Assembly (NCBI GenBank): GCA_944323845.1
Contig: CALUUA010000006.1
Span: 1 to 64,000, forward strand
Length of the DNA stretch: 64,000 bases
Direction of reading: 5' to 3'
Source: an uncultured Bacteroidales bacterium
GTDB taxonomy: Bacteria > Bacteroidota > Bacteroidia > Bacteroidales > UBA932
The position numbers and the translations under genes are program-made. Below the pieces are notes generated by a model. The model searched no databases. It was not told where the DNA came from and saw nothing but the letters and a program-made list of their open reading frames with translations. Position 1 is the stretch's first letter. Each line of letters opens with the position of its first letter. Shown piece after piece: positions 1 through 64,000 of this stretch.

Positions 1-10
1 AAACAAAAAG

Positions 11-44
11 AAAACCTCTGAATTCGTTGAAATTCAGAGGTTTT
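11..44 (-). terminator. Terminator of tRNA-Phe
   Basis: Perfect 14-bp inverted repeat (11-24 with 31-44) around a 6-nt loop. Read on the minus strand, the hairpin is followed by a T-rich run (complement of positions 1-10). It lies just downstream of the minus-strand tRNA-Phe, so it probably ends that transcript. A-tracts on both sides mean it could also work in the other direction. Confidence 0.75.
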
Positions 45-67
45 CATCTTTTTGCTGTGATTCTTCG

Positions 68-140
68 TGGTGCCACCGGGAATCGAACCAGGGACACAAG
101 GATTTTCAGTCCTTTGCTCTACCAACTGAGCTATGACACC
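68..140 (-). tRNA. tRNA-Phe (GAA)
   Basis: On the minus strand the sequence folds as a 73-nt cloverleaf. The acceptor stem pairs GGTGTCA with TGGCACC (one G-T pair), the D-loop is AGTTGGTAGA-like, the T-loop is TTCGATT, and the anticodon loop is CTGAAAA, giving anticodon GAA (Phe). The discriminator base is A. No CCA is encoded after it. Confidence 0.95.
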
Positions 141-160
141 ATTTTTTCGTTTCGGGATTG

Positions 161-191
161 CAAAGATAGTCAACATTTCTTTGTCTGCAAA
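161..191 (-). promoter_or_regulatory. Promoter of tRNA-Phe
   Basis: On the minus strand TTTG (complement of 188-191) is followed after exactly 19 nt by TATCTTTG (complement of 161-168). This matches the Bacteroidetes housekeeping promoter, -33 TTTG and -7 TAnnTTTG. The -7 box sits about 20 nt upstream of the mature tRNA 5' end. Confidence 0.85.
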
Positions 192-310
192 TTTTTTTTG
201 TGTTTTTAGATGAATTTTGGCCGCAGGCCTCTCCTGTGAGCCCGAACACCTGATGCCAAGCGCAACAGTCTATAGATTTAACACCGAAGTACAACAGTCC
301 GGACTGCCTT

Positions 311-341
311 TTTGAATTACCGCATAAAATATCTACCTTTG
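311..341 (+). promoter_or_regulatory. Promoter of the sensor/trkH operon
   Basis: TTTG at 311-314, 19-nt spacer, TACCTTTG at 334-341: a full match to the Bacteroidetes -33/-7 consensus. Transcription should start near 346. That excludes a possible translation start at 312, which falls inside the -33 box, and supports the ATG at 396. Confidence 0.8.
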
Positions 342-395
342 TCTGATAAACCGTTCAGGCCAGTCCTGATACGGCGCGATGAAAAGGGTCCAGCT

Positions 396-1259
396 ATGCA
401 GAAAAAATTTTTCAATAGAATTTTCCCTGTCAGGATGTCCATGAGCGTGAAATTGACATTTTCGCTCGGCGCCATAGCCATAATACTTCTGCTGTCCAGC
501 ATAATATCCATAATGGAGTACAGAAGGATGAGTGACTATGTCTCTGACCTGATAGCTTCCAACATAAACTGCATCAATATCTCCCAGCGTCTTGCAAACG
601 AGAGCGACAGATATAACCTGCAGCTTCTCGCCATAGTGGGGGAAAAGGATCCGGATCTGATACCGGAAATAGACTGCAACGCATTCATGGCGGAATATGA
701 CAGCCTGAAAGCTACTCTGACCAGCAGCGAGGCCATCGCCAGAGCAGACTCGGTGATTTATGCATACTCGGCATACATGCTGACATCTCTTGAGTTCAAG
801 ACTGTGATAATGAATGACTTCATCGATAACAGAGACTGGTATTTCAAACGGCTCCAGCCTAAATACCAGAGACTCAAATCGGACATAGAAAAACTCAATG
901 AGGTGATCTATCTGCAGCTGAAGGAAAATTCACAGACCTTCCAGGACGGATTCTACAGGAGTATTATTCCAGGTGTGGTATCTGTCGGTGCCGGTCTGCT
1001 CCTGGTACTCCTGCTTCTGGTATTCATACTCATATATTATATCCGCCCGCTGAAGAAGATGCTGTCGGGAATAGACGAGTATCAGACCGGCGGCCGGAAC
1101 TATTGCTACGAATTCGAGGGTGATGATGAACTCGTGCATCTGAACGATGAACTGACAGACCTTATTGAAGAGAACCTCGAACTGAAGAGAAGGGTAGCCA
1201 GACTCAGGGAAGAAAAGGAAAAGCTGATCGAGTCTTCTTCAGCTGCCGGAGAACTGTAA
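396..1259 (+). CDS. Membrane sensor-like protein with HAMP-like tail and no output domain
   Basis: About 287 aa from the ATG at 396. The reading frame extends upstream to 312, but the promoter at 311-341 rules that start out. After a short basic N-terminus there is a membrane segment (FSLGAIAIILLLSSIISIM), a largely helical extracytoplasmic region of about 150 residues, a second strong membrane segment (VVSVGAGLLLVLLLLVFILI), and a short HAMP-like, charged coiled-coil tail (LIEENLELKRRVARLREEKE). This is the N-terminal half of a histidine kinase or chemoreceptor, but there is no kinase, cyclase or methyl-accepting domain. It lies 16 bp upstream of trkH, so they are probably co-transcribed. 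A role in sensing linked to K+ uptake is an inference. Confidence 0.7.
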   Translation: MQKKFFNRIFPVRMSMSVKLTFSLGAIAIILLLSSIISIMEYRRMSDYVSDLIASNINCINISQRLANESDRYNLQLLAIVGEKDPDLIPEIDCNAFMAEYDSLKATLTSSEAIARADSVIYAYSAYMLTSLEFKTVIMNDFIDNRDWYFKRLQPKYQRLKSDIEKLNEVIYLQLKENSQTFQDGFYRSIIPGVVSVGAGLLLVLLLLVFILIYYIRPLKKMLSGIDEYQTGGRNYCYEFEGDDELVHLNDELTDLIEENLELKRRVARLREEKEKLIESSSAAGEL

Positions 1260-1275
1260 AGTCGGGAGGACGGCG

Positions 1276-2727
1276 ATGGATGTCAAGGTCATATCTCGTA
1301 ATGTCGGACAGGCTCTGCTTATCAGCGCCCTGTTCATGTTCCTGTCCCTGATAGTGTCGGTGGTGAACGGAAAGGATTCGGCTCTCGGACCCCTCGCCAT
1401 CAGTTTCATCATCACTTTCATCGTGGGCATCTTCCCTTTTATCTTTGTAAGGAAGACGTCGGACATTTCGCTGCAGGACGGTTTTATGATTATAGTCCTG
1501 TCATGGCTGCTGTCGTTCATTTTCGGCATGCTTCCGTATGTCCTTTGGGGCGGTGAATTTACCCTGATAAATGCATGGTTCGAGAGTGTTTCCGGCTATA
1601 CTACTACCGGATCCACAATTCTCACCGATGTGGAAGCCCTTCCCAAAGGGCTGCAGTTCTGGAGGTCATCCACCCATTTCATCGGCGGATTGGGGGTAGT
1701 GGTCTTTCTGCTTCTGATCATGCCGGATGCCAGCCCTTTCCGGATGCGTCTTACCAACATCGAACTTTCTTCGCTGTCCAGAGAAGGATACCGGTTCCGC
1801 TCCATCAAGACGGTTCATGTCATAGCCTTCGTATATGTATTTCTGGCAGTGACTGAAACCCTGCTGCTTATGTTGGCCGGCATGTCGTTTTTCGATGCTG
1901 TCAATCATTCTTTCAGTACTGTGGCCACCGGAGGGTTCAGCACGAAAAATTCTTCGATAGCCTACTTCGACTCACCGCTGATAGACATCATTATTATCGT
2001 ATTCATGGCCTTGTCGTCCATACACTTCGGCCTTCTTTTCGCGATTTTCGCTACACGCTCGCTTAAGACTTTCAGACATCCCGTAGTGAAATTCTTTCTC
2101 GGGACCATTGCGGTGCTTTCCGTCCTTGTGACGCTTTCCCTGAAGATATCTGGCACATACGACAGTTGGGGCAAGGCTGCTTTGGATGCCGTTTTCCAGG
2201 TTACCAGTTTCCTGTCCACATCTGGATTCGCCACTGCCGACAATGCGCATTGGCCCGCCTTTGCCAACATTCTGCTGCTGTATGCCGCTTTCCAGTGCGG
2301 ATGTTCCGGCTCTACGACAGGAGGCGTGAAATCCGACAGGATGCTTATAGCCTTCAAGGCGATAGGACGGCAGCTGAAACAGAACCTGCATCCTTCTTCC
2401 ATCATGCAGCTCCGCGTCGGGAATCATTTTCTGAAGGATAACGCGGCCTTTTCGGCCATATTGTATATTGTCCTGTATGTGGTCGTCCTCCTTATTTCAT
2501 TCCTCCTGCTGGTCCTCTTCGGAGTCGATTCCGCAGAAGCCATTTCAGGTGCCCTCTCTTCGCTCGGCAATGCGGGACCGGCGCTTGATTCCATAAGTAC
2601 GATGGGCAACTACTCTTCGCAGCTCGGGATCGCCAAGTTCATCTATTCCATGGACATGATACTTGGCCGACTCGAAATCTATCCCCTGTTCATAGTCCTG
2701 TCAATGATTTTCCGGAGACGCAAGTGA
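1276..2727 (+). CDS. trkH: Trk-type potassium uptake protein TrkH
   Basis: A 483-aa polytopic inner-membrane protein of the TrkH/KtrB family, the K+-translocating subunit that works with a peripheral TrkA regulator. The P-loop repeats are visible: SGYTTTGSTIL, TVATGGFSTKN, SGSTTGGVKSDR and SLGNAGPALDS. The conserved filter glycines are kept in all of them. Length fits the family. No trkA is present in the window, so the partner must be encoded elsewhere. The stop codon overlaps the start of the next gene (TGATG), which suggests translational coupling. Confidence 0.93.
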   Translation: MDVKVISRNVGQALLISALFMFLSLIVSVVNGKDSALGPLAISFIITFIVGIFPFIFVRKTSDISLQDGFMIIVLSWLLSFIFGMLPYVLWGGEFTLINAWFESVSGYTTTGSTILTDVEALPKGLQFWRSSTHFIGGLGVVVFLLLIMPDASPFRMRLTNIELSSLSREGYRFRSIKTVHVIAFVYVFLAVTETLLLMLAGMSFFDAVNHSFSTVATGGFSTKNSSIAYFDSPLIDIIIIVFMALSSIHFGLLFAIFATRSLKTFRHPVVKFFLGTIAVLSVLVTLSLKISGTYDSWGKAALDAVFQVTSFLSTSGFATADNAHWPAFANILLLYAAFQCGCSGSTTGGVKSDRMLIAFKAIGRQLKQNLHPSSIMQLRVGNHFLKDNAAFSAILYIVLYVVVLLISFLLLVLFGVDSAEAISGALSSLGNAGPALDSISTMGNYSSQLGIAKFIYSMDMILGRLEIYPLFIVLSMIFRRRK

Positions 2728-4157
2728 TGGGCAGCGCAGATTTCCTGTACGACGGCTTCCTGAAAGCCCTGAAGTATGAGGCCACGGAATGCCAGCTGGC
2801 CCTTTTCCGGAAAATGGCCGATTTCCTGAATGGGGACGAATGCGACATAATGGCAGTGAACGGCTATGCCGGAACAGGAAAGACCACGGCCATATCCGCT
2901 GTCATCAGTTTTCTGCAAAGTCTGAAAGTAAACTGTATCCTGCTGGCTCCTACAGGTCGTGCGGCCAAAGTCCTGTCCGGCTATGCACACAGCCCGGCCT
3001 ATACGGTACACAAGCATATTTATCGTCAGAAATCAGTATCCGGTTCAGGTTTCGGTGAATTTGTCGTAGGCCCGAACAAGGACAAGGATACCGTGTATTT
3101 CGTGGATGAGGCCTCCCTGATAGGCATCGAGAATCCCGGACAGACCAGCGCCTTCGGTTCGGGAAATCTGCTTATGGATCTTATGGAGTATGTCCGCAAG
3201 GGTGCGGACAATAAAATCGTCCTCATCGGGGACAAGGCGCAGCTGCCGCCGGTCGGATTGGACGACAGTCCGGCTTTGTCGGAAGATTGGCTGTCTTTGC
3301 TGGGCGACTATGACTTGGCTGAACTTACGACGGTGGTAAGGCAGCAGACGGATTCCGGTATATTGAAAAACGCCACTCTTATCAGGCGGATGATACAGGA
3401 GGCTTGGGGAGCCGGTCAGGACGACCTGTCGCTGAAACTTGATGTGGATGGATGCCCGGATATCCGGAGAATCTGCGGATCGGACCTGATCGAAAAACTG
3501 ACGGATGCTTATGACAAGTTCGGCGATGATGAGACTGTAGTTATCTGCAGGTCGAACAGGAGAGCGATAAAATACAATCTGGGAATCCGGTCTGCCGTCC
3601 AGTTCAAGGAGGAAATGCTGGTCAGGGGAGATCGTCTGATGATAGTCCGGAATTGCTATAAGTTTGCGGACGGGCTTGAAAATGTGGATTATATAGCGAA
3701 CGGCGACATCGCCACACTGGAAAAAATCTCCGACTATGAGGATAGATACGGCCTGCATTTCGCCAAGGCCCGGCTGTCATTCCCTGATTACGGCGATCAG
3801 GAAATCACCGCGACTGTCCTTCTGGATACCCTTACTTCCGAAAGCCCGGCTCTGACAGCTGAGCAGCAGAATATGCTGTATGCCGGTGTCAATGAGGACT
3901 ATTCGCATATCAGGACGAAGAAAAAGCGTTATGAGGCAGTCCGGGAGGATAAGTATTTCAACGCGCTGCAGCTCAAATACGCGAATGCGATAACATGTCA
4001 CAAGTCGCAGGGCGGCCAATGGAAATGCGTCTTCATCGACAATCCGTTCTGGCAGGACGAGTTGCTTCCGGATGACCTCAAATGGCTTTATACGGCAGTC
4101 ACCAGAAGCACAGAGAAGGTCTATCTGGTGAATTTCAAGGATTCCTTTTTTGTCTGA
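2727..4157 (+). CDS. RecD-like superfamily 1 DNA helicase
   Basis: 476 aa. The ATG at 2727 overlaps the trkH stop codon; a GTG one codon earlier is also possible. Walker A is GYAGTGKT near residue 48 and Walker B is VDEASLIG near residue 128. The UvrD_C_2-like end has TCHKSQGGQWKCVFID and WLYTAVTRSTEKVYLV (helicase motifs V and VI). This arrangement matches the short RecD/PIF1-like AAA ATPases common in Bacteroidales. It is predicted to be a cytoplasmic ATP-dependent 5'-3' DNA helicase. Its link with trkH is probably positional only. Confidence 0.88.
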   Translation: MGSADFLYDGFLKALKYEATECQLALFRKMADFLNGDECDIMAVNGYAGTGKTTAISAVISFLQSLKVNCILLAPTGRAAKVLSGYAHSPAYTVHKHIYRQKSVSGSGFGEFVVGPNKDKDTVYFVDEASLIGIENPGQTSAFGSGNLLMDLMEYVRKGADNKIVLIGDKAQLPPVGLDDSPALSEDWLSLLGDYDLAELTTVVRQQTDSGILKNATLIRRMIQEAWGAGQDDLSLKLDVDGCPDIRRICGSDLIEKLTDAYDKFGDDETVVICRSNRRAIKYNLGIRSAVQFKEEMLVRGDRLMIVRNCYKFADGLENVDYIANGDIATLEKISDYEDRYGLHFAKARLSFPDYGDQEITATVLLDTLTSESPALTAEQQNMLYAGVNEDYSHIRTKKKRYEAVREDKYFNALQLKYANAITCHKSQGGQWKCVFIDNPFWQDELLPDDLKWLYTAVTRSTEKVYLVNFKDSFFV

Positions 4158-4196
4158 CGACAATGGCGGAGGCACTGTTATCTGAAAGACAGGATT

Positions 4197-6272
4197 ATGA
4201 AAACAACTGGCAATATGAAAAATATATTTCTTTTGATTGTCTTACTGTCATTGCCGGCAATATCGCCGGCAGCTTCAGACTTCGGTAAGGTCCCGGCGGC
4301 ATGGAAATGGATTTCCGACAACGAAGTCGTATTTTCCTATGACAGATCTTTCACCGATTCATCGGCATTCGCCTTCGATGTCCGCAGCAGGACTGTCACG
4401 AATGGCGTGTCTGCACCTGAAAAGTATGCTGCTTTCCCGCTGAAACCTGAAGGTGCGGTGAACATGACATATTCCCCTGATTCGTCCATGATAGCGTTTA
4501 CCAGAGACAATGACCTGTATGTCGCAGACATTGCGACCGGGAAGGAGCACAGGATAACATATGACGGTGACAGCCTGATTCTGAACGGATATGCCTCGTG
4601 GGTCTATTATGAAGAGATTTTCGGAAGACCTTCCAGATACAGGGCATTCTGGTGGTCGCCGGACAGCAGGAAGATAGGTTTTTACAGGTTCGACAACACG
4701 GGAGTGCCTCTTTTCCCGATTTATTCGCCTTTCGGTCAGGATGGAAGCCTCAGCGAGACAAGATATCCGAAGGCCGGGGAGAGGAATCCTGAGGTGCGGA
4801 TAGGAGTGGCCGATATTTCCGCATTCAGATCAGAGCCTCGGGACAGCCTCGGGCAGGATATATTGTGGCTGGATTTCGATAAGGGATCAGACCAGTATTT
4901 CGGAACGCCTTTCTGGTCTGAGGACAGCCGTCATTTCTTCATATCCAGAATGCCGCGGTCGCAGCAGTCGCTCGAACTCTATTCCGTGAATGTCCATGAC
5001 GGCTGCCGGAAACTGATTTACAGCGAGTCGAGCCCGACATGGACGGACTGGATATCGGGGGCTATTCTCACATCGGAGGGAATCTATATGTCCAGATGTC
5101 TGGATTCGGAGTGGCAGCAGGTGTATTTTCTGTCATATGACGGCTCAGAATTCCGTCAGCTCACTGACGGGGAGTTCTGGAATGTGTCTCTTCTCGCCGT
5201 AGACGACAGGGGCGCCGTCTTTTTTTCTTCATATAACGAATCCGCAGTGCGCTATTCTGTCTATCGTGCCGATGGAAAGGGCCGGACCGGAATGCTCACC
5301 GATCCGGCTTATGACGTAAGGTCGGCTGTGTTTTCTCCTGACTGCTGTCATTTTGCAGCATCCTATTCGAATTCCGTCACTCCTGTAAAAGTGGCGGTCT
5401 TCCCGTCTTCCGGGAAAAAGCCGCTGGGAGAAGTGGTCGCCGATATGGCAGGGGAGGATTTTTCCCCTGAATCTTATGCTCTGCCGGAAATCATTTACAT
5501 GGAGACTGCCGACGGCTTCCGCCTTCCTGCATCCGTGGTGTATCCGAAGGATTTTGACAGGACGAAGAAGTATCCCGTACATTTCGATATTTACGGCGGC
5601 CCGGATACTCCTCTGGTACACGACAGATGGCAGACTCCGTCCGAAAACAACCAATGGTGGTCCGATCATGGCATAATCCAGGTGACTGCGGACTGCCGGG
5701 CTGCGGGGCACAACGGCCGCAAGGCACTGGATATGATATATCGGCAGCTTACAGTATATGAAGTCAAGGATTTCGTGGCCTGGGCAGATTATATGAAGGC
5801 TCTTCCGTATGTGGACGGGGACAAGATGGGTGTCGAGGGCTTTTCTTTCGGTGGGACCATGACTGCGATGCTTCTGTTTCAGGCTCCGGACAGTTTCCAT
5901 TACGGTATAGCCGGAGGAGGAGTATATGACTGGGCCCTTTATGATTCGCATTATACTGAGAGGTATATGGGTACTCCGCAGGACAATCCGGAGGGGTACG
6001 CGGCGGCTTGCGCCCTCAGGTACGTGAAGTCTTATCCTGCATCTGCGAAGGATACCTTATCGTCCAGACCTGTGTATCTGAAACTTACCCACGGTACAGG
6101 GGATGACAATGTGCATTTCCAGAATACGCTTCAGCTTGTCAACGCCCTGCACAGGGCTGGAAAAAGTTTCGAACTTATGATCTACCCCGATGGGATGCAC
6201 GGATACACCGGCTATCAGGGAGAGCATTTCCTGAATGAGAACCGCCGTTTCTGGCTGGAACACCTTTTCTGA
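4197..6272 (+). CDS. Dipeptidyl peptidase IV-type S9 serine peptidase
   Basis: 691 aa with an N-terminal signal peptide (NIFLLIVLLSLPAISPAAS). A second ATG at 4215 is an equally plausible start. The first ~430 residues form a beta-propeller with the Glu-Glu exopeptidase signature (WVYYEEIFGRPSR). The C-terminal alpha/beta-hydrolase domain carries the triad: Ser550 in GFSFGG, Asp636 in GTGDDNVHFQ and His668 in DGMHGYTG. The product should be a periplasmic or surface enzyme that removes X-Pro/Ala dipeptides from peptides, as in other proteolytic Bacteroidales. The gene follows the helicase by 39 bp and ends at a strong terminator. Confidence 0.92.
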   Translation: MKTTGNMKNIFLLIVLLSLPAISPAASDFGKVPAAWKWISDNEVVFSYDRSFTDSSAFAFDVRSRTVTNGVSAPEKYAAFPLKPEGAVNMTYSPDSSMIAFTRDNDLYVADIATGKEHRITYDGDSLILNGYASWVYYEEIFGRPSRYRAFWWSPDSRKIGFYRFDNTGVPLFPIYSPFGQDGSLSETRYPKAGERNPEVRIGVADISAFRSEPRDSLGQDILWLDFDKGSDQYFGTPFWSEDSRHFFISRMPRSQQSLELYSVNVHDGCRKLIYSESSPTWTDWISGAILTSEGIYMSRCLDSEWQQVYFLSYDGSEFRQLTDGEFWNVSLLAVDDRGAVFFSSYNESAVRYSVYRADGKGRTGMLTDPAYDVRSAVFSPDCCHFAASYSNSVTPVKVAVFPSSGKKPLGEVVADMAGEDFSPESYALPEIIYMETADGFRLPASVVYPKDFDRTKKYPVHFDIYGGPDTPLVHDRWQTPSENNQWWSDHGIIQVTADCRAAGHNGRKALDMIYRQLTVYEVKDFVAWADYMKALPYVDGDKMGVEGFSFGGTMTAMLLFQAPDSFHYGIAGGGVYDWALYDSHYTERYMGTPQDNPEGYAAACALRYVKSYPASAKDTLSSRPVYLKLTHGTGDDNVHFQNTLQLVNALHRAGKSFELMIYPDGMHGYTGYQGEHFLNENRRFWLEHLF

Positions 6273-6310
6273 TAAACGGAAAACAGGGCGGTTAATCGCC
6301 GCGAATATAT

Positions 6311-6360
6311 AAAGAAGCCGGCCCAAACGAAGAAAGTCTTCTTTTGAGCCGGCTTCTTTT
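6311..6360. terminator. Bidirectional terminator between the DPP IV and rpmE2 genes
   Basis: Long inverted repeat (AAGAAGCCGGC... with ...GCCGGCTTCTT) with a second inner pairing (GAAGA/TCTTC). A-tract on the left and T-tract on the right allow function from both sides. It separates two convergent genes. Confidence 0.85.
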
Positions 6361-6384
6361 TGGCATGAATAAACCGCCTGCGGT

Positions 6385-6633
6385 TTATTTGTTCTTCTTG
6401 TATCTCTGATAGAATTTGTCGACGCGACCTGCTGTATCGACGAGTTTCATCTTGCCGGTATAGAACGGGTGGGATGTATTTGAAATTTCGACTTTCACTA
6501 CAGGATACTCCACACCATTTACTTCGAGTGTCTCCTTAGTGTTTGCGCAGGAACGGGTGATGAACACCTCGTCATTCGACATATCCTTGAAAGCTACAAG
6601 ACGGTAGTTTTCGGGATGAATTCCTTTTTTCAT
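6385..6633 (-). CDS. rpmE2: 50S ribosomal protein L31 type B
   Basis: 82 aa, a component of the large ribosomal subunit at the central protuberance. Features: MKKGIHPENYRLVAFKDMSN at the N-terminus and SNTSHPFYTGKMKLVDTAGRVDKF in the second half (quoted in part). It has the type B insertion and no CxxC zinc pairs; the only Cys is in TRSCANT. It is therefore the zinc-independent form, which in many bacteria replaces the zinc form under zinc limitation. It has its own promoter. Confidence 0.96.
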   Translation of the reverse strand: MKKGIHPENYRLVAFKDMSNDEVFITRSCANTKETLEVNGVEYPVVKVEISNTSHPFYTGKMKLVDTAGRVDKFYQRYKKNK

Positions 6634-6666
6634 TTCCTTAAAAATTTAGTTAACCGAATCAGCGCG

Positions 6667-6697
6667 CAAAATTACTACTTATTTTCCGTTTTCCAAA
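6667..6697 (-). promoter_or_regulatory. Promoter of rpmE2
   Basis: On the minus strand TTTG (complement of 6694-6697), 19-nt spacer, TAATTTTG (complement of 6667-6674). Exact consensus match, about 34 nt upstream of the rpmE2 ATG. Confidence 0.8.
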
Positions 6698-6709
6698 TAT
6701 TATTGCCCT

Positions 6710-7774
6710 TTATTTTATCCTGTAAGGCTGTGAGTCATATAGCAGGAACTTTTTAGCCTTCCTTATCCATTTCTGCTCTTCCACCTTGATGTGGTCTTTG
6801 GCGGCATACCACTCGATTCTCCCTTCTATGTAGTCAAGCAGAATGTCATCCGCGAGAAGCTCCCGGAATCCGCTTTTAAGCTCGAATGCGGAGTATCTGT
6901 CCCGGAAATGTCTCATCAGCTGAAGGGTATGCATCAGCGAATGGTATTCGGCTCCCGGTTCCAGAATTATCTGATATCCCCGGCATCTTTCTCCTGCATA
7001 GTTTCCGTATGCCGGCGTGAACGTGCATGGTCTCATCGTGGCCTGGGCAGTCCCCGGAGGAACGCTGCCGCCGTCGTGGATGATGAACGGCGCCCCGAAG
7101 TATTCGTATGGCCTCGGCGTGCCTATCCCGGGGGTGATGCTTGTCTGCAGCCAGAGCATCCCTCCGGCGAGCATTTCGCAAGTGAAGAAGCCCGGAATGT
7201 CCGGTGCCGGAGCTATGGTCCATGGCATGATGTGCCGGTTGGAGCCTGTCGCCAGATAGGAAATGACGTGCATGGGAAATCTGGCTCCGATTTCGGCGTA
7301 GTGCAGGTTGGCCAGCTCCCCGAGTGTCAGCCCGTGTCTGTGGGCCACCTTGGGTACGGAAGTATCCGCATCAGGTCCTGGTATGGTTCCTTCGACAGCC
7401 CTTCCGGTCGGATTGATGTGGTCTACGATATACAGGGCAGGCGGGTTTTCCATTGCAGCAAGCTGCTGCATCAGTCTGAAGACGTCAAGCGTATATCCGA
7501 AATGTCTGGCGCCGGTGTCCTGTATTTCCACGACTACGGCATTCAGGTCTTCCAGCAGGGCCGTGTCGGCACTGATATGGCCGGTGTCGGGGGACAATTC
7601 GGAATCAACGGGAGAGAAGACCGCCCGAAGGTTTCCTCTCTCCCTGAAAATGTCTGTCATGTATCTTCCCTTCCCGGTGTCCCAGCAGTTCTGCGTACAG
7701 AAGCAGCCGACATTTCCGTCGAGCAGGGCTTTGTCCAGCTGGTCTTCGAGAGGGGTGGTCCTGAATGAAAACAT
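6710..7774 (-). CDS. NamZ-like exo-beta-N-acetylmuramidase (DUF1343)
   Basis: 354 aa. The family signature VVEIQDTGARHFGYTLD is near residue 85, followed by YIVDHINPTGRAVEGTIPG and PRPYEYFGAPFI. Characterised members release terminal MurNAc from peptidoglycan fragments during cell-wall recycling. The start is fixed by an overlap with the glmM stop (TAATG), which implies translation coupled to glmM. No signal peptide is present, so this copy appears to be cytoplasmic, whereas many DUF1343 proteins are exported. Linkage with glmM fits amino-sugar recycling. Confidence 0.85.
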   Translation of the reverse strand: MFSFRTTPLEDQLDKALLDGNVGCFCTQNCWDTGKGRYMTDIFRERGNLRAVFSPVDSELSPDTGHISADTALLEDLNAVVVEIQDTGARHFGYTLDVFRLMQQLAAMENPPALYIVDHINPTGRAVEGTIPGPDADTSVPKVAHRHGLTLGELANLHYAEIGARFPMHVISYLATGSNRHIMPWTIAPAPDIPGFFTCEMLAGGMLWLQTSITPGIGTPRPYEYFGAPFIIHDGGSVPPGTAQATMRPCTFTPAYGNYAGERCRGYQIILEPGAEYHSLMHTLQLMRHFRDRYSAFELKSGFRELLADDILLDYIEGRIEWYAAKDHIKVEEQKWIRKAKKFLLYDSQPYRIK

Positions 7775-9186
7775 TAACCTTTGATGATTTTTTCAGCAAT
7801 GGCCTTGATCTCGGATGCCAGCTTGTCGGCAGATTCCATCGTGGCCGATTCTGCATAGATCCTGATTATAGGCTCGGTGTTTGACTTGCGCAGATGTACC
7901 CATTCCTTTCTGGATTCGAAAGAAATCTTCACTCCGTCGATGTCGTTTATATCCTCTGACGCATATATCTTCTTCATTTCCGACAGAATCTTGTCGATCA
8001 GGGACTTGTCTGAAAGTTCGATGCGGTTCTTGGTGATACAGTATTGAGGGTATGTCTTCTGGAGTTCGGATACTTTCATCTTCTTGTATGCCAGATTCGT
8101 GAGGAAGAGGGCTGCGCCTACTATGGCGTCGCGGCCGTAGTGGAGGGCAGGGTAAATGACGCCTCCGTTTCCTTCACCGCCTATGATGGCTCCGCATTCC
8201 TTCATCTTGGTAGTCACGTTCACTTCTCCTACAGCAGCAGCGAAATATTCCCCTCCGTAGCTTTCGGTCACGTCCCTCAATGCCCGGGATGAAGAAAGAT
8301 TGGATGAAGTGGCGAGTTTCTTCCCGCCTTTTTCGCGTGAAAGGATATAGTCGGCCACGCTTACCAAAGTGTATTCTTCACCGAAAGGCTGTCCGTTTTC
8401 GCAGATCAGGGCAAGCCTGTCCACATCGGGATCCACTGAGACGCCGAGATCCGCCTTTTCTTTGACCACAGTTTCGCAGAGTTCAGTCAGATTGGCCGGA
8501 AGAGGCTCAGGATTATGCGCGAAATGACCTGTAGGTTCGCAGTTTACCTTTATGCACTCCACGCCGAGCCTTTCGAACAGACGCGGCATTATGATACCGC
8601 CTACTGAATTTACGGCGTCCAGCGCCACCTTGAACCCGGCTTTCCTCACGGCCTCTGCATCTACGGCATCCAAAGCCAGCACTGCATCGATGTGAGCTTC
8701 CGTAAAGTCTTTTTCGACTATGCTTCCGAGGGTGTCCACATCAGCGAAATCGAAGTTTTCCTGCTCCGCGCATTCGAGGATGGCGGCTCCTTCGGCGGCG
8801 TTCAGGAATTCCCCTTTCTCGTTCAGGAGCTTGAGGGCGTTCCACTGCTTCGGGTTATGTGAAGCGGTCAGGATGATACCTCCATCCGCCTTTTCGAAAA
8901 TGACAGCCATTTCAGTAGTAGGGGTGGATGCAAATCCCGCCTTGATGACATCTACTCCGCATGCGATGAGCGAGCCGCACACGAGCTGCTCTACCATTTG
9001 TCCTGAAATCCTTGCGTCCTTGCCGACGACTACACGGTAGCGTTCGCCGGCCGGTTTCGGTCTGCGTTCCCTGAGTTTTACGCAGTATGCATAAGTGAAT
9101 TTGACGATGTCGATAGGAGTAAGGGCTTCTCCGGGATTCCCGCCGATGGTTCCGCGAATACCGGAAATGGATTTGATAAGTGTCAT
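7774..9186 (-). CDS. glmM: Phosphoglucosamine mutase-type phosphohexomutase
   Basis: 470 aa of the alpha-D-phosphohexomutase superfamily. It interconverts glucosamine-6-phosphate and glucosamine-1-phosphate on the path to UDP-GlcNAc. The phospho-acceptor is Ser109 in TASHNP, the metal loop is DPDVDR near residue 250, and the sugar-binding loop is GGEGNGGVI. The last differs from the E. coli GlmM GEQSGH loop but is usual in Bacteroidetes copies. A phosphomannomutase activity cannot be excluded by eye. A consensus promoter lies just upstream and the downstream NamZ-like gene is overlapped. Confidence 0.88.
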   Translation of the reverse strand: MTLIKSISGIRGTIGGNPGEALTPIDIVKFTYAYCVKLRERRPKPAGERYRVVVGKDARISGQMVEQLVCGSLIACGVDVIKAGFASTPTTEMAVIFEKADGGIILTASHNPKQWNALKLLNEKGEFLNAAEGAAILECAEQENFDFADVDTLGSIVEKDFTEAHIDAVLALDAVDAEAVRKAGFKVALDAVNSVGGIIMPRLFERLGVECIKVNCEPTGHFAHNPEPLPANLTELCETVVKEKADLGVSVDPDVDRLALICENGQPFGEEYTLVSVADYILSREKGGKKLATSSNLSSSRALRDVTESYGGEYFAAAVGEVNVTTKMKECGAIIGGEGNGGVIYPALHYGRDAIVGAALFLTNLAYKKMKVSELQKTYPQYCITKNRIELSDKSLIDKILSEMKKIYASEDINDIDGVKISFESRKEWVHLRKSNTEPIIRIYAESATMESADKLASEIKAIAEKIIKG

Positions 9187-9240
9187 AGTAATTATGTTTT
9201 GGTAATTAGTTTCTTTCAGAGACGTTCTTCCATATCTTTA

Positions 9241-9271
9241 CAAAATTAATTATTTTGGAGTCAAATTCAAA
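9241..9271 (-). promoter_or_regulatory. Promoter of glmM
   Basis: Minus strand: TTTG (complement of 9268-9271), 19 nt, TAATTTTG (complement of 9241-9248). It overlaps the divergent promoter of the DUF486 gene, so polymerase may compete at the two sites. Confidence 0.75.
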
Positions 9272-9287
9272 TTTTATATTACATTTG
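9254..9287 (+). promoter_or_regulatory. Promoter of the DUF486 gene
   Basis: TTTG at 9254-9257 and TACATTTG at 9280-9287, with a 22-nt spacer that is slightly longer than the usual 19-21. It interleaves with the divergent glmM promoter. Confidence 0.6.
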
Positions 9288-9312
9288 CAGCCGCTAAAGA
9301 AATGAATCCGAC

Positions 9313-9681
9313 ATGAAAGCCCTTTATACTGTCATTCTTCTTGTTACATCGAATATTTTCATGACATTCGCGTGGTACGGACATCTGAAACTCCAGGAAA
9401 TGAAAGTCACTACGGGCTGGCCGCTGATTCTGGTCATACTTCTGTCGTGGGGCGTGGCCTTCTTCGAATACTGTGCACAGGTCCCTGCAAACAGGATAGG
9501 GTTCGCGGACAATGGAGGGCCTTTCAATCTGATTCAGCTGAAAGTGATACAGGAAGTTATATCGCTTACCGTCTTTACTGTCATCGTGACCCTGCTGTTC
9601 AAGAATCAGGCTCTGCAGTGGAATCATTTCGTGGCGTTCTTCCTGCTGGTGCTGGCGGTCTTTTTCGTGTTTTTGAAGTAA
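9313..9681 (+). CDS. DMT-like small membrane protein, DUF486
   Basis: 122 aa with four predicted membrane segments. It matches the DUF486 family, a small relative of the drug/metabolite transporter superfamily: FMTFAWYGHLK near the N-terminus, FFEYCAQVPANRIGF in the middle, and a Leu/Phe-rich C-terminal helix. Substrate unknown. It is a single gene between its own promoter and the tRNA-Glu promoter. Confidence 0.85.
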   Translation: MKALYTVILLVTSNIFMTFAWYGHLKLQEMKVTTGWPLILVILLSWGVAFFEYCAQVPANRIGFADNGGPFNLIQLKVIQEVISLTVFTVIVTLLFKNQALQWNHFVAFFLLVLAVFFVFLK

Positions 9682-9694
9682 AGGGGCAAATAAA

Positions 9695-9726
9695 TTTGGA
9701 AATATAAAATTATTGCCATACATTTG
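9695..9726 (+). promoter_or_regulatory. Promoter of tRNA-Glu
   Basis: TTTG at 9695-9698, 20-nt spacer, TACATTTG at 9719-9726. The mature tRNA begins 21 nt further on. Full consensus match. Confidence 0.82.
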
Positions 9727-9746
9727 CAGTCCCAAAATCGGAATAT

Positions 9747-9818
9747 GCTCGGCTCGTATAACGGTTAGTACTCAAGATTCTCAATCTTGCAATCGGAGTT
9801 CGATTCTCCGGCCGAGTA
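9747..9818 (+). tRNA. tRNA-Glu (CTC)
   Basis: 72-nt cloverleaf. Acceptor GCTCGGC pairs with GCCGAGT, with a G-T pair at 1-72. D-arm GTAT/GTAC, anticodon stem CAAGA/TCTTG, loop TTCTCAA giving anticodon CTC (Glu, GAG codons), T-arm CGGAG/CTCCG with loop TTCGATT. Discriminator A, no encoded CCA. The wobble at 1-72 is unusual. Confidence 0.92.
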
Positions 9819-9827
9819 CTTCAGGAG

Positions 9828-9863
9828 AGGCTGGAACGGTAATCGCCGTTTTCAGCCTTTTTT
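9828..9863 (+). terminator. Terminator after tRNA-Glu
   Basis: Inverted repeat AGGCTG...AACGG / CCGTT...CAGCCT followed by TTTTTT. It overlaps the 3' end of the convergent Crp/Fnr gene, so that gene's last codons lie inside the hairpin. Confidence 0.82.
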
Positions 9864-10466
9864 CATGTAAGAATTTCCGCGTTTTTCCAATATTCCCTGA
9901 CTTGTAAGCTGCGCAATGGCTCTGGACAATGACGGCCGGGCCACTCCCAGGATGAAGGCGGCTTCCTGCAGGTTCTCTATCGGCCCGTTTCTCTCTATGT
10001 AGCCGGTTATCCTTGACGACAAGGTCTGCAAGGCGAACTCATTGAGCCTGCGGCTCAGGAACATGCTGTGGTCGGATACGATCCTCAGATAGTTTCCGAG
10101 TATGACCTTGTCTTCCTCCAGCAGCCGGGTCAGGGCATGGCGTCCGACAGTCCAGATGGAACAGTCGGACGAGGCTATTATGGTGACGGGGAAAATCCGG
10201 TCGCTGCTGAAGACAAAGGCCGACGCGAGGGTTTCCGGCGCCGAAAGCGTGTCCAGAGTAAATTCCTTCCCCTCCTCACTGATCATCCGTGCATATGCGC
10301 TGCCTTCGCCGAGCAGGTAGACTGCCCCGCAAGGATAGCCCTGAAGGGCAATGATGTCGCCTTTCCCGTATTCGGCATATCTTGCAGGCGATGCATCGAG
10401 CACGGCACCGGCAATGTCCGTATTGCAGCCTCTGAACAGAGGCATTCCGAAAATATCCTGGCTCAT
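9852..10466 (-). CDS. Crp/Fnr-family transcriptional regulator
   Basis: 204 aa. The N-terminal cyclic-nucleotide-binding-like beta-roll (YGKGDIIALQGYPCGAVYLL) lacks the Arg/Ser ligand motif for cAMP, and no Fnr-type Cys cluster is seen. The C-terminal winged helix carries a recognition helix (FILGVARPSLSRAIAQL). The gene diverges from the lipoprotein operon at 10571. A perfect palindrome in the 104-bp gap (10501-10514) is the likely operator and may also serve autoregulation. Effector unknown. Confidence 0.88.
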   Translation of the reverse strand: MSQDIFGMPLFRGCNTDIAGAVLDASPARYAEYGKGDIIALQGYPCGAVYLLGEGSAYARMISEEGKEFTLDTLSAPETLASAFVFSSDRIFPVTIIASSDCSIWTVGRHALTRLLEEDKVILGNYLRIVSDHSMFLSRRLNEFALQTLSSRITGYIERNGPIENLQEAAFILGVARPSLSRAIAQLTSQGILEKRGNSYMKKG

Positions 10467-10500
10467 GGTTCACGAAAATCCGTTGAAAAAGAAACCCCGC

Positions 10501-10514
10501 GTAACATATGTTAC
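10501..10514. promoter_or_regulatory. Palindromic operator, probable Crp/Fnr site
   Basis: Perfect 14-bp palindrome GTAACATATGTTAC. Its centre is about 41 bp upstream of the start expected from the -7 box at 10537-10544, which is the usual spacing of a class II Crp/Fnr activator site. It also lies 35-48 bp upstream of the regulator's own ATG. Binding is an inference. Confidence 0.65.
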
Positions 10515-10536
10515 CGGAAAATGTCCGGGCGGCGGA

Positions 10537-10544
10537 TATCTTTG
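10537..10544 (+). promoter_or_regulatory. -7 box of the lipoprotein operon
   Basis: TATCTTTG, a full TAnnTTTG match, 27 nt before the ATG at 10571. No TTTG lies 19-21 nt upstream; the palindrome 10501-10514 sits there instead, as expected for an activator-dependent promoter. GGCGGC (10528-10533) and GCCGCC (10544-10549) flank the box as a small inverted repeat. Confidence 0.6.
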
Positions 10545-10570
10545 CCGCCGGATTCAAAGATACGCAAAAA

Positions 10571-12433
10571 ATGAAAGCGATGAAAACAACAGTGAAATTT
10601 ATGGCCATGCTCCTGTGTTGCGCGGCAGTATGGTCATGTACCGGCGTCGAAGCCGAACTGCCGGTCCCGAACCGCGGAGGACTGTCATTCGGTCTCGTCT
10701 GTGCCGGCTATGATGATGGGCCCGGAACCAGAACAGGGTTCTCTCCGGCCGATTATGACATGGTGGAATTCGCTGTCATGGACAGCGACGGCGCCAGAGT
10801 CAGGGACATGAAAGGATATTATGACAAGAATACTTCGAGCATACTCGTCGAAGGTCTCAGGGAAGGTGACTATATTCTGTCCGTGATGGGTGTCAAAGGC
10901 GATTTTATCTCTGACGGCCTGACAGTAAACGATATAGATGACATCCGCGAAGTATGGATTTCTTTTCCGGAAGATTCTTCCGCTCCGCTGGAAGCCGAGT
11001 ATTTCCACTCGTCCACGCCGTTTGCCGTAATGGTCAGAGACACTCCGGCCGGACTCGAATATGTGACGGACCTGACAGGCCCTATCCGGCAGAAACGTAT
11101 CGTGGGCAGGGTGGACATGACATTCTCATTCAGGAACGCCGGCACTGCATCGGCAGTCCTTTCGAATGTCGTAACGATGGAGTCCCCGTCATTCAGTACC
11201 GCAATGGCTGCCGACGGCACTTTTTCAGGCCGCACCACAGCTTCCTCCCTCATTATGGACATGTCGGAAGGAGCATCAGGCTTTTTCCTTCCATCTGAGA
11301 CGGAAACGGAAGGCTCGGCTGAAATCATTACCCGTGATTACCGGGGAAACACCGTGCGCAGATCCTACGGTTTCCGGCTTCCGCCGGTGAAGGCGAACCG
11401 GCTGCATAATGTCGGAGTCGATGCAATCCATCCTGACGACGAGTCCGGGACGCTTTTCGTGACAGAAAAGGCATACGTGGAGGGCGAGCACGGAAAGATT
11501 CTTCAGGATGACGAACCCTATACTGTATATACGGACAAGGCGGCAAGGAATTTCAACACAGCCAGCCCCCTGCAGGCCACGGTATTGCCGGACGGCCGAC
11601 TGAATGTCAGGTTCTATTCCCCTCGGGATCTCGAAGGCGTCCTGCTCAAGGCCAGAATCCCGTCTGAAGGCGACTTTTTCATGGATCTCGCATATTTCGA
11701 CAGGATACCTGCCTTCGCCGATTTCTACGGAGCCATGCCTCTGACGGAAAAGGATGCATTTTACAGGACGGACACGGGCAGGATAGTGAAAGTGGAGAAG
11801 AAGGACCCTGCTTCCCTTCACGATATGGAAATCATGGTCGAATCCTCCGACCCGTACTGGTCAAAGCTGGAAAAGATAGAGCATGGCTGGAATATAAGGT
11901 TCGACCTTTTCGGGGGCGATCCCACCCTCCCTGACGGCGGGCCTCAAGGAAACTGGATGGGAATCAGGCCGGTGCATTGCCGGGAAGCCGTGGCATTCTT
12001 CCTTAATTTCACATATATGATAGACATGCCGGAACATGAGCGGATATTGAGGGAAAATCAGGACAGGCTTTACGGCAACGGCGGAGTGGAAGACAAGGTG
12101 TCTGTCGAGACCGTACTGGCGCAGATGCGTCAGCCCCGCACCATAAATGTCGGTCTGGTGTATCCGGGAAACGGAGTGGTCGGCCTCGGCGGCGGAAGTA
12201 CTTTCGGAGCGTACCAGTCCGGATGGCTGAGCCACTACGATTCCCTGTATTCATGCGAAATCATGTTCCACGAACTAGGCCATGTGATGGGATACAGCCA
12301 CAGCAGTTCATTTACCTACGGTCCGTGGGCGCAGGAACTCATGAATCATTTCTACGTCTCCCATCTGTCGGAAATGCCGGTGGATTCACCGGACTATCTC
12401 GGCAGCAAGGACAATCCATACCTCTATAAATGA
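10571..12433 (+). CDS. Surface lipoprotein: FimB/Mfa2-like region plus metzincin motif
   Basis: About 620 aa. The start at 10571 places a lipoprotein signal at the N-terminus (FMAMLLCCAAVWSC), while the upstream in-frame start at 10508 lies within the promoter. Residues ~40-280 have the look of a FimB/Mfa2-type fimbrial anchor (EGLREGDYILSVMG; later RIVGRVDMTFSFRN). The C-terminal third carries HELGHVMGYSH at residues 567-577, an exact metzincin HExxHxxGxxH zinc site, with a possible Met-turn in AQELMNHF. It is probably a membrane-anchored metalloprotease at the cell surface or in the periplasm. First gene of the operon divergent from the Crp/Fnr regulator. Confidence 0.75.
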   Translation: MKAMKTTVKFMAMLLCCAAVWSCTGVEAELPVPNRGGLSFGLVCAGYDDGPGTRTGFSPADYDMVEFAVMDSDGARVRDMKGYYDKNTSSILVEGLREGDYILSVMGVKGDFISDGLTVNDIDDIREVWISFPEDSSAPLEAEYFHSSTPFAVMVRDTPAGLEYVTDLTGPIRQKRIVGRVDMTFSFRNAGTASAVLSNVVTMESPSFSTAMAADGTFSGRTTASSLIMDMSEGASGFFLPSETETEGSAEIITRDYRGNTVRRSYGFRLPPVKANRLHNVGVDAIHPDDESGTLFVTEKAYVEGEHGKILQDDEPYTVYTDKAARNFNTASPLQATVLPDGRLNVRFYSPRDLEGVLLKARIPSEGDFFMDLAYFDRIPAFADFYGAMPLTEKDAFYRTDTGRIVKVEKKDPASLHDMEIMVESSDPYWSKLEKIEHGWNIRFDLFGGDPTLPDGGPQGNWMGIRPVHCREAVAFFLNFTYMIDMPEHERILRENQDRLYGNGGVEDKVSVETVLAQMRQPRTINVGLVYPGNGVVGLGGGSTFGAYQSGWLSHYDSLYSCEIMFHELGHVMGYSHSSSFTYGPWAQELMNHFYVSHLSEMPVDSPDYLGSKDNPYLYK

Positions 12434-12440
12434 CAAGATT

Positions 12441-14666
12441 ATGAAGAAAAAATATTTTCCGTTGCTGCTTGCCGCAGCAATATTTATGACAGGATGTTCG
12501 GAGAAGTCTTCTCCGGACAATGCTGGAGCCGGACCTGAGGTTTCGATAGACTTCGGATTTCCTGACAATCCTTCCGGCAGTCAGGACATGACATTGAATT
12601 CAGTGCAGGCCTACCGTATTTATGGCGGGACAGTAAGCGAAGCGCTGGCTCCGTCAGGCCGCGGTAAAGACGGAAGTTTCATTTTCACTCCGACAGCCAT
12701 GGCCGGCAGGATGTACGTGGCGGCGAATCTGGCGGAGGCATCGCGGCTTGATGATGTAGAGCCTGGAATGCCGGCCGAGGATTTTCTGGCGGTCAAGGCG
12801 TCCGTGGGAGAAATGACAGCCGAGGGTACGGGCATGACCGGCTCTGTGGAGCTGGACGGCGCCGGCGGCAGGACGCTTCATATGAAATTGGCCCGCACGG
12901 TGGCCAGACTGGATATATCGGTACTGGAAAGCGGGGTGAAGGTGTTGGCGGTCAGGCTGACTGGACTGGCTGCGGAAGGAACTGTTTTCCCTGACGGAGC
13001 CGCAAACGGTGAAAAGGCGGAGGCTCAAGCGGAAAATCTGTTTCTGGATTTTTCCGAAAAGCCGATAGAGAACACATCGGAGATTCTGGCATTCCTCGCG
13101 GAACAGTATGATTCCGGAATCATGGTCGAGGTGACTGTATCCGCCGACGGAGGGACAAGCCTCATGCGCACGAAACTGCCTGAAAATGTCTTGAGAAATC
13201 ATATATATACCGTTTCGGTCCGCGGAAAAGGCGCCGGTATGTTCCTGACAGTGACATATGACGGATGGGAGACCGGCGAGCCGGCGGAAACATATCCCCG
13301 GACGAAGGCTTCGGTGGATGTCGGAACTTCCGTCCTCCCGTCCGGAGTGACTGTAAACGAAGGAGGGGATACTGTATTCGTGACGCATCATGCAGTGGAA
13401 TTCGAATTGGCCGTACAGGCCGAACCGGGAGCCGATGTCGTAGTGGACGGCAGCATGGACGGGGTGGAAATATCCCGGATGCCTGCAGAGAGAGGCAGCC
13501 TTGAGCCTGTCGCGAGATTTTCGGTGTCAGGAGAGCGTAGGGTGCCCGGAATGCCTTCCGGAAGGATACATCTGGATTTTCATGACGGCAATATGAATAC
13601 AGGCAGGATCGTGATTCTGTTCGAGGCCAATCCGGTCATTCTCGACGGTGTCATCGAGCTCGGCCGGGACGGTGTCTGCGATTTCGGCAGGTATATAGAC
13701 GGGGAACTGGGGACGGTGACATTGCCCGCAGGGCACAGGCTATATATGGAATTTCCTGAAGGAGAATCCGTCTGGGCGGCTGCCGTGCCGTCAGAGACAG
13801 GAGAAAACGTCTACCGCATATTGGGAGGGTGGAGACCCAATGATCCGGAGGCGGACGGACGGGAGCAGACTGCATATATGGTCATAGCCGACGAGGCCGG
13901 AACAGGGGAGGAAACTTATGTGCTGAAGAGGAGAAACTGGGGCTTGCCTGTAGTCCGGATAGGGGAGACATGGTGGACCCTTTACAATCTGCGCGGAGAT
14001 GCCCGCAGATTCGAAGACCAGGTGACTTGCGCCGATGCCCCTGCGTCAGGGGACGGACTTATGGATCTGCTTCTGGACATGCCGGAAGACAGACTTCTGG
14101 AAATCATGGGGCATCAGTATCAGGCCGGTACGTTTTCGGGTCTGCCTCTTTCCCATGACGGGACTGCCTTTCTTTATGAAGGAATGAAGTCCGCAGCCCC
14201 GGATTTCGGCTCGGACGATCCTTCCGCTATGGCTCCTCCGGGCTATGCCGTGCCGTCCTATGAGGACTATGCTGTCTTTTCGGCAAACGACAACTTCAAT
14301 GTCGGCGGCATAGGAAGCCGTTCATTCACCAACAGTTCCGGCGAGAGGATTGATGTCAGGATTGCGGAGCGGGAAGTGAGTTTCCTCGGACATGATTTCG
14401 GGACAGTCGCATTCTATGAATTTACCGCAGGCGGACAGGTGTGGGTGTTGTACGGTCTCGGCCATCAGTGGAATACCGTGCCGGGAAACATAGCGCGGAT
14501 GCATCTTCTTCTGGCCACTTCAGGCAGCGCAGGCATGTCGTGGGCGATGGAGGGCTATGCCTCTGATGACCGTCCCGGTCAGAACTGGATGAAATTCACT
14601 GCGCAGAACAGTACCAAGACCCGGATGATAAGGTGTGTCAAGACTCCGGTAGAGTACATATATTAA
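12441..14666 (+). CDS. Fimbrillin-like lipoprotein with large C-terminal domain
   Basis: 741 aa, 7 bp after the protease-like gene. Lipobox MTGC at residues ~16-19. Residues ~30-275 resemble Mfa-type fimbrillins (MKLARTVARLDISVLE; NHIYTVSVRGKG). From DGWETGE onward, about 470 residues are shared with the protein at 14893, including FGRYIDGELG, ILGGWRPNDPEADGR, RRNWGLPV and the terminal VEYIY. The last ~200 residues (VVRIGETWW, GYAVPSYEDY, a closing RCVK) weakly recall the FISUMP (TIGR02145) fold, an uncertain assignment. A surface or pilus-tip protein is inferred. Confidence 0.7.
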   Translation: MKKKYFPLLLAAAIFMTGCSEKSSPDNAGAGPEVSIDFGFPDNPSGSQDMTLNSVQAYRIYGGTVSEALAPSGRGKDGSFIFTPTAMAGRMYVAANLAEASRLDDVEPGMPAEDFLAVKASVGEMTAEGTGMTGSVELDGAGGRTLHMKLARTVARLDISVLESGVKVLAVRLTGLAAEGTVFPDGAANGEKAEAQAENLFLDFSEKPIENTSEILAFLAEQYDSGIMVEVTVSADGGTSLMRTKLPENVLRNHIYTVSVRGKGAGMFLTVTYDGWETGEPAETYPRTKASVDVGTSVLPSGVTVNEGGDTVFVTHHAVEFELAVQAEPGADVVVDGSMDGVEISRMPAERGSLEPVARFSVSGERRVPGMPSGRIHLDFHDGNMNTGRIVILFEANPVILDGVIELGRDGVCDFGRYIDGELGTVTLPAGHRLYMEFPEGESVWAAAVPSETGENVYRILGGWRPNDPEADGREQTAYMVIADEAGTGEETYVLKRRNWGLPVVRIGETWWTLYNLRGDARRFEDQVTCADAPASGDGLMDLLLDMPEDRLLEIMGHQYQAGTFSGLPLSHDGTAFLYEGMKSAAPDFGSDDPSAMAPPGYAVPSYEDYAVFSANDNFNVGGIGSRSFTNSSGERIDVRIAEREVSFLGHDFGTVAFYEFTAGGQVWVLYGLGHQWNTVPGNIARMHLLLATSGSAGMSWAMEGYASDDRPGQNWMKFTAQNSTKTRMIRCVKTPVEYIY

Positions 14667-14874
14667 CGTGAGTTCGATGAAAAGAACGAAGTGAATTTCA
14701 GAGAACTACCTCTTTTAGAGGATTCGTAAAACGAATCCGTGGGTAAGTTCTCCCCTCGATAGGGGAGAATTTTAGAGGGGTGACACGTAAAAGGAAGGAG
14801 ATTTCGCAGAAATCGTAACGTCAGTTCGACGAAATCTCTGGTACTGAGCAGAATAATTCGTCGAACTGACGTTA
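14663..14874. repeat. MITE-like structured intergenic element
   Basis: The 226-bp gap between the paralogous genes is almost wholly symmetric sequence. TTAACGTGAGTTCGATGAA (14663-14681, overlapping the upstream stop codon) recurs as TAACGTCAGTTCGACGAA (14816-14833) and as its perfect inverse (14857-14874). Inside are hairpins: 14701-14707/14745-14751, GGATTCGT/ACGAATCC (14720-14738), CTCCCC/GGGGAG (14750-14767) and GAGATTTCG/CGAAATCTC (14798-14838). No coding capacity. It resembles a miniature inverted-repeat element. Confidence 0.65.
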
Positions 14875-14892
14875 TATTAAAAACATGACATT

Positions 14893-16545
14893 ATGAAAGG
14901 TATATTAAAAAGAAGATTTATACGGCCGGCAGGCCGGTATGCAAGATTCGTTTCCGTAAGGGGCGGACTTGTGGCCTCGTTGGCCGCGATGTGTATTCTC
15001 GCAGGAGCATGTCAGAAAGAACCTGAACCCGAAGAGGACGACAGGACGCACGTGGAGGCTGTGGATGACGGCTGGGGCTCGGGAGGGGAGACCGGAGTGT
15101 ATCCGGACAGAGGCGACAGGATCCGGGTGAATGCCGGCCTGTCCTCTCTCCCTTCCGGTGCGGAGGTGTCCGGAGACGGCTTCTCTCTGCATCTTTCCCA
15201 TCATGCAGCCGATTTCGTGCTTGCAGTGGAGAGCGACGAGGCTCTGGAATTAGTCCCTTCCGGCGGCGGTTATCTGTTCAGTGCCGGGCCTGCCGGGATT
15301 CAGGAAGGTCTGCCATTGGGAGGAAATGAAGGTGCTGCATCCGGTGTAATCAGCTATTTCCGTATCACCAAAGGCCTTTATGCTCCCGGTGCGGCTCCCG
15401 GAACCGTGACCCTGCAATTCCGCAGGAAAGGTCTGGCTAACGTTTATCCTGAAGATTGCATCCGCGTGGAACTGGCTGCCAATCCTGTGAAAGTCAGCGG
15501 TCCGATGGATTTCGACAACACTTCCTATTCTCATGATTTCGGACGTTATGTAGATAACGAACTCGGAATTTTCAGTCTGCCTGAAGACAAGATGATATCC
15601 GTGGAATTCGCTCCGGGAGAAGATGAATGGATCAGACTTGAACAGCAGCCTGATCAGCCTCGGACCTGGCGTGTGCTCGGAGGCTGGAGACCGAACGATC
15701 CTACGGCAGACGGACGGCGGCAGGAAGCCGTTGTCGTCATCACCGGTACGGACGGCGGGGCTGAAAGGGAGGAATATCGTGTCGCAAGGCGGAACTACGG
15801 CCTGCCGGTAACATGGCTGCACGGCGTGTGGTGGTGCAAGTATAACTCGATGGGGGATTCGAGGGATTTCGATGACCAGATACTTTCTTCGGAAGATCCT
15901 GCCGCCGCAGCCGGCATAAGCGTCTTCGACTACCTCGGCTCCATCTCTTCCGACGAATACAGGTCGCTGTGGCAGTGGGCGTATAACGGCGACAGCGGAC
16001 AGGGCATGACAGTAACGGAAAAAGACGGGGTGCCTGTCATGGACGGTTATAATCCAGGGCAGGTGAACATAAACAGGCTTCCGGCCGACGCATTGTCTCC
16101 GGACGGCTACGAATTGCCTTCCATGGAGGACTTCAACAGGATATTTGACGGGACGGGTACGGTCTGGATGGCTTGGAACGGTTCATATGAGATACGGGAG
16201 CCGTGGAACGGACATTCTGTCATCGACAGGAGACAGGCCAGAAAAGACGGCGTGCAGATAGGCTCGCTGACCCTTTCGGACCTGCTGTATGTGGCCCTGT
16301 CGTCACCGGACTATCCTGAACACGAACCACTCGTCTGGTACGGTCCGGGAGCACAATGGAATGAACTCGGCATAGAGCATTCCGGACATTGCAACAACAT
16401 CCTTTTCAGCGTGCATTCTCCTTCAGGGGAAGGCTGGTATATCGGAGGCAACATGGGAAACCTCTTCGTCTACAAGAACGGGGCAGGTACCAAGGATACC
16501 CGTATCCTGCGCTTCAGGAAATCGGATGTGGAATATATCTATTAA
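14893..16545 (+). CDS. Lipoprotein, partial paralogue of the upstream fimbrillin-like protein
   Basis: 550 aa. Long basic N-terminus, then lipobox LAGAC, followed by an acidic stretch (QKEPEPEEDDR) that could act as a surface-export signal. It lacks the fimbrillin region of its neighbour and begins to match it at DGWGSG, then throughout: LPSGAEVSGDGF, FGRYVDNELG, VLGGWRPNDPTADGR, RRNYGLPV, ending VEYIY. It therefore looks like a duplicated C-terminal domain with its own lipoprotein signal. Function unknown; adhesin or tip component is a guess from context. Confidence 0.65.
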   Translation: MKGILKRRFIRPAGRYARFVSVRGGLVASLAAMCILAGACQKEPEPEEDDRTHVEAVDDGWGSGGETGVYPDRGDRIRVNAGLSSLPSGAEVSGDGFSLHLSHHAADFVLAVESDEALELVPSGGGYLFSAGPAGIQEGLPLGGNEGAASGVISYFRITKGLYAPGAAPGTVTLQFRRKGLANVYPEDCIRVELAANPVKVSGPMDFDNTSYSHDFGRYVDNELGIFSLPEDKMISVEFAPGEDEWIRLEQQPDQPRTWRVLGGWRPNDPTADGRRQEAVVVITGTDGGAEREEYRVARRNYGLPVTWLHGVWWCKYNSMGDSRDFDDQILSSEDPAAAAGISVFDYLGSISSDEYRSLWQWAYNGDSGQGMTVTEKDGVPVMDGYNPGQVNINRLPADALSPDGYELPSMEDFNRIFDGTGTVWMAWNGSYEIREPWNGHSVIDRRQARKDGVQIGSLTLSDLLYVALSSPDYPEHEPLVWYGPGAQWNELGIEHSGHCNNILFSVHSPSGEGWYIGGNMGNLFVYKNGAGTKDTRILRFRKSDVEYIY

Positions 16546-16643
16546 CCGTCCCGCCGGCTATCTTCGTCAGCGGCGCATTCAGGAGAACGGATAAAAAGAT
16601 TATATTTGCAGGACGTCGGACCCTTTAGTCCGTATTTTATACC

Positions 16644-17615
16644 ATGAAACGGAAAACAGTGCTTCTGGCAGTCCTGAATGCCGCTGCGGCCATAGCTGTC
16701 GGCATAGGCGCAGGCCTTTTATACAAATATTATTTCCGCAGTGACGGCATGGCGTCCCGTGACGACATGAAAATACTCTCGGACAAGATAGCCGCATTGT
16801 CCGCCGCTGTGGATGCCAAGGTCGGGGTGGCTGCCATATTCAGTACGGCAGACACCCTTGTCACATCTTCGGATGAATTTCCGATGATGAGCGTGATGAA
16901 GTTCCATCAGGCGCTTGCCGTCGCCGCCTGGCTGAGGCAGAACCGGGTTCCTTTGGATGCGGAAGTCGAAGTCACGCCGGATATGCTCCCGGGCGGCACG
17001 TGGAGTCCGATGCGCGATTCCTTCCCTCAGGGCGGCAGTTTCTCCTACAGGGAATTGCTCCGCTATTCGTTGGAATACAGCGACAACAATGCATGCGATA
17101 TTCTTTTCTCCCTTTCCGGAGGTCCGGAACGGACAGACAGCTATATAAGGTCTTTGGGCATAGACGGCTTCGGCATTTCCTGTACGGAGGCGATGATGCA
17201 TGAAGAACCGGGGATTTCGGACAGGAACCGGACGACCCCTCTTTCCGCCGCCCTGCTTTTAGAGAAGTTCTGGAACATGCGTGATGAAGACCCGTACAGC
17301 AGATTCATCTGGGAGACCATGGCGTCATGCCGCACAGGCATGGCCAGAATCCCGGGACATATTGCCTCGAAGGCATCGGCGATAGCACACAAGACAGGAA
17401 CGGGGTATGTGACGCCCGAAGGCCGGATAGCGGCCGTAAACGATATCGGTATAGTCGTCTTGCCGGACGGAAGCCGTTTTTCGCTGGCTGTCTTTATTTC
17501 GGATGCCGGCTGTACGCCTGAGCAATGCGAAAGCCTGATCGCCGGCATAGCGGCAGTCGTATATGAGCGGGCTGCTTCCGCAATGACGGAAGAAGATGTC
17601 GAAACACGGGATTAA
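16644..17615 (+). CDS. Class A beta-lactamase, PER/CepA-like subclass
   Basis: 323 aa with an N-terminal membrane segment or signal peptide. All active-site motifs are present: Ser83-x-x-Lys86 (SVMK), Ser146-Asp-Asn (SDN), Glu182 of the omega loop in TEAMMHEEPG, and Lys250-Thr-Gly (KTGTG). Aligned by eye to TEM, position 170 is His (residue 186) rather than Asn and position 179 is Asn, as known for PER-type enzymes. This suggests the subclass typical of Bacteroidetes (CfxA/CepA/PER group). Periplasmic hydrolysis of beta-lactams is predicted; spectrum cannot be read. A -7 box TATATTTG is at 16601-16608. No mobile element adjoins it. Confidence 0.88.
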   Translation: MKRKTVLLAVLNAAAAIAVGIGAGLLYKYYFRSDGMASRDDMKILSDKIAALSAAVDAKVGVAAIFSTADTLVTSSDEFPMMSVMKFHQALAVAAWLRQNRVPLDAEVEVTPDMLPGGTWSPMRDSFPQGGSFSYRELLRYSLEYSDNNACDILFSLSGGPERTDSYIRSLGIDGFGISCTEAMMHEEPGISDRNRTTPLSAALLLEKFWNMRDEDPYSRFIWETMASCRTGMARIPGHIASKASAIAHKTGTGYVTPEGRIAAVNDIGIVVLPDGSRFSLAVFISDAGCTPEQCESLIAGIAAVVYERAASAMTEEDVETRD

Positions 17616-17640
17616 ATTCTCTGAATTCAGCCGGATTTGC

Positions 17641-17648
17641 TATATTTG
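17641..17648 (+). promoter_or_regulatory. -7 box of holA
   Basis: TATATTTG ends 6 nt before the ATG at 17655, so the transcript would be leaderless or nearly so. It excludes the upstream in-frame start at 17637. No clear TTTG -33 box is visible. Confidence 0.55.
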
Positions 17649-17654
17649 CACGAT

Positions 17655-18695
17655 ATGGCCAAAGGATTTGCAGAGACGGCGGGACAGTGCCGCGATATAG
17701 TGGAAGATGTCAGAAAAGGGATCTTCAGGCCGGTTTATCTGTTGATGGGTGAGGAACCTTATTATCCGGAACTGGCATACGAAGAAATCGTGGGACATGC
17801 CCTCGATGACAGCGAGAGGGATTTCAATCAGACGATTTTCTACGGGACCGACGCGGATGCGGACAAGGTCATTACGGCGGCCATGCGTTATCCTGTGTTC
17901 GCCGCCCGTCAGCTGGTCGCAGTCAAGGAAGCCCAGGCCATGAAGGACATCGAGGCTCTGGCCGGATATTGCCGGAATCCGCTGCCGTCGACAGTGCTGG
18001 TGCTTTATTTTCACGGAGCATCGCCGGACAAACGGAAAGAACTTTACAAGACGGTGAAGAAGAACGGGGCGGTTCTGGAGTCCGCGCCTGTCCGGGATTA
18101 TGAAATGAGCCGCTGGATCGTCTCCTTCTTCAATGACAAGGGGCTGGAAATAACTCCGGATGCGGCTGCGCTTCTGGCTGAGTTCGCGGGAGCGGATCTG
18201 AACAAGATTTCCATCGAGACGGACAAGATGCGCAAGAATCTTCCTGAAGACAAGACTTTGATCACTGCCGCGGATATAGAGAATAACGTAGGCATCAGCA
18301 GGCAGTACAGCATCTTCGAACTGACGAAGGAATTGTCCTTGAAAAACACGTCCAAGGCCTTGAAAATCGCCGCCTATGTCGGCAATGCCCCCAAGTTCAT
18401 GATGCTCATGGCCACCGCCCCACTTTTCAATCATTTTTACAGGATACTCAGGTATGAGGCCCTTATGATGGGCAAGCCCGGGGCAGGGAGCGCTGAAAAG
18501 GCTGCGGTTCTCGGCGTCAGCCCGTATTTCCTCCGGGAATACGAGACGGCCGCCGCGAACTATCCTCCGCGCAAATGCTTGTCGGTCATATCTCTGATAA
18601 AGGAGTACGATTTCAAGGGGAAAGGCGGTAATTCCGGCGAGGCCCAGCAGTCGGAGCTCCTGATGGAACTCGTGGCGAAGATATTGAATTGCTGA
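17655..18695 (+). CDS. holA: DNA polymerase III subunit delta
   Basis: About 346 aa. This is the clamp-loader delta subunit, which opens the beta clamp. Visible family features are FRPVYLLMGEEPYYPELAYE at the N-terminus, VLYFHGASPDKRKELYK, and the helical collar region ISRQYSIFELTKELSLKN. Length is typical. The start at 17655 is chosen because the alternative 17637 lies in the promoter. The following ABC gene begins shortly after its stop. Confidence 0.9.
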   Translation: MAKGFAETAGQCRDIVEDVRKGIFRPVYLLMGEEPYYPELAYEEIVGHALDDSERDFNQTIFYGTDADADKVITAAMRYPVFAARQLVAVKEAQAMKDIEALAGYCRNPLPSTVLVLYFHGASPDKRKELYKTVKKNGAVLESAPVRDYEMSRWIVSFFNDKGLEITPDAAALLAEFAGADLNKISIETDKMRKNLPEDKTLITAADIENNVGISRQYSIFELTKELSLKNTSKALKIAAYVGNAPKFMMLMATAPLFNHFYRILRYEALMMGKPGAGSAEKAAVLGVSPYFLREYETAAANYPPRKCLSVISLIKEYDFKGKGGNSGEAQQSELLMELVAKILNC

Positions 18696-18763
18696 AAGCG
18701 GAAATGACTCATTGTCAGGAACTGACAGAAAAACTAATCAGGCGGAAGCCGGCAGTACAGAAC

Positions 18764-19684
18764 ATGAAAGAAGAATATATGATACAGTGCCACGACGTGT
18801 GCAAGAGTTTCGGCGAAAAGACGGCTCTTGACCATGTGTCCGTGGATATTCCCAAGGGGAAGATTTTCGGTCTGCTCGGGCCAAACGGGGCAGGCAAGAC
18901 CACTCTGATAAGGATAATCAACAGGATAACGATTCCGGGCAGCGGCACCATACTTTTCGACGGCAGGCCCATTACCCGGGAGGATGTGCAGAAAATCGGC
19001 TACCTGCCGGAAGAGCGTGGCCTGTACCGGAAGATGAAGGTAGGCGATCAGGCCATGTATTTCGCCAGACTCAAGGGCATGGGGGCGAGAGAGGCGGCTT
19101 CGGAGCTGAAAGCGTGGTTCGAAAAGTTCGGAATACAGAGCTGGTGGGGCAAGAGGGTGGAGGAACTGTCGAAAGGCATGGCCCAGAAAGTCCAGTTCAT
19201 CACCACCGTAGTACACAAGCCGTCGCTGCTGATACTCGACGAGCCGTTTTCAGGCTTCGACCCGGTGAATGCCCAGCTCATAAGAAACGAAATCTTGGCC
19301 CTGAAGGAGAGCGGAGCCACTATCGTGCTTTCAACCCATAATATGGAGTCCGTGGAAGAACTGTGCGACAACATCGCCCTGATAAACAAGTCTCACGTAG
19401 TGATAACCGGAGGCGTGGATGAAATCCGGCATAAATACGGGAACAACCATATCGAACTGGTCTATACGGCTTCATCGCCTGTCATGCCGGTCAAGGGAGT
19501 GTACAGTGTCCTGTCGGACAATGACGAATCCGGCCGTCATACTGCTGTAATCGCCGTGGACGAGGCCGCAGACAAGACATCCGTGCTGAAGAATCTCGTC
19601 GGACAGCCTATCATCGTCAATTCATACAGGGAGTTGGTGCCGAGGATGAATGACATTTTCATAAAATTAGTCACGGAGGAGTAG
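18764..19684 (+). CDS. ABC transporter ATP-binding protein, NatA-like
   Basis: About 306 aa from ATG 18764; ATG 18779 (MIQCHDV) is also plausible, and an upstream frame reaching 18689 is unlikely because it overlaps holA. Walker A GPNGAGKT, signature ELSKGMAQKVQ, Walker B LLILDEPFSGFDP, and H-loop STHNME are intact. The C-terminal ~80 residues look like the DUF4162 extension. It pairs with the permease 4 bp downstream. Likely an ABC-2 exporter of the Na+-efflux (NatAB) type; the real substrate is unknown. Confidence 0.9.
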   Translation: MKEEYMIQCHDVCKSFGEKTALDHVSVDIPKGKIFGLLGPNGAGKTTLIRIINRITIPGSGTILFDGRPITREDVQKIGYLPEERGLYRKMKVGDQAMYFARLKGMGAREAASELKAWFEKFGIQSWWGKRVEELSKGMAQKVQFITTVVHKPSLLILDEPFSGFDPVNAQLIRNEILALKESGATIVLSTHNMESVEELCDNIALINKSHVVITGGVDEIRHKYGNNHIELVYTASSPVMPVKGVYSVLSDNDESGRHTAVIAVDEAADKTSVLKNLVGQPIIVNSYRELVPRMNDIFIKLVTEE

Positions 19685-19688
19685 AATC

Positions 19689-21020
19689 ATGGATTTTCGT
19701 ATCGTAAATGTCATCATAGCCAGAGAATATCTTACGAAGGTCAGGAAGAAGTCTTTCCTGCTGACCACTTTTCTGGGACCCGTATTCTTCGCGGCGCTGT
19801 GCATTTTGCCGAGCCTTATCATGCTCATGGCCGAGGACAAGGGCAAGCGTGTGGGAGTGGTCGACCAGTCCGGCATAGTGATGCCATACATGGTTGACAG
19901 CGAGCAGACAGATTTCATGGACTTTTCCGGCAGGCCGGTCGATTCGCTGAAGAATTCCTATTTCGATCTGGATCTGGATGCTCTGGTCCTCATTTCCGGA
20001 CTGGACACCGTTTCACGGACAGTGTCGGTATCGGCGTATTCGCAGAAACCTCTCAGCGTGGACATGAAGGAAACGTTGAGCCGCAATGTCGCGAATGCAG
20101 TGGAAGAATACCGGCTGGAATCCTATGACATCAAAGGGCTCCGCCAGATTCTCGAAGACGTCCGCGTGGATATTCCTGTCGCCACGTACACCATGGACGC
20201 CAGCGGACAGGAGAAAATCACCTCATCCGAGGTGTATATGGCCATATCGCTGGTACTTTCCGTGATCATCTACATGTTCATAGCCATGTTCTCGGCGATG
20301 GTGATGCAAAGCGTCATCGAGGAGAAATCCACACGGGTGGTAGAGGTCCTGATTTCGTCGGTGGATTCTCTCGAACTCATGTTCGGGAAGATAATCGGGG
20401 TGGCTGCAGTGGCGTTGACGCAGTTTTTCCTGTGGATAGTCCTGACTGCCGTCATCGTGCTTGGAGTAAGCCCGTTCGTCGGCATGGACACTCTGGCTGC
20501 ATCCACTGCCGCCATGTCCATGACGCCTGAGATGAATGTAATGCCTGACGTCTCGACATCCGGCGAGCTTGCCGCAGTCATGTCCACGCTTTCAAGCCTG
20601 AATTACGGGGAGATTCTGCTGAGCTTCCTGATTTATTTCGTCCTCGGCTATCTGCTTTATGCATCCCTGTTCGCTGCCATAGGTTCCGCGGTGGAGAACG
20701 AGGCGGATACCCAGCAGCTCCAGATGCCCGTGACCATACCTCTGCTTCTGGCGTTTTTCATAGCATTCTATGCGTTCAAGGCTCCGGACAGTCAGGTAGT
20801 GTTCTGGGGGTCAATCATCCCGTTCACTTCTCCGATAGTAATGCTGGCACGTATTCCGTTCGGCGTACCTTTCTGGGAGCTGGCTCTCTCTATAGGCCTT
20901 CTGCTGGTGACATTCATAGCCATGGCCTACGTCTCGGCGAAGATATACAAGGTCGGAATACTGATGTACGGAAAGAAAACTACGTTCAGGGATTTGTACA
21001 AATGGCTGAAACAAAAGTAA
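19689..21020 (+). CDS. ABC-2 type permease, NatB-like
   Basis: 443 aa. One N-terminal membrane segment (TFLGPVFFAALCILPSLIML) is followed by an extracytoplasmic domain of ~150 residues, then five or six membrane segments. The conserved EEKSTRVVEVLISSVDSLELMFGK stretch (quoted in parts: EEKSTRVVEVLISS) precedes the second segment, as in NatB/YhaP permeases. It forms an exporter with the ATPase immediately upstream. Confidence 0.88.
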   Translation: MDFRIVNVIIAREYLTKVRKKSFLLTTFLGPVFFAALCILPSLIMLMAEDKGKRVGVVDQSGIVMPYMVDSEQTDFMDFSGRPVDSLKNSYFDLDLDALVLISGLDTVSRTVSVSAYSQKPLSVDMKETLSRNVANAVEEYRLESYDIKGLRQILEDVRVDIPVATYTMDASGQEKITSSEVYMAISLVLSVIIYMFIAMFSAMVMQSVIEEKSTRVVEVLISSVDSLELMFGKIIGVAAVALTQFFLWIVLTAVIVLGVSPFVGMDTLAASTAAMSMTPEMNVMPDVSTSGELAAVMSTLSSLNYGEILLSFLIYFVLGYLLYASLFAAIGSAVENEADTQQLQMPVTIPLLLAFFIAFYAFKAPDSQVVFWGSIIPFTSPIVMLARIPFGVPFWELALSIGLLLVTFIAMAYVSAKIYKVGILMYGKKTTFRDLYKWLKQK

Positions 21021-21042
21021 GAACCTGCAAGAAATACGGAAA

Positions 21043-21897
21043 ATGAAAAGAATATTCAAAACTGTACTCGCTACGGCATTCCTCGCTGCGGTCTCTGCGG
21101 CCATCCTTCGCGCAGATGACGATGACTTGCGCATGGAATGGTCCAGAATCGCGGTCGACGGCTCACGTACAGGCTGTACGGCGCCTTCTGCCGATGACAT
21201 TTGCAAGACTGTCGGCAAGGTGAAAGGACGGACATACCATGCACCGAACGGCCGGATATTCAAGGGAGGAACAGCGGCAGCAGTGGCTTCGGTGGTGCTG
21301 GAGGCACAGCCGGCGATGGCGCCTGTGAAGAAGGTCATAGGCTATTCGCCTGAAGCCATGATTCTCGCCGAACCTGAAAGCGCGCTTTCGAACCTGTTCA
21401 TAGACCGGATAATGGCGGCAGTAGAGGAAGTGTCCGGACGTCATGTGGATGTCGGCATAGGGAATTTCGGCGGTATCAGGGTGGATATGCCTCAGGGAGA
21501 TATCCTGCTTGATGATCTTCTTTCCATGTTCCCCTTCAAGAACAGTATAGTCTATGTCGCCCTCAGAGGCGTTGACCTGAGAGCCATTCTGGAGCAGATG
21601 GCTTCCACGAGGGTTCAGGTTCTCGGCGGAGTCAGGCTTGTCGTTTCCGACGGGAAAATAGTTTCGGCGACGGTAGACGGGGAGCCTATAGACGACGCGA
21701 AGATATACGGTATCGCTACCATATCTTTTCTGCTCGACGGCGGCGACAATCTGCATGTAGGCAGGAATGCCGTGGAAATAATGGAGTATGACGACATCGA
21801 CATAATAGATATCATGCTTGACTATGTCAATGCCGAAACCGCAGCGGGACGCGACATAGTATATCATACTGACGGAAGGGTGAAAATCGTAGAGTAA
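21043..21897 (+). CDS. 5'-nucleotidase C-terminal domain protein
   Basis: 284 aa with signal peptide (TVLATAFLAAVSAAILRA). It consists of only the substrate-binding 5_nucleotid_C domain: GNFGGIRVDMPQGDI, FPFKNSIVYVALRGVDLRAI and FLLDGGDNLH. The metallophosphatase domain is a separate protein encoded 1 bp downstream, so the usual single-chain periplasmic nucleotidase appears as two subunits. The nucleobase-stacking part lies here, the metal site in the partner. Confidence 0.85.
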   Translation: MKRIFKTVLATAFLAAVSAAILRADDDDLRMEWSRIAVDGSRTGCTAPSADDICKTVGKVKGRTYHAPNGRIFKGGTAAAVASVVLEAQPAMAPVKKVIGYSPEAMILAEPESALSNLFIDRIMAAVEEVSGRHVDVGIGNFGGIRVDMPQGDILLDDLLSMFPFKNSIVYVALRGVDLRAILEQMASTRVQVLGGVRLVVSDGKIVSATVDGEPIDDAKIYGIATISFLLDGGDNLHVGRNAVEIMEYDDIDIIDIMLDYVNAETAAGRDIVYHTDGRVKIVE

Positions 21898-21898
21898 A

Positions 21899-22720
21899 AT
21901 GAAACATGTTTTGACAGTCATGGTCCTGGCCATAATGACAGCCTTCATGGCAGGAGCGCAGGATCTTGTGATTCTTCATACGAATGATACGCACAGCCAT
22001 ATAGATCCGGTCAGATCCGGAAAGGATGCCGGAAAAGGAGGGGTCATAGAGCGGGCCGTATTCGTGGACAGCGTCCGCAGGGCTATGGGCAGGAACAACG
22101 TCCTGCTCGTGGATGCAGGGGATTTCAGTCAGGGAACGTCGTATTTCACTCTTATGAAAGGAGATGTGGAGACAGCCTGCATGAATGCCATGCGCTATGA
22201 TGTGGCCTGTCTGGGAAATCATGAATTCGACAATGGACTGGAAGAACTTGCCCGCAGGATATCCGAATGCAGATTCCCTGTAGTGTGTGCAAACTATGAT
22301 TTCGATGACCCGGATCTGGAGCGACTCGTGAAGCCGTACTGTATTCTGCATCGCGGAGGATTCAAGATAGGGGTGATAGGTCTTCTGACAGATCTGTCAG
22401 TGGTCGTGGACAAGCCTGTCGCCGACAGGATCAAATATCTCGATCCGGTGGAATGCGCCGACCGTTATGCCAGGATATTGAAAGAGGACAAGCATTGCGA
22501 TCTGGTGATCTGCCTTACCCATCTCGGGTATGAAGGTGACTTCTTTACCGATCCGGAACTGGTCGGAGCCATAGAGAATGTGGATCTGGTCATAGGCGGC
22601 CACTCCCATACTTTTCTGGAAAAGGCGGAATGTGTCAGGGACAGGGCAGGCAGGAATGTGCCTGTCGTGACTGACGGGTGCTGGGGCCTGTATATCGGAA
22701 AGGTGGATATCTGGAGATGA
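21899..22720 (+). CDS. 5'-nucleotidase metallophosphatase domain protein
   Basis: 273 aa with signal peptide. All metal-site motifs of the UshA-type calcineurin-like domain are visible: HTNDTHSH, DAGDFSQGT, GNHEFDNG, LTHLG and GGHSHTF. It lacks the C-terminal substrate-binding domain, supplied by the preceding gene. Together they probably hydrolyse extracellular or periplasmic nucleotides for salvage. Confidence 0.9.
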   Translation: MKHVLTVMVLAIMTAFMAGAQDLVILHTNDTHSHIDPVRSGKDAGKGGVIERAVFVDSVRRAMGRNNVLLVDAGDFSQGTSYFTLMKGDVETACMNAMRYDVACLGNHEFDNGLEELARRISECRFPVVCANYDFDDPDLERLVKPYCILHRGGFKIGVIGLLTDLSVVVDKPVADRIKYLDPVECADRYARILKEDKHCDLVICLTHLGYEGDFFTDPELVGAIENVDLVIGGHSHTFLEKAECVRDRAGRNVPVVTDGCWGLYIGKVDIWR

Positions 22721-22743
22721 ACTGACATTAAACAATATAAAAG

Positions 22744-24810
22744 ATGAGCCGAAAATCTATATTGAAATGTCTGTGGGCAATATTGCCGGCAGGCATTCTG
22801 TCGCTTTCCGCCTCCGTTGAAGCAGGTGCTTACGAGGAGAGGAATTATATTTCCAAGGCATATCGGGAGGCTGTGGAGAATGCCGGTACGGAAGATCTTG
22901 TAAAGGCCGGAGGAGACTGGTTCCCTTATCCGGCATATGATGACAGGGGTGGCTGGTCCCGTCTTTTCGGCGAAGATTCCGTCAGGATTGTTGCAGAAGG
23001 AGAAAGGCTCCTCTCCTACGAATGGAAAGTGATTCCGGCTACAGCCTATCTCGAGTATGAGAGAAGCGGGGAAAGGAAAATCATGGAGAATCCTCTGGAA
23101 GCCAACAGGAAGGCTCTGAATACACTGATTATGGCAGAACTCGCCGAAGGCCGGGGACGCTTCATGGACCAGATAGCCAACGGCCTGTGGATGAGTTGCC
23201 AGATGACATCATGGGTGTTGTCCGCTCATAATCCGAGGCAATCCAGCAGACGTGCGCTGCCGGATCCGCGGGAATATATCATTGACCTGGTATCAGGTCA
23301 GTACGGCGCCACATTGGCGGTGGCATGGCATTTTTTCAGGGATGAGATCGCGGCTCTCGACCCGTCCATAAATTATTGCGTCGAAACGGCGGTCAGGGAA
23401 AGGATTCTGGACCCGTTTTTCGATGAGTCGGTCAGAAAGGCGAACTGGTGGATGGCCGATGACTGGCAGCCGGGCCAGATAATCAACAACTGGAATCCGT
23501 GGTGCAATTCGAATGTCCTTCTGTGCTTCCTGCTGATGGAACAGGACCAGCAGAGATTAGATGCAGCCTTGAGACTGTCCGTAGAGTCGGCAGACCGTTT
23601 CCTGAATTTCGTGAAGAGCGACGGAGCCTGCGAGGAAGGCCCTTCCTACTGGGGCCATGCAGCCGGAAAGCTTTTCGATTATCTGCAGATGCTCCATGAT
23701 GCTACTGACGGGAGGGTGTCCCTGTTCGACAATCCGCAGATCAGGAATATGGGGGAATATATTTCCCGTTCGTATATAGGCAGTTCGCGCGTGGTGAACT
23801 TCGCCGATGCCACAGCCGTGATGACTCCGGATATTTATCTGACTTACAGGTACGGGAAAGCCATGGGAAGCAGTGAGATGATGGATTTCGCCATTTACCT
23901 GCTTTATTCTGAAGACAGGTTCAGGACGCCTTCCGTGCCCCTGGGCAATGATACATACAGGTCTTTGGAGACTGCCCGCGTACTGGATGAGATGACAGCG
24001 CGTGTGAATGAACTGCGGACGCAGGAAATTCCTCCGCACAGGGTTCTGGCGGAATTGCGGGACTGTGTGCCGTCCGCCACCTGGTATCCTGAGACGGAAT
24101 TCTGCTATCTCAGGGGCGGTTCCGGGAATTTTTTCGCTGCGAAGGGCGGCTTCAATGACGAGAGCCACAACCATAACGATGTAGGCACCTTCATCTATTA
24201 TCATGATGACAAGCCTCTTTTCATAGACGCAGGAGTAGGTACATACACGAAAAAGACATTCAGCAGTGAAAGATACGACATCTGGTCCATGCAGAGTGAC
24301 TGGCACAGTCTTCCTCTCATAAACGGCGTGTCACAGAAGTACGGGCGCACGTACCGTTCGGCAGATGTGGTCTGCAATCTGAAGAAAAAAGAGTTCAGCC
24401 TCGATATATCCGGAGCCTACCCCGAAGAGTCGTCATGCGAAGTATGGAAAAGATTCTACAGGCTCAGCGGCGGGAGACTGGCCATCCGGGACAGTTTTAC
24501 GCTGAAGGAACGCATCGCGGCCGATGTCGAGAACTTTCTGGTGCTTGGCGACGTGTATCTTCCGGGGGAGACCTGTACTGTGGACGGTGCCGTGAAGAAA
24601 GTTCCGGCCGGAAAGGTCTATGTCATCGGCAAGGACGCTGCGGCGGAAATATCTTTCCCGGCATCCATGACCCCGTCTGTGACTGTCCGGAATCTCGATG
24701 ACCCACGGCTGACAAACGTATGGGGCGATACCTTGAGGAGGATTTCATTCACTTCTTCTCCGGATGCCCCTCTTTCGGGGCAATACCTGTTCAATGTCAG
24801 GATACTATAA
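22744..24810 (+). CDS. Heparinase II/III family protein
   Basis: 688 aa with signal peptide. An alpha/alpha-toroid N-terminal region (residues ~50-420; e.g. WMADDWQPGQIINNWNPW) precedes a beta-sandwich domain with the family motif SHNHNDVGTF (His475, His477). Related proteins cleave acidic polysaccharides such as heparin, heparan or alginate by elimination; the substrate here cannot be told and no PUL (SusC/SusD) accompanies it. The gene ends 6 bp inside the convergent yicC. Confidence 0.82.
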   Translation: MSRKSILKCLWAILPAGILSLSASVEAGAYEERNYISKAYREAVENAGTEDLVKAGGDWFPYPAYDDRGGWSRLFGEDSVRIVAEGERLLSYEWKVIPATAYLEYERSGERKIMENPLEANRKALNTLIMAELAEGRGRFMDQIANGLWMSCQMTSWVLSAHNPRQSSRRALPDPREYIIDLVSGQYGATLAVAWHFFRDEIAALDPSINYCVETAVRERILDPFFDESVRKANWWMADDWQPGQIINNWNPWCNSNVLLCFLLMEQDQQRLDAALRLSVESADRFLNFVKSDGACEEGPSYWGHAAGKLFDYLQMLHDATDGRVSLFDNPQIRNMGEYISRSYIGSSRVVNFADATAVMTPDIYLTYRYGKAMGSSEMMDFAIYLLYSEDRFRTPSVPLGNDTYRSLETARVLDEMTARVNELRTQEIPPHRVLAELRDCVPSATWYPETEFCYLRGGSGNFFAAKGGFNDESHNHNDVGTFIYYHDDKPLFIDAGVGTYTKKTFSSERYDIWSMQSDWHSLPLINGVSQKYGRTYRSADVVCNLKKKEFSLDISGAYPEESSCEVWKRFYRLSGGRLAIRDSFTLKERIAADVENFLVLGDVYLPGETCTVDGAVKKVPAGKVYVIGKDAAAEISFPASMTPSVTVRNLDDPRLTNVWGDTLRRISFTSSPDAPLSGQYLFNVRIL

Positions 24811-25701
24811 TATATTCAGGCTCTGTTCTTTTATCTTTTCCAGTTCGTCCTTCATGCGGACCACGATCTTCTGGATTTCGCCATGATTGGCCTTGGAGCC
24901 TGTAGTGTTGATTTCGCGACCCATTTCCTGTGCGATGAAGCCTAATTTTTTCCCGGGGAAAGGGTCGTTGTCGATAGTCTCCATGAAATATCTGCAATGC
25001 TGGCGGAGCCGTACTTTCTCTTCGTTTATATCGAGTTTTTCTATATAATATATCATTTCCTGCTCCAGTCGGTTCCTGTCAGCGCCTGCCGACAGTTCTT
25101 CCAGACGGGATTCGAGCCTTTCCTTGATGGACGATATCCTTTCCGCCTCGTGTGATTCTATCTGCGGGATGTATTCGAGAATGTTCCTGACCTTCGCTGT
25201 CACATCAGCATAGAGCGATCTCCCTTCGTTCTCCCTGTATTCGCAGATCCTGTCTAAAGCCTCGTTTATGCAGGCTTCCGCCTGTTCCCAGTTCCCGTCA
25301 TTGATGATGTCCTGTTTTTTGCCCGGGTCGATGACATCAGGGAACCTCATGATGGTATTCAGCAGGTGAGTCGTGTCCGCATTGCCCGAAGATGGGTATT
25401 CCTCCCCGATTCTGGCATTGATTTCCATGAGTTGCCTGTAATATGAGATGACCAGTCCGGCATTGATTTCCCTCGCGCTGTCTTCGGCATTTGCCTCGAA
25501 TGTTATGAACAGGTCAATGTTTCCTCTTTGCAGCCTCTTTGCTATCATCTGCCGCACGATAAGCTCCTTGTCTTTCGGAAGCAGGGATGACTTGATGCTG
25601 ATGTCTGCGTTTTTGCCGTTCAGCGATTTGATTTCGACTGTCAGTTTCCCCGTTGAAAGAGTGGTTTCGGCCTTGCCGTATCCTGTCATTGACTGTATCA
25701 T
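24805..25701 (-). CDS. yicC: YicC-family endoribonuclease
   Basis: 298 aa. The signature start MIQSMTGYGKAE is followed by VEIKSLNGKNADI and, near the C-terminus, GFIAQEMGREINTTGSKAN. Family members are cytoplasmic stress-linked endoribonucleases. A -7 box TATTTTTG is on the minus strand (25725-25732), divergent from glnS. Confidence 0.92.
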   Translation of the reverse strand: MIQSMTGYGKAETTLSTGKLTVEIKSLNGKNADISIKSSLLPKDKELIVRQMIAKRLQRGNIDLFITFEANAEDSAREINAGLVISYYRQLMEINARIGEEYPSSGNADTTHLLNTIMRFPDVIDPGKKQDIINDGNWEQAEACINEALDRICEYRENEGRSLYADVTAKVRNILEYIPQIESHEAERISSIKERLESRLEELSAGADRNRLEQEMIYYIEKLDINEEKVRLRQHCRYFMETIDNDPFPGKKLGFIAQEMGREINTTGSKANHGEIQKIVVRMKDELEKIKEQSLNIL

Positions 25702-25773
25702 ATATGATTTTTCTTTTTTGAACGCAAAAATAGCAAATTTATCCTTATCTTCGCAGATTAAATTTTATGAAAA

Positions 25774-27444
25774 ATGGAAGAAAGGAATATCGAGGCTCCA
25801 GAGACCCGCAACCTGAATTTTCTGGAAGAAATCATCGAGTCTGACCTGACGTCAGGCAAGTGTGAATCCATCATGACCAGATTCCCGCCGGAGCCGAACG
25901 GATATCTTCATATAGGCCATGCCAAAAGCATCTGCCTGAACTTCGGTCTGGCGAAAAAGTATGGCGGAAAGACCAACCTGCGCTTTGACGATACGAATCC
26001 TGTCAAGGAGGATACAGAGTATGTGGACTCCATAAAGGAGGATATCAGGTGGCTCGGTTTCGAATGGGAGAACGAGAGATATGCCTCCGACTATTTCGAC
26101 CAGCTTTATCAGTGGGCCGAGGAGCTTATCCGGAAAGGTCTTGCATATGTGGATGACCAGACGCAGGAGGAGATAAGGATAAACAGGGGCACTGTCCAGA
26201 CTCCGGGAAAGGAAAGTCCGTGGAGGAACCGCACTGTGGAGGAGAATCTCCGTCTTTTCAGGGAAATGCGCGACGGCAAATATGCCGACGGCGAAAAGGT
26301 CCTGAGGGCGAAGATCGACATGGCCCATCCGAATATGCTGTTCAGGGATCCGCTGATGTACAGGATCATACATGCCAGCCACCACCGTACAGGGGACAAA
26401 TGGTGCATCTATCCGATGTATGACTTCGCGCACGGGCAGTGCGACAGCATTGAGCATATCACCCATTCCATCTGTACCCTTGAATTCGATGTCCACAGGC
26501 CTCTTTACGACTGGTTCATCGAAAAACTGGGAATATTCCCGTCGCATCAGTACGAATTTGCCAGATTGAATCTCACATATACGGTGATGAGCAAGAGGAA
26601 ACTTCTCGAACTGGTGAAGAATCACTATGTCAGCGGCTGGGATGATCCCCGTATGCCTACCATCTGCGGCATCAGGCGCAGGGGCTATACGCCGGAATCC
26701 GTCAGGATGTTTGCAGAAAAAGTCGGCGTCGCCAAGAGGGAGCAGCTTATAGATCTCCAGCTCATGGAGTGGTGCGTGAGACAGGACCTGAACGAGCGGT
26801 CGAACAGGTATATGGTCGTACAGGATCCGGTAAGGCTGGTCATTACGAACTGGGAGCCGGGCAAGGTGGAGTGGTTCGATGCTCCTCTGAACCCTGCAAG
26901 CCCTGAAGGGCCTTTCCGCAAGGTGCCTTTCACAGGCGATATCCTGATCGAGAAGTCGGATTTCATGGAAGAGCCGCCTAAGAAATATTTCCGTCTGAAG
27001 CCTGATGGCGAGGTGCGTCTGAAATATTCCTATATAGTCAAGTGTCAGGAAGTCATTAAGGATGCCGACGGCAATATCACTGAAATCCGCTGTACCTATG
27101 ACCCGACTTCGAAACCGGGGGCAGGGGAGTGGCGTTCGGTGAAAGGTACCATACACTGGGTGTCTGCATCGCACGCGAAAGAGGTCGAACTCCGCATCTA
27201 TGACAAGCTTTTCACCGAAGCGCAGATGGGAGCCATTCCTGAAGGTGACGACTACAAGAACTATCTTAATCCTGAGTCGCTGGTAGTGACGGAGGGATAC
27301 GCGGAACCTGCCCTGCTTGAGGACAAATCCGGAATAGCGGTCCAGTTCGAACGCACAGGATACTTCTTCAAGGATCCTGACTCCACGCCGGAACGTTACG
27401 TATTCAACAAGACTACCTCGCTTAAGGATTCTTTCAAGTTCTGA
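25774..27444 (+). CDS. glnS: Glutaminyl-tRNA synthetase
   Basis: 556 aa class I synthetase charging tRNA-Gln with glutamine. PEPNGYLHIGHAKS places HIGH at residues 46-49; the KMSKS loop reads TVMSKRKL. C-terminal beta-barrels follow (IHWVSASHAKEVELRIYD). Direct charging by GlnRS agrees with Bacteroidetes practice. An upstream TATCTTCG (25746-25753) may be its -7 box; ATG 25768 is out of frame, so 25774 is taken. Confidence 0.96.
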   Translation: MEERNIEAPETRNLNFLEEIIESDLTSGKCESIMTRFPPEPNGYLHIGHAKSICLNFGLAKKYGGKTNLRFDDTNPVKEDTEYVDSIKEDIRWLGFEWENERYASDYFDQLYQWAEELIRKGLAYVDDQTQEEIRINRGTVQTPGKESPWRNRTVEENLRLFREMRDGKYADGEKVLRAKIDMAHPNMLFRDPLMYRIIHASHHRTGDKWCIYPMYDFAHGQCDSIEHITHSICTLEFDVHRPLYDWFIEKLGIFPSHQYEFARLNLTYTVMSKRKLLELVKNHYVSGWDDPRMPTICGIRRRGYTPESVRMFAEKVGVAKREQLIDLQLMEWCVRQDLNERSNRYMVVQDPVRLVITNWEPGKVEWFDAPLNPASPEGPFRKVPFTGDILIEKSDFMEEPPKKYFRLKPDGEVRLKYSYIVKCQEVIKDADGNITEIRCTYDPTSKPGAGEWRSVKGTIHWVSASHAKEVELRIYDKLFTEAQMGAIPEGDDYKNYLNPESLVVTEGYAEPALLEDKSGIAVQFERTGYFFKDPDSTPERYVFNKTTSLKDSFKF

Positions 27445-27458
27445 GAGGGCCGGAGGCT

Positions 27459-28820
27459 TTAAAGGTTTTCCAGCACCGTCTCCATCCGGGTTCCGCGCGA
27501 ACCTTTGATGAGGATGGTGCTGTTCTTTATCTTGTGTGAAGCAAGATATTGGGACAGAGCTTCCGAAGTCGGGAACAGCATGATTTCCGTTCCGCGGGCA
27601 GACGCCGTGCCGGCTGATTCTCCGGCTTTTCTGAATTCGTCTCCCACCAGATAGGCGGCATCCGGTCCCATTTCCTTTATCTTTTCCAGAATGAGCCGGT
27701 GCTCCGCCGTCGATTCGTCTCCGAGTTCCAGCATATCTCCCAGCATCAGGACTTTGTGAGGGGCATCCATCATGGCGAAATTCCTGATGGCTGCGTCCAT
27801 GCTGGTAGGATTTGCATTATATGCGTCTATGATAAGGTCATTGGTCCCCCGGCGGACCATCTGGGATCTGTTGTTGTCAGGTATATACCGGCTTATGGCT
27901 TCCGCAGCGTCCTTGTGGGATATGCCGAAATATGATCCTACGGCCATGGCGGCCAATACATTGTCGGCATTGTAGTTTCCGATCAGACGGGTGTTTACTG
28001 TCAGCCATTCGTCTTTGAATCTTACGCGAAGGTAAGGGTTTTCCGCCCCGGCTGTCATGATTTCCGCCCCGTCATGGTCGAGACCGTAAGGTATAAGCTG
28101 GAGGTCAGGCCTCTCTTCGGCCATTTTGCACAAATCCGGATTTCCGGTATTAATGAAGACTTTGTCGGCAGTCCTTTGTATATAGTCGTACAGTTCTCCC
28201 TTTGCCTTCATGACCCCTTCGAAACTCCCGAATCCGAGCAGGTGGGCTTTGCCGACATTCGTGACAAGCCCGTAGTCAGGCAGGCAGATTGAAACCAGTT
28301 CCTTGATATCGCCCGGATGGCTGGCTCCCATTTCGATGATGGCTATTTCGGATTCATCGTCGATTTTCAGCAGGGAGAGCGGCACCCCGATGCTGTTGTT
28401 GAGATTGCCTTCGGTAGCCGTGACTTTGTATTTCACCGACAGGACAGCCTTGATGAGTTCTTTTGTAGTCGTCTTCCCGTTCGTTCCGGTCAATCCGATG
28501 ACAGGCAACGGCTTGCCGTTCACGAAAGTCATTGACCTGTGCCATCTGGCCAGGTCCTGAAGAGTCTTCAGCGTGTCCGGAACAGGGATGAGTCTGGAGG
28601 AAATGTCCGTGCTGCCGGCCGCCGCCTCGCGGGCTGTTTCCGAATCGCTGTCTATTACCGCATGGCTGGCTCCGGCTTCAAGCGCCCTGACTGCATAGGC
28701 GTTCCCGTCGAAGTTTTCGCCTTTGAGAGCGAAGAAAAGTTCCCCTCCCTTTATTTTCCTGCTGTCTGTGGCCACGCCCGAACAGCCTTTGAATATGCCG
28801 TACAACTCCTGTATCGTCAT
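27459..28820 (-). CDS. murF: UDP-MurNAc-tripeptide--D-Ala-D-Ala ligase
   Basis: 453 aa Mur ligase adding D-Ala-D-Ala to UDP-MurNAc-tripeptide in the cytoplasm. ATP loop GLTGTNGKTTTKEL near residue 110, ligase motif IEMGASHPGDI, C-terminal domain with DAYNANPTSM and MLGDMLELGDES. It lies 15 bp downstream of dut, probably in one transcript, and converges with glnS. Confidence 0.95.
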   Translation of the reverse strand: MTIQELYGIFKGCSGVATDSRKIKGGELFFALKGENFDGNAYAVRALEAGASHAVIDSDSETAREAAAGSTDISSRLIPVPDTLKTLQDLARWHRSMTFVNGKPLPVIGLTGTNGKTTTKELIKAVLSVKYKVTATEGNLNNSIGVPLSLLKIDDESEIAIIEMGASHPGDIKELVSICLPDYGLVTNVGKAHLLGFGSFEGVMKAKGELYDYIQRTADKVFINTGNPDLCKMAEERPDLQLIPYGLDHDGAEIMTAGAENPYLRVRFKDEWLTVNTRLIGNYNADNVLAAMAVGSYFGISHKDAAEAISRYIPDNNRSQMVRRGTNDLIIDAYNANPTSMDAAIRNFAMMDAPHKVLMLGDMLELGDESTAEHRLILEKIKEMGPDAAYLVGDEFRKAGESAGTASARGTEIMLFPTSEALSQYLASHKIKNSTILIKGSRGTRMETVLENL

Positions 28821-28835
28821 CTTTCCCTCCTGTCG

Positions 28836-29270
28836 TTATTGTCTGCCGGTGCTCCCGAATCCTCCTTCTCCGCGTCCCGTCTCATCCAGAACTTCGACCT
28901 CCTCCCACTCTGCCTGCTCATGTCTGGCAATGACCATCTGCGCTATCCTCTCTCCCGGATTTATGGTGAAAGGCGTGTCGGAAAGATTCACCAGAATCAC
29001 TTTGATTTCCCCTCTGTAGTCCGCATCGACCGTGCCAGGCGAGTTCAGTACCGTAATCCCGTGCTTCGCTGCGAGTCCGCTGCGCGGTCTTACCTGTGCC
29101 TCAAATCCTTTCGGCAATGCTATCGAGAGACCTGTGGGAATCATGGCCCTTTTCAGGGGCTCTAATGTCACCGCCTCCTGTATGTCCGCTTTCAGATCCA
29201 TCCCGGCTGACATTTCAGTGGCGTATGCCGGGGCTGGGTAGGCCGATCTGTTGACTATCTTGATTTTCAT
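28836..29270 (-). CDS. dut: dUTP diphosphatase
   Basis: 144 aa from ATG 29270. The reading frame extends back to 29396, but family alignments begin at [14 protein letters not shown], and a minus-strand -7 box TATTTTTG (complement of 29308-29315) lies between the two. All five trimeric dUTPase motifs are present: [36 protein letters not shown] and [10 protein letters not shown]. It converts dUTP to dUMP and PPi. Confidence 0.95.
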
Positions 29271-29414
29271 TTCGGTGTTTTGTATTATGCCGCATAGGTG
29301 CGGCTTGCAAAAATACGCAAAATCTATGGAATATACGAGAAAAACGGGGAAATGACGCAGGACTTGATAACAATAAAAGAGGGTAGACAGCGGCATAAAT
29401 ACTTATTTGTGGCG

Positions 29415-29446
29415 ATTGATGTCTTCAGGCAGTCAGGATAATTTTG
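29415..29446 (+). promoter_or_regulatory. Candidate promoter of hmuSTUV
   Basis: ATTG at 29415-29418 (one mismatch to TTTG), 20-nt spacer, TAATTTTG at 29439-29446, 34 nt before the hmuS ATG. I saw no clear Fur-box-like palindrome beside it. Confidence 0.5.
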
Positions 29447-29480
29447 CAGCGACATTTGCAAACATTAAAACCAAGATACA

Positions 29481-32400
29481 ATGAAACTGACGGAAATTAT
29501 CCGGATAGCATTCCGCAATCCCGGAAAACTTTCAGTCCTTGTCATAATCCCGGCTCTGGCTGTCCTCGTCCTGTGGACGCTCTGGGGCCGTCTTGCTGCC
29601 CCTACACGGGTGGCTTTTCTCAATTATCAGGTCATCAGTCTCGGCGAGATAGCCGAAGCCGGTGCGGACTTGCCGGTAAGGCTGTTTGAACTGACCCCGG
29701 AAGACGCTTCCGTAGCCGGCAGGTACGACATCCTGCTGATAAACGGAATGGGACTGAGAATCACCGGGGAGCAGAGGTCGCAGATAGAGCGGGCGGCAGA
29801 GCGCGGTCTGGCGGTAATCTCTACCATGGCCACAAATCCCGCCAATGACATCAATACGGCGGGTTCTCCTGATACTGAAACGATAAAGGAGTATCTGGCA
29901 AACGGCGGAAGGGCCAATTACAGGAATATGCTTCTGTATATACGCCGCAACATAGACGGCAAAAGGATAGCCGCTCCGAAACCTGTCCCGCCGGAAGAAT
30001 ATACTGTCGAGAACATTTACCACCCCTCTCCGGGAAATGAAGACGCCGGCGAGACAGGTTTCCGCTCCATCGCAGCCTATAATCAATGGCTGCGCGGGAA
30101 GGGGCTCTGGAAAGACGGTGCCCCGCGCATCATCGTCACGGGACAGATGGGGGAACCGACGGCTCTGATAGCGTCTCTTGAAGCCTCCGGCAATGTGGTC
30201 TACCCGATACGCAACACCATACCGATGCTCCATAGCGGACAGCTGGATTCCATAGTCCCTTCTGCAATAATCAATATGGCGCACGGCCGACTCGGGGACG
30301 AAATGGTGGAATTTCTCGAAAAACACAATATCCCTCTGTTCGCCCCCTTGAATGTAAACACCCTTGTTTCCGACTGGGAGGCAGACGATATGGGCATGTC
30401 GGGAGGCTTTCTGTCCCAAAGCGTGGTGACGCCTGAAATAGACGGAGCTGTCAGACCGGCTGTGCTTTTCGGTCATTACGAGGCGGATAACGGACTCCAA
30501 CGTCTGGAAGCGATTCCGGAGCGTCTGGAAGATTTTACAGAGACCGTCAACAGGTATCTCGACCTGAAACGCAAGCCCGAGAACCGGAAGAAGATAGCGG
30601 TATTCTACTACAAGGGACCTGGGCAGAACGCCCTCACGGCAGCCGGCATGGAGGTAGTACCGTCCCTTTACAATTTTCTTGTCGCTCTGCGTAATGCCGG
30701 ATATGATCTCACAGGACTTCCTTCCTCCCCTGAAGCCCTTGCGGAATTGATACAGAGCCGCGGAACCCTGTCCTCCTATGCAGAAGATGCCGTCTCACGT
30801 TCCCTGCAGGAAGGCTCGCCGGAGTGGATTGACGCCGGGACTTACGCCGGATGGGTGTCGGAGGCTCTCCCGCGGCAGCTCTATGACGAGGTGACTGCCA
30901 TGTACGGGGATTTCCCCGGACCGTACATGTCCGAAGACGGCAGAATGGCTGTACCCCGCATCTTGCTCGGCAATGTCGTATTGATTCCCCAGCCTGCCGC
31001 CGGTGGCGGAGAAAATGATTTCCGGATGGTCCATGGGACCAATGCCGCACCTCCGCACAATTACATAGCCGCCTACCTCTATGCCCGCTACGGCTTCGGG
31101 GCCGATGCCATGATTCACTTCGGGACACACGGCAGTCTTGAGTTCACCCCTGAAAAACAGGTGGCTCTGAGCCGTTACGACTGGCCGGACCGTCTAGTGG
31201 GGACAGTGCCGCATTTTTATCTCTATTCCATTTCCAATGTCGGAGAAGGCATGATAGCAAAACGGCGCACTTACGCCACTCTCCAGTCGTATCTGACTGC
31301 GCCGTTCATGGAAAGCGATGTCCGTGGACTGTATGAAGATCTGACGGACGAACTTTCCCGCTACGAGGAAGCCTTTTACGGAGAACGGCAGGATACGGCG
31401 CGTATAAGGGAGTCGTCTTTGAAAATCAAGAGACTCTCTGTCGGGATGGGCATAGCCTCTGACCTCGGGCTGGATACCTTGGACAAGAATGCCCCATACT
31501 CGGAAGAGGAGATTATGCGGATCGGGAATTTCGCCGCCGAACTGGTTTCTGAGAAAGTTGCAGGCAGGCTCTATGTACTGGGCGAGCCTTATCTGCCGTC
31601 GCAGATAGAATCCACTGTCTATGCCATGAGTACAGAACCGATAGCCTACGGCCTTTTAAGTATTGACCGCGCCCGCGGAAAGAATGTGGAAGGGGCTGAA
31701 AAGCGTCTCCCGGAATTCAACCGCAAATATCTGGAGCCTGCCCGGAAGATAGTGGCCAGGCTGTTGGCACAAAACACTCCGGCGGATGACCGCCAGCTAT
31801 GTTCCATCGCTGGCATTGCCATGGAGGAGCTCGCCCGCGTGCGTGAGGTCGCCGCTTCTCTCCGGTCTTCGTCCGGCATGAGCCCGATGACCGGACGCCA
31901 TACGGCCGGCATTCAGGATATCCGGCCTTCGGAGCAGGAGTTCGGATTCGCCCGTGCAGTGACGGAAATCGAACAGGCCGTGCTCAATGTCCATAACTAC
32001 CGGAAAGCCCTGAAGGAGAGTCCGGCCATCGAGATGAAAAGTATGCTGAATGCACTTGACGGCGGATATACGGCACCGTCGCCGGGAGGCGATCCGGTGG
32101 CTAATCCCAATACCTTGCCTACGGGACGCAATCTTTTTTCTGTGAATGCAGAGGCTGTCCCGACGCGCAAAGCTTGGGAGAATGGTATCCGGCTGGCTGA
32201 AAATACATTGGAACTTTATCGTCAGCGGCACTGCGATTCATTGCCGCGCAAGGTCAGCTATACCCTGTGGAGCAGCGAGTTCATCGAGACAGAGGGGGCG
32301 ACGATTGCCCAGATATTCTACATGCTGGGAGTCGAACCGGTGTATGACAGCTTCGGGCGGGTGACCGATATCCGCCTGATTCCGTCGGAAAGACTCGGCC

Positions 32401-33509
32401 GCCCCAGAATAGATGTGGTGGTACAGACCAGCGGCCAGCTCCGCGATATTGCAGCCTCGCGCCTCTTCCTGATAGACAGGGCAGTGCGTATGGCCGCCGA
32501 AGCCCGGGACGGGGAATATGCGAATAATGTTGCCGAAGGCATCCGGGAGAGCGAGCGGATACTCACCGAAAAGGGTGTGACTCCGGCCGATGCACGGGAA
32601 ATGGCCTCCTACAGGGTGTTCGGCGGTGTGAACGGGAATTACGGAACAGGTATCAGAGACATGGTGAGAGCTTCGGACAGCTGGAGCGGGTCATCGGAAA
32701 TAGCGCAGGTCTACATGAACAATATGGGTGCGTATTATGGCAGCGAGGAAGACTGGGAGCAGTTTGCCGTTTATGCTTTCGAAGCCGCCCTCTCCAATAC
32801 AGATGCAGTCGTGCAGCCGCGTCAGAGCAACACCTGGGGAGCTCTCAGCCTCGATCATGTGTACGAGTTCATGGGAGGACTCAATCTCTCCGTCAAGGAG
32901 GTGACCGGGAAAGAGCCTGATGCTTATCTGAGCGATTACCGGAATCGCAACAAGGTCAGAATGCAGGAACTCAAGGAAGCGATAGGAGTGGAGAGCCGTA
33001 CTACTATATTCAATCCGTCCTATATAAAGGAAAAACTCAACGGAGGGGCCGGAGATGCGGCTGCCATAGCGGAAACAGTCACCAATGTTTTCGGATGGGA
33101 CGTCATGAAGCCTGAAGCCATAGATGACAGGGTCTGGGACGAGATATACGAGGTATATGTGCAGGATAAATTCGGCCTCGGGATCAGGGAGCGTTTCAGG
33201 AAGGTAAATCCGGCTGCTCTCGGCGAGATGACGGCTGTCATGCTGGAATCGGCCGGCAAGGGACTCTGGAACGCTTCGCAGGAACAGATAGCCGATATTT
33301 CCGGACTCCATTCGGAACTGATACAGGAGTACGCGCCTTCTTCAGGCGAAGTCCGGGACGGTATGGTGCTCAGGAAAGAGCGTCTGCATGCCGGGCCTGA
33401 AAAAAAGACGGCGGTGGTCAGCAATATTGCCGTGGCGGTGCTGATCATATCCCTCTTTATCGGGGGAGGCCTGCTGATACGCCGACGCAGAAAATCCGGT
33501 GATATCTGA
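29481..33509 (+). CDS. hmuS: HmuS, CobN/Mg-chelatase-like membrane protein
   Basis: 1342 aa of the CobN/BchH/ChlH superfamily. Membrane anchors at both ends (residues ~18-36 and ~1312-1332, followed by RRRRKSGD). The chelatase hallmark HFGTHGSLEFTPEKQ is at residues 546-560. Together with the next three genes it forms hmuSTUV of the Bacteroidetes heme-uptake operon; HmuS has been proposed to remove iron from heme. The usual hmuY (hemophore) and hmuR (TonB receptor) are missing upstream. No CobS/CobT-type partners are present, which argues against cobalamin synthesis. Confidence 0.88.
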   Translation: MKLTEIIRIAFRNPGKLSVLVIIPALAVLVLWTLWGRLAAPTRVAFLNYQVISLGEIAEAGADLPVRLFELTPEDASVAGRYDILLINGMGLRITGEQRSQIERAAERGLAVISTMATNPANDINTAGSPDTETIKEYLANGGRANYRNMLLYIRRNIDGKRIAAPKPVPPEEYTVENIYHPSPGNEDAGETGFRSIAAYNQWLRGKGLWKDGAPRIIVTGQMGEPTALIASLEASGNVVYPIRNTIPMLHSGQLDSIVPSAIINMAHGRLGDEMVEFLEKHNIPLFAPLNVNTLVSDWEADDMGMSGGFLSQSVVTPEIDGAVRPAVLFGHYEADNGLQRLEAIPERLEDFTETVNRYLDLKRKPENRKKIAVFYYKGPGQNALTAAGMEVVPSLYNFLVALRNAGYDLTGLPSSPEALAELIQSRGTLSSYAEDAVSRSLQEGSPEWIDAGTYAGWVSEALPRQLYDEVTAMYGDFPGPYMSEDGRMAVPRILLGNVVLIPQPAAGGGENDFRMVHGTNAAPPHNYIAAYLYARYGFGADAMIHFGTHGSLEFTPEKQVALSRYDWPDRLVGTVPHFYLYSISNVGEGMIAKRRTYATLQSYLTAPFMESDVRGLYEDLTDELSRYEEAFYGERQDTARIRESSLKIKRLSVGMGIASDLGLDTLDKNAPYSEEEIMRIGNFAAELVSEKVAGRLYVLGEPYLPSQIESTVYAMSTEPIAYGLLSIDRARGKNVEGAEKRLPEFNRKYLEPARKIVARLLAQNTPADDRQLCSIAGIAMEELARVREVAASLRSSSGMSPMTGRHTAGIQDIRPSEQEFGFARAVTEIEQAVLNVHNYRKALKESPAIEMKSMLNALDGGYTAPSPGGDPVANPNTLPTGRNLFSVNAEAVPTRKAWENGIRLAENTLELYRQRHCDSLPRKVSYTLWSSEFIETEGATIAQIFYMLGVEPVYDSFGRVTDIRLIPSERLGRPRIDVVVQTSGQLRDIAASRLFLIDRAVRMAAEARDGEYANNVAEGIRESERILTEKGVTPADAREMASYRVFGGVNGNYGTGIRDMVRASDSWSGSSEIAQVYMNNMGAYYGSEEDWEQFAVYAFEAALSNTDAVVQPRQSNTWGALSLDHVYEFMGGLNLSVKEVTGKEPDAYLSDYRNRNKVRMQELKEAIGVESRTTIFNPSYIKEKLNGGAGDAAAIAETVTNVFGWDVMKPEAIDDRVWDEIYEVYVQDKFGLGIRERFRKVNPAALGEMTAVMLESAGKGLWNASQEQIADISGLHSELIQEYAPSSGEVRDGMVLRKERLHAGPEKKTAVVSNIAVAVLIISLFIGGGLLIRRRRKSGDI

Positions 33510-33522
33510 ATACTCTGAAGGC

Positions 33523-34245
33523 ATGTATATTCTGGTCATTATACTCATGGTTCTGGTCTGCATCAATTTCATACTGAAGCAGTCCTGGCACAAATGGTGG
33601 TCCGTGCTGGCTCATGCCGCCGCGGCGGCCCTTTTCACCGGCCTTATGTGGCCGGCAGCCGTAAGACAGTCACGTTCCCGGATAGATGCATGGCTCTCTA
33701 ATCCCGACCTGATGCTTGATACTTCGGTGGTCATAACACTCGAAGTCATTCTTCAGATTTCCTTTTGTCTGCTGTCCGTACATCTGATGAATTCCGGAAA
33801 GTCGGGAAAAGCCGCAGTCCGGGGCTACCGTGTCCTTCGCTGGTTCCCCGGAGTACTGGTTTTCGGAGTATTGTACAGTTTTCTGGTCTATCTGATATTC
33901 GCCTTCCCCGGCGTGTCTTTCCCTGTGGTGGCCTGGAGCGCCGCAGCGGCAGTCTTTGCTGTCGTGGCGGGAGGAGCATGGCTGATGCGGCGTCTTTTTC
34001 CGGATAAGGAAAGCCGTCTGGAGATGTTCTTCCTGACCAATGCCCTGACCGGAATAGTGGCTGTAATCGCCACTGTCAACGGTCAGACAGCCGTGGCCGG
34101 AGTGAGTGATGTGGACTGGCGGGCCCTTGCCGGTGTGCTTGGCCTTGTCTCCGCAGGAGTATTGGCCGGCTCGTTCGTGAGGACAGCCCGGCCATTCCGG
34201 AAATTCCTGAAAAATGACAAGAATTTAAAGAATATAAAATCATAA
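33523..34245 (+). CDS. hmuT: HmuT, polytopic membrane protein of the heme operon
   Basis: About 240 aa, around seven hydrophobic segments. The ATG at 33523 starts directly at the first membrane helix (MYILVIILMVLVCINFI); a GTG at 33499 overlapping the hmuS end is the alternative. Identified by position between hmuS and hmuU. No recognised domain. Confidence 0.75.
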   Translation: MYILVIILMVLVCINFILKQSWHKWWSVLAHAAAAALFTGLMWPAAVRQSRSRIDAWLSNPDLMLDTSVVITLEVILQISFCLLSVHLMNSGKSGKAAVRGYRVLRWFPGVLVFGVLYSFLVYLIFAFPGVSFPVVAWSAAAAVFAVVAGGAWLMRRLFPDKESRLEMFFLTNALTGIVAVIATVNGQTAVAGVSDVDWRALAGVLGLVSAGVLAGSFVRTARPFRKFLKNDKNLKNIKS

Positions 34246-34250
34246 ACCGT

Positions 34251-34946
34251 ATGAATTACATTTCCGATATTCTGTTCTGGATCTCCAACGGCCTGCTCGT
34301 GCCTGTAGTAGTCCTGCTGATCCTGTTTTTTCTCCGGTCATTGCTGCTGATCGGCAATTTCTTCGGACAATACCTGCAGATACGCAAGGTGGAAAGGCTC
34401 TTTATGGCCAAAATCGAGGCTTTGACTCCTTCCAATGTACGGGAACTGCGGGCCTCGATGCCGTCAGACACCAAATCACCTCTGCTCGGCTGTCTGGCAG
34501 GATTGCTGGATACAGCTAAGGATAAGGCTCACCGTCAGCTCCTGCTTTCTGACTACGAAATCGCCGCTGACAAGGATCTGGGGGTTTCGAATACATTGTC
34601 GAAGATGGGACCGATGCTGGGACTGATGGGTACGCTCATCCCGATGGGTCCGGCTCTGGTCGGCCTGTCTACGGGAGACATCGGCTCTATGGCCTATAAC
34701 ATGCAGGTGGCCTTCGCCACCACTGTCGTGGGGCTGTTCTCTGCCGCGATAGGTTTTATCACCCGGCAGGTCAAGCAGAGATGGTACACCAGAGACCTGA
34801 ACCGTCTGGAATTTGTCTGCGAGGTTCTCGACGGATGTCCGGAACAAGAGCCCTTGCAGATGGCTGACAGCATGGCCGGAAAACTGCCTGAAGATGGGGT
34901 GAGGCCTGGAAGTGATGACCTCAAAACTGCGGAGGGCCTGTCATGA
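34251..34946 (+). CDS. hmuU: HmuU, MotA/TolQ/ExbB-type proton channel protein
   Basis: 231 aa. Three membrane segments; the ExbB/TolQ core reads LGVSNTLSKMGPMLGLMGTL (residues ~107-126) and later AYNMQVAFATTVVGLFSAAI. Such proteins harness the proton gradient, and here probably energise HmuS or a linked transport step. Stop and the next start overlap (ATGA). Confidence 0.86.
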   Translation: MNYISDILFWISNGLLVPVVVLLILFFLRSLLLIGNFFGQYLQIRKVERLFMAKIEALTPSNVRELRASMPSDTKSPLLGCLAGLLDTAKDKAHRQLLLSDYEIAADKDLGVSNTLSKMGPMLGLMGTLIPMGPALVGLSTGDIGSMAYNMQVAFATTVVGLFSAAIGFITRQVKQRWYTRDLNRLEFVCEVLDGCPEQEPLQMADSMAGKLPEDGVRPGSDDLKTAEGLS

Positions 34947-35269
34947 AAAGGAGAAGACTGCTGGGAACGGAAGAGGAAAACGACCCGATGAGCGTGGTGG
35001 GAAATCTTTTCGATGTGGCCATGGTTTTCGCAGTGGCACTGATGGTCGCCCTCGTGACCCGTTATGACATGACCGAGATGCTTTCACAGGAGGACTTTAC
35101 CATGGTCAAGAATCCCGGGAAAGAGGATATGGAAATCATAATAAGGCAGGGGCAGGAAATCGACCGCTATACTCCTTCCGATGACCGGTCGGCAGCGGGC
35201 CGGAAAGGCCGGCGGGTCGGCATTGCATACGAACTGGAGAACGGCGAAATCATCTACGTCCCGGAATGA
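34943..35269 (+). CDS. hmuV: HmuV, DUF2149 protein
   Basis: 108 aa, one membrane segment (LFDVAMVFAVALMVALVT) after a short basic N-terminus, then an ~65-residue soluble tail. Fits DUF2149 (HmuV) at the end of hmu operons and looks like an ExbD-type partner of HmuU. It overlaps hmuU by 4 bp. Confidence 0.85.
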   Translation: MKRRRLLGTEEENDPMSVVGNLFDVAMVFAVALMVALVTRYDMTEMLSQEDFTMVKNPGKEDMEIIIRQGQEIDRYTPSDDRSAAGRKGRRVGIAYELENGEIIYVPE

Positions 35270-35298
35270 TGCCTGTCCGGAAACGCCGGCCCGGAGTC

Positions 35299-36153
35299 TT
35301 ATTCGCTCTCGATTACAAGGCCGTCGTATGCCGGAAGTATGCCGGAAGGAAGTTCCCTGCAAAGATCCTCGTATTTCGGGAGCTGATGGGACAGATGGGT
35401 CAGCCAGGAATGCCTGGCTCCGACTCTCTGTGCCACGGCTATGGCTTCCTCTAACGAGAAATGAGACAGATGTTTCCCTCTGCGGACGCAGTTTATGATG
35501 AAATGGTCCAGTCCCTCCAGCTTGCCGAACTCTTCTTCAGGGATGAAATTCATGTCAGTCAGATACGCTATCTTCCCGAAACGGTATCCGAGTACGGGCA
35601 GATTGAAGTGTTTTCCCCGCACAGGTATCACCCCGACGCTCTTCAGATGTTCGGGTCTGTCGCACGGGATTTTCTCGTAGCCCTTCCCGTCCACCCATGA
35701 CAGCCGGACCTTCGGTATATTCTCTTCTACCGTGAACGGACTTCCGTCAATTTCGGTGATCTGCCATTCGGGCACTCCGGGATATCTTTTCTCTGCAAAA
35801 GCATAGCTGTATTCCCGCTTCAGCGATTCCACCACATATTTTTCGCAGAATATCCGGATAGGCGCCCGTTCTATATAGTTGAACGCCCTGACATCATCCA
35901 GCCCCCCTGTATGATCCTTATGGTTGTGAGTCAGCAGGATTGCATCCAGATGTCTGATGCCGGCCCTTAGCATCTGGCTGCGGAAATCCGGCCCGGCATC
36001 CACCAGAATATCCAGACCCCCTGTCCGGACGAACACGGATGATCTGTATCTTTTGTCCCTCGGGTCTGCCGACTTGCACACTTCGCAGTCGCAGCCTATC
36101 ATCGGCACTCCCTGGGAAGTCCCGGTACCTAAAAATTCCAGCCTTGTCTTCAT
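35299..36153 (-). CDS. MBL-fold hydrolase, PhnP-like
   Basis: 284 aa. Metal motif THNHKDHTGG near residue 76; GTGTSQGVPMIGCDCEVC at the N-terminus resembles PhnP phosphodiesterases, including the extra Cys pair that can hold a structural zinc. Later ligands: YLTDMNF and LTHLSHQ. Probable cyclic phosphodiester hydrolase; substrate unknown. Last gene of the operon from tamB; start overlaps the mtaB stop. Confidence 0.85.
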   Translation of the reverse strand: MKTRLEFLGTGTSQGVPMIGCDCEVCKSADPRDKRYRSSVFVRTGGLDILVDAGPDFRSQMLRAGIRHLDAILLTHNHKDHTGGLDDVRAFNYIERAPIRIFCEKYVVESLKREYSYAFAEKRYPGVPEWQITEIDGSPFTVEENIPKVRLSWVDGKGYEKIPCDRPEHLKSVGVIPVRGKHFNLPVLGYRFGKIAYLTDMNFIPEEEFGKLEGLDHFIINCVRRGKHLSHFSLEEAIAVAQRVGARHSWLTHLSHQLPKYEDLCRELPSGILPAYDGLVIESE

Positions 36154-37445
36154 AATGTCACTTCAGCTATTTTCCCTGTCAGCGAGGCCTCGAACGGCCT
36201 TTCGACACGGATGTAGTTTTCTGTGTATCCTGCCATCATCCCGTCTTTTTCCGAACTCTCGAACAGTACATGGGCCTTCATGCCCCTGTGGCTGTCGACG
36301 AATTCCTGATGAAGTCCGGCGGACAGTTCCTCCAGAAGCCTGACCCTTTCCGTCTTGACGGAATCCTGCACTTGATCACGGCGTGCCGCAGCCCTTGTCC
36401 CTGCTCTGCGCGAATAAGGGAAAACATGTATGAACGCCGGTCTTATCCTTTCTTTCAGGAAAGAATACGTTTCCTGAAAAAGGCTGTCCGTCTCACCGGG
36501 AAAACCGGCTATCACATCTATTCCGAAAAACACCTTCAGCGACCCCGGCTTTTCCAATTTCCGCCTGATGCAGTCTATCTTCGCCTCGAATGCCGCAGTA
36601 TCATATCTCCTTCCCATCTCATGAAGTACGGTATCGCTCCCTGACTGGAGCGGAATATGGAAATGCGGCAGGAAGCGGGTGCCGGAAGCGATCCAGTCCA
36701 CTATCTCTTCGGTCAGCAGATTGGGCTCCACGGATGAAATCCTGTACCGCTCTATTCCATTCACTTTGTCCAACGCCTTCAGCAGCTCCGCAAAACTCTC
36801 TCCTGTACTTTTCCCGAAATCCCCTGTGTTCACTCCTGTCAGCACTATCTCCTTCACTCCGGCCGCAGCTATTTCCTCCGCCTGCCTGACGATATCGGCT
36901 ACAGGCAGATTCCTGCTCCTGCCTCTGGCATACGGTACGGTGCAATAAGCGCAGAAATAGTCGCATCCGTCCTGGACTTTCAGGAATGATCTGGTCCTCT
37001 CTCCGGTGGAATAAGCGGGGAAAAAAGTCTGACGCGCAGCCTCCGCCAAGGCAGATGTCCCGGCGCAGATATCGGGGACATCCAGATTTCCGGCCTCAGC
37101 CAGACCGGCCATTACGGACGGCACCACCATCGACTTCTCCTCCGCGCCGAATACCCTGCTGACCCCTTCTATCCTGCTTATCTCCTCCTTTTTCATCTGC
37201 GCATAGCAGCCTGTCACCACTATATCCGCCGACGGCCGGAGCCTGTGCAGCTTGCGGATGATGTTCCGGCACTTCTTGTCCGAATGTTCCGTCACAGTAC
37301 ACGTATTCACCAGAAAGATATCGGCATCTTCAGTCCAGTCCACAGGCTGCAGCCCGTACTTTATGAACTCCCTTTCGTAGGTCGAAGTCTCGGCGTAATT
37401 CAGCTTGCAGCCGAGAGTCACGAATGCTATCTTGTTTTTCTTCAT
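36150..37445 (-). CDS. mtaB: tRNA (N6-threonylcarbamoyladenosine37-C2)-methylthiotransferase
   Basis: 431 aa of the MiaB/MtaB radical-SAM group. UPF0004 domain with LGCKLNYAET and NTCTVTEHSDKKCR, radical SAM cluster CDYFCAYC, and a C-terminal TRAM-like region. The NTCTV/KLNYAET pattern points to MtaB, which makes ms2t6A in tRNAs decoding ANN codons. TsaD, needed for the t6A precursor, is encoded 7 kb away. Confidence 0.9.
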   Translation of the reverse strand: MKKNKIAFVTLGCKLNYAETSTYEREFIKYGLQPVDWTEDADIFLVNTCTVTEHSDKKCRNIIRKLHRLRPSADIVVTGCYAQMKKEEISRIEGVSRVFGAEEKSMVVPSVMAGLAEAGNLDVPDICAGTSALAEAARQTFFPAYSTGERTRSFLKVQDGCDYFCAYCTVPYARGRSRNLPVADIVRQAEEIAAAGVKEIVLTGVNTGDFGKSTGESFAELLKALDKVNGIERYRISSVEPNLLTEEIVDWIASGTRFLPHFHIPLQSGSDTVLHEMGRRYDTAAFEAKIDCIRRKLEKPGSLKVFFGIDVIAGFPGETDSLFQETYSFLKERIRPAFIHVFPYSRRAGTRAAARRDQVQDSVKTERVRLLEELSAGLHQEFVDSHRGMKAHVLFESSEKDGMMAGYTENYIRVERPFEASLTGKIAEVTL

Positions 37446-37462
37446 TTCATCCAGTTATTGCA

Positions 37463-37846
37463 TCAGGCATCTTCGCCCGTTCCGCTTCCGCCCTCCATAG
37501 TCACCCTCGACCACGGACACTTCCCGTTCACCGGAGGATTCATCTTTGACACCCTCACCGAGAATGACCGGAACTGCGGCATCTTATCCTCCAAAGCCCT
37601 GACTATCCTCCCCGTCACATGTTCCAGCAGATCCGACCTGACAGCCATTTCCCGCTTCACTATATCATACACCATCCCATAGTCAGCCGTATCTCCCAGA
37701 TCATCGCTCATGGCGGCCGCCGACATGTCTACTTCCCCTCTGAAATCCACTATAAAAGTGTTCCCGTCCCTCTTTTCCTGCTCGAAACACCCGTGTGCGG
37801 CATGGAACTCCATCCCTTCGAGCTCTATGATTCCGATTCTTTTCAT
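37463..37846 (-). CDS. folB: Dihydroneopterin aldolase
   Basis: 127 aa from ATG 37846; an upstream in-frame start adds 14 residues that do not fit the family. Features: IIELEGMEFHAAHGCFEQEK with the conserved His/Glu site, and DYGMVYDIVKREM. Folate pathway enzyme converting dihydroneopterin to hydroxymethyl-dihydropterin. In the middle of the tamB-to-MBL operon. Confidence 0.9.
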   Translation of the reverse strand: MKRIGIIELEGMEFHAAHGCFEQEKRDGNTFIVDFRGEVDMSAAAMSDDLGDTADYGMVYDIVKREMAVRSDLLEHVTGRIVRALEDKMPQFRSFSVRVSKMNPPVNGKCPWSRVTMEGGSGTGEDA

Positions 37847-37859
37847 GATTCCCGCTTCC

Positions 37860-38600
37860 TCAATGCCCGCCTCCGTACCGCAGCCCATACCCTGCCAGCA
37901 GCAGGAACACGCAAGGCCGTTTGCCTATGGCAATATCCGTTTTCTTCCACTCGCCGATGCTTTTCGTCCTTATGAGTGCCTCCGGCAATGTCAGATCCGC
38001 AGCGATGCAGAGCCTGGTCATGGGATGGCAAATCTCTAAGATGTCTTTCAGCATGGCGTCATTCCTGTATGGCGTTTCGATGAAAATCTGCGTCTGCCCG
38101 GATATGGCCGAAACTTTTTCTATCGCTTTCAGCCTCGAACGCCTTTCATCGCTCTTGGCCGGAAGATAGCCGCAGAATGCGAAATTCTGTCCGTTCAGTC
38201 CCGATGCCATCAGTGCAAGCATCAGGGAAGACGGCCCGACAGCCGGGACGACTTCTATACCACGCTCGTGGGCCAATGCCACAAGCTGCGCCCCTGGATC
38301 CGCCACCGCCGGCAGCCCGGCTTCGGAGACGAGCGCCACATCATTCCCGTTATCGAAAAGTTTCATATACCCTTCTATCTGCTCCGCTCCGGTATGCTCG
38401 TTCAGTTCGAAGAACTCCAATTCTCCGATTCTGCCTTTCAAACCCGCCCTTGAAAGGTATCTTCTGGCAGTCCTGACTTCTTCCACCACGAAAGTGCGGA
38501 AGCCCCGGAGTCTGTCAAGTACAGGCGCCGGGATGACCTCTGCCGGGTCATTGTCCCCGAGAGGGGACGGTATCAGATATAATTTTCCTCTATTTTCCAT
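37860..38600 (-). CDS. SAM-dependent methyltransferase, RsmI-like
   Basis: 246 aa tetrapyrrole-methylase-fold protein related to RsmI (16S rRNA 2'-O-methyltransferase). Motifs: LYLIPSPLGDN, VALVSEAGLPAVADPGAQLV and VVPAVGPSSLMLALMASGLN. It lacks the C-terminal extension of E. coli RsmI. It overlaps the tamB end by 11 bp. Confidence 0.82.
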   Translation of the reverse strand: MENRGKLYLIPSPLGDNDPAEVIPAPVLDRLRGFRTFVVEEVRTARRYLSRAGLKGRIGELEFFELNEHTGAEQIEGYMKLFDNGNDVALVSEAGLPAVADPGAQLVALAHERGIEVVPAVGPSSLMLALMASGLNGQNFAFCGYLPAKSDERRSRLKAIEKVSAISGQTQIFIETPYRNDAMLKDILEICHPMTRLCIAADLTLPEALIRTKSIGEWKKTDIAIGKRPCVFLLLAGYGLRYGGGH

Positions 38601-41600
38601 TTTCAGGAGAGATGATTATCGTCTTTTTCGGTTCTTCGGCCGCTGCAGGGGCCTGATTCCTTTTCTTCCTGCTGGTGAACAGGTTTGTGAAGAACTCCCG
38701 GAATGTATTGAATTCCTGCTGGTAAGCTATGCCGATTCCGTTTCTCTGCGAGTCGTCCAGATAATTCGTGTACTGGTCAGCCGAATGCGAAAACAGATTC
38801 AGCCGGAAGAGGCCGGGCCTGTCCAGCTTGATTTCTATATCCAGGTCCCCCACCACATCGCTGTTCGAATTTCCTGACATGTACTGCCTGTTACCGAGAT
38901 TTCCGTTGACTACGACCCTGTTGTTGAACAGCTGCGTCGATATCGCCACATCGAAGATGTTCTGCCCCCGTTCGTTCGGCTGGAAATTCAGGCCGAGGTC
39001 CAGCGGAATCTCCAGTTTCTGGAAGATATTGTTAAGCTGGTTGTACATGATTTCCGTGACTGTCGAGAACAGGACAGAAGCGTTGTTCACGATTCCGGAC
39101 TGGTCATCCGGCAGGAAACTGTTGAACATGACCAGCGACAGGAACTGCCTCTGGACCTTGTCTTCGGTGCTCAATGCGCTTTCCACTCTGGATTTCACCG
39201 TCGGGTCTATGTCTGGTATGTCTATCGAGAAAGCCAGTCTCGGACTTTTTATCTTGTCCGAAATATTGATGCCGCAGTCCACAGTCCTTCTGGTAGATAC
39301 CGATGAAGTGTCGGCTATCAGGGTGGCCAGAGATGTCTTCGTCCGGTAGCTGGCGTTTATGTTCAGGTCGCTGTCCATAATGTCGCCGTTGAATTTTATC
39401 GAGCTGCCGTCGGCGATGGTGAAATCCTTGTAGGCCAGACCTTCGGCCACGAACCTGTAGTTGCCTCCGGTCAAAGTGTAGTCTCCGAGAATATTGAACT
39501 CTTCACCGCGAAGTTCGAGCTCGATGTTCCCGGAACCGCGTCCGCGCAGGACATTTCCGGTGGCCTTGTCTATCTCTACGAATGCTTCCACTTCAGGAGT
39601 CGCCTCCACGTTCAGTCGTATCGCCAGTTCTTCGGCCGACTGCTTGTCTGTGGTGATCTTCTTCATCATCAGCTCGTAGGGGTCTATGTGTTCTTCCCTG
39701 TATTCTTCCTTGAAGGTCAGAAGGTTGCTCGTGATGGCAGTGGCCGACGACTGGATAGGGATATGGAGCTGTCCGGCGCCTGTGGTGCTGGCATTTATGT
39801 CCATCTTCAGGGAATTGAACGGACCGGTAATGGACAGATTGCCGGAGGCAAACAGATTTCCGTAAATCGTACTGTTGCCGCTGTCGGCCGTATTCAGGCA
39901 TTCCATTCCGTTTATGCTGATTCTCGTGTCCATCCTCATGTCCTTGAGCCTGTCATAGATGATACCTCCGGTAATCTGTCCGCGGTTTCCGTACCTGTCG
40001 GTCATCATGATATCATCGAAGTGGACTCCGTTTCCGTCGATATGGAATGTCCCGGACGCGTTGTATGGCACGTTGGTGAACGCCACTTTCAGCGTCGAAT
40101 CGTCGATGCGCGCCCCTTCGCTGTAGATATTCAGCTCGTCGACAGGCCCTTCGGCCCTTATTTTTCCGGATATGTGTCCGGACATCTCGCTGAAAACGGT
40201 TTCGAGGAAAGGCTGGGCATACGATATGTCCATGCCGTTGAGGTCTGCCAGCAGGTCTGTATGCCCTGACACAGGAGAGTAGCTGCCGGAAATCCTGAAT
40301 GTCCTCATGCCTCCTGTCTCGTTTGCTGCCAGTACATCGAATCTGTCTTGCGCCTTGTTCCATCTGCTGGACAGTCGCAGGACGCCTATATCTGCGCCGG
40401 ACAGTCTGGTGGAATCCACCAGAAAATCCAGCATCAGTCTGTTGTTCCGCGCTCCGGACACGAAACGGGCTTCGCCTGTAGCCGCTCCTTCTATTCCGAA
40501 ACGGTTTTTCAGTATCGGATTTATGACGGATATGTCGAATCGCTCAAGCCTGACTCCCAGAGTGTCTGTCTCGACAGGGGAATAGCCGCCCGTTATGCGG
40601 ATTGACTGGTCGCCGCTGGTGAACTCCATGCGGTCTATGTCGATGTCCGGTCCCTTTATGTCGAGAGCCGACGGCCTTATGTTCCACTCCCGTGAATTGA
40701 GCAGCAGTCTGGACGGCAGCATCTTGATATGGAAATTCACCAGATCGTTTTCGTCGCGTCTTATGTCGCTGGTCAGGAAGACTTCGCCCCTGTTGATCAG
40801 ACTCCCCGGATTCTCATAGCTGTAGCCGAGCCCGACGAAATCATTTTTCGCGAACATCTTGAAGCTGTTGTTTTCCAGAGTGACGGTCGCTATGTTTACG
40901 GCATCGCCTGTGATTTCGCCCGTAAGGCTCCCGTTAATATTGTTCAGCTTCATCTCCATGTTCCTGATATAGTTCTCGTTGTAGGCTATACGCGGAGACT
41001 TCAGGTCGGCGGTGAATACTCCGGCGGTGTCTATCCTGATATCGAGTGACGTACTGTCGGAAATATACAGTCCGGGGGACAGGAAGGCGAGCAGGTCCAT
41101 GGAATTTTTCCCCCTGTATGCTATCCTGTACCTTTCATTGTGGGCTGTCCTGACAGTATCCCTGAAAAGCGCCGGCAGCTCCCTTTTCAAAGTAATATTC
41201 TGCAGGTCCCCGATGAAGCTCGTAAGCTGTGCCGAACCGGAGAACGATGCATCGGCAAAGGACGAACTCATCCTCATTCTGTACAGATCGTCTCCGAAAT
41301 AGGATCTGATGTCGATATCCCCTATATCATACTGCCCGGAATCGTTTTCCAGAACCACGTCATTCACCTCCATGCTTCCGAGAAGGTCTCCGTTCTTCCT
41401 CCTGTTGAAATTCGCGCTTGCCTGAAGACTCACTTTCGACAGCCCCCTTTTGTCTATGTTCATGGCGTTGAGATCCGCATATCCGAGATTGGCGTAGAAC
41501 TTATAGACGGCGTTGCTGGTCTTTGACGAGAGAGAGAACACCCCCTGGAATATGAAATTCAGATTCGGGTCATTGCATACGATTCTTCCGTCGAAAGCAT

Positions 41601-43053
41601 GTTTTTTCATTATGCCGGCTGCGGCAATATTGCTGTAGTCATAGCCGTTGAAATGCAGTCTGTCCACATACAGGGAATCTATTTCCAGATCTATGCCGTC
41701 TTCCGTATTCCCGAGGTCAGCCCTGAATCCCGACCTGATGGAGCACTGTCTCAGCATATCCGTGTCCAGAATTTTCCCTATATCGAAATTGTGCGACGAT
41801 ATTGTGCCTTCGATATTCAGCGGCTTGCTTGTGGAAATCAGGTTCCGGATGTGCAGTTCCGTATCCACATATCCGGCTCCGAGGCTTGCCACCATGTCCG
41901 TGTTCAGATTGTCGAGCAGCCCTGATGCATGGCCGTGCAGCCTGATTTCAGAACCTCGGGCTATGTCTCCGATTTCTATGGCCGCATCAGGGGCGAACGC
42001 CTTTATTCCTCTTTCCAGACTTTCGGTCGTACCCCGCAGCTGGTGCAGGTCTAAAAGTACGCTTGTGCGTCCGATGTCGGGAATGCCTGTCATCCTGCCG
42101 TCGAATCTCAACTGCAGACCGTCTGTAGTCGCGATGTCCATCTCTGAAAATCCGAGGTCGCTTACGGTGCCGGACACGGTGCCTGACACCATGGCCTTCA
42201 GGTTTACGCCTTCCAGCTCAGGAGCGAAAAACGAAATCGACTTCATGTCCACCATGGAATTGACGGTAACGCCGTCCATGCGTATCTTGTTGATATAGTC
42301 TTCGAAATCGAGCGGGGATGCGTAAGACATGGAATACATAGGCAGATAAAGTTCCGACCAGGGATCGGACAGCCTGATTTCCTCTATCAGGGCGCGCCCG
42401 TTCCCGACAGTGGCTTTCCCTGTCAGCGACGAGCAGACATAGCCGCTTTTTTCAGTGAAAGACATGTAGTCCACGACGCCTTTCATCACCGGGCCTGTCA
42501 GGTCGATTCTGCGGGCTTCTACATTTATGTCGTTTACTTCCAGATCATTCCAGTTTATGCCGTAACCTATGTACCTGTACGGGGTTTCCCTTATGCTTTT
42601 CAGCTTGAAGGTCATGTCATATACGGAGGCCCTCCTGATCTTGAATACCGGATCTGTCGGCTTCGGCTGGTCGAAGTCCGGCGGGGGAATCCTGAATATG
42701 CGTGAAAGGTTATCCGTTTCCTCCTCGATTGCGAGAGTCATTTCGGCATTCGATACATATGCTCTTCCTATATACAGGCCGTGCTTGCTGAAAAGACCGC
42801 GGAGGGTGAACCGAGCTATGACATATTCCGCCCTGAAAAGCGTATCGGCGCCTTCTATGACAGGATGATTGTCTGTGATGGCTACATTCTTTATTATCAG
42901 GGCATTGAAAGGCTTGATGTGGATCTTTTCGAATTCTATCCTTCCGTCCAGGCTCCCTTCCAGCTTTTCCGTCACCTTTCCGACTAGAAAAGTCTGCACC
43001 TGCGGCAGCTGGACGGCAAGGATCGCCCCCAACAGGACTGCCGTGACAGCCAC
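38590..43053 (-). CDS. tamB: TamB-like translocation/assembly module protein
   Basis: 1487 aa from GTG 43053. AsmA/TamB-type long beta-taco protein with repeating hydrophobic strands; the C-terminal DUF490 region is clear (LNINASYRTKTSLATLIADT; SLVMFNSFLPDD). It is anchored in the inner membrane and probably moves lipid toward the outer membrane. In-frame codons upstream of GTG encode KKLFKIFWLTF before the first stop, extending the membrane anchor with a proper basic end, so the true start may be a non-AUG codon near 43087-43089 (ATC). First gene of a five-gene operon, divergent from tsaD. Confidence 0.88.
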   Translation of the reverse strand: MAVTAVLLGAILAVQLPQVQTFLVGKVTEKLEGSLDGRIEFEKIHIKPFNALIIKNVAITDNHPVIEGADTLFRAEYVIARFTLRGLFSKHGLYIGRAYVSNAEMTLAIEEETDNLSRIFRIPPPDFDQPKPTDPVFKIRRASVYDMTFKLKSIRETPYRYIGYGINWNDLEVNDINVEARRIDLTGPVMKGVVDYMSFTEKSGYVCSSLTGKATVGNGRALIEEIRLSDPWSELYLPMYSMSYASPLDFEDYINKIRMDGVTVNSMVDMKSISFFAPELEGVNLKAMVSGTVSGTVSDLGFSEMDIATTDGLQLRFDGRMTGIPDIGRTSVLLDLHQLRGTTESLERGIKAFAPDAAIEIGDIARGSEIRLHGHASGLLDNLNTDMVASLGAGYVDTELHIRNLISTSKPLNIEGTISSHNFDIGKILDTDMLRQCSIRSGFRADLGNTEDGIDLEIDSLYVDRLHFNGYDYSNIAAAGIMKKHAFDGRIVCNDPNLNFIFQGVFSLSSKTSNAVYKFYANLGYADLNAMNIDKRGLSKVSLQASANFNRRKNGDLLGSMEVNDVVLENDSGQYDIGDIDIRSYFGDDLYRMRMSSSFADASFSGSAQLTSFIGDLQNITLKRELPALFRDTVRTAHNERYRIAYRGKNSMDLLAFLSPGLYISDSTSLDIRIDTAGVFTADLKSPRIAYNENYIRNMEMKLNNINGSLTGEITGDAVNIATVTLENNSFKMFAKNDFVGLGYSYENPGSLINRGEVFLTSDIRRDENDLVNFHIKMLPSRLLLNSREWNIRPSALDIKGPDIDIDRMEFTSGDQSIRITGGYSPVETDTLGVRLERFDISVINPILKNRFGIEGAATGEARFVSGARNNRLMLDFLVDSTRLSGADIGVLRLSSRWNKAQDRFDVLAANETGGMRTFRISGSYSPVSGHTDLLADLNGMDISYAQPFLETVFSEMSGHISGKIRAEGPVDELNIYSEGARIDDSTLKVAFTNVPYNASGTFHIDGNGVHFDDIMMTDRYGNRGQITGGIIYDRLKDMRMDTRISINGMECLNTADSGNSTIYGNLFASGNLSITGPFNSLKMDINASTTGAGQLHIPIQSSATAITSNLLTFKEEYREEHIDPYELMMKKITTDKQSAEELAIRLNVEATPEVEAFVEIDKATGNVLRGRGSGNIELELRGEEFNILGDYTLTGGNYRFVAEGLAYKDFTIADGSSIKFNGDIMDSDLNINASYRTKTSLATLIADTSSVSTRRTVDCGINISDKIKSPRLAFSIDIPDIDPTVKSRVESALSTEDKVQRQFLSLVMFNSFLPDDQSGIVNNASVLFSTVTEIMYNQLNNIFQKLEIPLDLGLNFQPNERGQNIFDVAISTQLFNNRVVVNGNLGNRQYMSGNSNSDVVGDLDIEIKLDRPGLFRLNLFSHSADQYTNYLDDSQRNGIGIAYQQEFNTFREFFTNLFTSRKKRNQAPAAAEEPKKTIIISPENGK

Positions 43054-43176
43054 GAACGTAAGCCAGAATATTTTGAATAACTTTTTGATGTCTCAGCCGG
43101 ATTTAAGTCAATTTACAAAAATAGTCATTTTATCGAATAAATATCGTAATTTTGCCACCATTCAATCAAACGGATT

Positions 43177-44205
43177 ATGGCGGATATCATTCTGGGAATA
43201 GAATCATCGTGCGACGATACTTCGGCCGCAGTCATAAAGGACGGTTATCTTCTGTCGAATGTTCTGGCCAGTCAGGATGTCCACAAGGCATACGGAGGCG
43301 TGGTACCGGAACTGGCTTCCAGAGCCCATCAGCTGAACATCGTACCTGTCGTCAGCCAGGCTATCGACCGGGCCGGAATCAGGGCGGAGGACATCACTGC
43401 CATCGCGTTCACCCGAGGTCCGGGACTTCTGGGCTCGCTCCTTGTAGGGACTTCCTTCGCCAAAGGACTGGCTGTCGCCCTGAACAAGCCTCTGGTGGAG
43501 GTGAATCATCTTCAGGGTCATGTGCTTGCCTGCTTCATCAGGCAATACGGACAGGAAAACCAGCATCCGGACTTCCCATATCTCTGCCTCCTCGTTTCCG
43601 GAGGCAATTCCCAGATAGTAAAGGTGAACAGCCCTTTGGATTTCGAGATTCTCGGCCAGACCATAGACGATGCCGTGGGCGAGGCTTTCGACAAATGTTC
43701 GAAGATGATGGGGCTCGGTTATCCCGGCGGGCCTGTGGTGGACAGGCTGGCTAAACAGGGGAATCCGGACAGGTTCCATTTCGCGAAGCCGTATGTCCCC
43801 GGATATGATTACAGTTTCAGCGGCATCAAGACATCCCTGCTGTATTTCGTAAGGGATCAGATGGCTCTTGACCCCCTGTTCATGGAAAAGAACAAGGAAG
43901 ATATCTGCGCCAGCTTCCAGAAGACCCTGATAGAAATCCTTATGGACAAGCTGGTGAAAGCCGCCAAGGCCACGGGCATCCGGCAGATAACCATAGGCGG
44001 GGGAGTGTCGGCGAACAGCGGACTCCGCGAGGCTGTGACACGGGAGGGAGCCAAGCGCGGCTGGACTACGTATCTGCCTGAGTTCAAGTTTACCACGGAC
44101 AATGCGGCGATGATAGCCATCGCCGGTTATTTCCATTATCTGCATGGCGAACGGACTCCTCTGGATGTGGCTCCGGTATCCCGTATAGCCGATTTCCGGA
44201 AATGA
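43177..44205 (+). CDS. tsaD: tRNA N6-adenosine threonylcarbamoyltransferase TsaD
   Basis: 342 aa ASKHA-fold enzyme that makes t6A37 in tRNA. GIESSCDDTSAAVI at the N-terminus, metal site HLQGH (His111, His115), nucleotide motif LLVSGGNSQIV, and FSGIKTSLLY. Length typical. -7 box TAATTTTG at 43147-43154; the -33 box is not conserved. Confidence 0.96.
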   Translation: MADIILGIESSCDDTSAAVIKDGYLLSNVLASQDVHKAYGGVVPELASRAHQLNIVPVVSQAIDRAGIRAEDITAIAFTRGPGLLGSLLVGTSFAKGLAVALNKPLVEVNHLQGHVLACFIRQYGQENQHPDFPYLCLLVSGGNSQIVKVNSPLDFEILGQTIDDAVGEAFDKCSKMMGLGYPGGPVVDRLAKQGNPDRFHFAKPYVPGYDYSFSGIKTSLLYFVRDQMALDPLFMEKNKEDICASFQKTLIEILMDKLVKAAKATGIRQITIGGGVSANSGLREAVTREGAKRGWTTYLPEFKFTTDNAAMIAIAGYFHYLHGERTPLDVAPVSRIADFRK

Positions 44206-44260
44206 CATTGGCTATTCGGTCATCCTGCGGCTCTTACGGCCACAGAAAAAACAGCGTATT

Positions 44261-45790
44261 ATGAAAGAATTCGAAATAGCATTGCCGATAGGCAGGAACC
44301 CTGAAAAGGAACAGATCATAGCAGCTGCCGCCAAGGCTATGGGAGTGCCTCCCCGGGCAGTGGCCGGCTACCGTATCCTGAAACGCTCCGTCGATGCGAG
44401 AGGGGAAATACTGTACAGGTACAGGATATTGTCTTATGTGGCAGGGGAGCAGGAGCCGGAGTATGTGATGGAAGAATACAAGGATGTATCCTCGTCTGAA
44501 CCTGTCCTGATCATCGGCGCCGGCCCTGCCGGGATGTTTGCGGCATTGAAACTCCTTACCAGAGGATTGAAGCCTGTGATATTGGAGAGGGGAAAGGATG
44601 TCCATCAGAGAAAATTCGATATTGCCCGACTGTCGAGGGAGGGCATACTGGACAGGGATTCGAACTATTGTTTCGGCGAAGGGGGAGCAGGCACGTTTTC
44701 GGACGGGAAACTGTTCACGAGGTCGTCGAAGAGAGGGGATATAAGGGAGGTCCTGTATCAGTTGGTGAGATTCGGCGCGGATCCGGATATCCTGATAGAC
44801 GCGCACCCGCATATTGGCAGCGACCGGCTTCCGTCAATAGTCGAAAATATCAGGAAATGCATTGAGGAGCACGGGGGAGAGTATCATTTCGGGGCGGCGG
44901 TCACTGACATATGCAGAAAGGGGGACGGTTCTATGGAAGTCAGCTGCGCCGACGGTTCTGTCTGGAATGCCGGGAAAGTCATCCTCGCTACGGGACATTC
45001 GGCCGGCGATATTTACGAAATGTTCGGAAGAAAGGGCTGGAGGCTGGAGGCCAAAGGCTTTGCTCTCGGCGTCCGTGCCGAGCATCCGCAGCATCTGATA
45101 AACAGGATCCAGTATCACGGCAGGTACCAGCCGTACATGCCGGTGGCCGAGTATTCTTTCGTGACGCAGATAGAGGGCAGGGGAGTCTTTTCTTTCTGCA
45201 TGTGTCCGGGCGGTATCCTCGTCCCATCCGCCACGGAGCCCGACGGGGTGGTCATGAACGGGATGTCCAATTCCGCCAGAAATTCCAGATGGGCCAATGC
45301 CGGTGTCGTGGTTTCCGTTGAGCCCGAGGATTTTCCCGAATATGCCAAATACGGTCCGCTGGCCCTGCTTCATTTCCAGAGAGATGTGGAAAAACGGATG
45401 TTCGCCTTTTCCGGTTCTTTCATGGCTCCGGCTCAGCGTATGATGGATTTCTGCAGGCGAGTGCCTTCTTCCGGACTTCCGGCCACTTCCTACCGTCCCG
45501 GAGCGGTGAATGCTCCTCTGCATGAACTCCTTCCGGAACCGGTCTCCCTCCGTCTCAAGTATGCTTTCCCTGAAATCGGAAACAAGAAGATGAAAGGTTA
45601 TTATACGAACGAAGCCCTCCTGCTCGGAGTGGAATCCAGAACTTCCTCACCTGTGAGGATACCGCGTGATGCAGAGACTTTCGAGCATCCTGATGTGCCC
45701 GGACTTTATCCGTGCGGTGAAGGTGCAGGGTATTCGGGCGGCATAGTCTCGTCAGCTCTGGACGGAATCAATGCCGCTTCCAGAATCTGA
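44261..45790 (+). CDS. FAD-dependent oxidoreductase (COG2509)
   Basis: 509 aa. N-terminal ~85 residues of unknown fold, then Rossmann motif VLIIGAGPAGMFAALKLL and CFGEGGAGTFSDGKLFTRS, typical of the uncharacterised FAD-dependent dehydrogenases of COG2509. C-terminal GLYPCGEGAGYSGGIVSSAL binds FAD. Reaction unknown. It abuts the convergent lytic transglycosylase gene with no base between the stop codons. Confidence 0.85.
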   Translation: MKEFEIALPIGRNPEKEQIIAAAAKAMGVPPRAVAGYRILKRSVDARGEILYRYRILSYVAGEQEPEYVMEEYKDVSSSEPVLIIGAGPAGMFAALKLLTRGLKPVILERGKDVHQRKFDIARLSREGILDRDSNYCFGEGGAGTFSDGKLFTRSSKRGDIREVLYQLVRFGADPDILIDAHPHIGSDRLPSIVENIRKCIEEHGGEYHFGAAVTDICRKGDGSMEVSCADGSVWNAGKVILATGHSAGDIYEMFGRKGWRLEAKGFALGVRAEHPQHLINRIQYHGRYQPYMPVAEYSFVTQIEGRGVFSFCMCPGGILVPSATEPDGVVMNGMSNSARNSRWANAGVVVSVEPEDFPEYAKYGPLALLHFQRDVEKRMFAFSGSFMAPAQRMMDFCRRVPSSGLPATSYRPGAVNAPLHELLPEPVSLRLKYAFPEIGNKKMKGYYTNEALLLGVESRTSSPVRIPRDAETFEHPDVPGLYPCGEGAGYSGGIVSSALDGINAASRI

Positions 45791-47485
45791 CTACAGTTTA
45801 GGTATCCGGATTTTCATGCCGGGCTTGATTTTGCTGCCTATCCCGTTGAAATCCATGATGTTCTGTGCGCTGACACCCGGGTAGTTCTTGGCGATGAGGT
45901 AGAGCGAATCCCCTGATTTTACCGTGTAGACCGTGTAGTCTGCATCGGCCGGTACGGTAGACTTGTGCGGCGGATTAGGTTTCCCGTCATTGCCTCGTGA
46001 CTTTCCCGATGACACTGCCGGCCCTTTGCCTCCGCGATAGATTACGAGTCTCTGTCCGATTCTGATGTTGTCGCTGCGCAGGTTGTTCCACCTCTTTATC
46101 TGACTGACGCTCACATGATATCTGATGGCGATTTTCCCCAGGACTTCTCCGCTCCTTACCCGGTGGACAATCCTTTCACCGTCGCCCCCGTCCTTGATTT
46201 TCTTGATTACCACAGGGTTGAAATATTCGTCAGCCTTGTATGAATACAGAGAGTCTTCATGGTCTATGAATGCCCCGGTATAATTGAACGGTATCCGGAG
46301 TATGTACTCCTTCTCGTTTCCCGGGATGATATCGTGCTTGTATTGCGGATTCAGGTTCCTGACCGTCTGGAGCGGAACACCTGCCAACTCTTCTATCTGC
46401 TTGAAATGCAGCATCCTGTTTATCCTGAAAGTGTCGGCGTGGACCGGCATGTCCACGGCCTGAGGCTGTATCCCGTGTTCCTTGTAGTAGGTCATGGTGT
46501 AAAGCGCGCCGACGAATGCCGGGACATATCCCCTTGTCTCGCGCGGCAGATACGGATAGATGTCCCAGAACGCCCTTTTCCCGCCGCTGCGCCGTATCGC
46601 CCTGTTGACATTTCCCGCCCCGCAGTTATACGATGCTATGGCCAGATTCCAGTCCCCGAAAATATTATAGGAATCCTTGAGATATTCCGCGGCTGCATGG
46701 GCTGCCTTTATCGGGTCAAGCCTCTCGTCTACGAAAGAATTTATCTCGAGTCCGTATATTTTCGCCGTGCTGTACATGAATTGCCACATGCCTTTCGCCC
46801 CGGCTCGTGATACAGCCTTCGGATTCATGGCAGATTCTATTACAGCCATCGCCTTGAGTTCCAGAGGGATGTCATGTTCGTCGAAGATTTCCTCTATGAT
46901 AGGCATATAGTACGAGCACAGTCCCAGAACCTGCGGCATGGTCGCGCTCATCTTCTCGGAGTACAGGACTATGTAGTTTTTCACTATCGAGTTATATGGC
47001 AGCTCTATGAAAGAGTTCATGGCCTTGATTCTTTCTATATAGACTGAATCCGGGACATTGGTGGAGAATCTGACCGTGTCCATGTCATAGTCCGGAATGC
47101 CTGTATCGCTTATTTTCTGCTGGAGATACCAGATGTTCAGCAGGCTGTCGGAAACTTCGGCATTGTAGTCTTCGGGATTCAGTCCGGCCGCGCTCTTGTC
47201 TTCGTTCTCGTCGTAAATGTCCAGCAGCTCGTATTCAAGACTGTCGAGCCCCTGCATTTCATCGCGCATACGGGTCAGTTCCGCCTTCAGCGAATCAAGT
47301 TCCATTTTCAGCAAGGCATTTTCCCTGACCAGTTCAGCCTTTTTTCTCGATGCTCTGGTCGCGTTCTCCACATCATCGCTGTCCCTCCTCGTCACTTGCG
47401 AAGAAGTTCCGTCAGCCTGCGCAGGCGCAATGACTGACAAGGCCAGAAAGGCCGTCATGCATAATCTCAATATGTCCATAATCAA
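45791..47485 (-). CDS. MltD-like lytic transglycosylase with LysM repeats
   Basis: 564 aa with signal peptide (residues 1-24). Residues ~40-80 are coiled coil. The SLT domain has AMAVIESAMNP with catalytic Glu217, KGMWQFMYSTAKIYGL, and NWAIASYNCGAGNVNRA-type sequence (NLAIASYNCGAGNVN). Two LysM peptidoglycan-binding repeats follow (HRVRSGEVLGKIAIRYHVS; YTVKSGDSLYLIAKNYPG). It cleaves peptidoglycan in the periplasm. Last gene of the parA operon. Confidence 0.92.
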   Translation of the reverse strand: MIMDILRLCMTAFLALSVIAPAQADGTSSQVTRRDSDDVENATRASRKKAELVRENALLKMELDSLKAELTRMRDEMQGLDSLEYELLDIYDENEDKSAAGLNPEDYNAEVSDSLLNIWYLQQKISDTGIPDYDMDTVRFSTNVPDSVYIERIKAMNSFIELPYNSIVKNYIVLYSEKMSATMPQVLGLCSYYMPIIEEIFDEHDIPLELKAMAVIESAMNPKAVSRAGAKGMWQFMYSTAKIYGLEINSFVDERLDPIKAAHAAAEYLKDSYNIFGDWNLAIASYNCGAGNVNRAIRRSGGKRAFWDIYPYLPRETRGYVPAFVGALYTMTYYKEHGIQPQAVDMPVHADTFRINRMLHFKQIEELAGVPLQTVRNLNPQYKHDIIPGNEKEYILRIPFNYTGAFIDHEDSLYSYKADEYFNPVVIKKIKDGGDGERIVHRVRSGEVLGKIAIRYHVSVSQIKRWNNLRSDNIRIGQRLVIYRGGKGPAVSSGKSRGNDGKPNPPHKSTVPADADYTVYTVKSGDSLYLIAKNYPGVSAQNIMDFNGIGSKIKPGMKIRIPKL

Positions 47486-47501
47486 AATCTCATTTGGCTG
47501 G

Positions 47502-48482
47502 TCAGAACCGGAAACCGAGTTTCAGCCCGATGCTGCTGCCTCCAGGCATGACCTGTGCCGACGGATTGAATGCATAGAAAGTCTCAGGGGTCATGACTGC
47601 CGGTTCCAGACGCATAGAGATGCTGTCGGATACCTCGAAGTCATGCATGTAGGCGAAAACATTCGCATCTATTACCTGAAGAAGATAAAACAGTACTGTA
47701 GCGACTATCGAATAGTCCCTGTATCTTCTGTAGACATCCCTGTACCAGACAGCCGTCTCTGCTGTTATGGGACCTGTATATTCCACGTCAGGATTCGTGG
47801 CTTCATTATGTATTCTCTTGAATCTTTCGTAGTTCGTGTTGTTCGTGACCAGGAAATGTATGGAGCCGGCCAGACAGCCCCAGTAAATCGGGATTTTCCA
47901 ATATTCCCCGTTGTATGCCTGTCCGAGTCCGGGAAGCAGGATCGAATACACTGTCGCCCGTCCCGGGTGAGGGTGTACGTCTTTCTTATAGCATATTACA
48001 CCGTCCATCAGGCTGCCCCAGTATATCAATCCGGCTCCCACGAGCAGCCATGTTCCGGTTTGTTTGGCCGCATTGTCTATTCTCAGCGGGGTATTCGGAT
48101 CCTGGGCGTATGCCGCTTCGTATGCCTTTTTCGAAAGGTTGTACTGATGGAGATAATAGCCTCCGAGACCTGCGCATGTCCCGATTCCTCCGTATATGAC
48201 AGGAAGTTTCCACCAGTCCCTGTTGTAAATCTGGGAAATGCCGGGTATGATCATCGAACTGGCGAACATGGTCCCTATCCTCAGATCCTGCTTGTGGGCA
48301 AGACCTCCGAAAAGTTCCTTGAAAGTAAAAAGCTTGTCCGAAGTATCCGAGGTCTCGGTAGAATCCGACTGCTCATTGTATGTCTGGGTGAAGGCCTCTT
48401 CTCTGAACTGGGCTTCGGAAGCCACGGAAAAGGCCGTCAGGCAGATGATGGTCAATATCAGGTATTTTGCAGTTTTTCCCAC
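47502..48482 (-). CDS. DUF5683 membrane protein
   Basis: 326 aa with signal peptide (residues 1-25), several short hydrophobic segments, and GMFASSMIIPGISQIYNRDW and LLPGLGQAYNGEYWKIPIYW, the paired PGxGQxYN motifs of DUF5683. Conserved next to parAB and mltD in Bacteroidales. Function unknown; a cell-envelope role is inferred from neighbours. Confidence 0.88.
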   Translation of the reverse strand: MGKTAKYLILTIICLTAFSVASEAQFREEAFTQTYNEQSDSTETSDTSDKLFTFKELFGGLAHKQDLRIGTMFASSMIIPGISQIYNRDWWKLPVIYGGIGTCAGLGGYYLHQYNLSKKAYEAAYAQDPNTPLRIDNAAKQTGTWLLVGAGLIYWGSLMDGVICYKKDVHPHPGRATVYSILLPGLGQAYNGEYWKIPIYWGCLAGSIHFLVTNNTNYERFKRIHNEATNPDVEYTGPITAETAVWYRDVYRRYRDYSIVATVLFYLLQVIDANVFAYMHDFEVSDSISMRLEPAVMTPETFYAFNPSAQVMPGGSSIGLKLGFRF

Positions 48483-48511
48483 GTCATGATGGATTTTAAC
48501 TGTTCTCAGAT

Positions 48512-49444
48512 TCAGATGCCGGAGCGTTCCAGCGCTTCGAGGAATTTCCTGACCTCTTCATCGGATGAAAAATGAATGGTCATGGCGCCTTTGCCTCCCG
48601 ATGTCCGCTTCAGGCTTATGTTGTTCCCGAAATATTTTCCCACGATGTCCAGGATTCTGGAGTAGTCTTCAGGAAGCTCCTGTCCGGGTGCATCTTCAGT
48701 GTCCTGACCGGTTTTCATCAGCCTCTTCACCTTCTCTTCAAGCTGTCTGACTGACAGCCCGCCCTTTATGACCTGATCGCAGAGCTGCTCCTGAAGCGCA
48801 GGATCTTCTACGCCGAGAAGGACTTTGGCATGTCCCACTGAAAGAAGTCCCACTTTCAGGTCATGCTGCACCTTGGCCGGCAGATGCAGAAGCCTCAGAT
48901 AATTTGTCACGGACGCCCTTTTCTTGCCCACCCTCATCGCCATCTGCTCATGGGTCAGATGGCACTCCTCAATCAGCCTGTCATAGCTCATGGCCACCTC
49001 TATCGGGTCGAGATCCTCCCTCTGGATGTTCTCTACTATGGCCATTTCGAGCATACCCTGATCGTTCGCGTCCCTGATATAGGCCGGTATTTCTTCCATC
49101 CCGACCATCCGGCATGCCCTGAACCTGCGTTCTCCGCTTATTATCTGGTATCTGTCCGGAGATTTCTTCCTGACCGTCACGGGCTGGATAAGGCCGAGCG
49201 ACCTTATGGATTCCGCCAGTTCCTCTAAAGCCTCGCTGTCGAATGACATTCTCGGCTGGAACGGATTCGGCTCGATCATGTCCGCCGGTATCAGCATTAT
49301 GTCCGCGCTGCCCCTGTCGGTGTCGGTATCGGAGGACACCACGCTTTTGTGAACGTATTCCACCGGTTTCCTGATCTGGCTCAGATCCGCGTCTCCGAGC
49401 AAGGCCCCCAGACCTCTCCCTAATCCTCTCTGCTGTTTGCTCAT
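48512..49444 (-). CDS. parB: Chromosome partitioning protein ParB
   Basis: 310 aa. N-terminal GLGRGLGALLGD, CTP/ParB box ISGERRFRACRMVG, HTH region LTHEQMAMRVGKKRASVTNY, and a C-terminal dimer domain. It binds parS and spreads on DNA. It overlaps parA by 4 bp. I did not notice a parS-like palindrome in the window. Confidence 0.95.
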   Translation of the reverse strand: MSKQQRGLGRGLGALLGDADLSQIRKPVEYVHKSVVSSDTDTDRGSADIMLIPADMIEPNPFQPRMSFDSEALEELAESIRSLGLIQPVTVRKKSPDRYQIISGERRFRACRMVGMEEIPAYIRDANDQGMLEMAIVENIQREDLDPIEVAMSYDRLIEECHLTHEQMAMRVGKKRASVTNYLRLLHLPAKVQHDLKVGLLSVGHAKVLLGVEDPALQEQLCDQVIKGGLSVRQLEEKVKRLMKTGQDTEDAPGQELPEDYSRILDIVGKYFGNNISLKRTSGGKGAMTIHFSSDEEVRKFLEALERSGI

Positions 49445-50214
49445 AGCATGTTGTTTTTTTCAAGCACTTCCTTGGCGAGATTCAGATAATTCGTAGTGCC
49501 GTTGCAAATGACATCATACAGGATGATGGGCTTTCCGTGCGACGGAGCCTCGCTCAGCCTGATGTTCCTCTGTATTATGGTCTTGAATACCATGTCCTTG
49601 AAATGCTCTTTCAGTTCATTCACCACCTGCGTGTGGACCTTCGTCCTTCCGTCGAACATCGTCACCACGAAACCTTCTATGCCAAGCCCCGGATTCACCC
49701 CTCCCTGGACTATCCTGATGGTCTGAAGCAGTTTCCCGAGCCCTTCCAGAGCGAAGAACTCCGGCTGGACCGGAATCATCACCGAATCGGCCGCAGTCAG
49801 GGAATTTACGGTGATCAGACCCAGCGACGGGGAACAGTCGATGATGATGAAGTCATAATCGCCCCGCACGGGAGCTATGGCATTCTTCATCACTGACTCC
49901 CGCTCCTCGCTTTCCAGCATCTCTATTTCCGCTCCCACGAGATTTATGTGCGAAGGGATCATGTGCAGATTGGCTATTTCCGTCTGGATAAGGGCGTCCC
50001 TGACATCGAGCTTCCCGATCATCACCTCATAAAGCGTCCTCTTCTGGTCATCGTCGGGAGAAAAGTTCAGCCCGGAAGTCGTGTTGGCCTGAGGATCGGC
50101 ATCTATGATCAGTACTTTCTTTTCCAGAACTGCCAGAGATGCAGCCAGATTGATGGCTGTAGTAGTCTTTCCGACCCCTCCTTTCTGGTTCGCTATTGCT
50201 ATGACCTTTCCCAT
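49441..50214 (-). CDS. parA: Chromosome partitioning ATPase ParA
   Basis: 257 aa Walker-type ATPase: deviant Walker A KGGVGKTTTAINLA (residues ~10-23), IIDADPQANTTSG and FIIIDCSPSLGLIT. Moves the origin region together with ParB. A minus-strand -7 box TAAATTTG (complement of 50239-50246) lies 25 nt upstream. First gene of parA-parB-DUF5683-mltD. Confidence 0.96.
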   Translation of the reverse strand: MGKVIAIANQKGGVGKTTTAINLAASLAVLEKKVLIIDADPQANTTSGLNFSPDDDQKRTLYEVMIGKLDVRDALIQTEIANLHMIPSHINLVGAEIEMLESEERESVMKNAIAPVRGDYDFIIIDCSPSLGLITVNSLTAADSVMIPVQPEFFALEGLGKLLQTIRIVQGGVNPGLGIEGFVVTMFDGRTKVHTQVVNELKEHFKDMVFKTIIQRNIRLSEAPSHGKPIILYDVICNGTTNYLNLAKEVLEKNNML

Positions 50215-50348
50215 ATTCTATATATGACAATATCCTTGCAAATTTATAAAAAAATTTCGTTAGTCCCCCTTAATTGCTATTTTTGTGCCTGCGAAAACAA
50301 ATCTTTCCGGCAAGGCATATCATAATGCCCTCCGGGCAATGCTTGATT

Positions 50349-51362
50349 ATGAACCCTATTGAACTGACATGGCTTGCTGTCGTGAATCTTCATGCCGGAA
50401 GCGGGAAGACAGCCTCATTGTGGAGAGAAGCGGAACAGCTTCTGGTGAAGATGGGAATCTGTCACGACAACAAGTACACCGACTATAAATATCATGCCGC
50501 AGGCATAGCATACAGGGCGGCCGCAAAGGGCTTCCGCAGATTCATTGCCGTCGGAGGCGACGGCACCATACATGAAGTTCTCGAAGGCATTATGAAATAT
50601 GTCGGAGAATCGGCCGGTACTGTGCGGCCCGCGAGGATTTCCGACTTTACGCTTGCCGTCATCCCGATAGGCTCCGGAAACGACTGGATAAGGATTCACG
50701 GCATACATTATAATATGGAAGAGACAGTGTCCCTTATCCGCAGCGAATCCTTTATCCGGCAGGATGTGGTGAAGGTCAGCGCCCTGCCTCAGGTGCCGGA
50801 CAGCCGGCTTATGACTGCAGTTCCGGAAAATGTCTCCTACATGATGAATATCGGAGGCGTCGGTTTCGATGCCAGAGTATGCGAGAGGGTGAACATGCAG
50901 AAAGCCAAGGGGATGCGGGGCAAGCTGCTCTATATCAACGCTCTCTTGTACCTGTTCCTGTACTATCGCTCCGTCCCTATGGCCGTTTTCCTCGATGGAG
51001 AAAGGGTTTTCGAAGGGAACTGTTTTTCTGTAGCACTCGGTACGGGGAAATATTGCGGCGGAGGGCTTCGCCAGACCCCAGATGCCGTCTTCGATGACGG
51101 TCTGCTAGATCTCACTGTCATACCTCAGCAGGCGGTAGGCCGGGTCCTGCTCCATGTCGCAAGGCTTTTTGACGGCAGATTCACCACCATAAAAGGGCTT
51201 GTCTGCGGTCGCGGACGATGCGTTACGGTGGTTCCGCGCAGCGAGTCCAGAGAACTGATCGAGGTCGACGGCGAAATCATAGGGAATTCACCGGTGAGAT
51301 TCGAAGTCCTTGAAGACAGGATAAACGTCCTGCACGATTTTACCCGGGATCCACGTCGATGA
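50349..51362 (+). CDS. Diacylglycerol/lipid kinase family protein
   Basis: About 337 aa from ATG 50349 (MNPIELTW). An in-frame start at 50274 lies inside the probable -7 box TATTTTTG (50278-50285), so it is rejected. DAGK catalytic motif AVGGDGTIHEVLEG, then IPIGSGNDW. Phosphorylates diacylglycerol or a similar lipid, as YegS/DgkB proteins do. Its 3' end overlaps the convergent priA by 23 bp. Confidence 0.88.
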   Translation: MNPIELTWLAVVNLHAGSGKTASLWREAEQLLVKMGICHDNKYTDYKYHAAGIAYRAAAKGFRRFIAVGGDGTIHEVLEGIMKYVGESAGTVRPARISDFTLAVIPIGSGNDWIRIHGIHYNMEETVSLIRSESFIRQDVVKVSALPQVPDSRLMTAVPENVSYMMNIGGVGFDARVCERVNMQKAKGMRGKLLYINALLYLFLYYRSVPMAVFLDGERVFEGNCFSVALGTGKYCGGGLRQTPDAVFDDGLLDLTVIPQQAVGRVLLHVARLFDGRFTTIKGLVCGRGRCVTVVPRSESRELIEVDGEIIGNSPVRFEVLEDRINVLHDFTRDPRR

Positions 51363-53691
51363 CGATGTGTCCGCGGTATCTTTGCCTTTCCTCGAATCCG
51401 GAAACTGTTCCGGCGACGGCTTTTTTCAGCCGGTGCATCTGCCTGTCTTTCTTAAGGGTTATCCTGATTGTCCTTATGTAGTTCCCGGCGACTTTGTCCA
51501 CTGGCGGACGGTATGGCGGAGTGACGGTTTCGAAGTCGGGGACGCCGCCATTGCCTGTCAAGGCAGCCCTGATGTCCTCGGCCAGCTGCCGTGACATGTT
51601 TTCCGCCGATTCCTCTGAAGCGTCCCTCACTGTCAGGTTTATTATTCTCGTGAACGGCGGATAGCCGAAATCCTTCCTTTCCTGCATGAGAGACCCGTAA
51701 AATTCCTCTTCGCTTCCGTGGGCTAAGAGTTTGTAGACCGGATGTTCCGGTTTCGCTGTCTGGACCACGAATACGCCCGGATTGTCTCTCCTGCCGCATC
51801 TGCCGCGGAGCTGTTCCAACACCTGGAAAGCCTTTTCGTCCGCCCTGAAATCCTGAAGTCCCAGCAGAGAGTCCGCAGAAATGACGGCGGTCAGTGTCAG
51901 GCCAGGAAAATCGAAGCCTTTCGCTATGATCTGCGTCCCTACGAGGATGTCTGTCCGGCCTGAATTGAAATCCTTCACAGCGGAATCGACGGCCGGTTTC
52001 GGAGTGTCTCCGTCTATTCTGGCTATCCGGGCTTCCGGAAACAGCGCCGTCAGCTCTTCCTCTATTTTCTGCGTTCCGCTGCCTATGCCCTGAAGTTCAG
52101 CCCCGCACTTGTCGCACCTCGGGTTGAAAGGCAGGACAAGGCCGCAGTGGTGGCACATCATCCTGTCCGGGTTCTTGTGGAGACTCAGGCTCACGTTGCA
52201 ATGCGGGCATTTCGGTATTTCCCCGCACTCAGGGCACTGAAGGACAGGGGAAAACGCCCTTCTGGCCCGTAGCAGCAATATCTGTCCTCCCTTTGACATA
52301 GCCTCTTCCATCCGCGCTATGAGTTTCAGGGAAAATGACCCCTTCATTCCTCTTTTCCGCCGTTCCGCATTCGTGTCTACAATCTCCACCTCCGCATCGC
52401 CGGCGCCATAGAATCTTGTCCTGAGCCTTTGCAGCGAATACTTCCCGCACCCGGCGTTGAAAAGCGACTCCAGGGAAGGCGTGGCGGAACCGAGCACGAT
52501 ACGGCATTCGTGGATGGTGGACAGCATCACTGCGACGTCCCGGCCGTTGTACCGCGGGGCAGGGGAGTCCTGCTTGTAAGAACCGTCATGCTCCTCGTCC
52601 ACGATGATCAGCCCAAGGCCGCAATGCGGAAGGAATAGCGATGACCTTGTGCCGAGGACGATGTACGGTTTCCGGCAGGTCCGGCTTCCGCGTATCCGTT
52701 CGGCTGTCTTCCTGCGGCTCGAAGCGGTCTCTTCGGAATGGAACACCAGCAGATTTTCCCCGAAAACAGCTCTGACCCTTTCCTGCAGCTGGGAACTCAT
52801 GGCTATTTCCGGTACTAAATACAGTACGTTCTTGCCCTCATCCATCGCCTCTTTCGCCAGTTCCAGATATATCTCTGTTTTTCCCGACCCTGTAACCCCG
52901 TGGATCAGGACAGGCCTGCCTTCGGACTGGCGGACCGCCTCGCAGACCGTTTCCTGTGCCCTGTTCAGGGCAATTTTCCTGTGCTCCCTGCCGCTGTCTC
53001 CTTCTCCGTTTCCATTTCCATTTCCGAAGCTGTCTCCTTCTCCGTTTCCATTTCCGAAGCTGTCTCCTTCTCCGTTTCCGCTGCCGTCCCTGTCGGGACC
53101 GGCAATGCCGGCAAGCCTTTCTTTCAGTCTTCCGAGTTCGTCCTGCAATTTTGCTATGGCTTCCTTCAAAGCAGCCAGCTCTTTTTCTTTTTTTTGCGAA
53201 AGTTTTTCTTTTTCAATCAGGACTTTTTCTGAATTTGCGAGTTTTTCCTGTTTTTTAAGGAGTCTTTCAGCGATTTTTCCGATTTTCAGATTAAGGGTTT
53301 CTGTCATTCTCAGCCTGCGCTGCCTTTCGGCCTCCTGTCGTCTGGCCAGTTTTTCCGCCTCCGAAATTTTCATCATGGGATATGCAGCCTTGAACACTTC
53401 GCCGACTGTACACAGATAATAGTCGGCTACCATCCTCCACAGACGTATTTCTTCAGGGATTACAGGCTTCAGCCCTTCCGATTTTCCGCTGATGTCCCGG
53501 ATCTTCTCAGGCCTTGTCTCCGGGATTACTCCTGTCTGCGTTACTATTCCCTGATACGACCTGTTGGCGAAGACGACATTGACCCAGTCGCCTGTCATGG
53601 CTTCCATCCCGTCCGGTACGGAATAATACGGCTCCCACTCTATTTTGAGCGGAAGCAGAACCGTGATGTATCTTCTTTCTGTACCAGTCAT
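51340..53691 (-). CDS. priA: Primosomal protein N' (PriA helicase) with unusual insert
   Basis: 783 aa replication-restart helicase. Walker A HGVTGSGKTEIY, DEEH box VDEEHDGSY, and the zinc-binding region with four Cys pairs (CPEC, CPHC, CHHC, CDKC) are intact. Residues ~110-195 are a Lys/Glu coiled coil, and ~200-234 a GNGEGDSF repeat, where E. coli-type PriA has its winged-helix domain. The coding region shows a matching tandem DNA repeat (52990-53094). Confidence 0.92.
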   Translation of the reverse strand: MTGTERRYITVLLPLKIEWEPYYSVPDGMEAMTGDWVNVVFANRSYQGIVTQTGVIPETRPEKIRDISGKSEGLKPVIPEEIRLWRMVADYYLCTVGEVFKAAYPMMKISEAEKLARRQEAERQRRLRMTETLNLKIGKIAERLLKKQEKLANSEKVLIEKEKLSQKKEKELAALKEAIAKLQDELGRLKERLAGIAGPDRDGSGNGEGDSFGNGNGEGDSFGNGNGNGEGDSGREHRKIALNRAQETVCEAVRQSEGRPVLIHGVTGSGKTEIYLELAKEAMDEGKNVLYLVPEIAMSSQLQERVRAVFGENLLVFHSEETASSRRKTAERIRGSRTCRKPYIVLGTRSSLFLPHCGLGLIIVDEEHDGSYKQDSPAPRYNGRDVAVMLSTIHECRIVLGSATPSLESLFNAGCGKYSLQRLRTRFYGAGDAEVEIVDTNAERRKRGMKGSFSLKLIARMEEAMSKGGQILLLRARRAFSPVLQCPECGEIPKCPHCNVSLSLHKNPDRMMCHHCGLVLPFNPRCDKCGAELQGIGSGTQKIEEELTALFPEARIARIDGDTPKPAVDSAVKDFNSGRTDILVGTQIIAKGFDFPGLTLTAVISADSLLGLQDFRADEKAFQVLEQLRGRCGRRDNPGVFVVQTAKPEHPVYKLLAHGSEEEFYGSLMQERKDFGYPPFTRIINLTVRDASEESAENMSRQLAEDIRAALTGNGGVPDFETVTPPYRPPVDKVAGNYIRTIRITLKKDRQMHRLKKAVAGTVSGFEERQRYRGHIVIDVDPG
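52990..53094. repeat. Tandem repeat within priA
   Basis: Imperfect 30-36 bp repeats built from TCTCCTTCTCCGTTTCC and CATTTCCGAAGCTG, encoding Gly-Asn-Gly-Glu-Gly-Asp-Ser-Phe units on the minus strand. About three copies. Slippage in multiples of six bases would change linker length without breaking the frame. Confidence 0.8.
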
Positions 53692-53707
53692 TTCTCTTAT
53701 GCGGGTA

Positions 53708-54592
53708 TCACTGTGCCAGATTCGGTCTGTGGCATGACTGACGGTATCTTTTTTCCATTTCAGCTATGGTCTGCCTGTCTTTTTCCGGTATTGCGAAGTC
53801 GCAGAACCTTTCCCAGATGTATTCTATGGTCTGACGTGAGGGATGCAGCATGTCCTCGGCATAGAAACGGTAATCCCTCAATTCGTCCATGACTATTTCA
53901 TAGGCAGGAAAATAGTCGCAGTACGCGTGTTTGCTGCATATTTCATCGGCTGCAAGCAGCAGCGAGGCCTTGCTCGTCTGGTTTCCGTGCGCCCCGTCGC
54001 GCAGATGCCGTATCGGGCTGACTGTCAGTATGATTCCACGATCTTGCGGCTTCCCGGTCTCCATCCATGTGCCTGTGGCCTCTTCTATATATCTTACTGA
54101 CTCTTCAGTGCCGAGCCTTACGCGCCGGAACTCCTTGGCGTCCCGTTTCAGGCAGTTGGCCACTATCCTGTCATCGTCGATGTGCCTGTAGCACCAGCTT
54201 GTCCCTAAAGTGATGATGAGGCGGCTGCATGATCTGAAAAAGTCCGAAGCACGGTCCAGAACTTCATTAGCATGCTCTATAAATTCCTCTTCGGTTTTCC
54301 TTGCGAAAGAAGTATGGTGGCTGAAAGAACATGTCAGTCCGGCTCCGCTTCCCATCATCCGGCATTCCTCCTTCCCGAAATGCCGTCCCGAGGCCAGCCG
54401 TCTTACTGCATCGCAGATGGACGCCGGATTATAAAGAGTGCCGAAAGGATTTACGCACACATCCATCCCGATCTCTTCCATTTTCCTGCCTATATTGTCC
54501 GCAAAGCAGCTTCCCAGTATCATGATACTGTCTTCAGGTGAGATTCGCACCTGTCCTGGCCTTATGTCTACCGGTGTCTGGAGTTTCAACAT
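53708..54592 (-). CDS. GSCFA-domain protein
   Basis: About 294 aa from ATG 54592 (MLKLQTPVDI). A longer frame to 54652 lies at the promoter. Family signature MILGSCFADNIGRKME, then NPFGTLYNP, and ITLGTSWCYRH. GSCFA proteins resemble SGNH/GDSL hydrolases; substrate unknown. It follows priA's start side by 16 bp but has its own promoter. Confidence 0.9.
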   Translation of the reverse strand: MLKLQTPVDIRPGQVRISPEDSIMILGSCFADNIGRKMEEIGMDVCVNPFGTLYNPASICDAVRRLASGRHFGKEECRMMGSGAGLTCSFSHHTSFARKTEEEFIEHANEVLDRASDFFRSCSRLIITLGTSWCYRHIDDDRIVANCLKRDAKEFRRVRLGTEESVRYIEEATGTWMETGKPQDRGIILTVSPIRHLRDGAHGNQTSKASLLLAADEICSKHAYCDYFPAYEIVMDELRDYRFYAEDMLHPSRQTIEYIWERFCDFAIPEKDRQTIAEMEKRYRQSCHRPNLAQ

Positions 54593-54948
54593 GTCTGGTA
54601 TATTATATTGTATGGTCCCGGGCTTGATGAAGCCTGTTGCCCGTCTTCGCAAAATTAGACGAGGTTTTGGTATTTTACAAAATTTCTTTCGCGATTCTCT
54701 GCGATTGTGCCTCCTGTGTACCAGGAGGAATCGGAAAAACTATTTCAAATTTGTGTAAAATCTTTCACTTTTGATTAATCGGGGTTTACCTGACTTTCCT
54801 GAAAGCCTTTTTTCATTTAATTTCGTCTTGATGTCCCTGCAGTCCTTGAATGTGTGAATCATCGGGAGTATTGCCGGATGGCTGCCTTTCTGACAGGGAT
54901 GGAAACCGCATGGAAATCTTTAATTACTATAACACTAATACTGGAATT
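54593..54948. other. Intergenic region between GSCFA and peptide cassette 1
   Basis: About 355 bp with no convincing gene. It holds the GSCFA promoter on the left. TAATTTCG near 54816 is a weak -7-like match for the plus-strand cassette. An in-frame extension to 54850 of the small peptide is unlikely because family similarity begins after 54949. Confidence 0.5.
54650..54681 (-). promoter_or_regulatory. Promoter of the GSCFA gene
   Basis: Minus strand: TTTG (complement of 54678-54681), 20 nt, TAATTTTG (complement of 54650-54657). Full consensus. It makes the upstream start at 54652 impossible. Confidence 0.78.
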
Positions 54949-55113
54949 ATGGACAAATTCTTTTCAATTCTTTCCGCCCCGGGATATGTAAGCCCTTCGG
55001 TGGAGATTTTCGAGGTAAATGCCGAAAAAGGTTTTGCTCAGAGTCCTGATCCTGTCGATACATGGACTGACGGAACGATCGAAGACATCTGGCATGATGT
55101 ATTGCCTCAATAG
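54949..55113 (+). CDS. Small peptide of the GYVSPSxE family (cassette 1)
   Basis: 54 aa, acidic, no signal peptide. Core GYVSPSVEIFEVNAEKGFAQ near residues 12-31, then a Trp/Asp-rich tail. The same core, GYVSPSLELSLVRTEKGFCQ, occurs in the small gene at 58843. Each sits 16-25 bp upstream of a fimbrillin-like lipoprotein gene. Comparable short proteins occur near fimbrial genes in Bacteroidales; function unknown. A leader peptide, chaperone or secreted peptide are all possible. Confidence 0.65.
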   Translation: MDKFFSILSAPGYVSPSVEIFEVNAEKGFAQSPDPVDTWTDGTIEDIWHDVLPQ

Positions 55114-55138
55114 TCGTTTAATCTAAAACAGAAGGAAC

Positions 55139-57622
55139 ATGAAAAAATCTTTTATAATCTTCGGCCTCGCAGCAGGCGCGTTGATGCTGGCATCATGCCA
55201 GAAAGAACTTACTGAAGGCAATGCAGGGGCTTCAGTGCCTCAGGTAACCAAGACCATGTACGTGGAAGGTAACGAATGGATACCGGAAGACGGTACAAAG
55301 ACCGCATATCAGCCGGGACAGGGCGTTCAGTGGACAGGAACCGAGACTTTTGCCATATATTATGGAAATTCAGCCAATGCCGGTGGAGCCTCCGGCAAGT
55401 ATATGGCGGGCAAGGCCGGAAATGTCGCCTCTTCGGGCAGCGGTCTCTATACATTCACCCATGATGCGATAGACGGAGCCGAGACATACGACTATTGCGT
55501 GATAGTGCCAGACCTGAATACTACAGGTATTAATACCACCGGAGTGGCCGCATCTTTCAAGCTGTCTCCTGTCCAGACTCCGGGAGCGGACACTTATGAT
55601 CCTAACTATGATATCCTTCTCGGACAGGGTGCGCAGCAGGTGTCTGTGGAAACAGAGCTTGAGATCACCAGTTTCAAAAGGTTGACTGCTCCTCTCCGTC
55701 TTACCATCACCGATGGCGCAGGTATCCTCGGAAACGAGAAGATCTATGCCGTGACACTCCGGTTCAATCAGGCTATCGAAAAAGATAAAGGTATGGCCGG
55801 AACGGGATACCTGAATTTCGCCTACGAATATGACGCCTGCAAGGTCAACAGTATCGCTGCTTCATCCAATACCGTGACGGCAGTCTATGCAGAAGGCCTT
55901 CAGAAATCCGGAGAAGGATGGCCTGTATGGTATTCAGTGTATCCGTTTGCCTCTACCGGCGACATGACAGTGACAGTCACTACGGAAACGAAGACCCTTG
56001 TCAGGACTATCCCGGCTGCGGGCGCTTCTATTCTGGCCAATCAGCTGAACGGCCTTACTTTCGATATTTCAGGTTCAGGGTTTACAGAGTCAGAATCGCT
56101 TTATTGGGATTTCACTGCTCTCGATGAGATAGCTCCGCAGCAGGTTGCCAGCGACGGAAAGTCATATAATTGGGGATTTGCAAATTGCACCGTATGGAAT
56201 GGCGGTGATGCTACCGGCCAGCTGCCTTCTTCCCTCCGGGCAAACGCCGATGGCGGAGAAATCACTCTTCCGACCATAGCCGGCAAGCAGATAACGAAGA
56301 TCAGGCTTTACGCCCATCCTAACAATGCCCAGAATGCCCAGAACACAATTACCTTGAACGCCGGTACTGCTCATGCTTTTTCAAGTTATGCTGACAATGA
56401 CGAGACCCTTAATTCAGGTGTTCTGGAGATAACTGTGCCGGAAACAGAATACGGCCAGCCTCTCGTACTCAAGGCAGGAGCGGCTTTGGCTGCATTTGAC
56501 GGAATCGCAGTGGAACTGACCGATGCCGAGTTAGAGCCTGCGGATGAGAATGACTACTACGACCTCTTTACGAAAGGATACACCATAGTAATCAACGGTA
56601 AGGAATACAACAACGCCAATTATCCTGTCACTCCAAGACTTTATACTGTAGATCAGTTGCTGGAATTGGATAATCAGGTTTCTATTATTCAGGGCGATGC
56701 GGTGACTTCAGGAATTCTTTTCATCGAGGCTTCGGAGACAGATGCCATATTGGAAACTGCCGCCATGGCACCGGGAACCGCTCAGGAAGTGGTGATTATA
56801 GGAAGGCATAAGAATCACCAGCCGAAAATCCGATTTACAGCATGTTCAATTAGATGCGATTTTGTGCTCAAGAATCTTGATCTTTCTACAACACGATCCG
56901 ATTATTTATTCAGAACCAATTGGAGCGGTTATGATAACCAGCTAATTGATATAGTTGTGGAAGATAGTAGTGTGGATCTGACAACTACTCAATATCTGTT
57001 TTATGATCAGGCTAATGAATATTCATTTAACAGTGTTGTTCTAAATAACAGTATAGTCAAATACGGTGCAGGTTCCAATGCTGTTTTTGGATTTAGAGTG
57101 AATGATGCGAAAACCGCATATGGCCCTACAGATGTGACTGTTACTAATTCTGTAATTTATTCAGAAAACACTATTGAAAAACTTATAGTAAATCTCGGTA
57201 ATGCTTCTTCTGCTTTCGAGGCTAATCTGAATGTTTCCGGTAATACTTTCTATAATATCAGAAGGAATTCAGGTCTTATAGTGGGGAATAATATTGGTAA
57301 TTTCGTTGTAGATGGGAACTGCGCAAGCTATCTTTTTGATGATTCTGTAACGACGACATCTTCTTTGTTCCAGGTTTTCGGATCCGCAGAGACGTCAAGC
57401 ATATCGAACAACTATCTCTATACAGATGCAGAAACAAGTAAACAATGGAATATCAATCATCCGAATTCTAAAGTCACAGCCGGTGAAAACAATATTCGCA
57501 ATACGGAAGGACGCCCATTTATATCAGAGGATGTGGCTCAGGGATATTTCCCTATTGATGAATCAGTAGTGACCAATGGTGCAGGTGCCGACTACGACAC
57601 CAAGTACTGGGTACAGAAATAA
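55139..57622 (+). CDS. Fimbrillin-like lipoprotein with C-terminal beta-helix (cassette 1)
   Basis: 827 aa. Lipobox LASC at ~19-22. Residues ~35-315 have the fimbrillin-like pattern (TKTAYQPGQGVQW, TFAIYYG). Middle region ~320-470 is a beta-sandwich; from ~475 a right-handed beta-helix of the DUF4957/DUF5123 type (YTIVINGKEYN..., VVLNNSIV, VTVTNSVIY, NVSGNTFYNI). Likely a surface adhesin or glycan-binding protein. The segment coding the helix, roughly 56840-57560, is visibly more AT-rich than the rest. Confidence 0.7.
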   Translation: MKKSFIIFGLAAGALMLASCQKELTEGNAGASVPQVTKTMYVEGNEWIPEDGTKTAYQPGQGVQWTGTETFAIYYGNSANAGGASGKYMAGKAGNVASSGSGLYTFTHDAIDGAETYDYCVIVPDLNTTGINTTGVAASFKLSPVQTPGADTYDPNYDILLGQGAQQVSVETELEITSFKRLTAPLRLTITDGAGILGNEKIYAVTLRFNQAIEKDKGMAGTGYLNFAYEYDACKVNSIAASSNTVTAVYAEGLQKSGEGWPVWYSVYPFASTGDMTVTVTTETKTLVRTIPAAGASILANQLNGLTFDISGSGFTESESLYWDFTALDEIAPQQVASDGKSYNWGFANCTVWNGGDATGQLPSSLRANADGGEITLPTIAGKQITKIRLYAHPNNAQNAQNTITLNAGTAHAFSSYADNDETLNSGVLEITVPETEYGQPLVLKAGAALAAFDGIAVELTDAELEPADENDYYDLFTKGYTIVINGKEYNNANYPVTPRLYTVDQLLELDNQVSIIQGDAVTSGILFIEASETDAILETAAMAPGTAQEVVIIGRHKNHQPKIRFTACSIRCDFVLKNLDLSTTRSDYLFRTNWSGYDNQLIDIVVEDSSVDLTTTQYLFYDQANEYSFNSVVLNNSIVKYGAGSNAVFGFRVNDAKTAYGPTDVTVTNSVIYSENTIEKLIVNLGNASSAFEANLNVSGNTFYNIRRNSGLIVGNNIGNFVVDGNCASYLFDDSVTTTSSLFQVFGSAETSSISNNYLYTDAETSKQWNINHPNSKVTAGENNIRNTEGRPFISEDVAQGYFPIDESVVTNGAGADYDTKYWVQK

Positions 57623-57980
57623 CATACTACATATTAGTTATTGTGCAGCCGGGGTTTCCCGGCAGGGGAGACGGCCGGAAGTGATTCCCGCCGTCTCTTC
57701 TTTTTTCCCCTTTTCTTACCCCTCTTATTTCATCTCCTCCTTTTTTTCTCTCACTTTTTCTTCCATCTCCCTTTGTCTTCTCTCACTCTTTCATCCCCCT
57801 CTCTTTTTTGTCTTCTCTCAGTTACACCCCTCCCATACCCCCCCTCTATTCTCGGTTGCCCCTCCTTACTCCTGTTCCCACTCCTTTTTCTTCTCTCACT
57901 CTTTCATCCCCCTCTCTCTTGTCTTCTCTCAGTTACACCCCTCCTATACCCCTCCTCGACACTCTTCGATTCTTCCCTCC
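57623..57980. repeat. Polypyrimidine tract with an internal duplication
   Basis: From about 57690 to 57975 the plus strand is almost all C and T, with almost no purines for ~280 nt. A ~65-nt segment, 57777-57845, is repeated at 57890-57955 (offset 113 nt; both begin CTTCTCTCACTCTTTCATCC). Such tracts can form triplex DNA. Open frames here are composition artefacts. Confidence 0.85.
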
Positions 57981-58694
57981 GGACTAGTATCATTTTCCGC
58001 CCCAACTGCACCTAGTCCCGAGAAAATGTTCCGGACCTGTCGCAGTTTTCGTCCAAAATGCCACAGGTCCCGATATAATCCCACGGACTAGTATCACTTT
58101 CCACCCCAAATGCACCTAGTCCCGAAAGAATCGCACGGACTAGCATCATTTCCCGCCCCAACTGCGCCTAGTCCCGAGAAAATGTTACGGACCTGTCGCA
58201 CTTTCCGCCCAGAATGCCACAGGTCCCGAAAGAATCCTCCGGACTAGCATCATTTCCCGCCCCAACTGCACCTAGTCCCGCAGAAATCCCACGGACCTGT
58301 CACACTTTTTGTCCAAAATGCCACAGGTCCCGATATAATTCCACGGACTAGTATCATTTTCCGCCTCCAATGCACCAAGTCCCGCAGAAATGTTACGGAC
58401 CTGTCACACTTTTTGTCCAAAATGCTACAGGTCCCGAAATAATCCCACGGACTAGTATCATTTCCCGCCTCAAATGCGCCAAGTCCCGCAGAAATCCCAC
58501 GGACTAGCATCATTTCCCGCCCCAACTGCACCAAGTCCCGAGAAAATGTTACGGACCTGCCGCACTTTCCGCCCAGAATGCCACAGGTCCCGATATAATT
58601 CCACGGACTAGTATCATTTCCCGCCTCCAATGCACCAAGTCCCGCAGAAATCCCACGGACTAGTCACATCCCCGTCCTAAAATGATACTAGTCC
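57981..58694. repeat. Array of 14 hairpin units at exact 52-nt period
   Basis: Fourteen 38-nt units start at 57981 and every 52 nt to 58657, separated by 14-nt A-rich spacers (CGAGAAAATGTTAC, CGATATAATCCCAC and relatives). Type A has arms GGACTAG/CTAGTCC; type B has GGACCTGT/ACAGGTCC plus an inner GCA/TGC pairing. Both share a TTTCCGCCC-like loop. Order: A B A A B A B A B A A B A A. Four A units (8, 10, 11, 13) carry CAAGTCC in the right arm; the last A has an 8-bp stem and a divergent loop. No gene is supported; not a CRISPR. Confidence 0.92.
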
Positions 58695-58704
58695 GGTAAA
58701 AAAA

Positions 58705-58736
58705 ATTGCACAATTCATCTGGAATGCATACCTTTA
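58705..58736 (+). promoter_or_regulatory. Possible promoter of peptide cassette 2
   Basis: ATTG at 58705-58708, 20 nt, TACCTTTA at 58729-58736: each box has one mismatch to TTTG/TAnnTTTG. It lies just after the array and would give a leader of about 100 nt. Confidence 0.4.
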
Positions 58737-58754
58737 CAAAGATGTGTGTGCAGA

Positions 58755-58791
58755 TTATTTCAGAACTGTCTCATGACTATTTCAGAACTGT
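58755..58791. promoter_or_regulatory. Direct repeat upstream of cassette 2, possible operator
   Basis: TATTTCAGAACTGT occurs twice, at 58756-58769 and 58778-58791, 22 bp apart, so both face the same side of the helix. The complement ACAGTTCTG is close to the direct-repeat sites of LytTR-type regulators, which also use a 21-22 bp period. The regulator is unknown. It is not found upstream of cassette 1. Confidence 0.45.
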
Positions 58792-58842
58792 TCCGGAAAT
58801 GATCCTATCCTGCATCGAATTTAGCACAAACAATAACTAATT

Positions 58843-58992
58843 ATGTATCAAGATTCAAAAGTAGTCGCGAGGGCTGAAGGATATGTAAGCCCCTCGCTGG
58901 AGCTGTCCCTCGTCAGGACAGAAAAAGGATTCTGCCAGAGCTTCGGTCATGAAGCATATACCGAAGACGAAGAAATTTCATTAACCTATTGA
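58843..58992 (+). CDS. Small peptide of the GYVSPSxE family (cassette 2)
   Basis: 49 aa: an N-terminus with MYQDSKVVARAE, core GYVSPSLELSLVRTEKGFCQ, acidic tail ending EEISLTY. One Cys in the core where the other copy has Ala. No signal peptide. It is paralogous to the peptide at 54949 and lies 16 bp before the lipoprotein gene, which indicates co-transcription. Function unknown. Confidence 0.7.
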   Translation: MYQDSKVVARAEGYVSPSLELSLVRTEKGFCQSFGHEAYTEDEEISLTY

Positions 58993-59008
58993 CCTGAACT
59001 TTGCTGAT

Positions 59009-60913
59009 ATGAAAAAGAGTCTATTTTACCTTTTCGGCGGACTTGTATCACTCTCCGCATTGTCATGTTCAGTAGAAGAGAACGACTTCACCCCGCTTCC
59101 ATCCGATCCGCGCGTCAGAATGGAATTCACAGCATCGGGCGCAGATGTACGGAATCAGGCCGCGAGCAAGACAGTCATTGATTCCGAAAACAACTATGTG
59201 TATTGGTCAGAAGACGATGCCATCAGCATTTTCGATGCCTCGGCTTCCAATGCCCGCTTCGTCATAACCTCAGGCTGGGGTTCGGCCACCGCTACCTTCG
59301 AAGGCGCGGCAGTCCCGTCCGGAACCTATCATGCCCTCTATCCGTATTCCGCCACTGCATCCATCAGCGGGACAACCATTTCATCAGTCCTGCCGACAGA
59401 ACAGTTCTCTACGGCCGACGCCACATTTGATACCGGTCTGAATCCGTCCGTGGCAGTGACAGGAGGCCAAACCCTGACCTTCCGGAATATCGCCGGACTT
59501 ATCAGACTCACCCTCGGGAACCTCGACGGTAAAGCCGTAAGCGAAATACACCTGAAAGCCGACCAGAGCATGACAGGCGCATATACCGTGGATGCAAGCC
59601 GGACCGACCCTGCGGCGACAGCCGTGTCAGGTTCCGAAGAAACGGTCGGAGTACGCCTTTCGGCGGCAGACGGAGGCGCGCTGGCTGAAGGCCCGTATTA
59701 TCTCGTCGTATTGCCGGGAGACTATACAGGAATGAAGGTGAATGTCATTTTCACTGACGGCAGCCATATCTCCGCCTCGGCAGGAAACGTTTCCGTGACA
59801 GCCGGACACTGCAAACCTGTCACTGTCGATGCATCGAAGGCAGCTGCAAATGATGAAGGCCTGTACGGTCTTTTCATGAGCGGACAGGACATCTACATCG
59901 GCGGCAAGGCTTATAACAAGAGCCAGTTTGACGAAGACCGGATAAAGTACAGGACAGGCGAATTTTCCATCAGTTCTTCGAACAACGGACAGATACTCTT
60001 CCTCGACGAGACGGCCGTGGTAACCAGCTTTTCTGCCGCTGCCGATCTTATCGTCATCGGCAACAATCCTGAAAACAAGAATCTGATAACCATCGACGCC
60101 AGAAAATTCCTGACCCCTGTTGCCGGCCAGAAATCAAGGCTTGTCGCAAGCAACCTCATCTTCGATGCAAGCGCAGTGACGACATACTTCTTCGCAGTCA
60201 ACAAAGACTATGAAGAAGTAGGCTCATTCAATGAGGTCGTCTTCGACAATTGCGAAATCAGGAACGGTTCGAACGCATTCCTGACACTGGCTGCCAATAC
60301 TAACAATTATATTCCGAGAGTCGACAGGTTCGTATTGCAGGACTGCAATTTCAGCCTGCCTTCAGGCTCTTCCAACAGATTTGTCTTCCATACCGGCGGC
60401 ATCACTACCGAAGTCCGGGAAATGATAATAAGAAACAATGTCTTCTACGTAGCGGACGGCGGCTCCGTGCAGTCGTTCAGACTTCTCAGCGGAACTCCGA
60501 ACAATACCAACGGCACTACTGCCGGCAGCCTCATCGTGGAGGACAATACTTTCGTAAATGTAATCTATGACGGAAACTCCCTGATCATAGCGAAAGAATA
60601 CGGTGAACTGGAATACTCCGGGAACCTGCTGTATTTCCAGGGAACATATACCGGTACACCGCCAGCAAATATATTCACTGTAAGGGCGTTCAAGGACGGA
60701 GGCGGATACCCGTCATCTCCGGCCTGCTTCGGCAATGCAGTCTACCACAATCTGACTGCCAGCAACATATATATGTTCTATCCGGAAAATTATACCGCCA
60801 CTGGAGGCGTCTATGCCCAGCCTGAAATACTTGATTCGGATCCTTTCGAAGGAGGGGACCTGTCAGCATTCCGGCCGGCTCCGGAATTTGCGGACTATGG
60901 TGCAAAAAGGTAA
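59009..60913 (+). CDS. Fimbrillin-like lipoprotein with C-terminal beta-helix (cassette 2)
   Basis: 634 aa. Lipobox LSC at ~18-20 followed by SVEEND, a plausible surface-export signal. N-terminal ~270 residues are fimbrillin-like (SKTVIDSENNYVYWSEDDAI, LRFNIAGLIRL-type FRNIAGLIRLTLG). From ~285 it parallels the cassette 1 protein: YGLFMSGQDIYIGGKAYN versus YDLFTKGYTIVINGKEYN, then beta-helix strands (FDNCEIRNGSNAF, IIRNNVFYV, VEDNTFVNV). Probable surface adhesin. Its end overlaps the next gene by 17 bp. Confidence 0.72.
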   Translation: MKKSLFYLFGGLVSLSALSCSVEENDFTPLPSDPRVRMEFTASGADVRNQAASKTVIDSENNYVYWSEDDAISIFDASASNARFVITSGWGSATATFEGAAVPSGTYHALYPYSATASISGTTISSVLPTEQFSTADATFDTGLNPSVAVTGGQTLTFRNIAGLIRLTLGNLDGKAVSEIHLKADQSMTGAYTVDASRTDPAATAVSGSEETVGVRLSAADGGALAEGPYYLVVLPGDYTGMKVNVIFTDGSHISASAGNVSVTAGHCKPVTVDASKAAANDEGLYGLFMSGQDIYIGGKAYNKSQFDEDRIKYRTGEFSISSSNNGQILFLDETAVVTSFSAAADLIVIGNNPENKNLITIDARKFLTPVAGQKSRLVASNLIFDASAVTTYFFAVNKDYEEVGSFNEVVFDNCEIRNGSNAFLTLAANTNNYIPRVDRFVLQDCNFSLPSGSSNRFVFHTGGITTEVREMIIRNNVFYVADGGSVQSFRLLSGTPNNTNGTTAGSLIVEDNTFVNVIYDGNSLIIAKEYGELEYSGNLLYFQGTYTGTPPANIFTVRAFKDGGGYPSSPACFGNAVYHNLTASNIYMFYPENYTATGGVYAQPEILDSDPFEGGDLSAFRPAPEFADYGAKR

Positions 60914-61979
60914 CATATTGAATATCATTACGGCAGTCATATCGTTGCTCTTGCCGTGTACTGCGGCACAGGGCCAGCCGTCATCGTCTCTGCCTGCGGC
61001 TGGCCGCGATGCCCGGTTCACTGTCCTGGAAAGGGAAGACAGGGGCACGTATGACTGCCTTCTTATAGATTACGGCCTGCGTTCTTATCTCCTGCTGCCG
61101 GACGGTGCGGATTCTCTGACACGCTGTCCCGGAATTGTCATGCTTCACGATCACGGCGCCAGATTCGACATCGGAAAAGAGAAACTTGCCAGACCTCTGG
61201 AATCCGCTCCTGAGCATGTGAAGCTCTCTTCGCGGCAGTGGGTGGATGAACATTTCGACGGCGTATATTTCGCCGATTCCCTGGCCTCTCTCGGCTATGC
61301 AGTCATCATTCCTGACATGTTGTACTGGGGAGACCGTTCTTCGGATGCCTGCCGGCAATGGTCCCGTCTGAAGTTCAATCCGGGCAGGAAGACAGGGAAA
61401 CCTGTTCTGGATTCATTGAAACATCTTGTGTATGAAGGGCAGAAGGCCGTGTATGACAGTCTGATGTCGGAAGGGATTGTCTGGGCGGAGATGACCATGA
61501 AGGAAGATGCGCTTGCCGCGGAAATAATTTCAGGTATGGACTGTGTCGACAGCAGCAGGGTAGCGGCTGTCGGCTGGTCCATGGGAGCGCACAGGGCATG
61601 GCTTCTGACAGCCTTCTGTCCTGAAGTGAAGGCAGGGGTGTCGCTGTGCTGGATGACATTGAAAGAGACCCAGCCGGTCTCTCCGAAGGCATCGGACTAC
61701 GCCATGCTCATTCCGGAAATGAGGGAAAAGTATGATTTCCCGGACATTGCCGCGAAGCTGGCACCTAAACCTTACCTGTTTCTGAACGGGACACGCGACC
61801 ATCTCTTTCCTGTCCCGCCCGTGAGCGAGGCTTTCGGCAGGATGCAGTCCATATATCGGGATCTCGGGGCTGAAGGCCGTCTGGAAACCGTCTTTTTCGA
61901 TGGCGGCCATCATTGCGGGAAAGAGGTGCAGTCCCTGATAGTGGAATTTCTGGAAAAAACAGTACCTTTGCCGTATTAA
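60897..61979 (+). CDS. Exported alpha/beta hydrolase (dienelactone hydrolase-like)
   Basis: 360 aa from ATG 60897, where a signal peptide begins (LNIITAVISLLLPCTAAQG); an upstream start at 60813 would add residues read from the previous gene's region. Catalytic triad: Ser228 in VGWSMGAH, Asp301 in NGTRDHLFP, His338/339 in DGGHHCG. Esterase or acetyl-xylan-type activity is possible. Coupled by overlap to the lipoprotein gene, so possibly part of the same surface system. Confidence 0.82.
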   Translation: MVQKGNILNIITAVISLLLPCTAAQGQPSSSLPAAGRDARFTVLEREDRGTYDCLLIDYGLRSYLLLPDGADSLTRCPGIVMLHDHGARFDIGKEKLARPLESAPEHVKLSSRQWVDEHFDGVYFADSLASLGYAVIIPDMLYWGDRSSDACRQWSRLKFNPGRKTGKPVLDSLKHLVYEGQKAVYDSLMSEGIVWAEMTMKEDALAAEIISGMDCVDSSRVAAVGWSMGAHRAWLLTAFCPEVKAGVSLCWMTLKETQPVSPKASDYAMLIPEMREKYDFPDIAAKLAPKPYLFLNGTRDHLFPVPPVSEAFGRMQSIYRDLGAEGRLETVFFDGGHHCGKEVQSLIVEFLEKTVPLPY

Positions 61980-62009
61980 AATGACATCGGTGCGGATGTC
62001 AGGTACGGA

Positions 62010-62435
62010 ATGGGAACAGCGAAGACAGTATGGGATCCGCTCAGGCGGAAAAACGTGGCTCTCACGCCGGAAGAAGATGTGAGGCAGTGGTTCATAATGC
62101 AGCTGAACCGGCTTATGAAGGTTCCGCTTCACATGATGATGAGTGAGGTCGCGTTGTCCATCGGCGGAAAGAGGCTGAGGGCGGATATCGTGGTCTACGG
62201 ACGTGATGCGTCGCCGGCGGCTGTCGTGGAATGCAAGCGTCCTGACATTCCTCTTGACAAGACTGTCCTCGATCAGGCTGTAGTGTATAATATGGTGCTG
62301 AATGTCAGGTATATATTCATTACCAACGGTACATCTACCTATGTCTGCCGCAGGCGGGACGGTCCAGGGGGACCCGGATACAGGTTCGTTCAGGAACTTC
62401 CTACATATGACGACATGGCCGTACAGCCGCGCTGA
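62010..62435 (+). CDS. HsdR N-terminal-like nuclease domain protein
   Basis: 141 aa. VWDPLRRKNVALTPEEDVRQ is the typical opening of this Bacteroidetes family (PF13588, type I restriction enzyme R protein N-terminal domain). The PD-(D/E)xK core is visible as LRADIVVYG and VVECKRPDI. There are no helicase or HsdM/HsdS genes nearby, so it is not a restriction system. Probably a stand-alone nuclease of unknown role. Confidence 0.85.
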   Translation: MGTAKTVWDPLRRKNVALTPEEDVRQWFIMQLNRLMKVPLHMMMSEVALSIGGKRLRADIVVYGRDASPAAVVECKRPDIPLDKTVLDQAVVYNMVLNVRYIFITNGTSTYVCRRRDGPGGPGYRFVQELPTYDDMAVQPR

Positions 62436-62454
62436 TGACGAAAAACAAGACGAA

Positions 62455-63960
62455 ATGACCATTACTCACGGCTTCCTGGACAACAGGATTTTTCATATCA
62501 TTTCAGACATTGCCGCTGCCAGAGGTGTCAGAGCCTATGTTATCGGCGGTTATGTCAGGGACTGCTTTCTGGGACGTCCGAGCAAGGATATCGACATCGT
62601 GGTGGAAGGCAGCGGCATCGACCTCGCCCGGGAAGTGGCGGACGCAGTACACAGCCGCCTGTCCGTGTTCAGGAATTTCGGCACGGCTATGCTGAAATAC
62701 AAAGGAGTGGAAGTCGAGTTCGTCGGTGCGCGAAAGGAATCATACCGCAGGGATTCCCGGAAACCCATTGTGGAGAACGGAACGCTCGAGGATGACCAGA
62801 AACGCAGGGATTTTACGATAAATGCCATGGCTTTCAGCCTCGGGAAGGATGATTTCGGCGCTCTCGTGGATCCTTTCGGAGGAATCAGGGATCTGGCGGA
62901 TGGCATCATCAGAACCCCGCTTGATCCGGATACGACCTACAGCGACGACCCTCTGAGGATGATAAGGGCTGTCAGGTTTGCCACGAAGCTCAGCACCGCC
63001 GACAGGCAGTTCAGGATAGTGCCGGAATCGCTTGAATCCATAAGACGGAACAGAGACAGGCTGGAAATACTTTCCCGCGAGCGCATTGCCGAAGAACTGG
63101 ACAAGATGCTGGTATGTTCCAGACCGTCCATAGGGTTCCGCCTCATGGACGAGACGGGGCTGCTGGAACTGATATTGCCTCAGCTTTGCAAGCTGAAAGG
63201 CACCGAGACTGTGGACGGCCGGGGGCACAAGGAAAATTTCTCCCATACGCTCGAAGTCCTCGACAACGTAGCCGCCGAAGAAGAAAAGGCCATTGCCGAA
63301 GGCAGCCTGAAGGACTATGTGTCGGAAGACGGTGCGCAGAAGGCTACGATCCGGACCGAACCGAATCTGTGGCTCAGGTGGGCGGCTCTCCTTCATGATA
63401 TAGGAAAGCCGGTGACGAAGCGTTATGACAAGTCTCTGGGATGGACCTTCCACGGTCATGAAGTGGTCGGCGCCAGAATGGTCCCTAAAATCTTCAAGTC
63501 CCTGAAGATGCCGCTGAACGAAAAGATGAAGTATGTGGAGAAACTCGTGCTGCTGCATCTGCGGCCCATAGCTCTGGTCACTGAGGAGGTCACCGATTCC
63601 GCAGTGCGCCGTCTCCTGTTCGAGGCCGGAGACGATATAGATGACCTCATGCTGCTGTGCAATGCCGACATCACTTCCAAAAATCCCCGGAAAGTGGAGC
63701 GGCTGAAACAGAATTTCATCGCCGTCAGGAAGAAACTTGCCGAGGTGGAGGCGAAGGACGCCGTCAGGAACTTCAAGAATCCCATTTCAGGCGAATATGT
63801 CATGGAACTTTTCGGCATACCGCCATGCAGGCAGATAGGGGAGCTTAAGGAATATGTGAAGAATGCCATTCTGGACGGCGTCATAGGCAATAATTTCGAG
63901 GAGGCGGACCGGTTCATGCGTGAGAAGGCTGCCGGAATGGGGCTGACTCCTCGACAGTGA
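62455..63960 (+). CDS. CCA-adding enzyme-like nucleotidyltransferase with HD domain
   Basis: 501 aa from ATG 62455 (MTITHGF); an upstream frame overlaps the nuclease gene. Class II nucleotidyltransferase head with VIGGYVRDCFLG, SKDIDIVVEG and RRDFTINAMAF, then RNA-binding helices, then an HD domain (WAALLHDIGKPVTKR). It probably adds or repairs tRNA CCA ends, required here because the tRNA genes in the window lack CCA. Confidence 0.93.
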   Translation: MTITHGFLDNRIFHIISDIAAARGVRAYVIGGYVRDCFLGRPSKDIDIVVEGSGIDLAREVADAVHSRLSVFRNFGTAMLKYKGVEVEFVGARKESYRRDSRKPIVENGTLEDDQKRRDFTINAMAFSLGKDDFGALVDPFGGIRDLADGIIRTPLDPDTTYSDDPLRMIRAVRFATKLSTADRQFRIVPESLESIRRNRDRLEILSRERIAEELDKMLVCSRPSIGFRLMDETGLLELILPQLCKLKGTETVDGRGHKENFSHTLEVLDNVAAEEEKAIAEGSLKDYVSEDGAQKATIRTEPNLWLRWAALLHDIGKPVTKRYDKSLGWTFHGHEVVGARMVPKIFKSLKMPLNEKMKYVEKLVLLHLRPIALVTEEVTDSAVRRLLFEAGDDIDDLMLLCNADITSKNPRKVERLKQNFIAVRKKLAEVEAKDAVRNFKNPISGEYVMELFGIPPCRQIGELKEYVKNAILDGVIGNNFEEADRFMREKAAGMGLTPRQ

Positions 63961-63968
63961 CACCCGCC

Positions 63969-64000
63969 ATGGAAAGCCGTCTCATAGAAAAATATCTCGC
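63969..64000 (+). CDS. Start of a further gene, cut by the window
   Basis: An ATG 8 bp after the nucleotidyltransferase stop opens a frame of ten codons (MESRLIEKYL) to the window end. Too short to identify. Confidence 0.35.
   Translation, partial: MESRLIEKYL

Follow-up and report, generated by a model that had tools for sequence, protein, structure and literature searches.

What is a tandem array of palindromes with an exact period of 52 bp doing between two lipoprotein genes of an uncultured Bacteroidales bacterium? In the window, by which I mean the whole analysed stretch of 64,000 nucleotides, 14 units of 38 nt start at 57981 + 52n (n = 0 to 13) and are separated by 14-nt spacers without a single indel, just as the initial annotation had described, and TRF returns a period of 52 and its multiples. 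The array has a polarity, unit then spacer, on the minus strand, where the unit takes the form GGAC-N6-CA-N14-TG-N6-GTCC and is followed by the 14-bp spacer, giving 52 bp:

57700..57980, minus strand: G-rich purine tract after the last unit (pyrimidine run on the plus strand)
57981..58694, minus strand: array of 14 palindromic units (38 nt), period 52 bp, from TRF and unit alignment
57981..58018, minus strand: unit 0, GGACTAG/CTAGTCC, last in array polarity
58033..58070, minus strand: unit 1, B type, GGACCTGT/ACAGGTCC
58085..58122, minus strand: unit 2, A type
58137..58174, minus strand: unit 3, A type; opens the block repeated at 58501 (87/90)
58189..58226, minus strand: unit 4, B type; folds well as ssDNA (-11.8 kcal/mol, z -4.6)
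58241..58278, minus strand: unit 5, A type
58293..58330, minus strand: unit 6, B type
58345..58382, minus strand: unit 7, A type, one arm mismatch, GGACTTG/CTAGTCC
58397..58434, minus strand: unit 8, B type
58449..58486, minus strand: unit 9, A type, arm mismatch
58501..58538, minus strand: unit 10, A type, arm mismatch
58553..58590, minus strand: unit 11, B type
58605..58642, minus strand: unit 12, A type, arm mismatch
58657..58694, minus strand: unit 13, the terminal unit and the first in array polarity; most diverged, with perfect arms of 8 bp
58695..58700, minus strand: TTTACC abutting the first unit

Two classes of arms had been reported, and both are present, with five units carrying GGACCTGT/ACAGGTCC and five GGACTAG/CTAGTCC. 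The other four (n = 7, 9, 10 and 12) read GGACTTG/CTAGTCC, their plus strand showing CAAGTCC with a one-pair mismatch against GGACTAG, so that the array is not fully compensated. The near-identity of the blocks 58137-58226 and 58501-58590 holds at 87 of 90 positions. The half-site core GGAC-N6-CA is conserved in both arms, and the inverted half-sites alternate at spacings of about 31 and about 21 bp. In helical turns of 10.5 bp these are close to three and two, and the period of 52 bp is close to five. Protein repeats had been dismissed on the ground that the period is not a multiple of 3, which is correct, and for the same reason I take a 126-aa open reading frame on the minus strand (58250-58630) as a chance occurrence. 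An Rfam scan of the whole window found no repeat family, two tRNAs being the sole matches; the array is unmatched in plasmid and phage collections, and its exact pattern has zero matches in viral contigs. Elsewhere in the window, a 30-bp tandem repeat (52993-53094) encodes a GNGEGDSF-rich linker in a long helicase-like gene on the minus strand (51340-53691), which is PriA-like by eye.

The initial annotation missed that the units belong to a repeat family spread over the whole genome, for which there is a cognate transposase. The 21-bp unit core has 37 matches in the genome with at most 3 mismatches, against 1 for a reversed control pattern. A pattern search, combined with a covariance model of the 14 window units, was run over the 2.23-Mb assembly; collected by rule, the units total 98 in 10 arrays, with 14 in the window, 10 and 12 on contig C1, 12 on C16, 5 on C19, 19 on C25, and 5, 6, 12 and 3 on C20. 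Nearly all intervals measure 52 bp, the exceptions being two of 62, one of 105, which corresponds to a skipped 39-nt unit, and one of 154, which spans a break. The arrays probably break the assembly, as several of the 10 run into contig ends. Their neighbouring genes differ, and include glycosidases, surface proteins, an LPG-synthase-like membrane protein, YhhN and the transposase (RAYT) gene itself.

This diversity of neighbours bears on the earlier proposal that the array is a recombination substrate for swapping the tails of surface-lipoprotein cassettes. The window array does lie between two lipoprotein genes, and some other arrays are near surface-protein genes. However, the repeat is found beside many unrelated genes, glycosidases and YhhN among them, which speaks against a function confined to lipoprotein cassettes, and the two window lipoproteins, which had been called paralogous, are barely similar (22% identity, E = 0.02). 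I consider cassette swapping scarcely credible; the array in the window probably reached its intergenic site through dispersal, without belonging functionally to the lipoprotein genes.

Some features recur at the borders of the arrays. On the spacer side, a purine-rich G tract occurs in 6 of 8 genome arrays (the window, L052, L053, L054, L055:17550-17620 and L057), with 100-bp purine fractions of 0.64-0.86 compared with a window mean of 0.49. TTTACC abuts the first unit in three of the six arrays with a known start (the window, L054 before 451 and L055 before 17044), no longer homology being evident at these three sites. IS200/IS605 enzymes insert beside short fixed motifs, and it is possible that TTTACC is an insertion or cleavage site, or a target mark. 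Three arrays begin, in array polarity, with a distinct unit GGACCTGGCGCATTT... (L053:9364-9401, L054:451-488 and L055:17044-17081), which resembles a conserved end unit.

On contig C20, two arrays (L055:15455-15752 and L055:16838-17549) flank a gene on the minus strand (L055:15787-16695) that encodes P0001, a protein of 302 aa without an internal stop. It is the only match in the genome to Pfam Y1_Tnp (25.1 bits, cut-off 23), a family that also matches 16 of 16 relatives. With the NCBIfam model for REP-associated tyrosine transposases, NF047646, it scores 27.1 bits against a cut-off of 80, and by its sequence P0001 is homologous to these proteins but outside that equivalog. An alignment of 82 homologues shows no variation at His65, His67, Tyr126 and Asn130, and the distance from the HUH motif to the tyrosine is 61 in P0001 and 54-61, with a mode of 59, in 18 homologues measured by motif. 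Beyond the tyrosine region follows a C-terminal extension of about 150 aa, and 2 of 16 RAYTs show a weak HTH_23 match (E 0.03); a PDB sequence search with the RAYT gave no match. The RAYT gene and the window array are on different contigs, and the array is tied to the gene by sequence identity, not by proximity.

The window array is, in my judgement, likely a tandem cluster of REP-like, non-autonomous palindromes that a cognate HUH-Y1 transposase (RAYT/TnpAREP) recognises and either copies or spreads. This reading draws on a genome-wide family, an intact transposase gene flanked by that family, a pairing of gene and array in many relatives, and a period of about 52 bp.

In the genus, RAYT homologues occur in 125 of the 151 genomes searched, often several per genome, against 2 of 294 from the rest of the order, where a slightly stricter E-value was applied. 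As the order mates are almost without homologues, the RAYTs of the genus are, judged from these searches, a lineage-specific expansion. The highest number per genome in the genus is 13 (G001-G166). When searched in 80 relatives from the genus, the repeat itself gave weak stray matches only. A first impression of a species-private repeat had to be abandoned, as the RAYT flanks in relatives show the same architecture with other sequences. I compared 81 RAYT loci, 80 from relatives with flanks of about 4 kb plus L094; these were taken from the best matches, so that the fraction bearing arrays may not represent the genus. Within 1 kb of the RAYT genes (own locus and L094 included), TRF found 31 arrays with a period between 51 and 53, exactly 52 in 23 of them, and in control flanks 2-3 kb away it found no such array. 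When shared 8-mers are counted at each lag, lags of 50-54 bp stand out at 46/81 loci within 1 kb of the gene versus 4/81 at 2-3 kb, and lag 52 at 30/81 versus 1/81; 35 of the 81 loci give no 52-bp lag signal. Clustered at 70% RAYT identity, the 46 positive loci make up 40 groups and are thus not recent copies of each other. Lags of 21, 42, 73 and 84 are slightly raised across the loci, a signal too weak to claim helical phasing beyond 52.

The units at different RAYT loci are unrelated in sequence (CATGTGGT/ACCACATG, CCCACCTA/TAGGTGGG, GGTGATGTG/CACATCACC, CCGATGGTCCA/TGGACCACCGG), and on average the consensus units of the arrays score higher as palindromes (6.8) than shuffled ones do (4.5). 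RAYT identity and array similarity are correlated (Mantel r 0.30, p 0.0015), an effect that comes mainly from a handful of RAYT pairs with the highest identity. Another species, G011, carries its RAYT palindrome in additional arrays scattered over contigs C1, C16, C18, C19 and C44; of the 30 intervals in these, 29 measure precisely 52 bp and one measures 51. Four of these arrays have exact intervals throughout (13/13, 8/8, 5/5 and 3/3). One locus, L174 (G016:C4:193798-202634), has its RAYT flanked on both sides by a tandem unit of 74 bp, not 52, in 8-9 copies each, and 74 bp is near seven helical turns.

The tandem format could suggest a neutral minisatellite, in which slippage and unequal exchange maintain a 52-bp repeat without any enzyme, and both the block duplication inside the window array (87/90) and the mixture of arm types and spacer variants agree with that. 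However, ten dispersed arrays share one period, arrays flank the genome's only Y1 transposase gene, and unrelated palindromes beside RAYTs in 40 RAYT clusters have the same period. Slippage fails to account for the dispersal, for the RAYT linkage and for a period that is kept through sequence turnover, and I find this explanation improbable. As the relatives share ancestry, conservation of the period may be partly inherited, though the palindromes themselves have been replaced; its constancy within the lineage could in part reflect inheritance plus gene conversion.

From a two-base change in one arm matched in the other, the initial annotation had concluded that compensatory change implies a selected structure. 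Taken by itself, the window array does show a perfect match at pair 5/34 (MI p = 0.001). Across the 84 units outside the window, however, this pair is Watson-Crick in 54% versus 60% expected from composition (MI p = 0.15), and pair 6/33 in 45% versus 51% (p = 0.46). Either left-arm type is joined there to either right-arm type, and stem covariation across the other nine arrays of the genome is absent, the key pairs being at or below chance. The argument for a selected hairpin thus fails within the genome. Between species it fares better. In L094, whose RAYT is 61% identical, the units also measure 38 nt and share the architecture, with both arms changed (GGACTAAC/GTTAGTCC); once these units are added to the alignment, substitutions are seen in either partner of pairs 7/32 and 8/31. 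This supports, from few independent events in the alignment, a palindrome that is maintained between species, because both arms change together between species and not because of the two-base change first noticed.

The same data speak to a processed small-RNA cluster, that is, an array giving rise to hairpin RNAs with a 52-nt periodicity. B-type units form a stable hairpin (z -4.6 as ssDNA), and on the minus strand two of them swap G-C for G-U at pair 10/29. However, mixed units such as L055:17148-17185 and L057:443-480 fold no better than shuffles, and a number of single units form no stable structure by themselves, which argues against a cluster of processed hairpin RNAs. Together with the lack of within-genome covariation outside the window and of any Rfam match, this makes a small-RNA origin very improbable.

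A different possibility is that the array binds a regulator or a chromosome-organising protein as double-stranded DNA. The spacings of 31, 21 and 52 bp are near multiples of 10.5 bp, so that the sites would face one side of the helix, and such a role would suit the half-site core conserved in both arms, the preference for periods of 51-53 in relatives and the weak HTH_23-like matches in 2 of 16 RAYTs. However, the arrays have no linked regulator gene and lie beside unrelated genes, and from species to species their palindromes are replaced wholesale, tracking the RAYT; as a separate explanation I regard this as unlikely. It would be compatible with spread by the transposase if the C-terminal domain of the RAYT were the binder, and a duplex-binding role of that domain is a live alternative or addition.

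If the array is indeed a REP-like cluster spread by its RAYT, the enzyme would recognise the units as single-stranded hairpins, and would cleave and join the palindromes as ssDNA. Tandem growth might then proceed by the insertion or excision of single 52-nt units beside resident ones, plus unequal exchange, with the period set by the enzyme, for example through two hairpins held in one complex or through five helical turns of 10.5 bp. What is recognised need not be a hairpin, as arms often mismatch within the genome and some units barely fold; it may be two inverted 12-nt half-sites instead. As a tentative extension, for which I would claim somewhat less than an even chance, the RAYTs of this lineage form a class in which palindromes turn over fully while the 52-bp length stays, the enzyme measuring a fixed length. 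It could do so by holding two hairpins or by forming a duplex-phased nucleoprotein filament, and tandem arrays would be built unit by unit.

Most members of the genus carry several RAYTs, many of them beside a fixed-length array of their own palindrome. The genus offers enzymes and their natural substrates in dozens of pairs, a ruler being built into each, and these pairs make both the copying mechanism and the length rule directly testable. They also call for caution where Bacteroidales are said to have 'covarying hairpin arrays', which may be repeats of a transposase and not RNAs.

Among known systems, CRISPR shares with the array a regular period and a partly palindromic repeat; it had already been set aside because the spacers recur, and these are shared between units, while the linked gene encodes an HUH transposase instead of Cas proteins. 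TIRYTs (TIRtrons, subclass 2.1) have a long C-terminal domain, reportedly no REP-like neighbours, and terminal inverted repeats on their flanks; many of these contain GGGGWSAS, and some are repeated and clustered (PMC3733652, PMC6006769). P0001 resembles them in its long C-terminal extension and in not being canonical REP, whereas its gene is flanked by multi-unit palindrome arrays and not by single TIRs.

REP sequences, REPINs and BIMEs form, with their RAYT (TnpAREP), the REPtron (PMC2817692; PMC3116915; PMC6006769; PMC8266576), and cleavage and joining of ssDNA have been shown in vitro for the enzymes of E. coli, Stenotrophomonas and Marinomonas (PMC8266576). As in a REPtron, short intergenic palindromes are dispersed genome-wide and flank a single-copy Y1/HUH gene, and each transposase has its own palindrome family. 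Of the REPtron hallmarks, the HUH motif and the catalytic tyrosine are present, and the repeat both flanks the gene and is dispersed, in this genome as well as in G011. In contrast to canonical REPs, the units begin with GGAC and lack a GT[AG]G foot, the palindromes of other species having other feet; they stand head to tail in tandem arrays of fixed 52-bp period where REPs form variable doublets; and the period is kept across unrelated palindromes with weak, tolerant stems. TnpAREP subclass 2.6 (RAYT group 5) is found mainly in Bacteroidetes, with atypical GTAG-less structures that flank the transposase gene and are repeated elsewhere (PMC6006769). Host and palindromes agree here, the latter being GTAG-less, atypical and found both by the gene and elsewhere, yet the HUH-Tyr distance of 61 in P0001 differs from the median of 82 in subclass 2.6, which has a 21-aa insertion, and no fixed period is described for that subclass in PMC6006769. 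My literature search for fixed-period RAYT arrays in Bacteroidales, outside of which the 2017 RAYT classification fell, found none. The system is best read as an atypical REP/REPtron in a fixed-period tandem format without the GTAG tag: its kind, REPtron-like, is known, and what appears to be new is a tandem period fixed near 52 bp that persists through total turnover of the palindromes.
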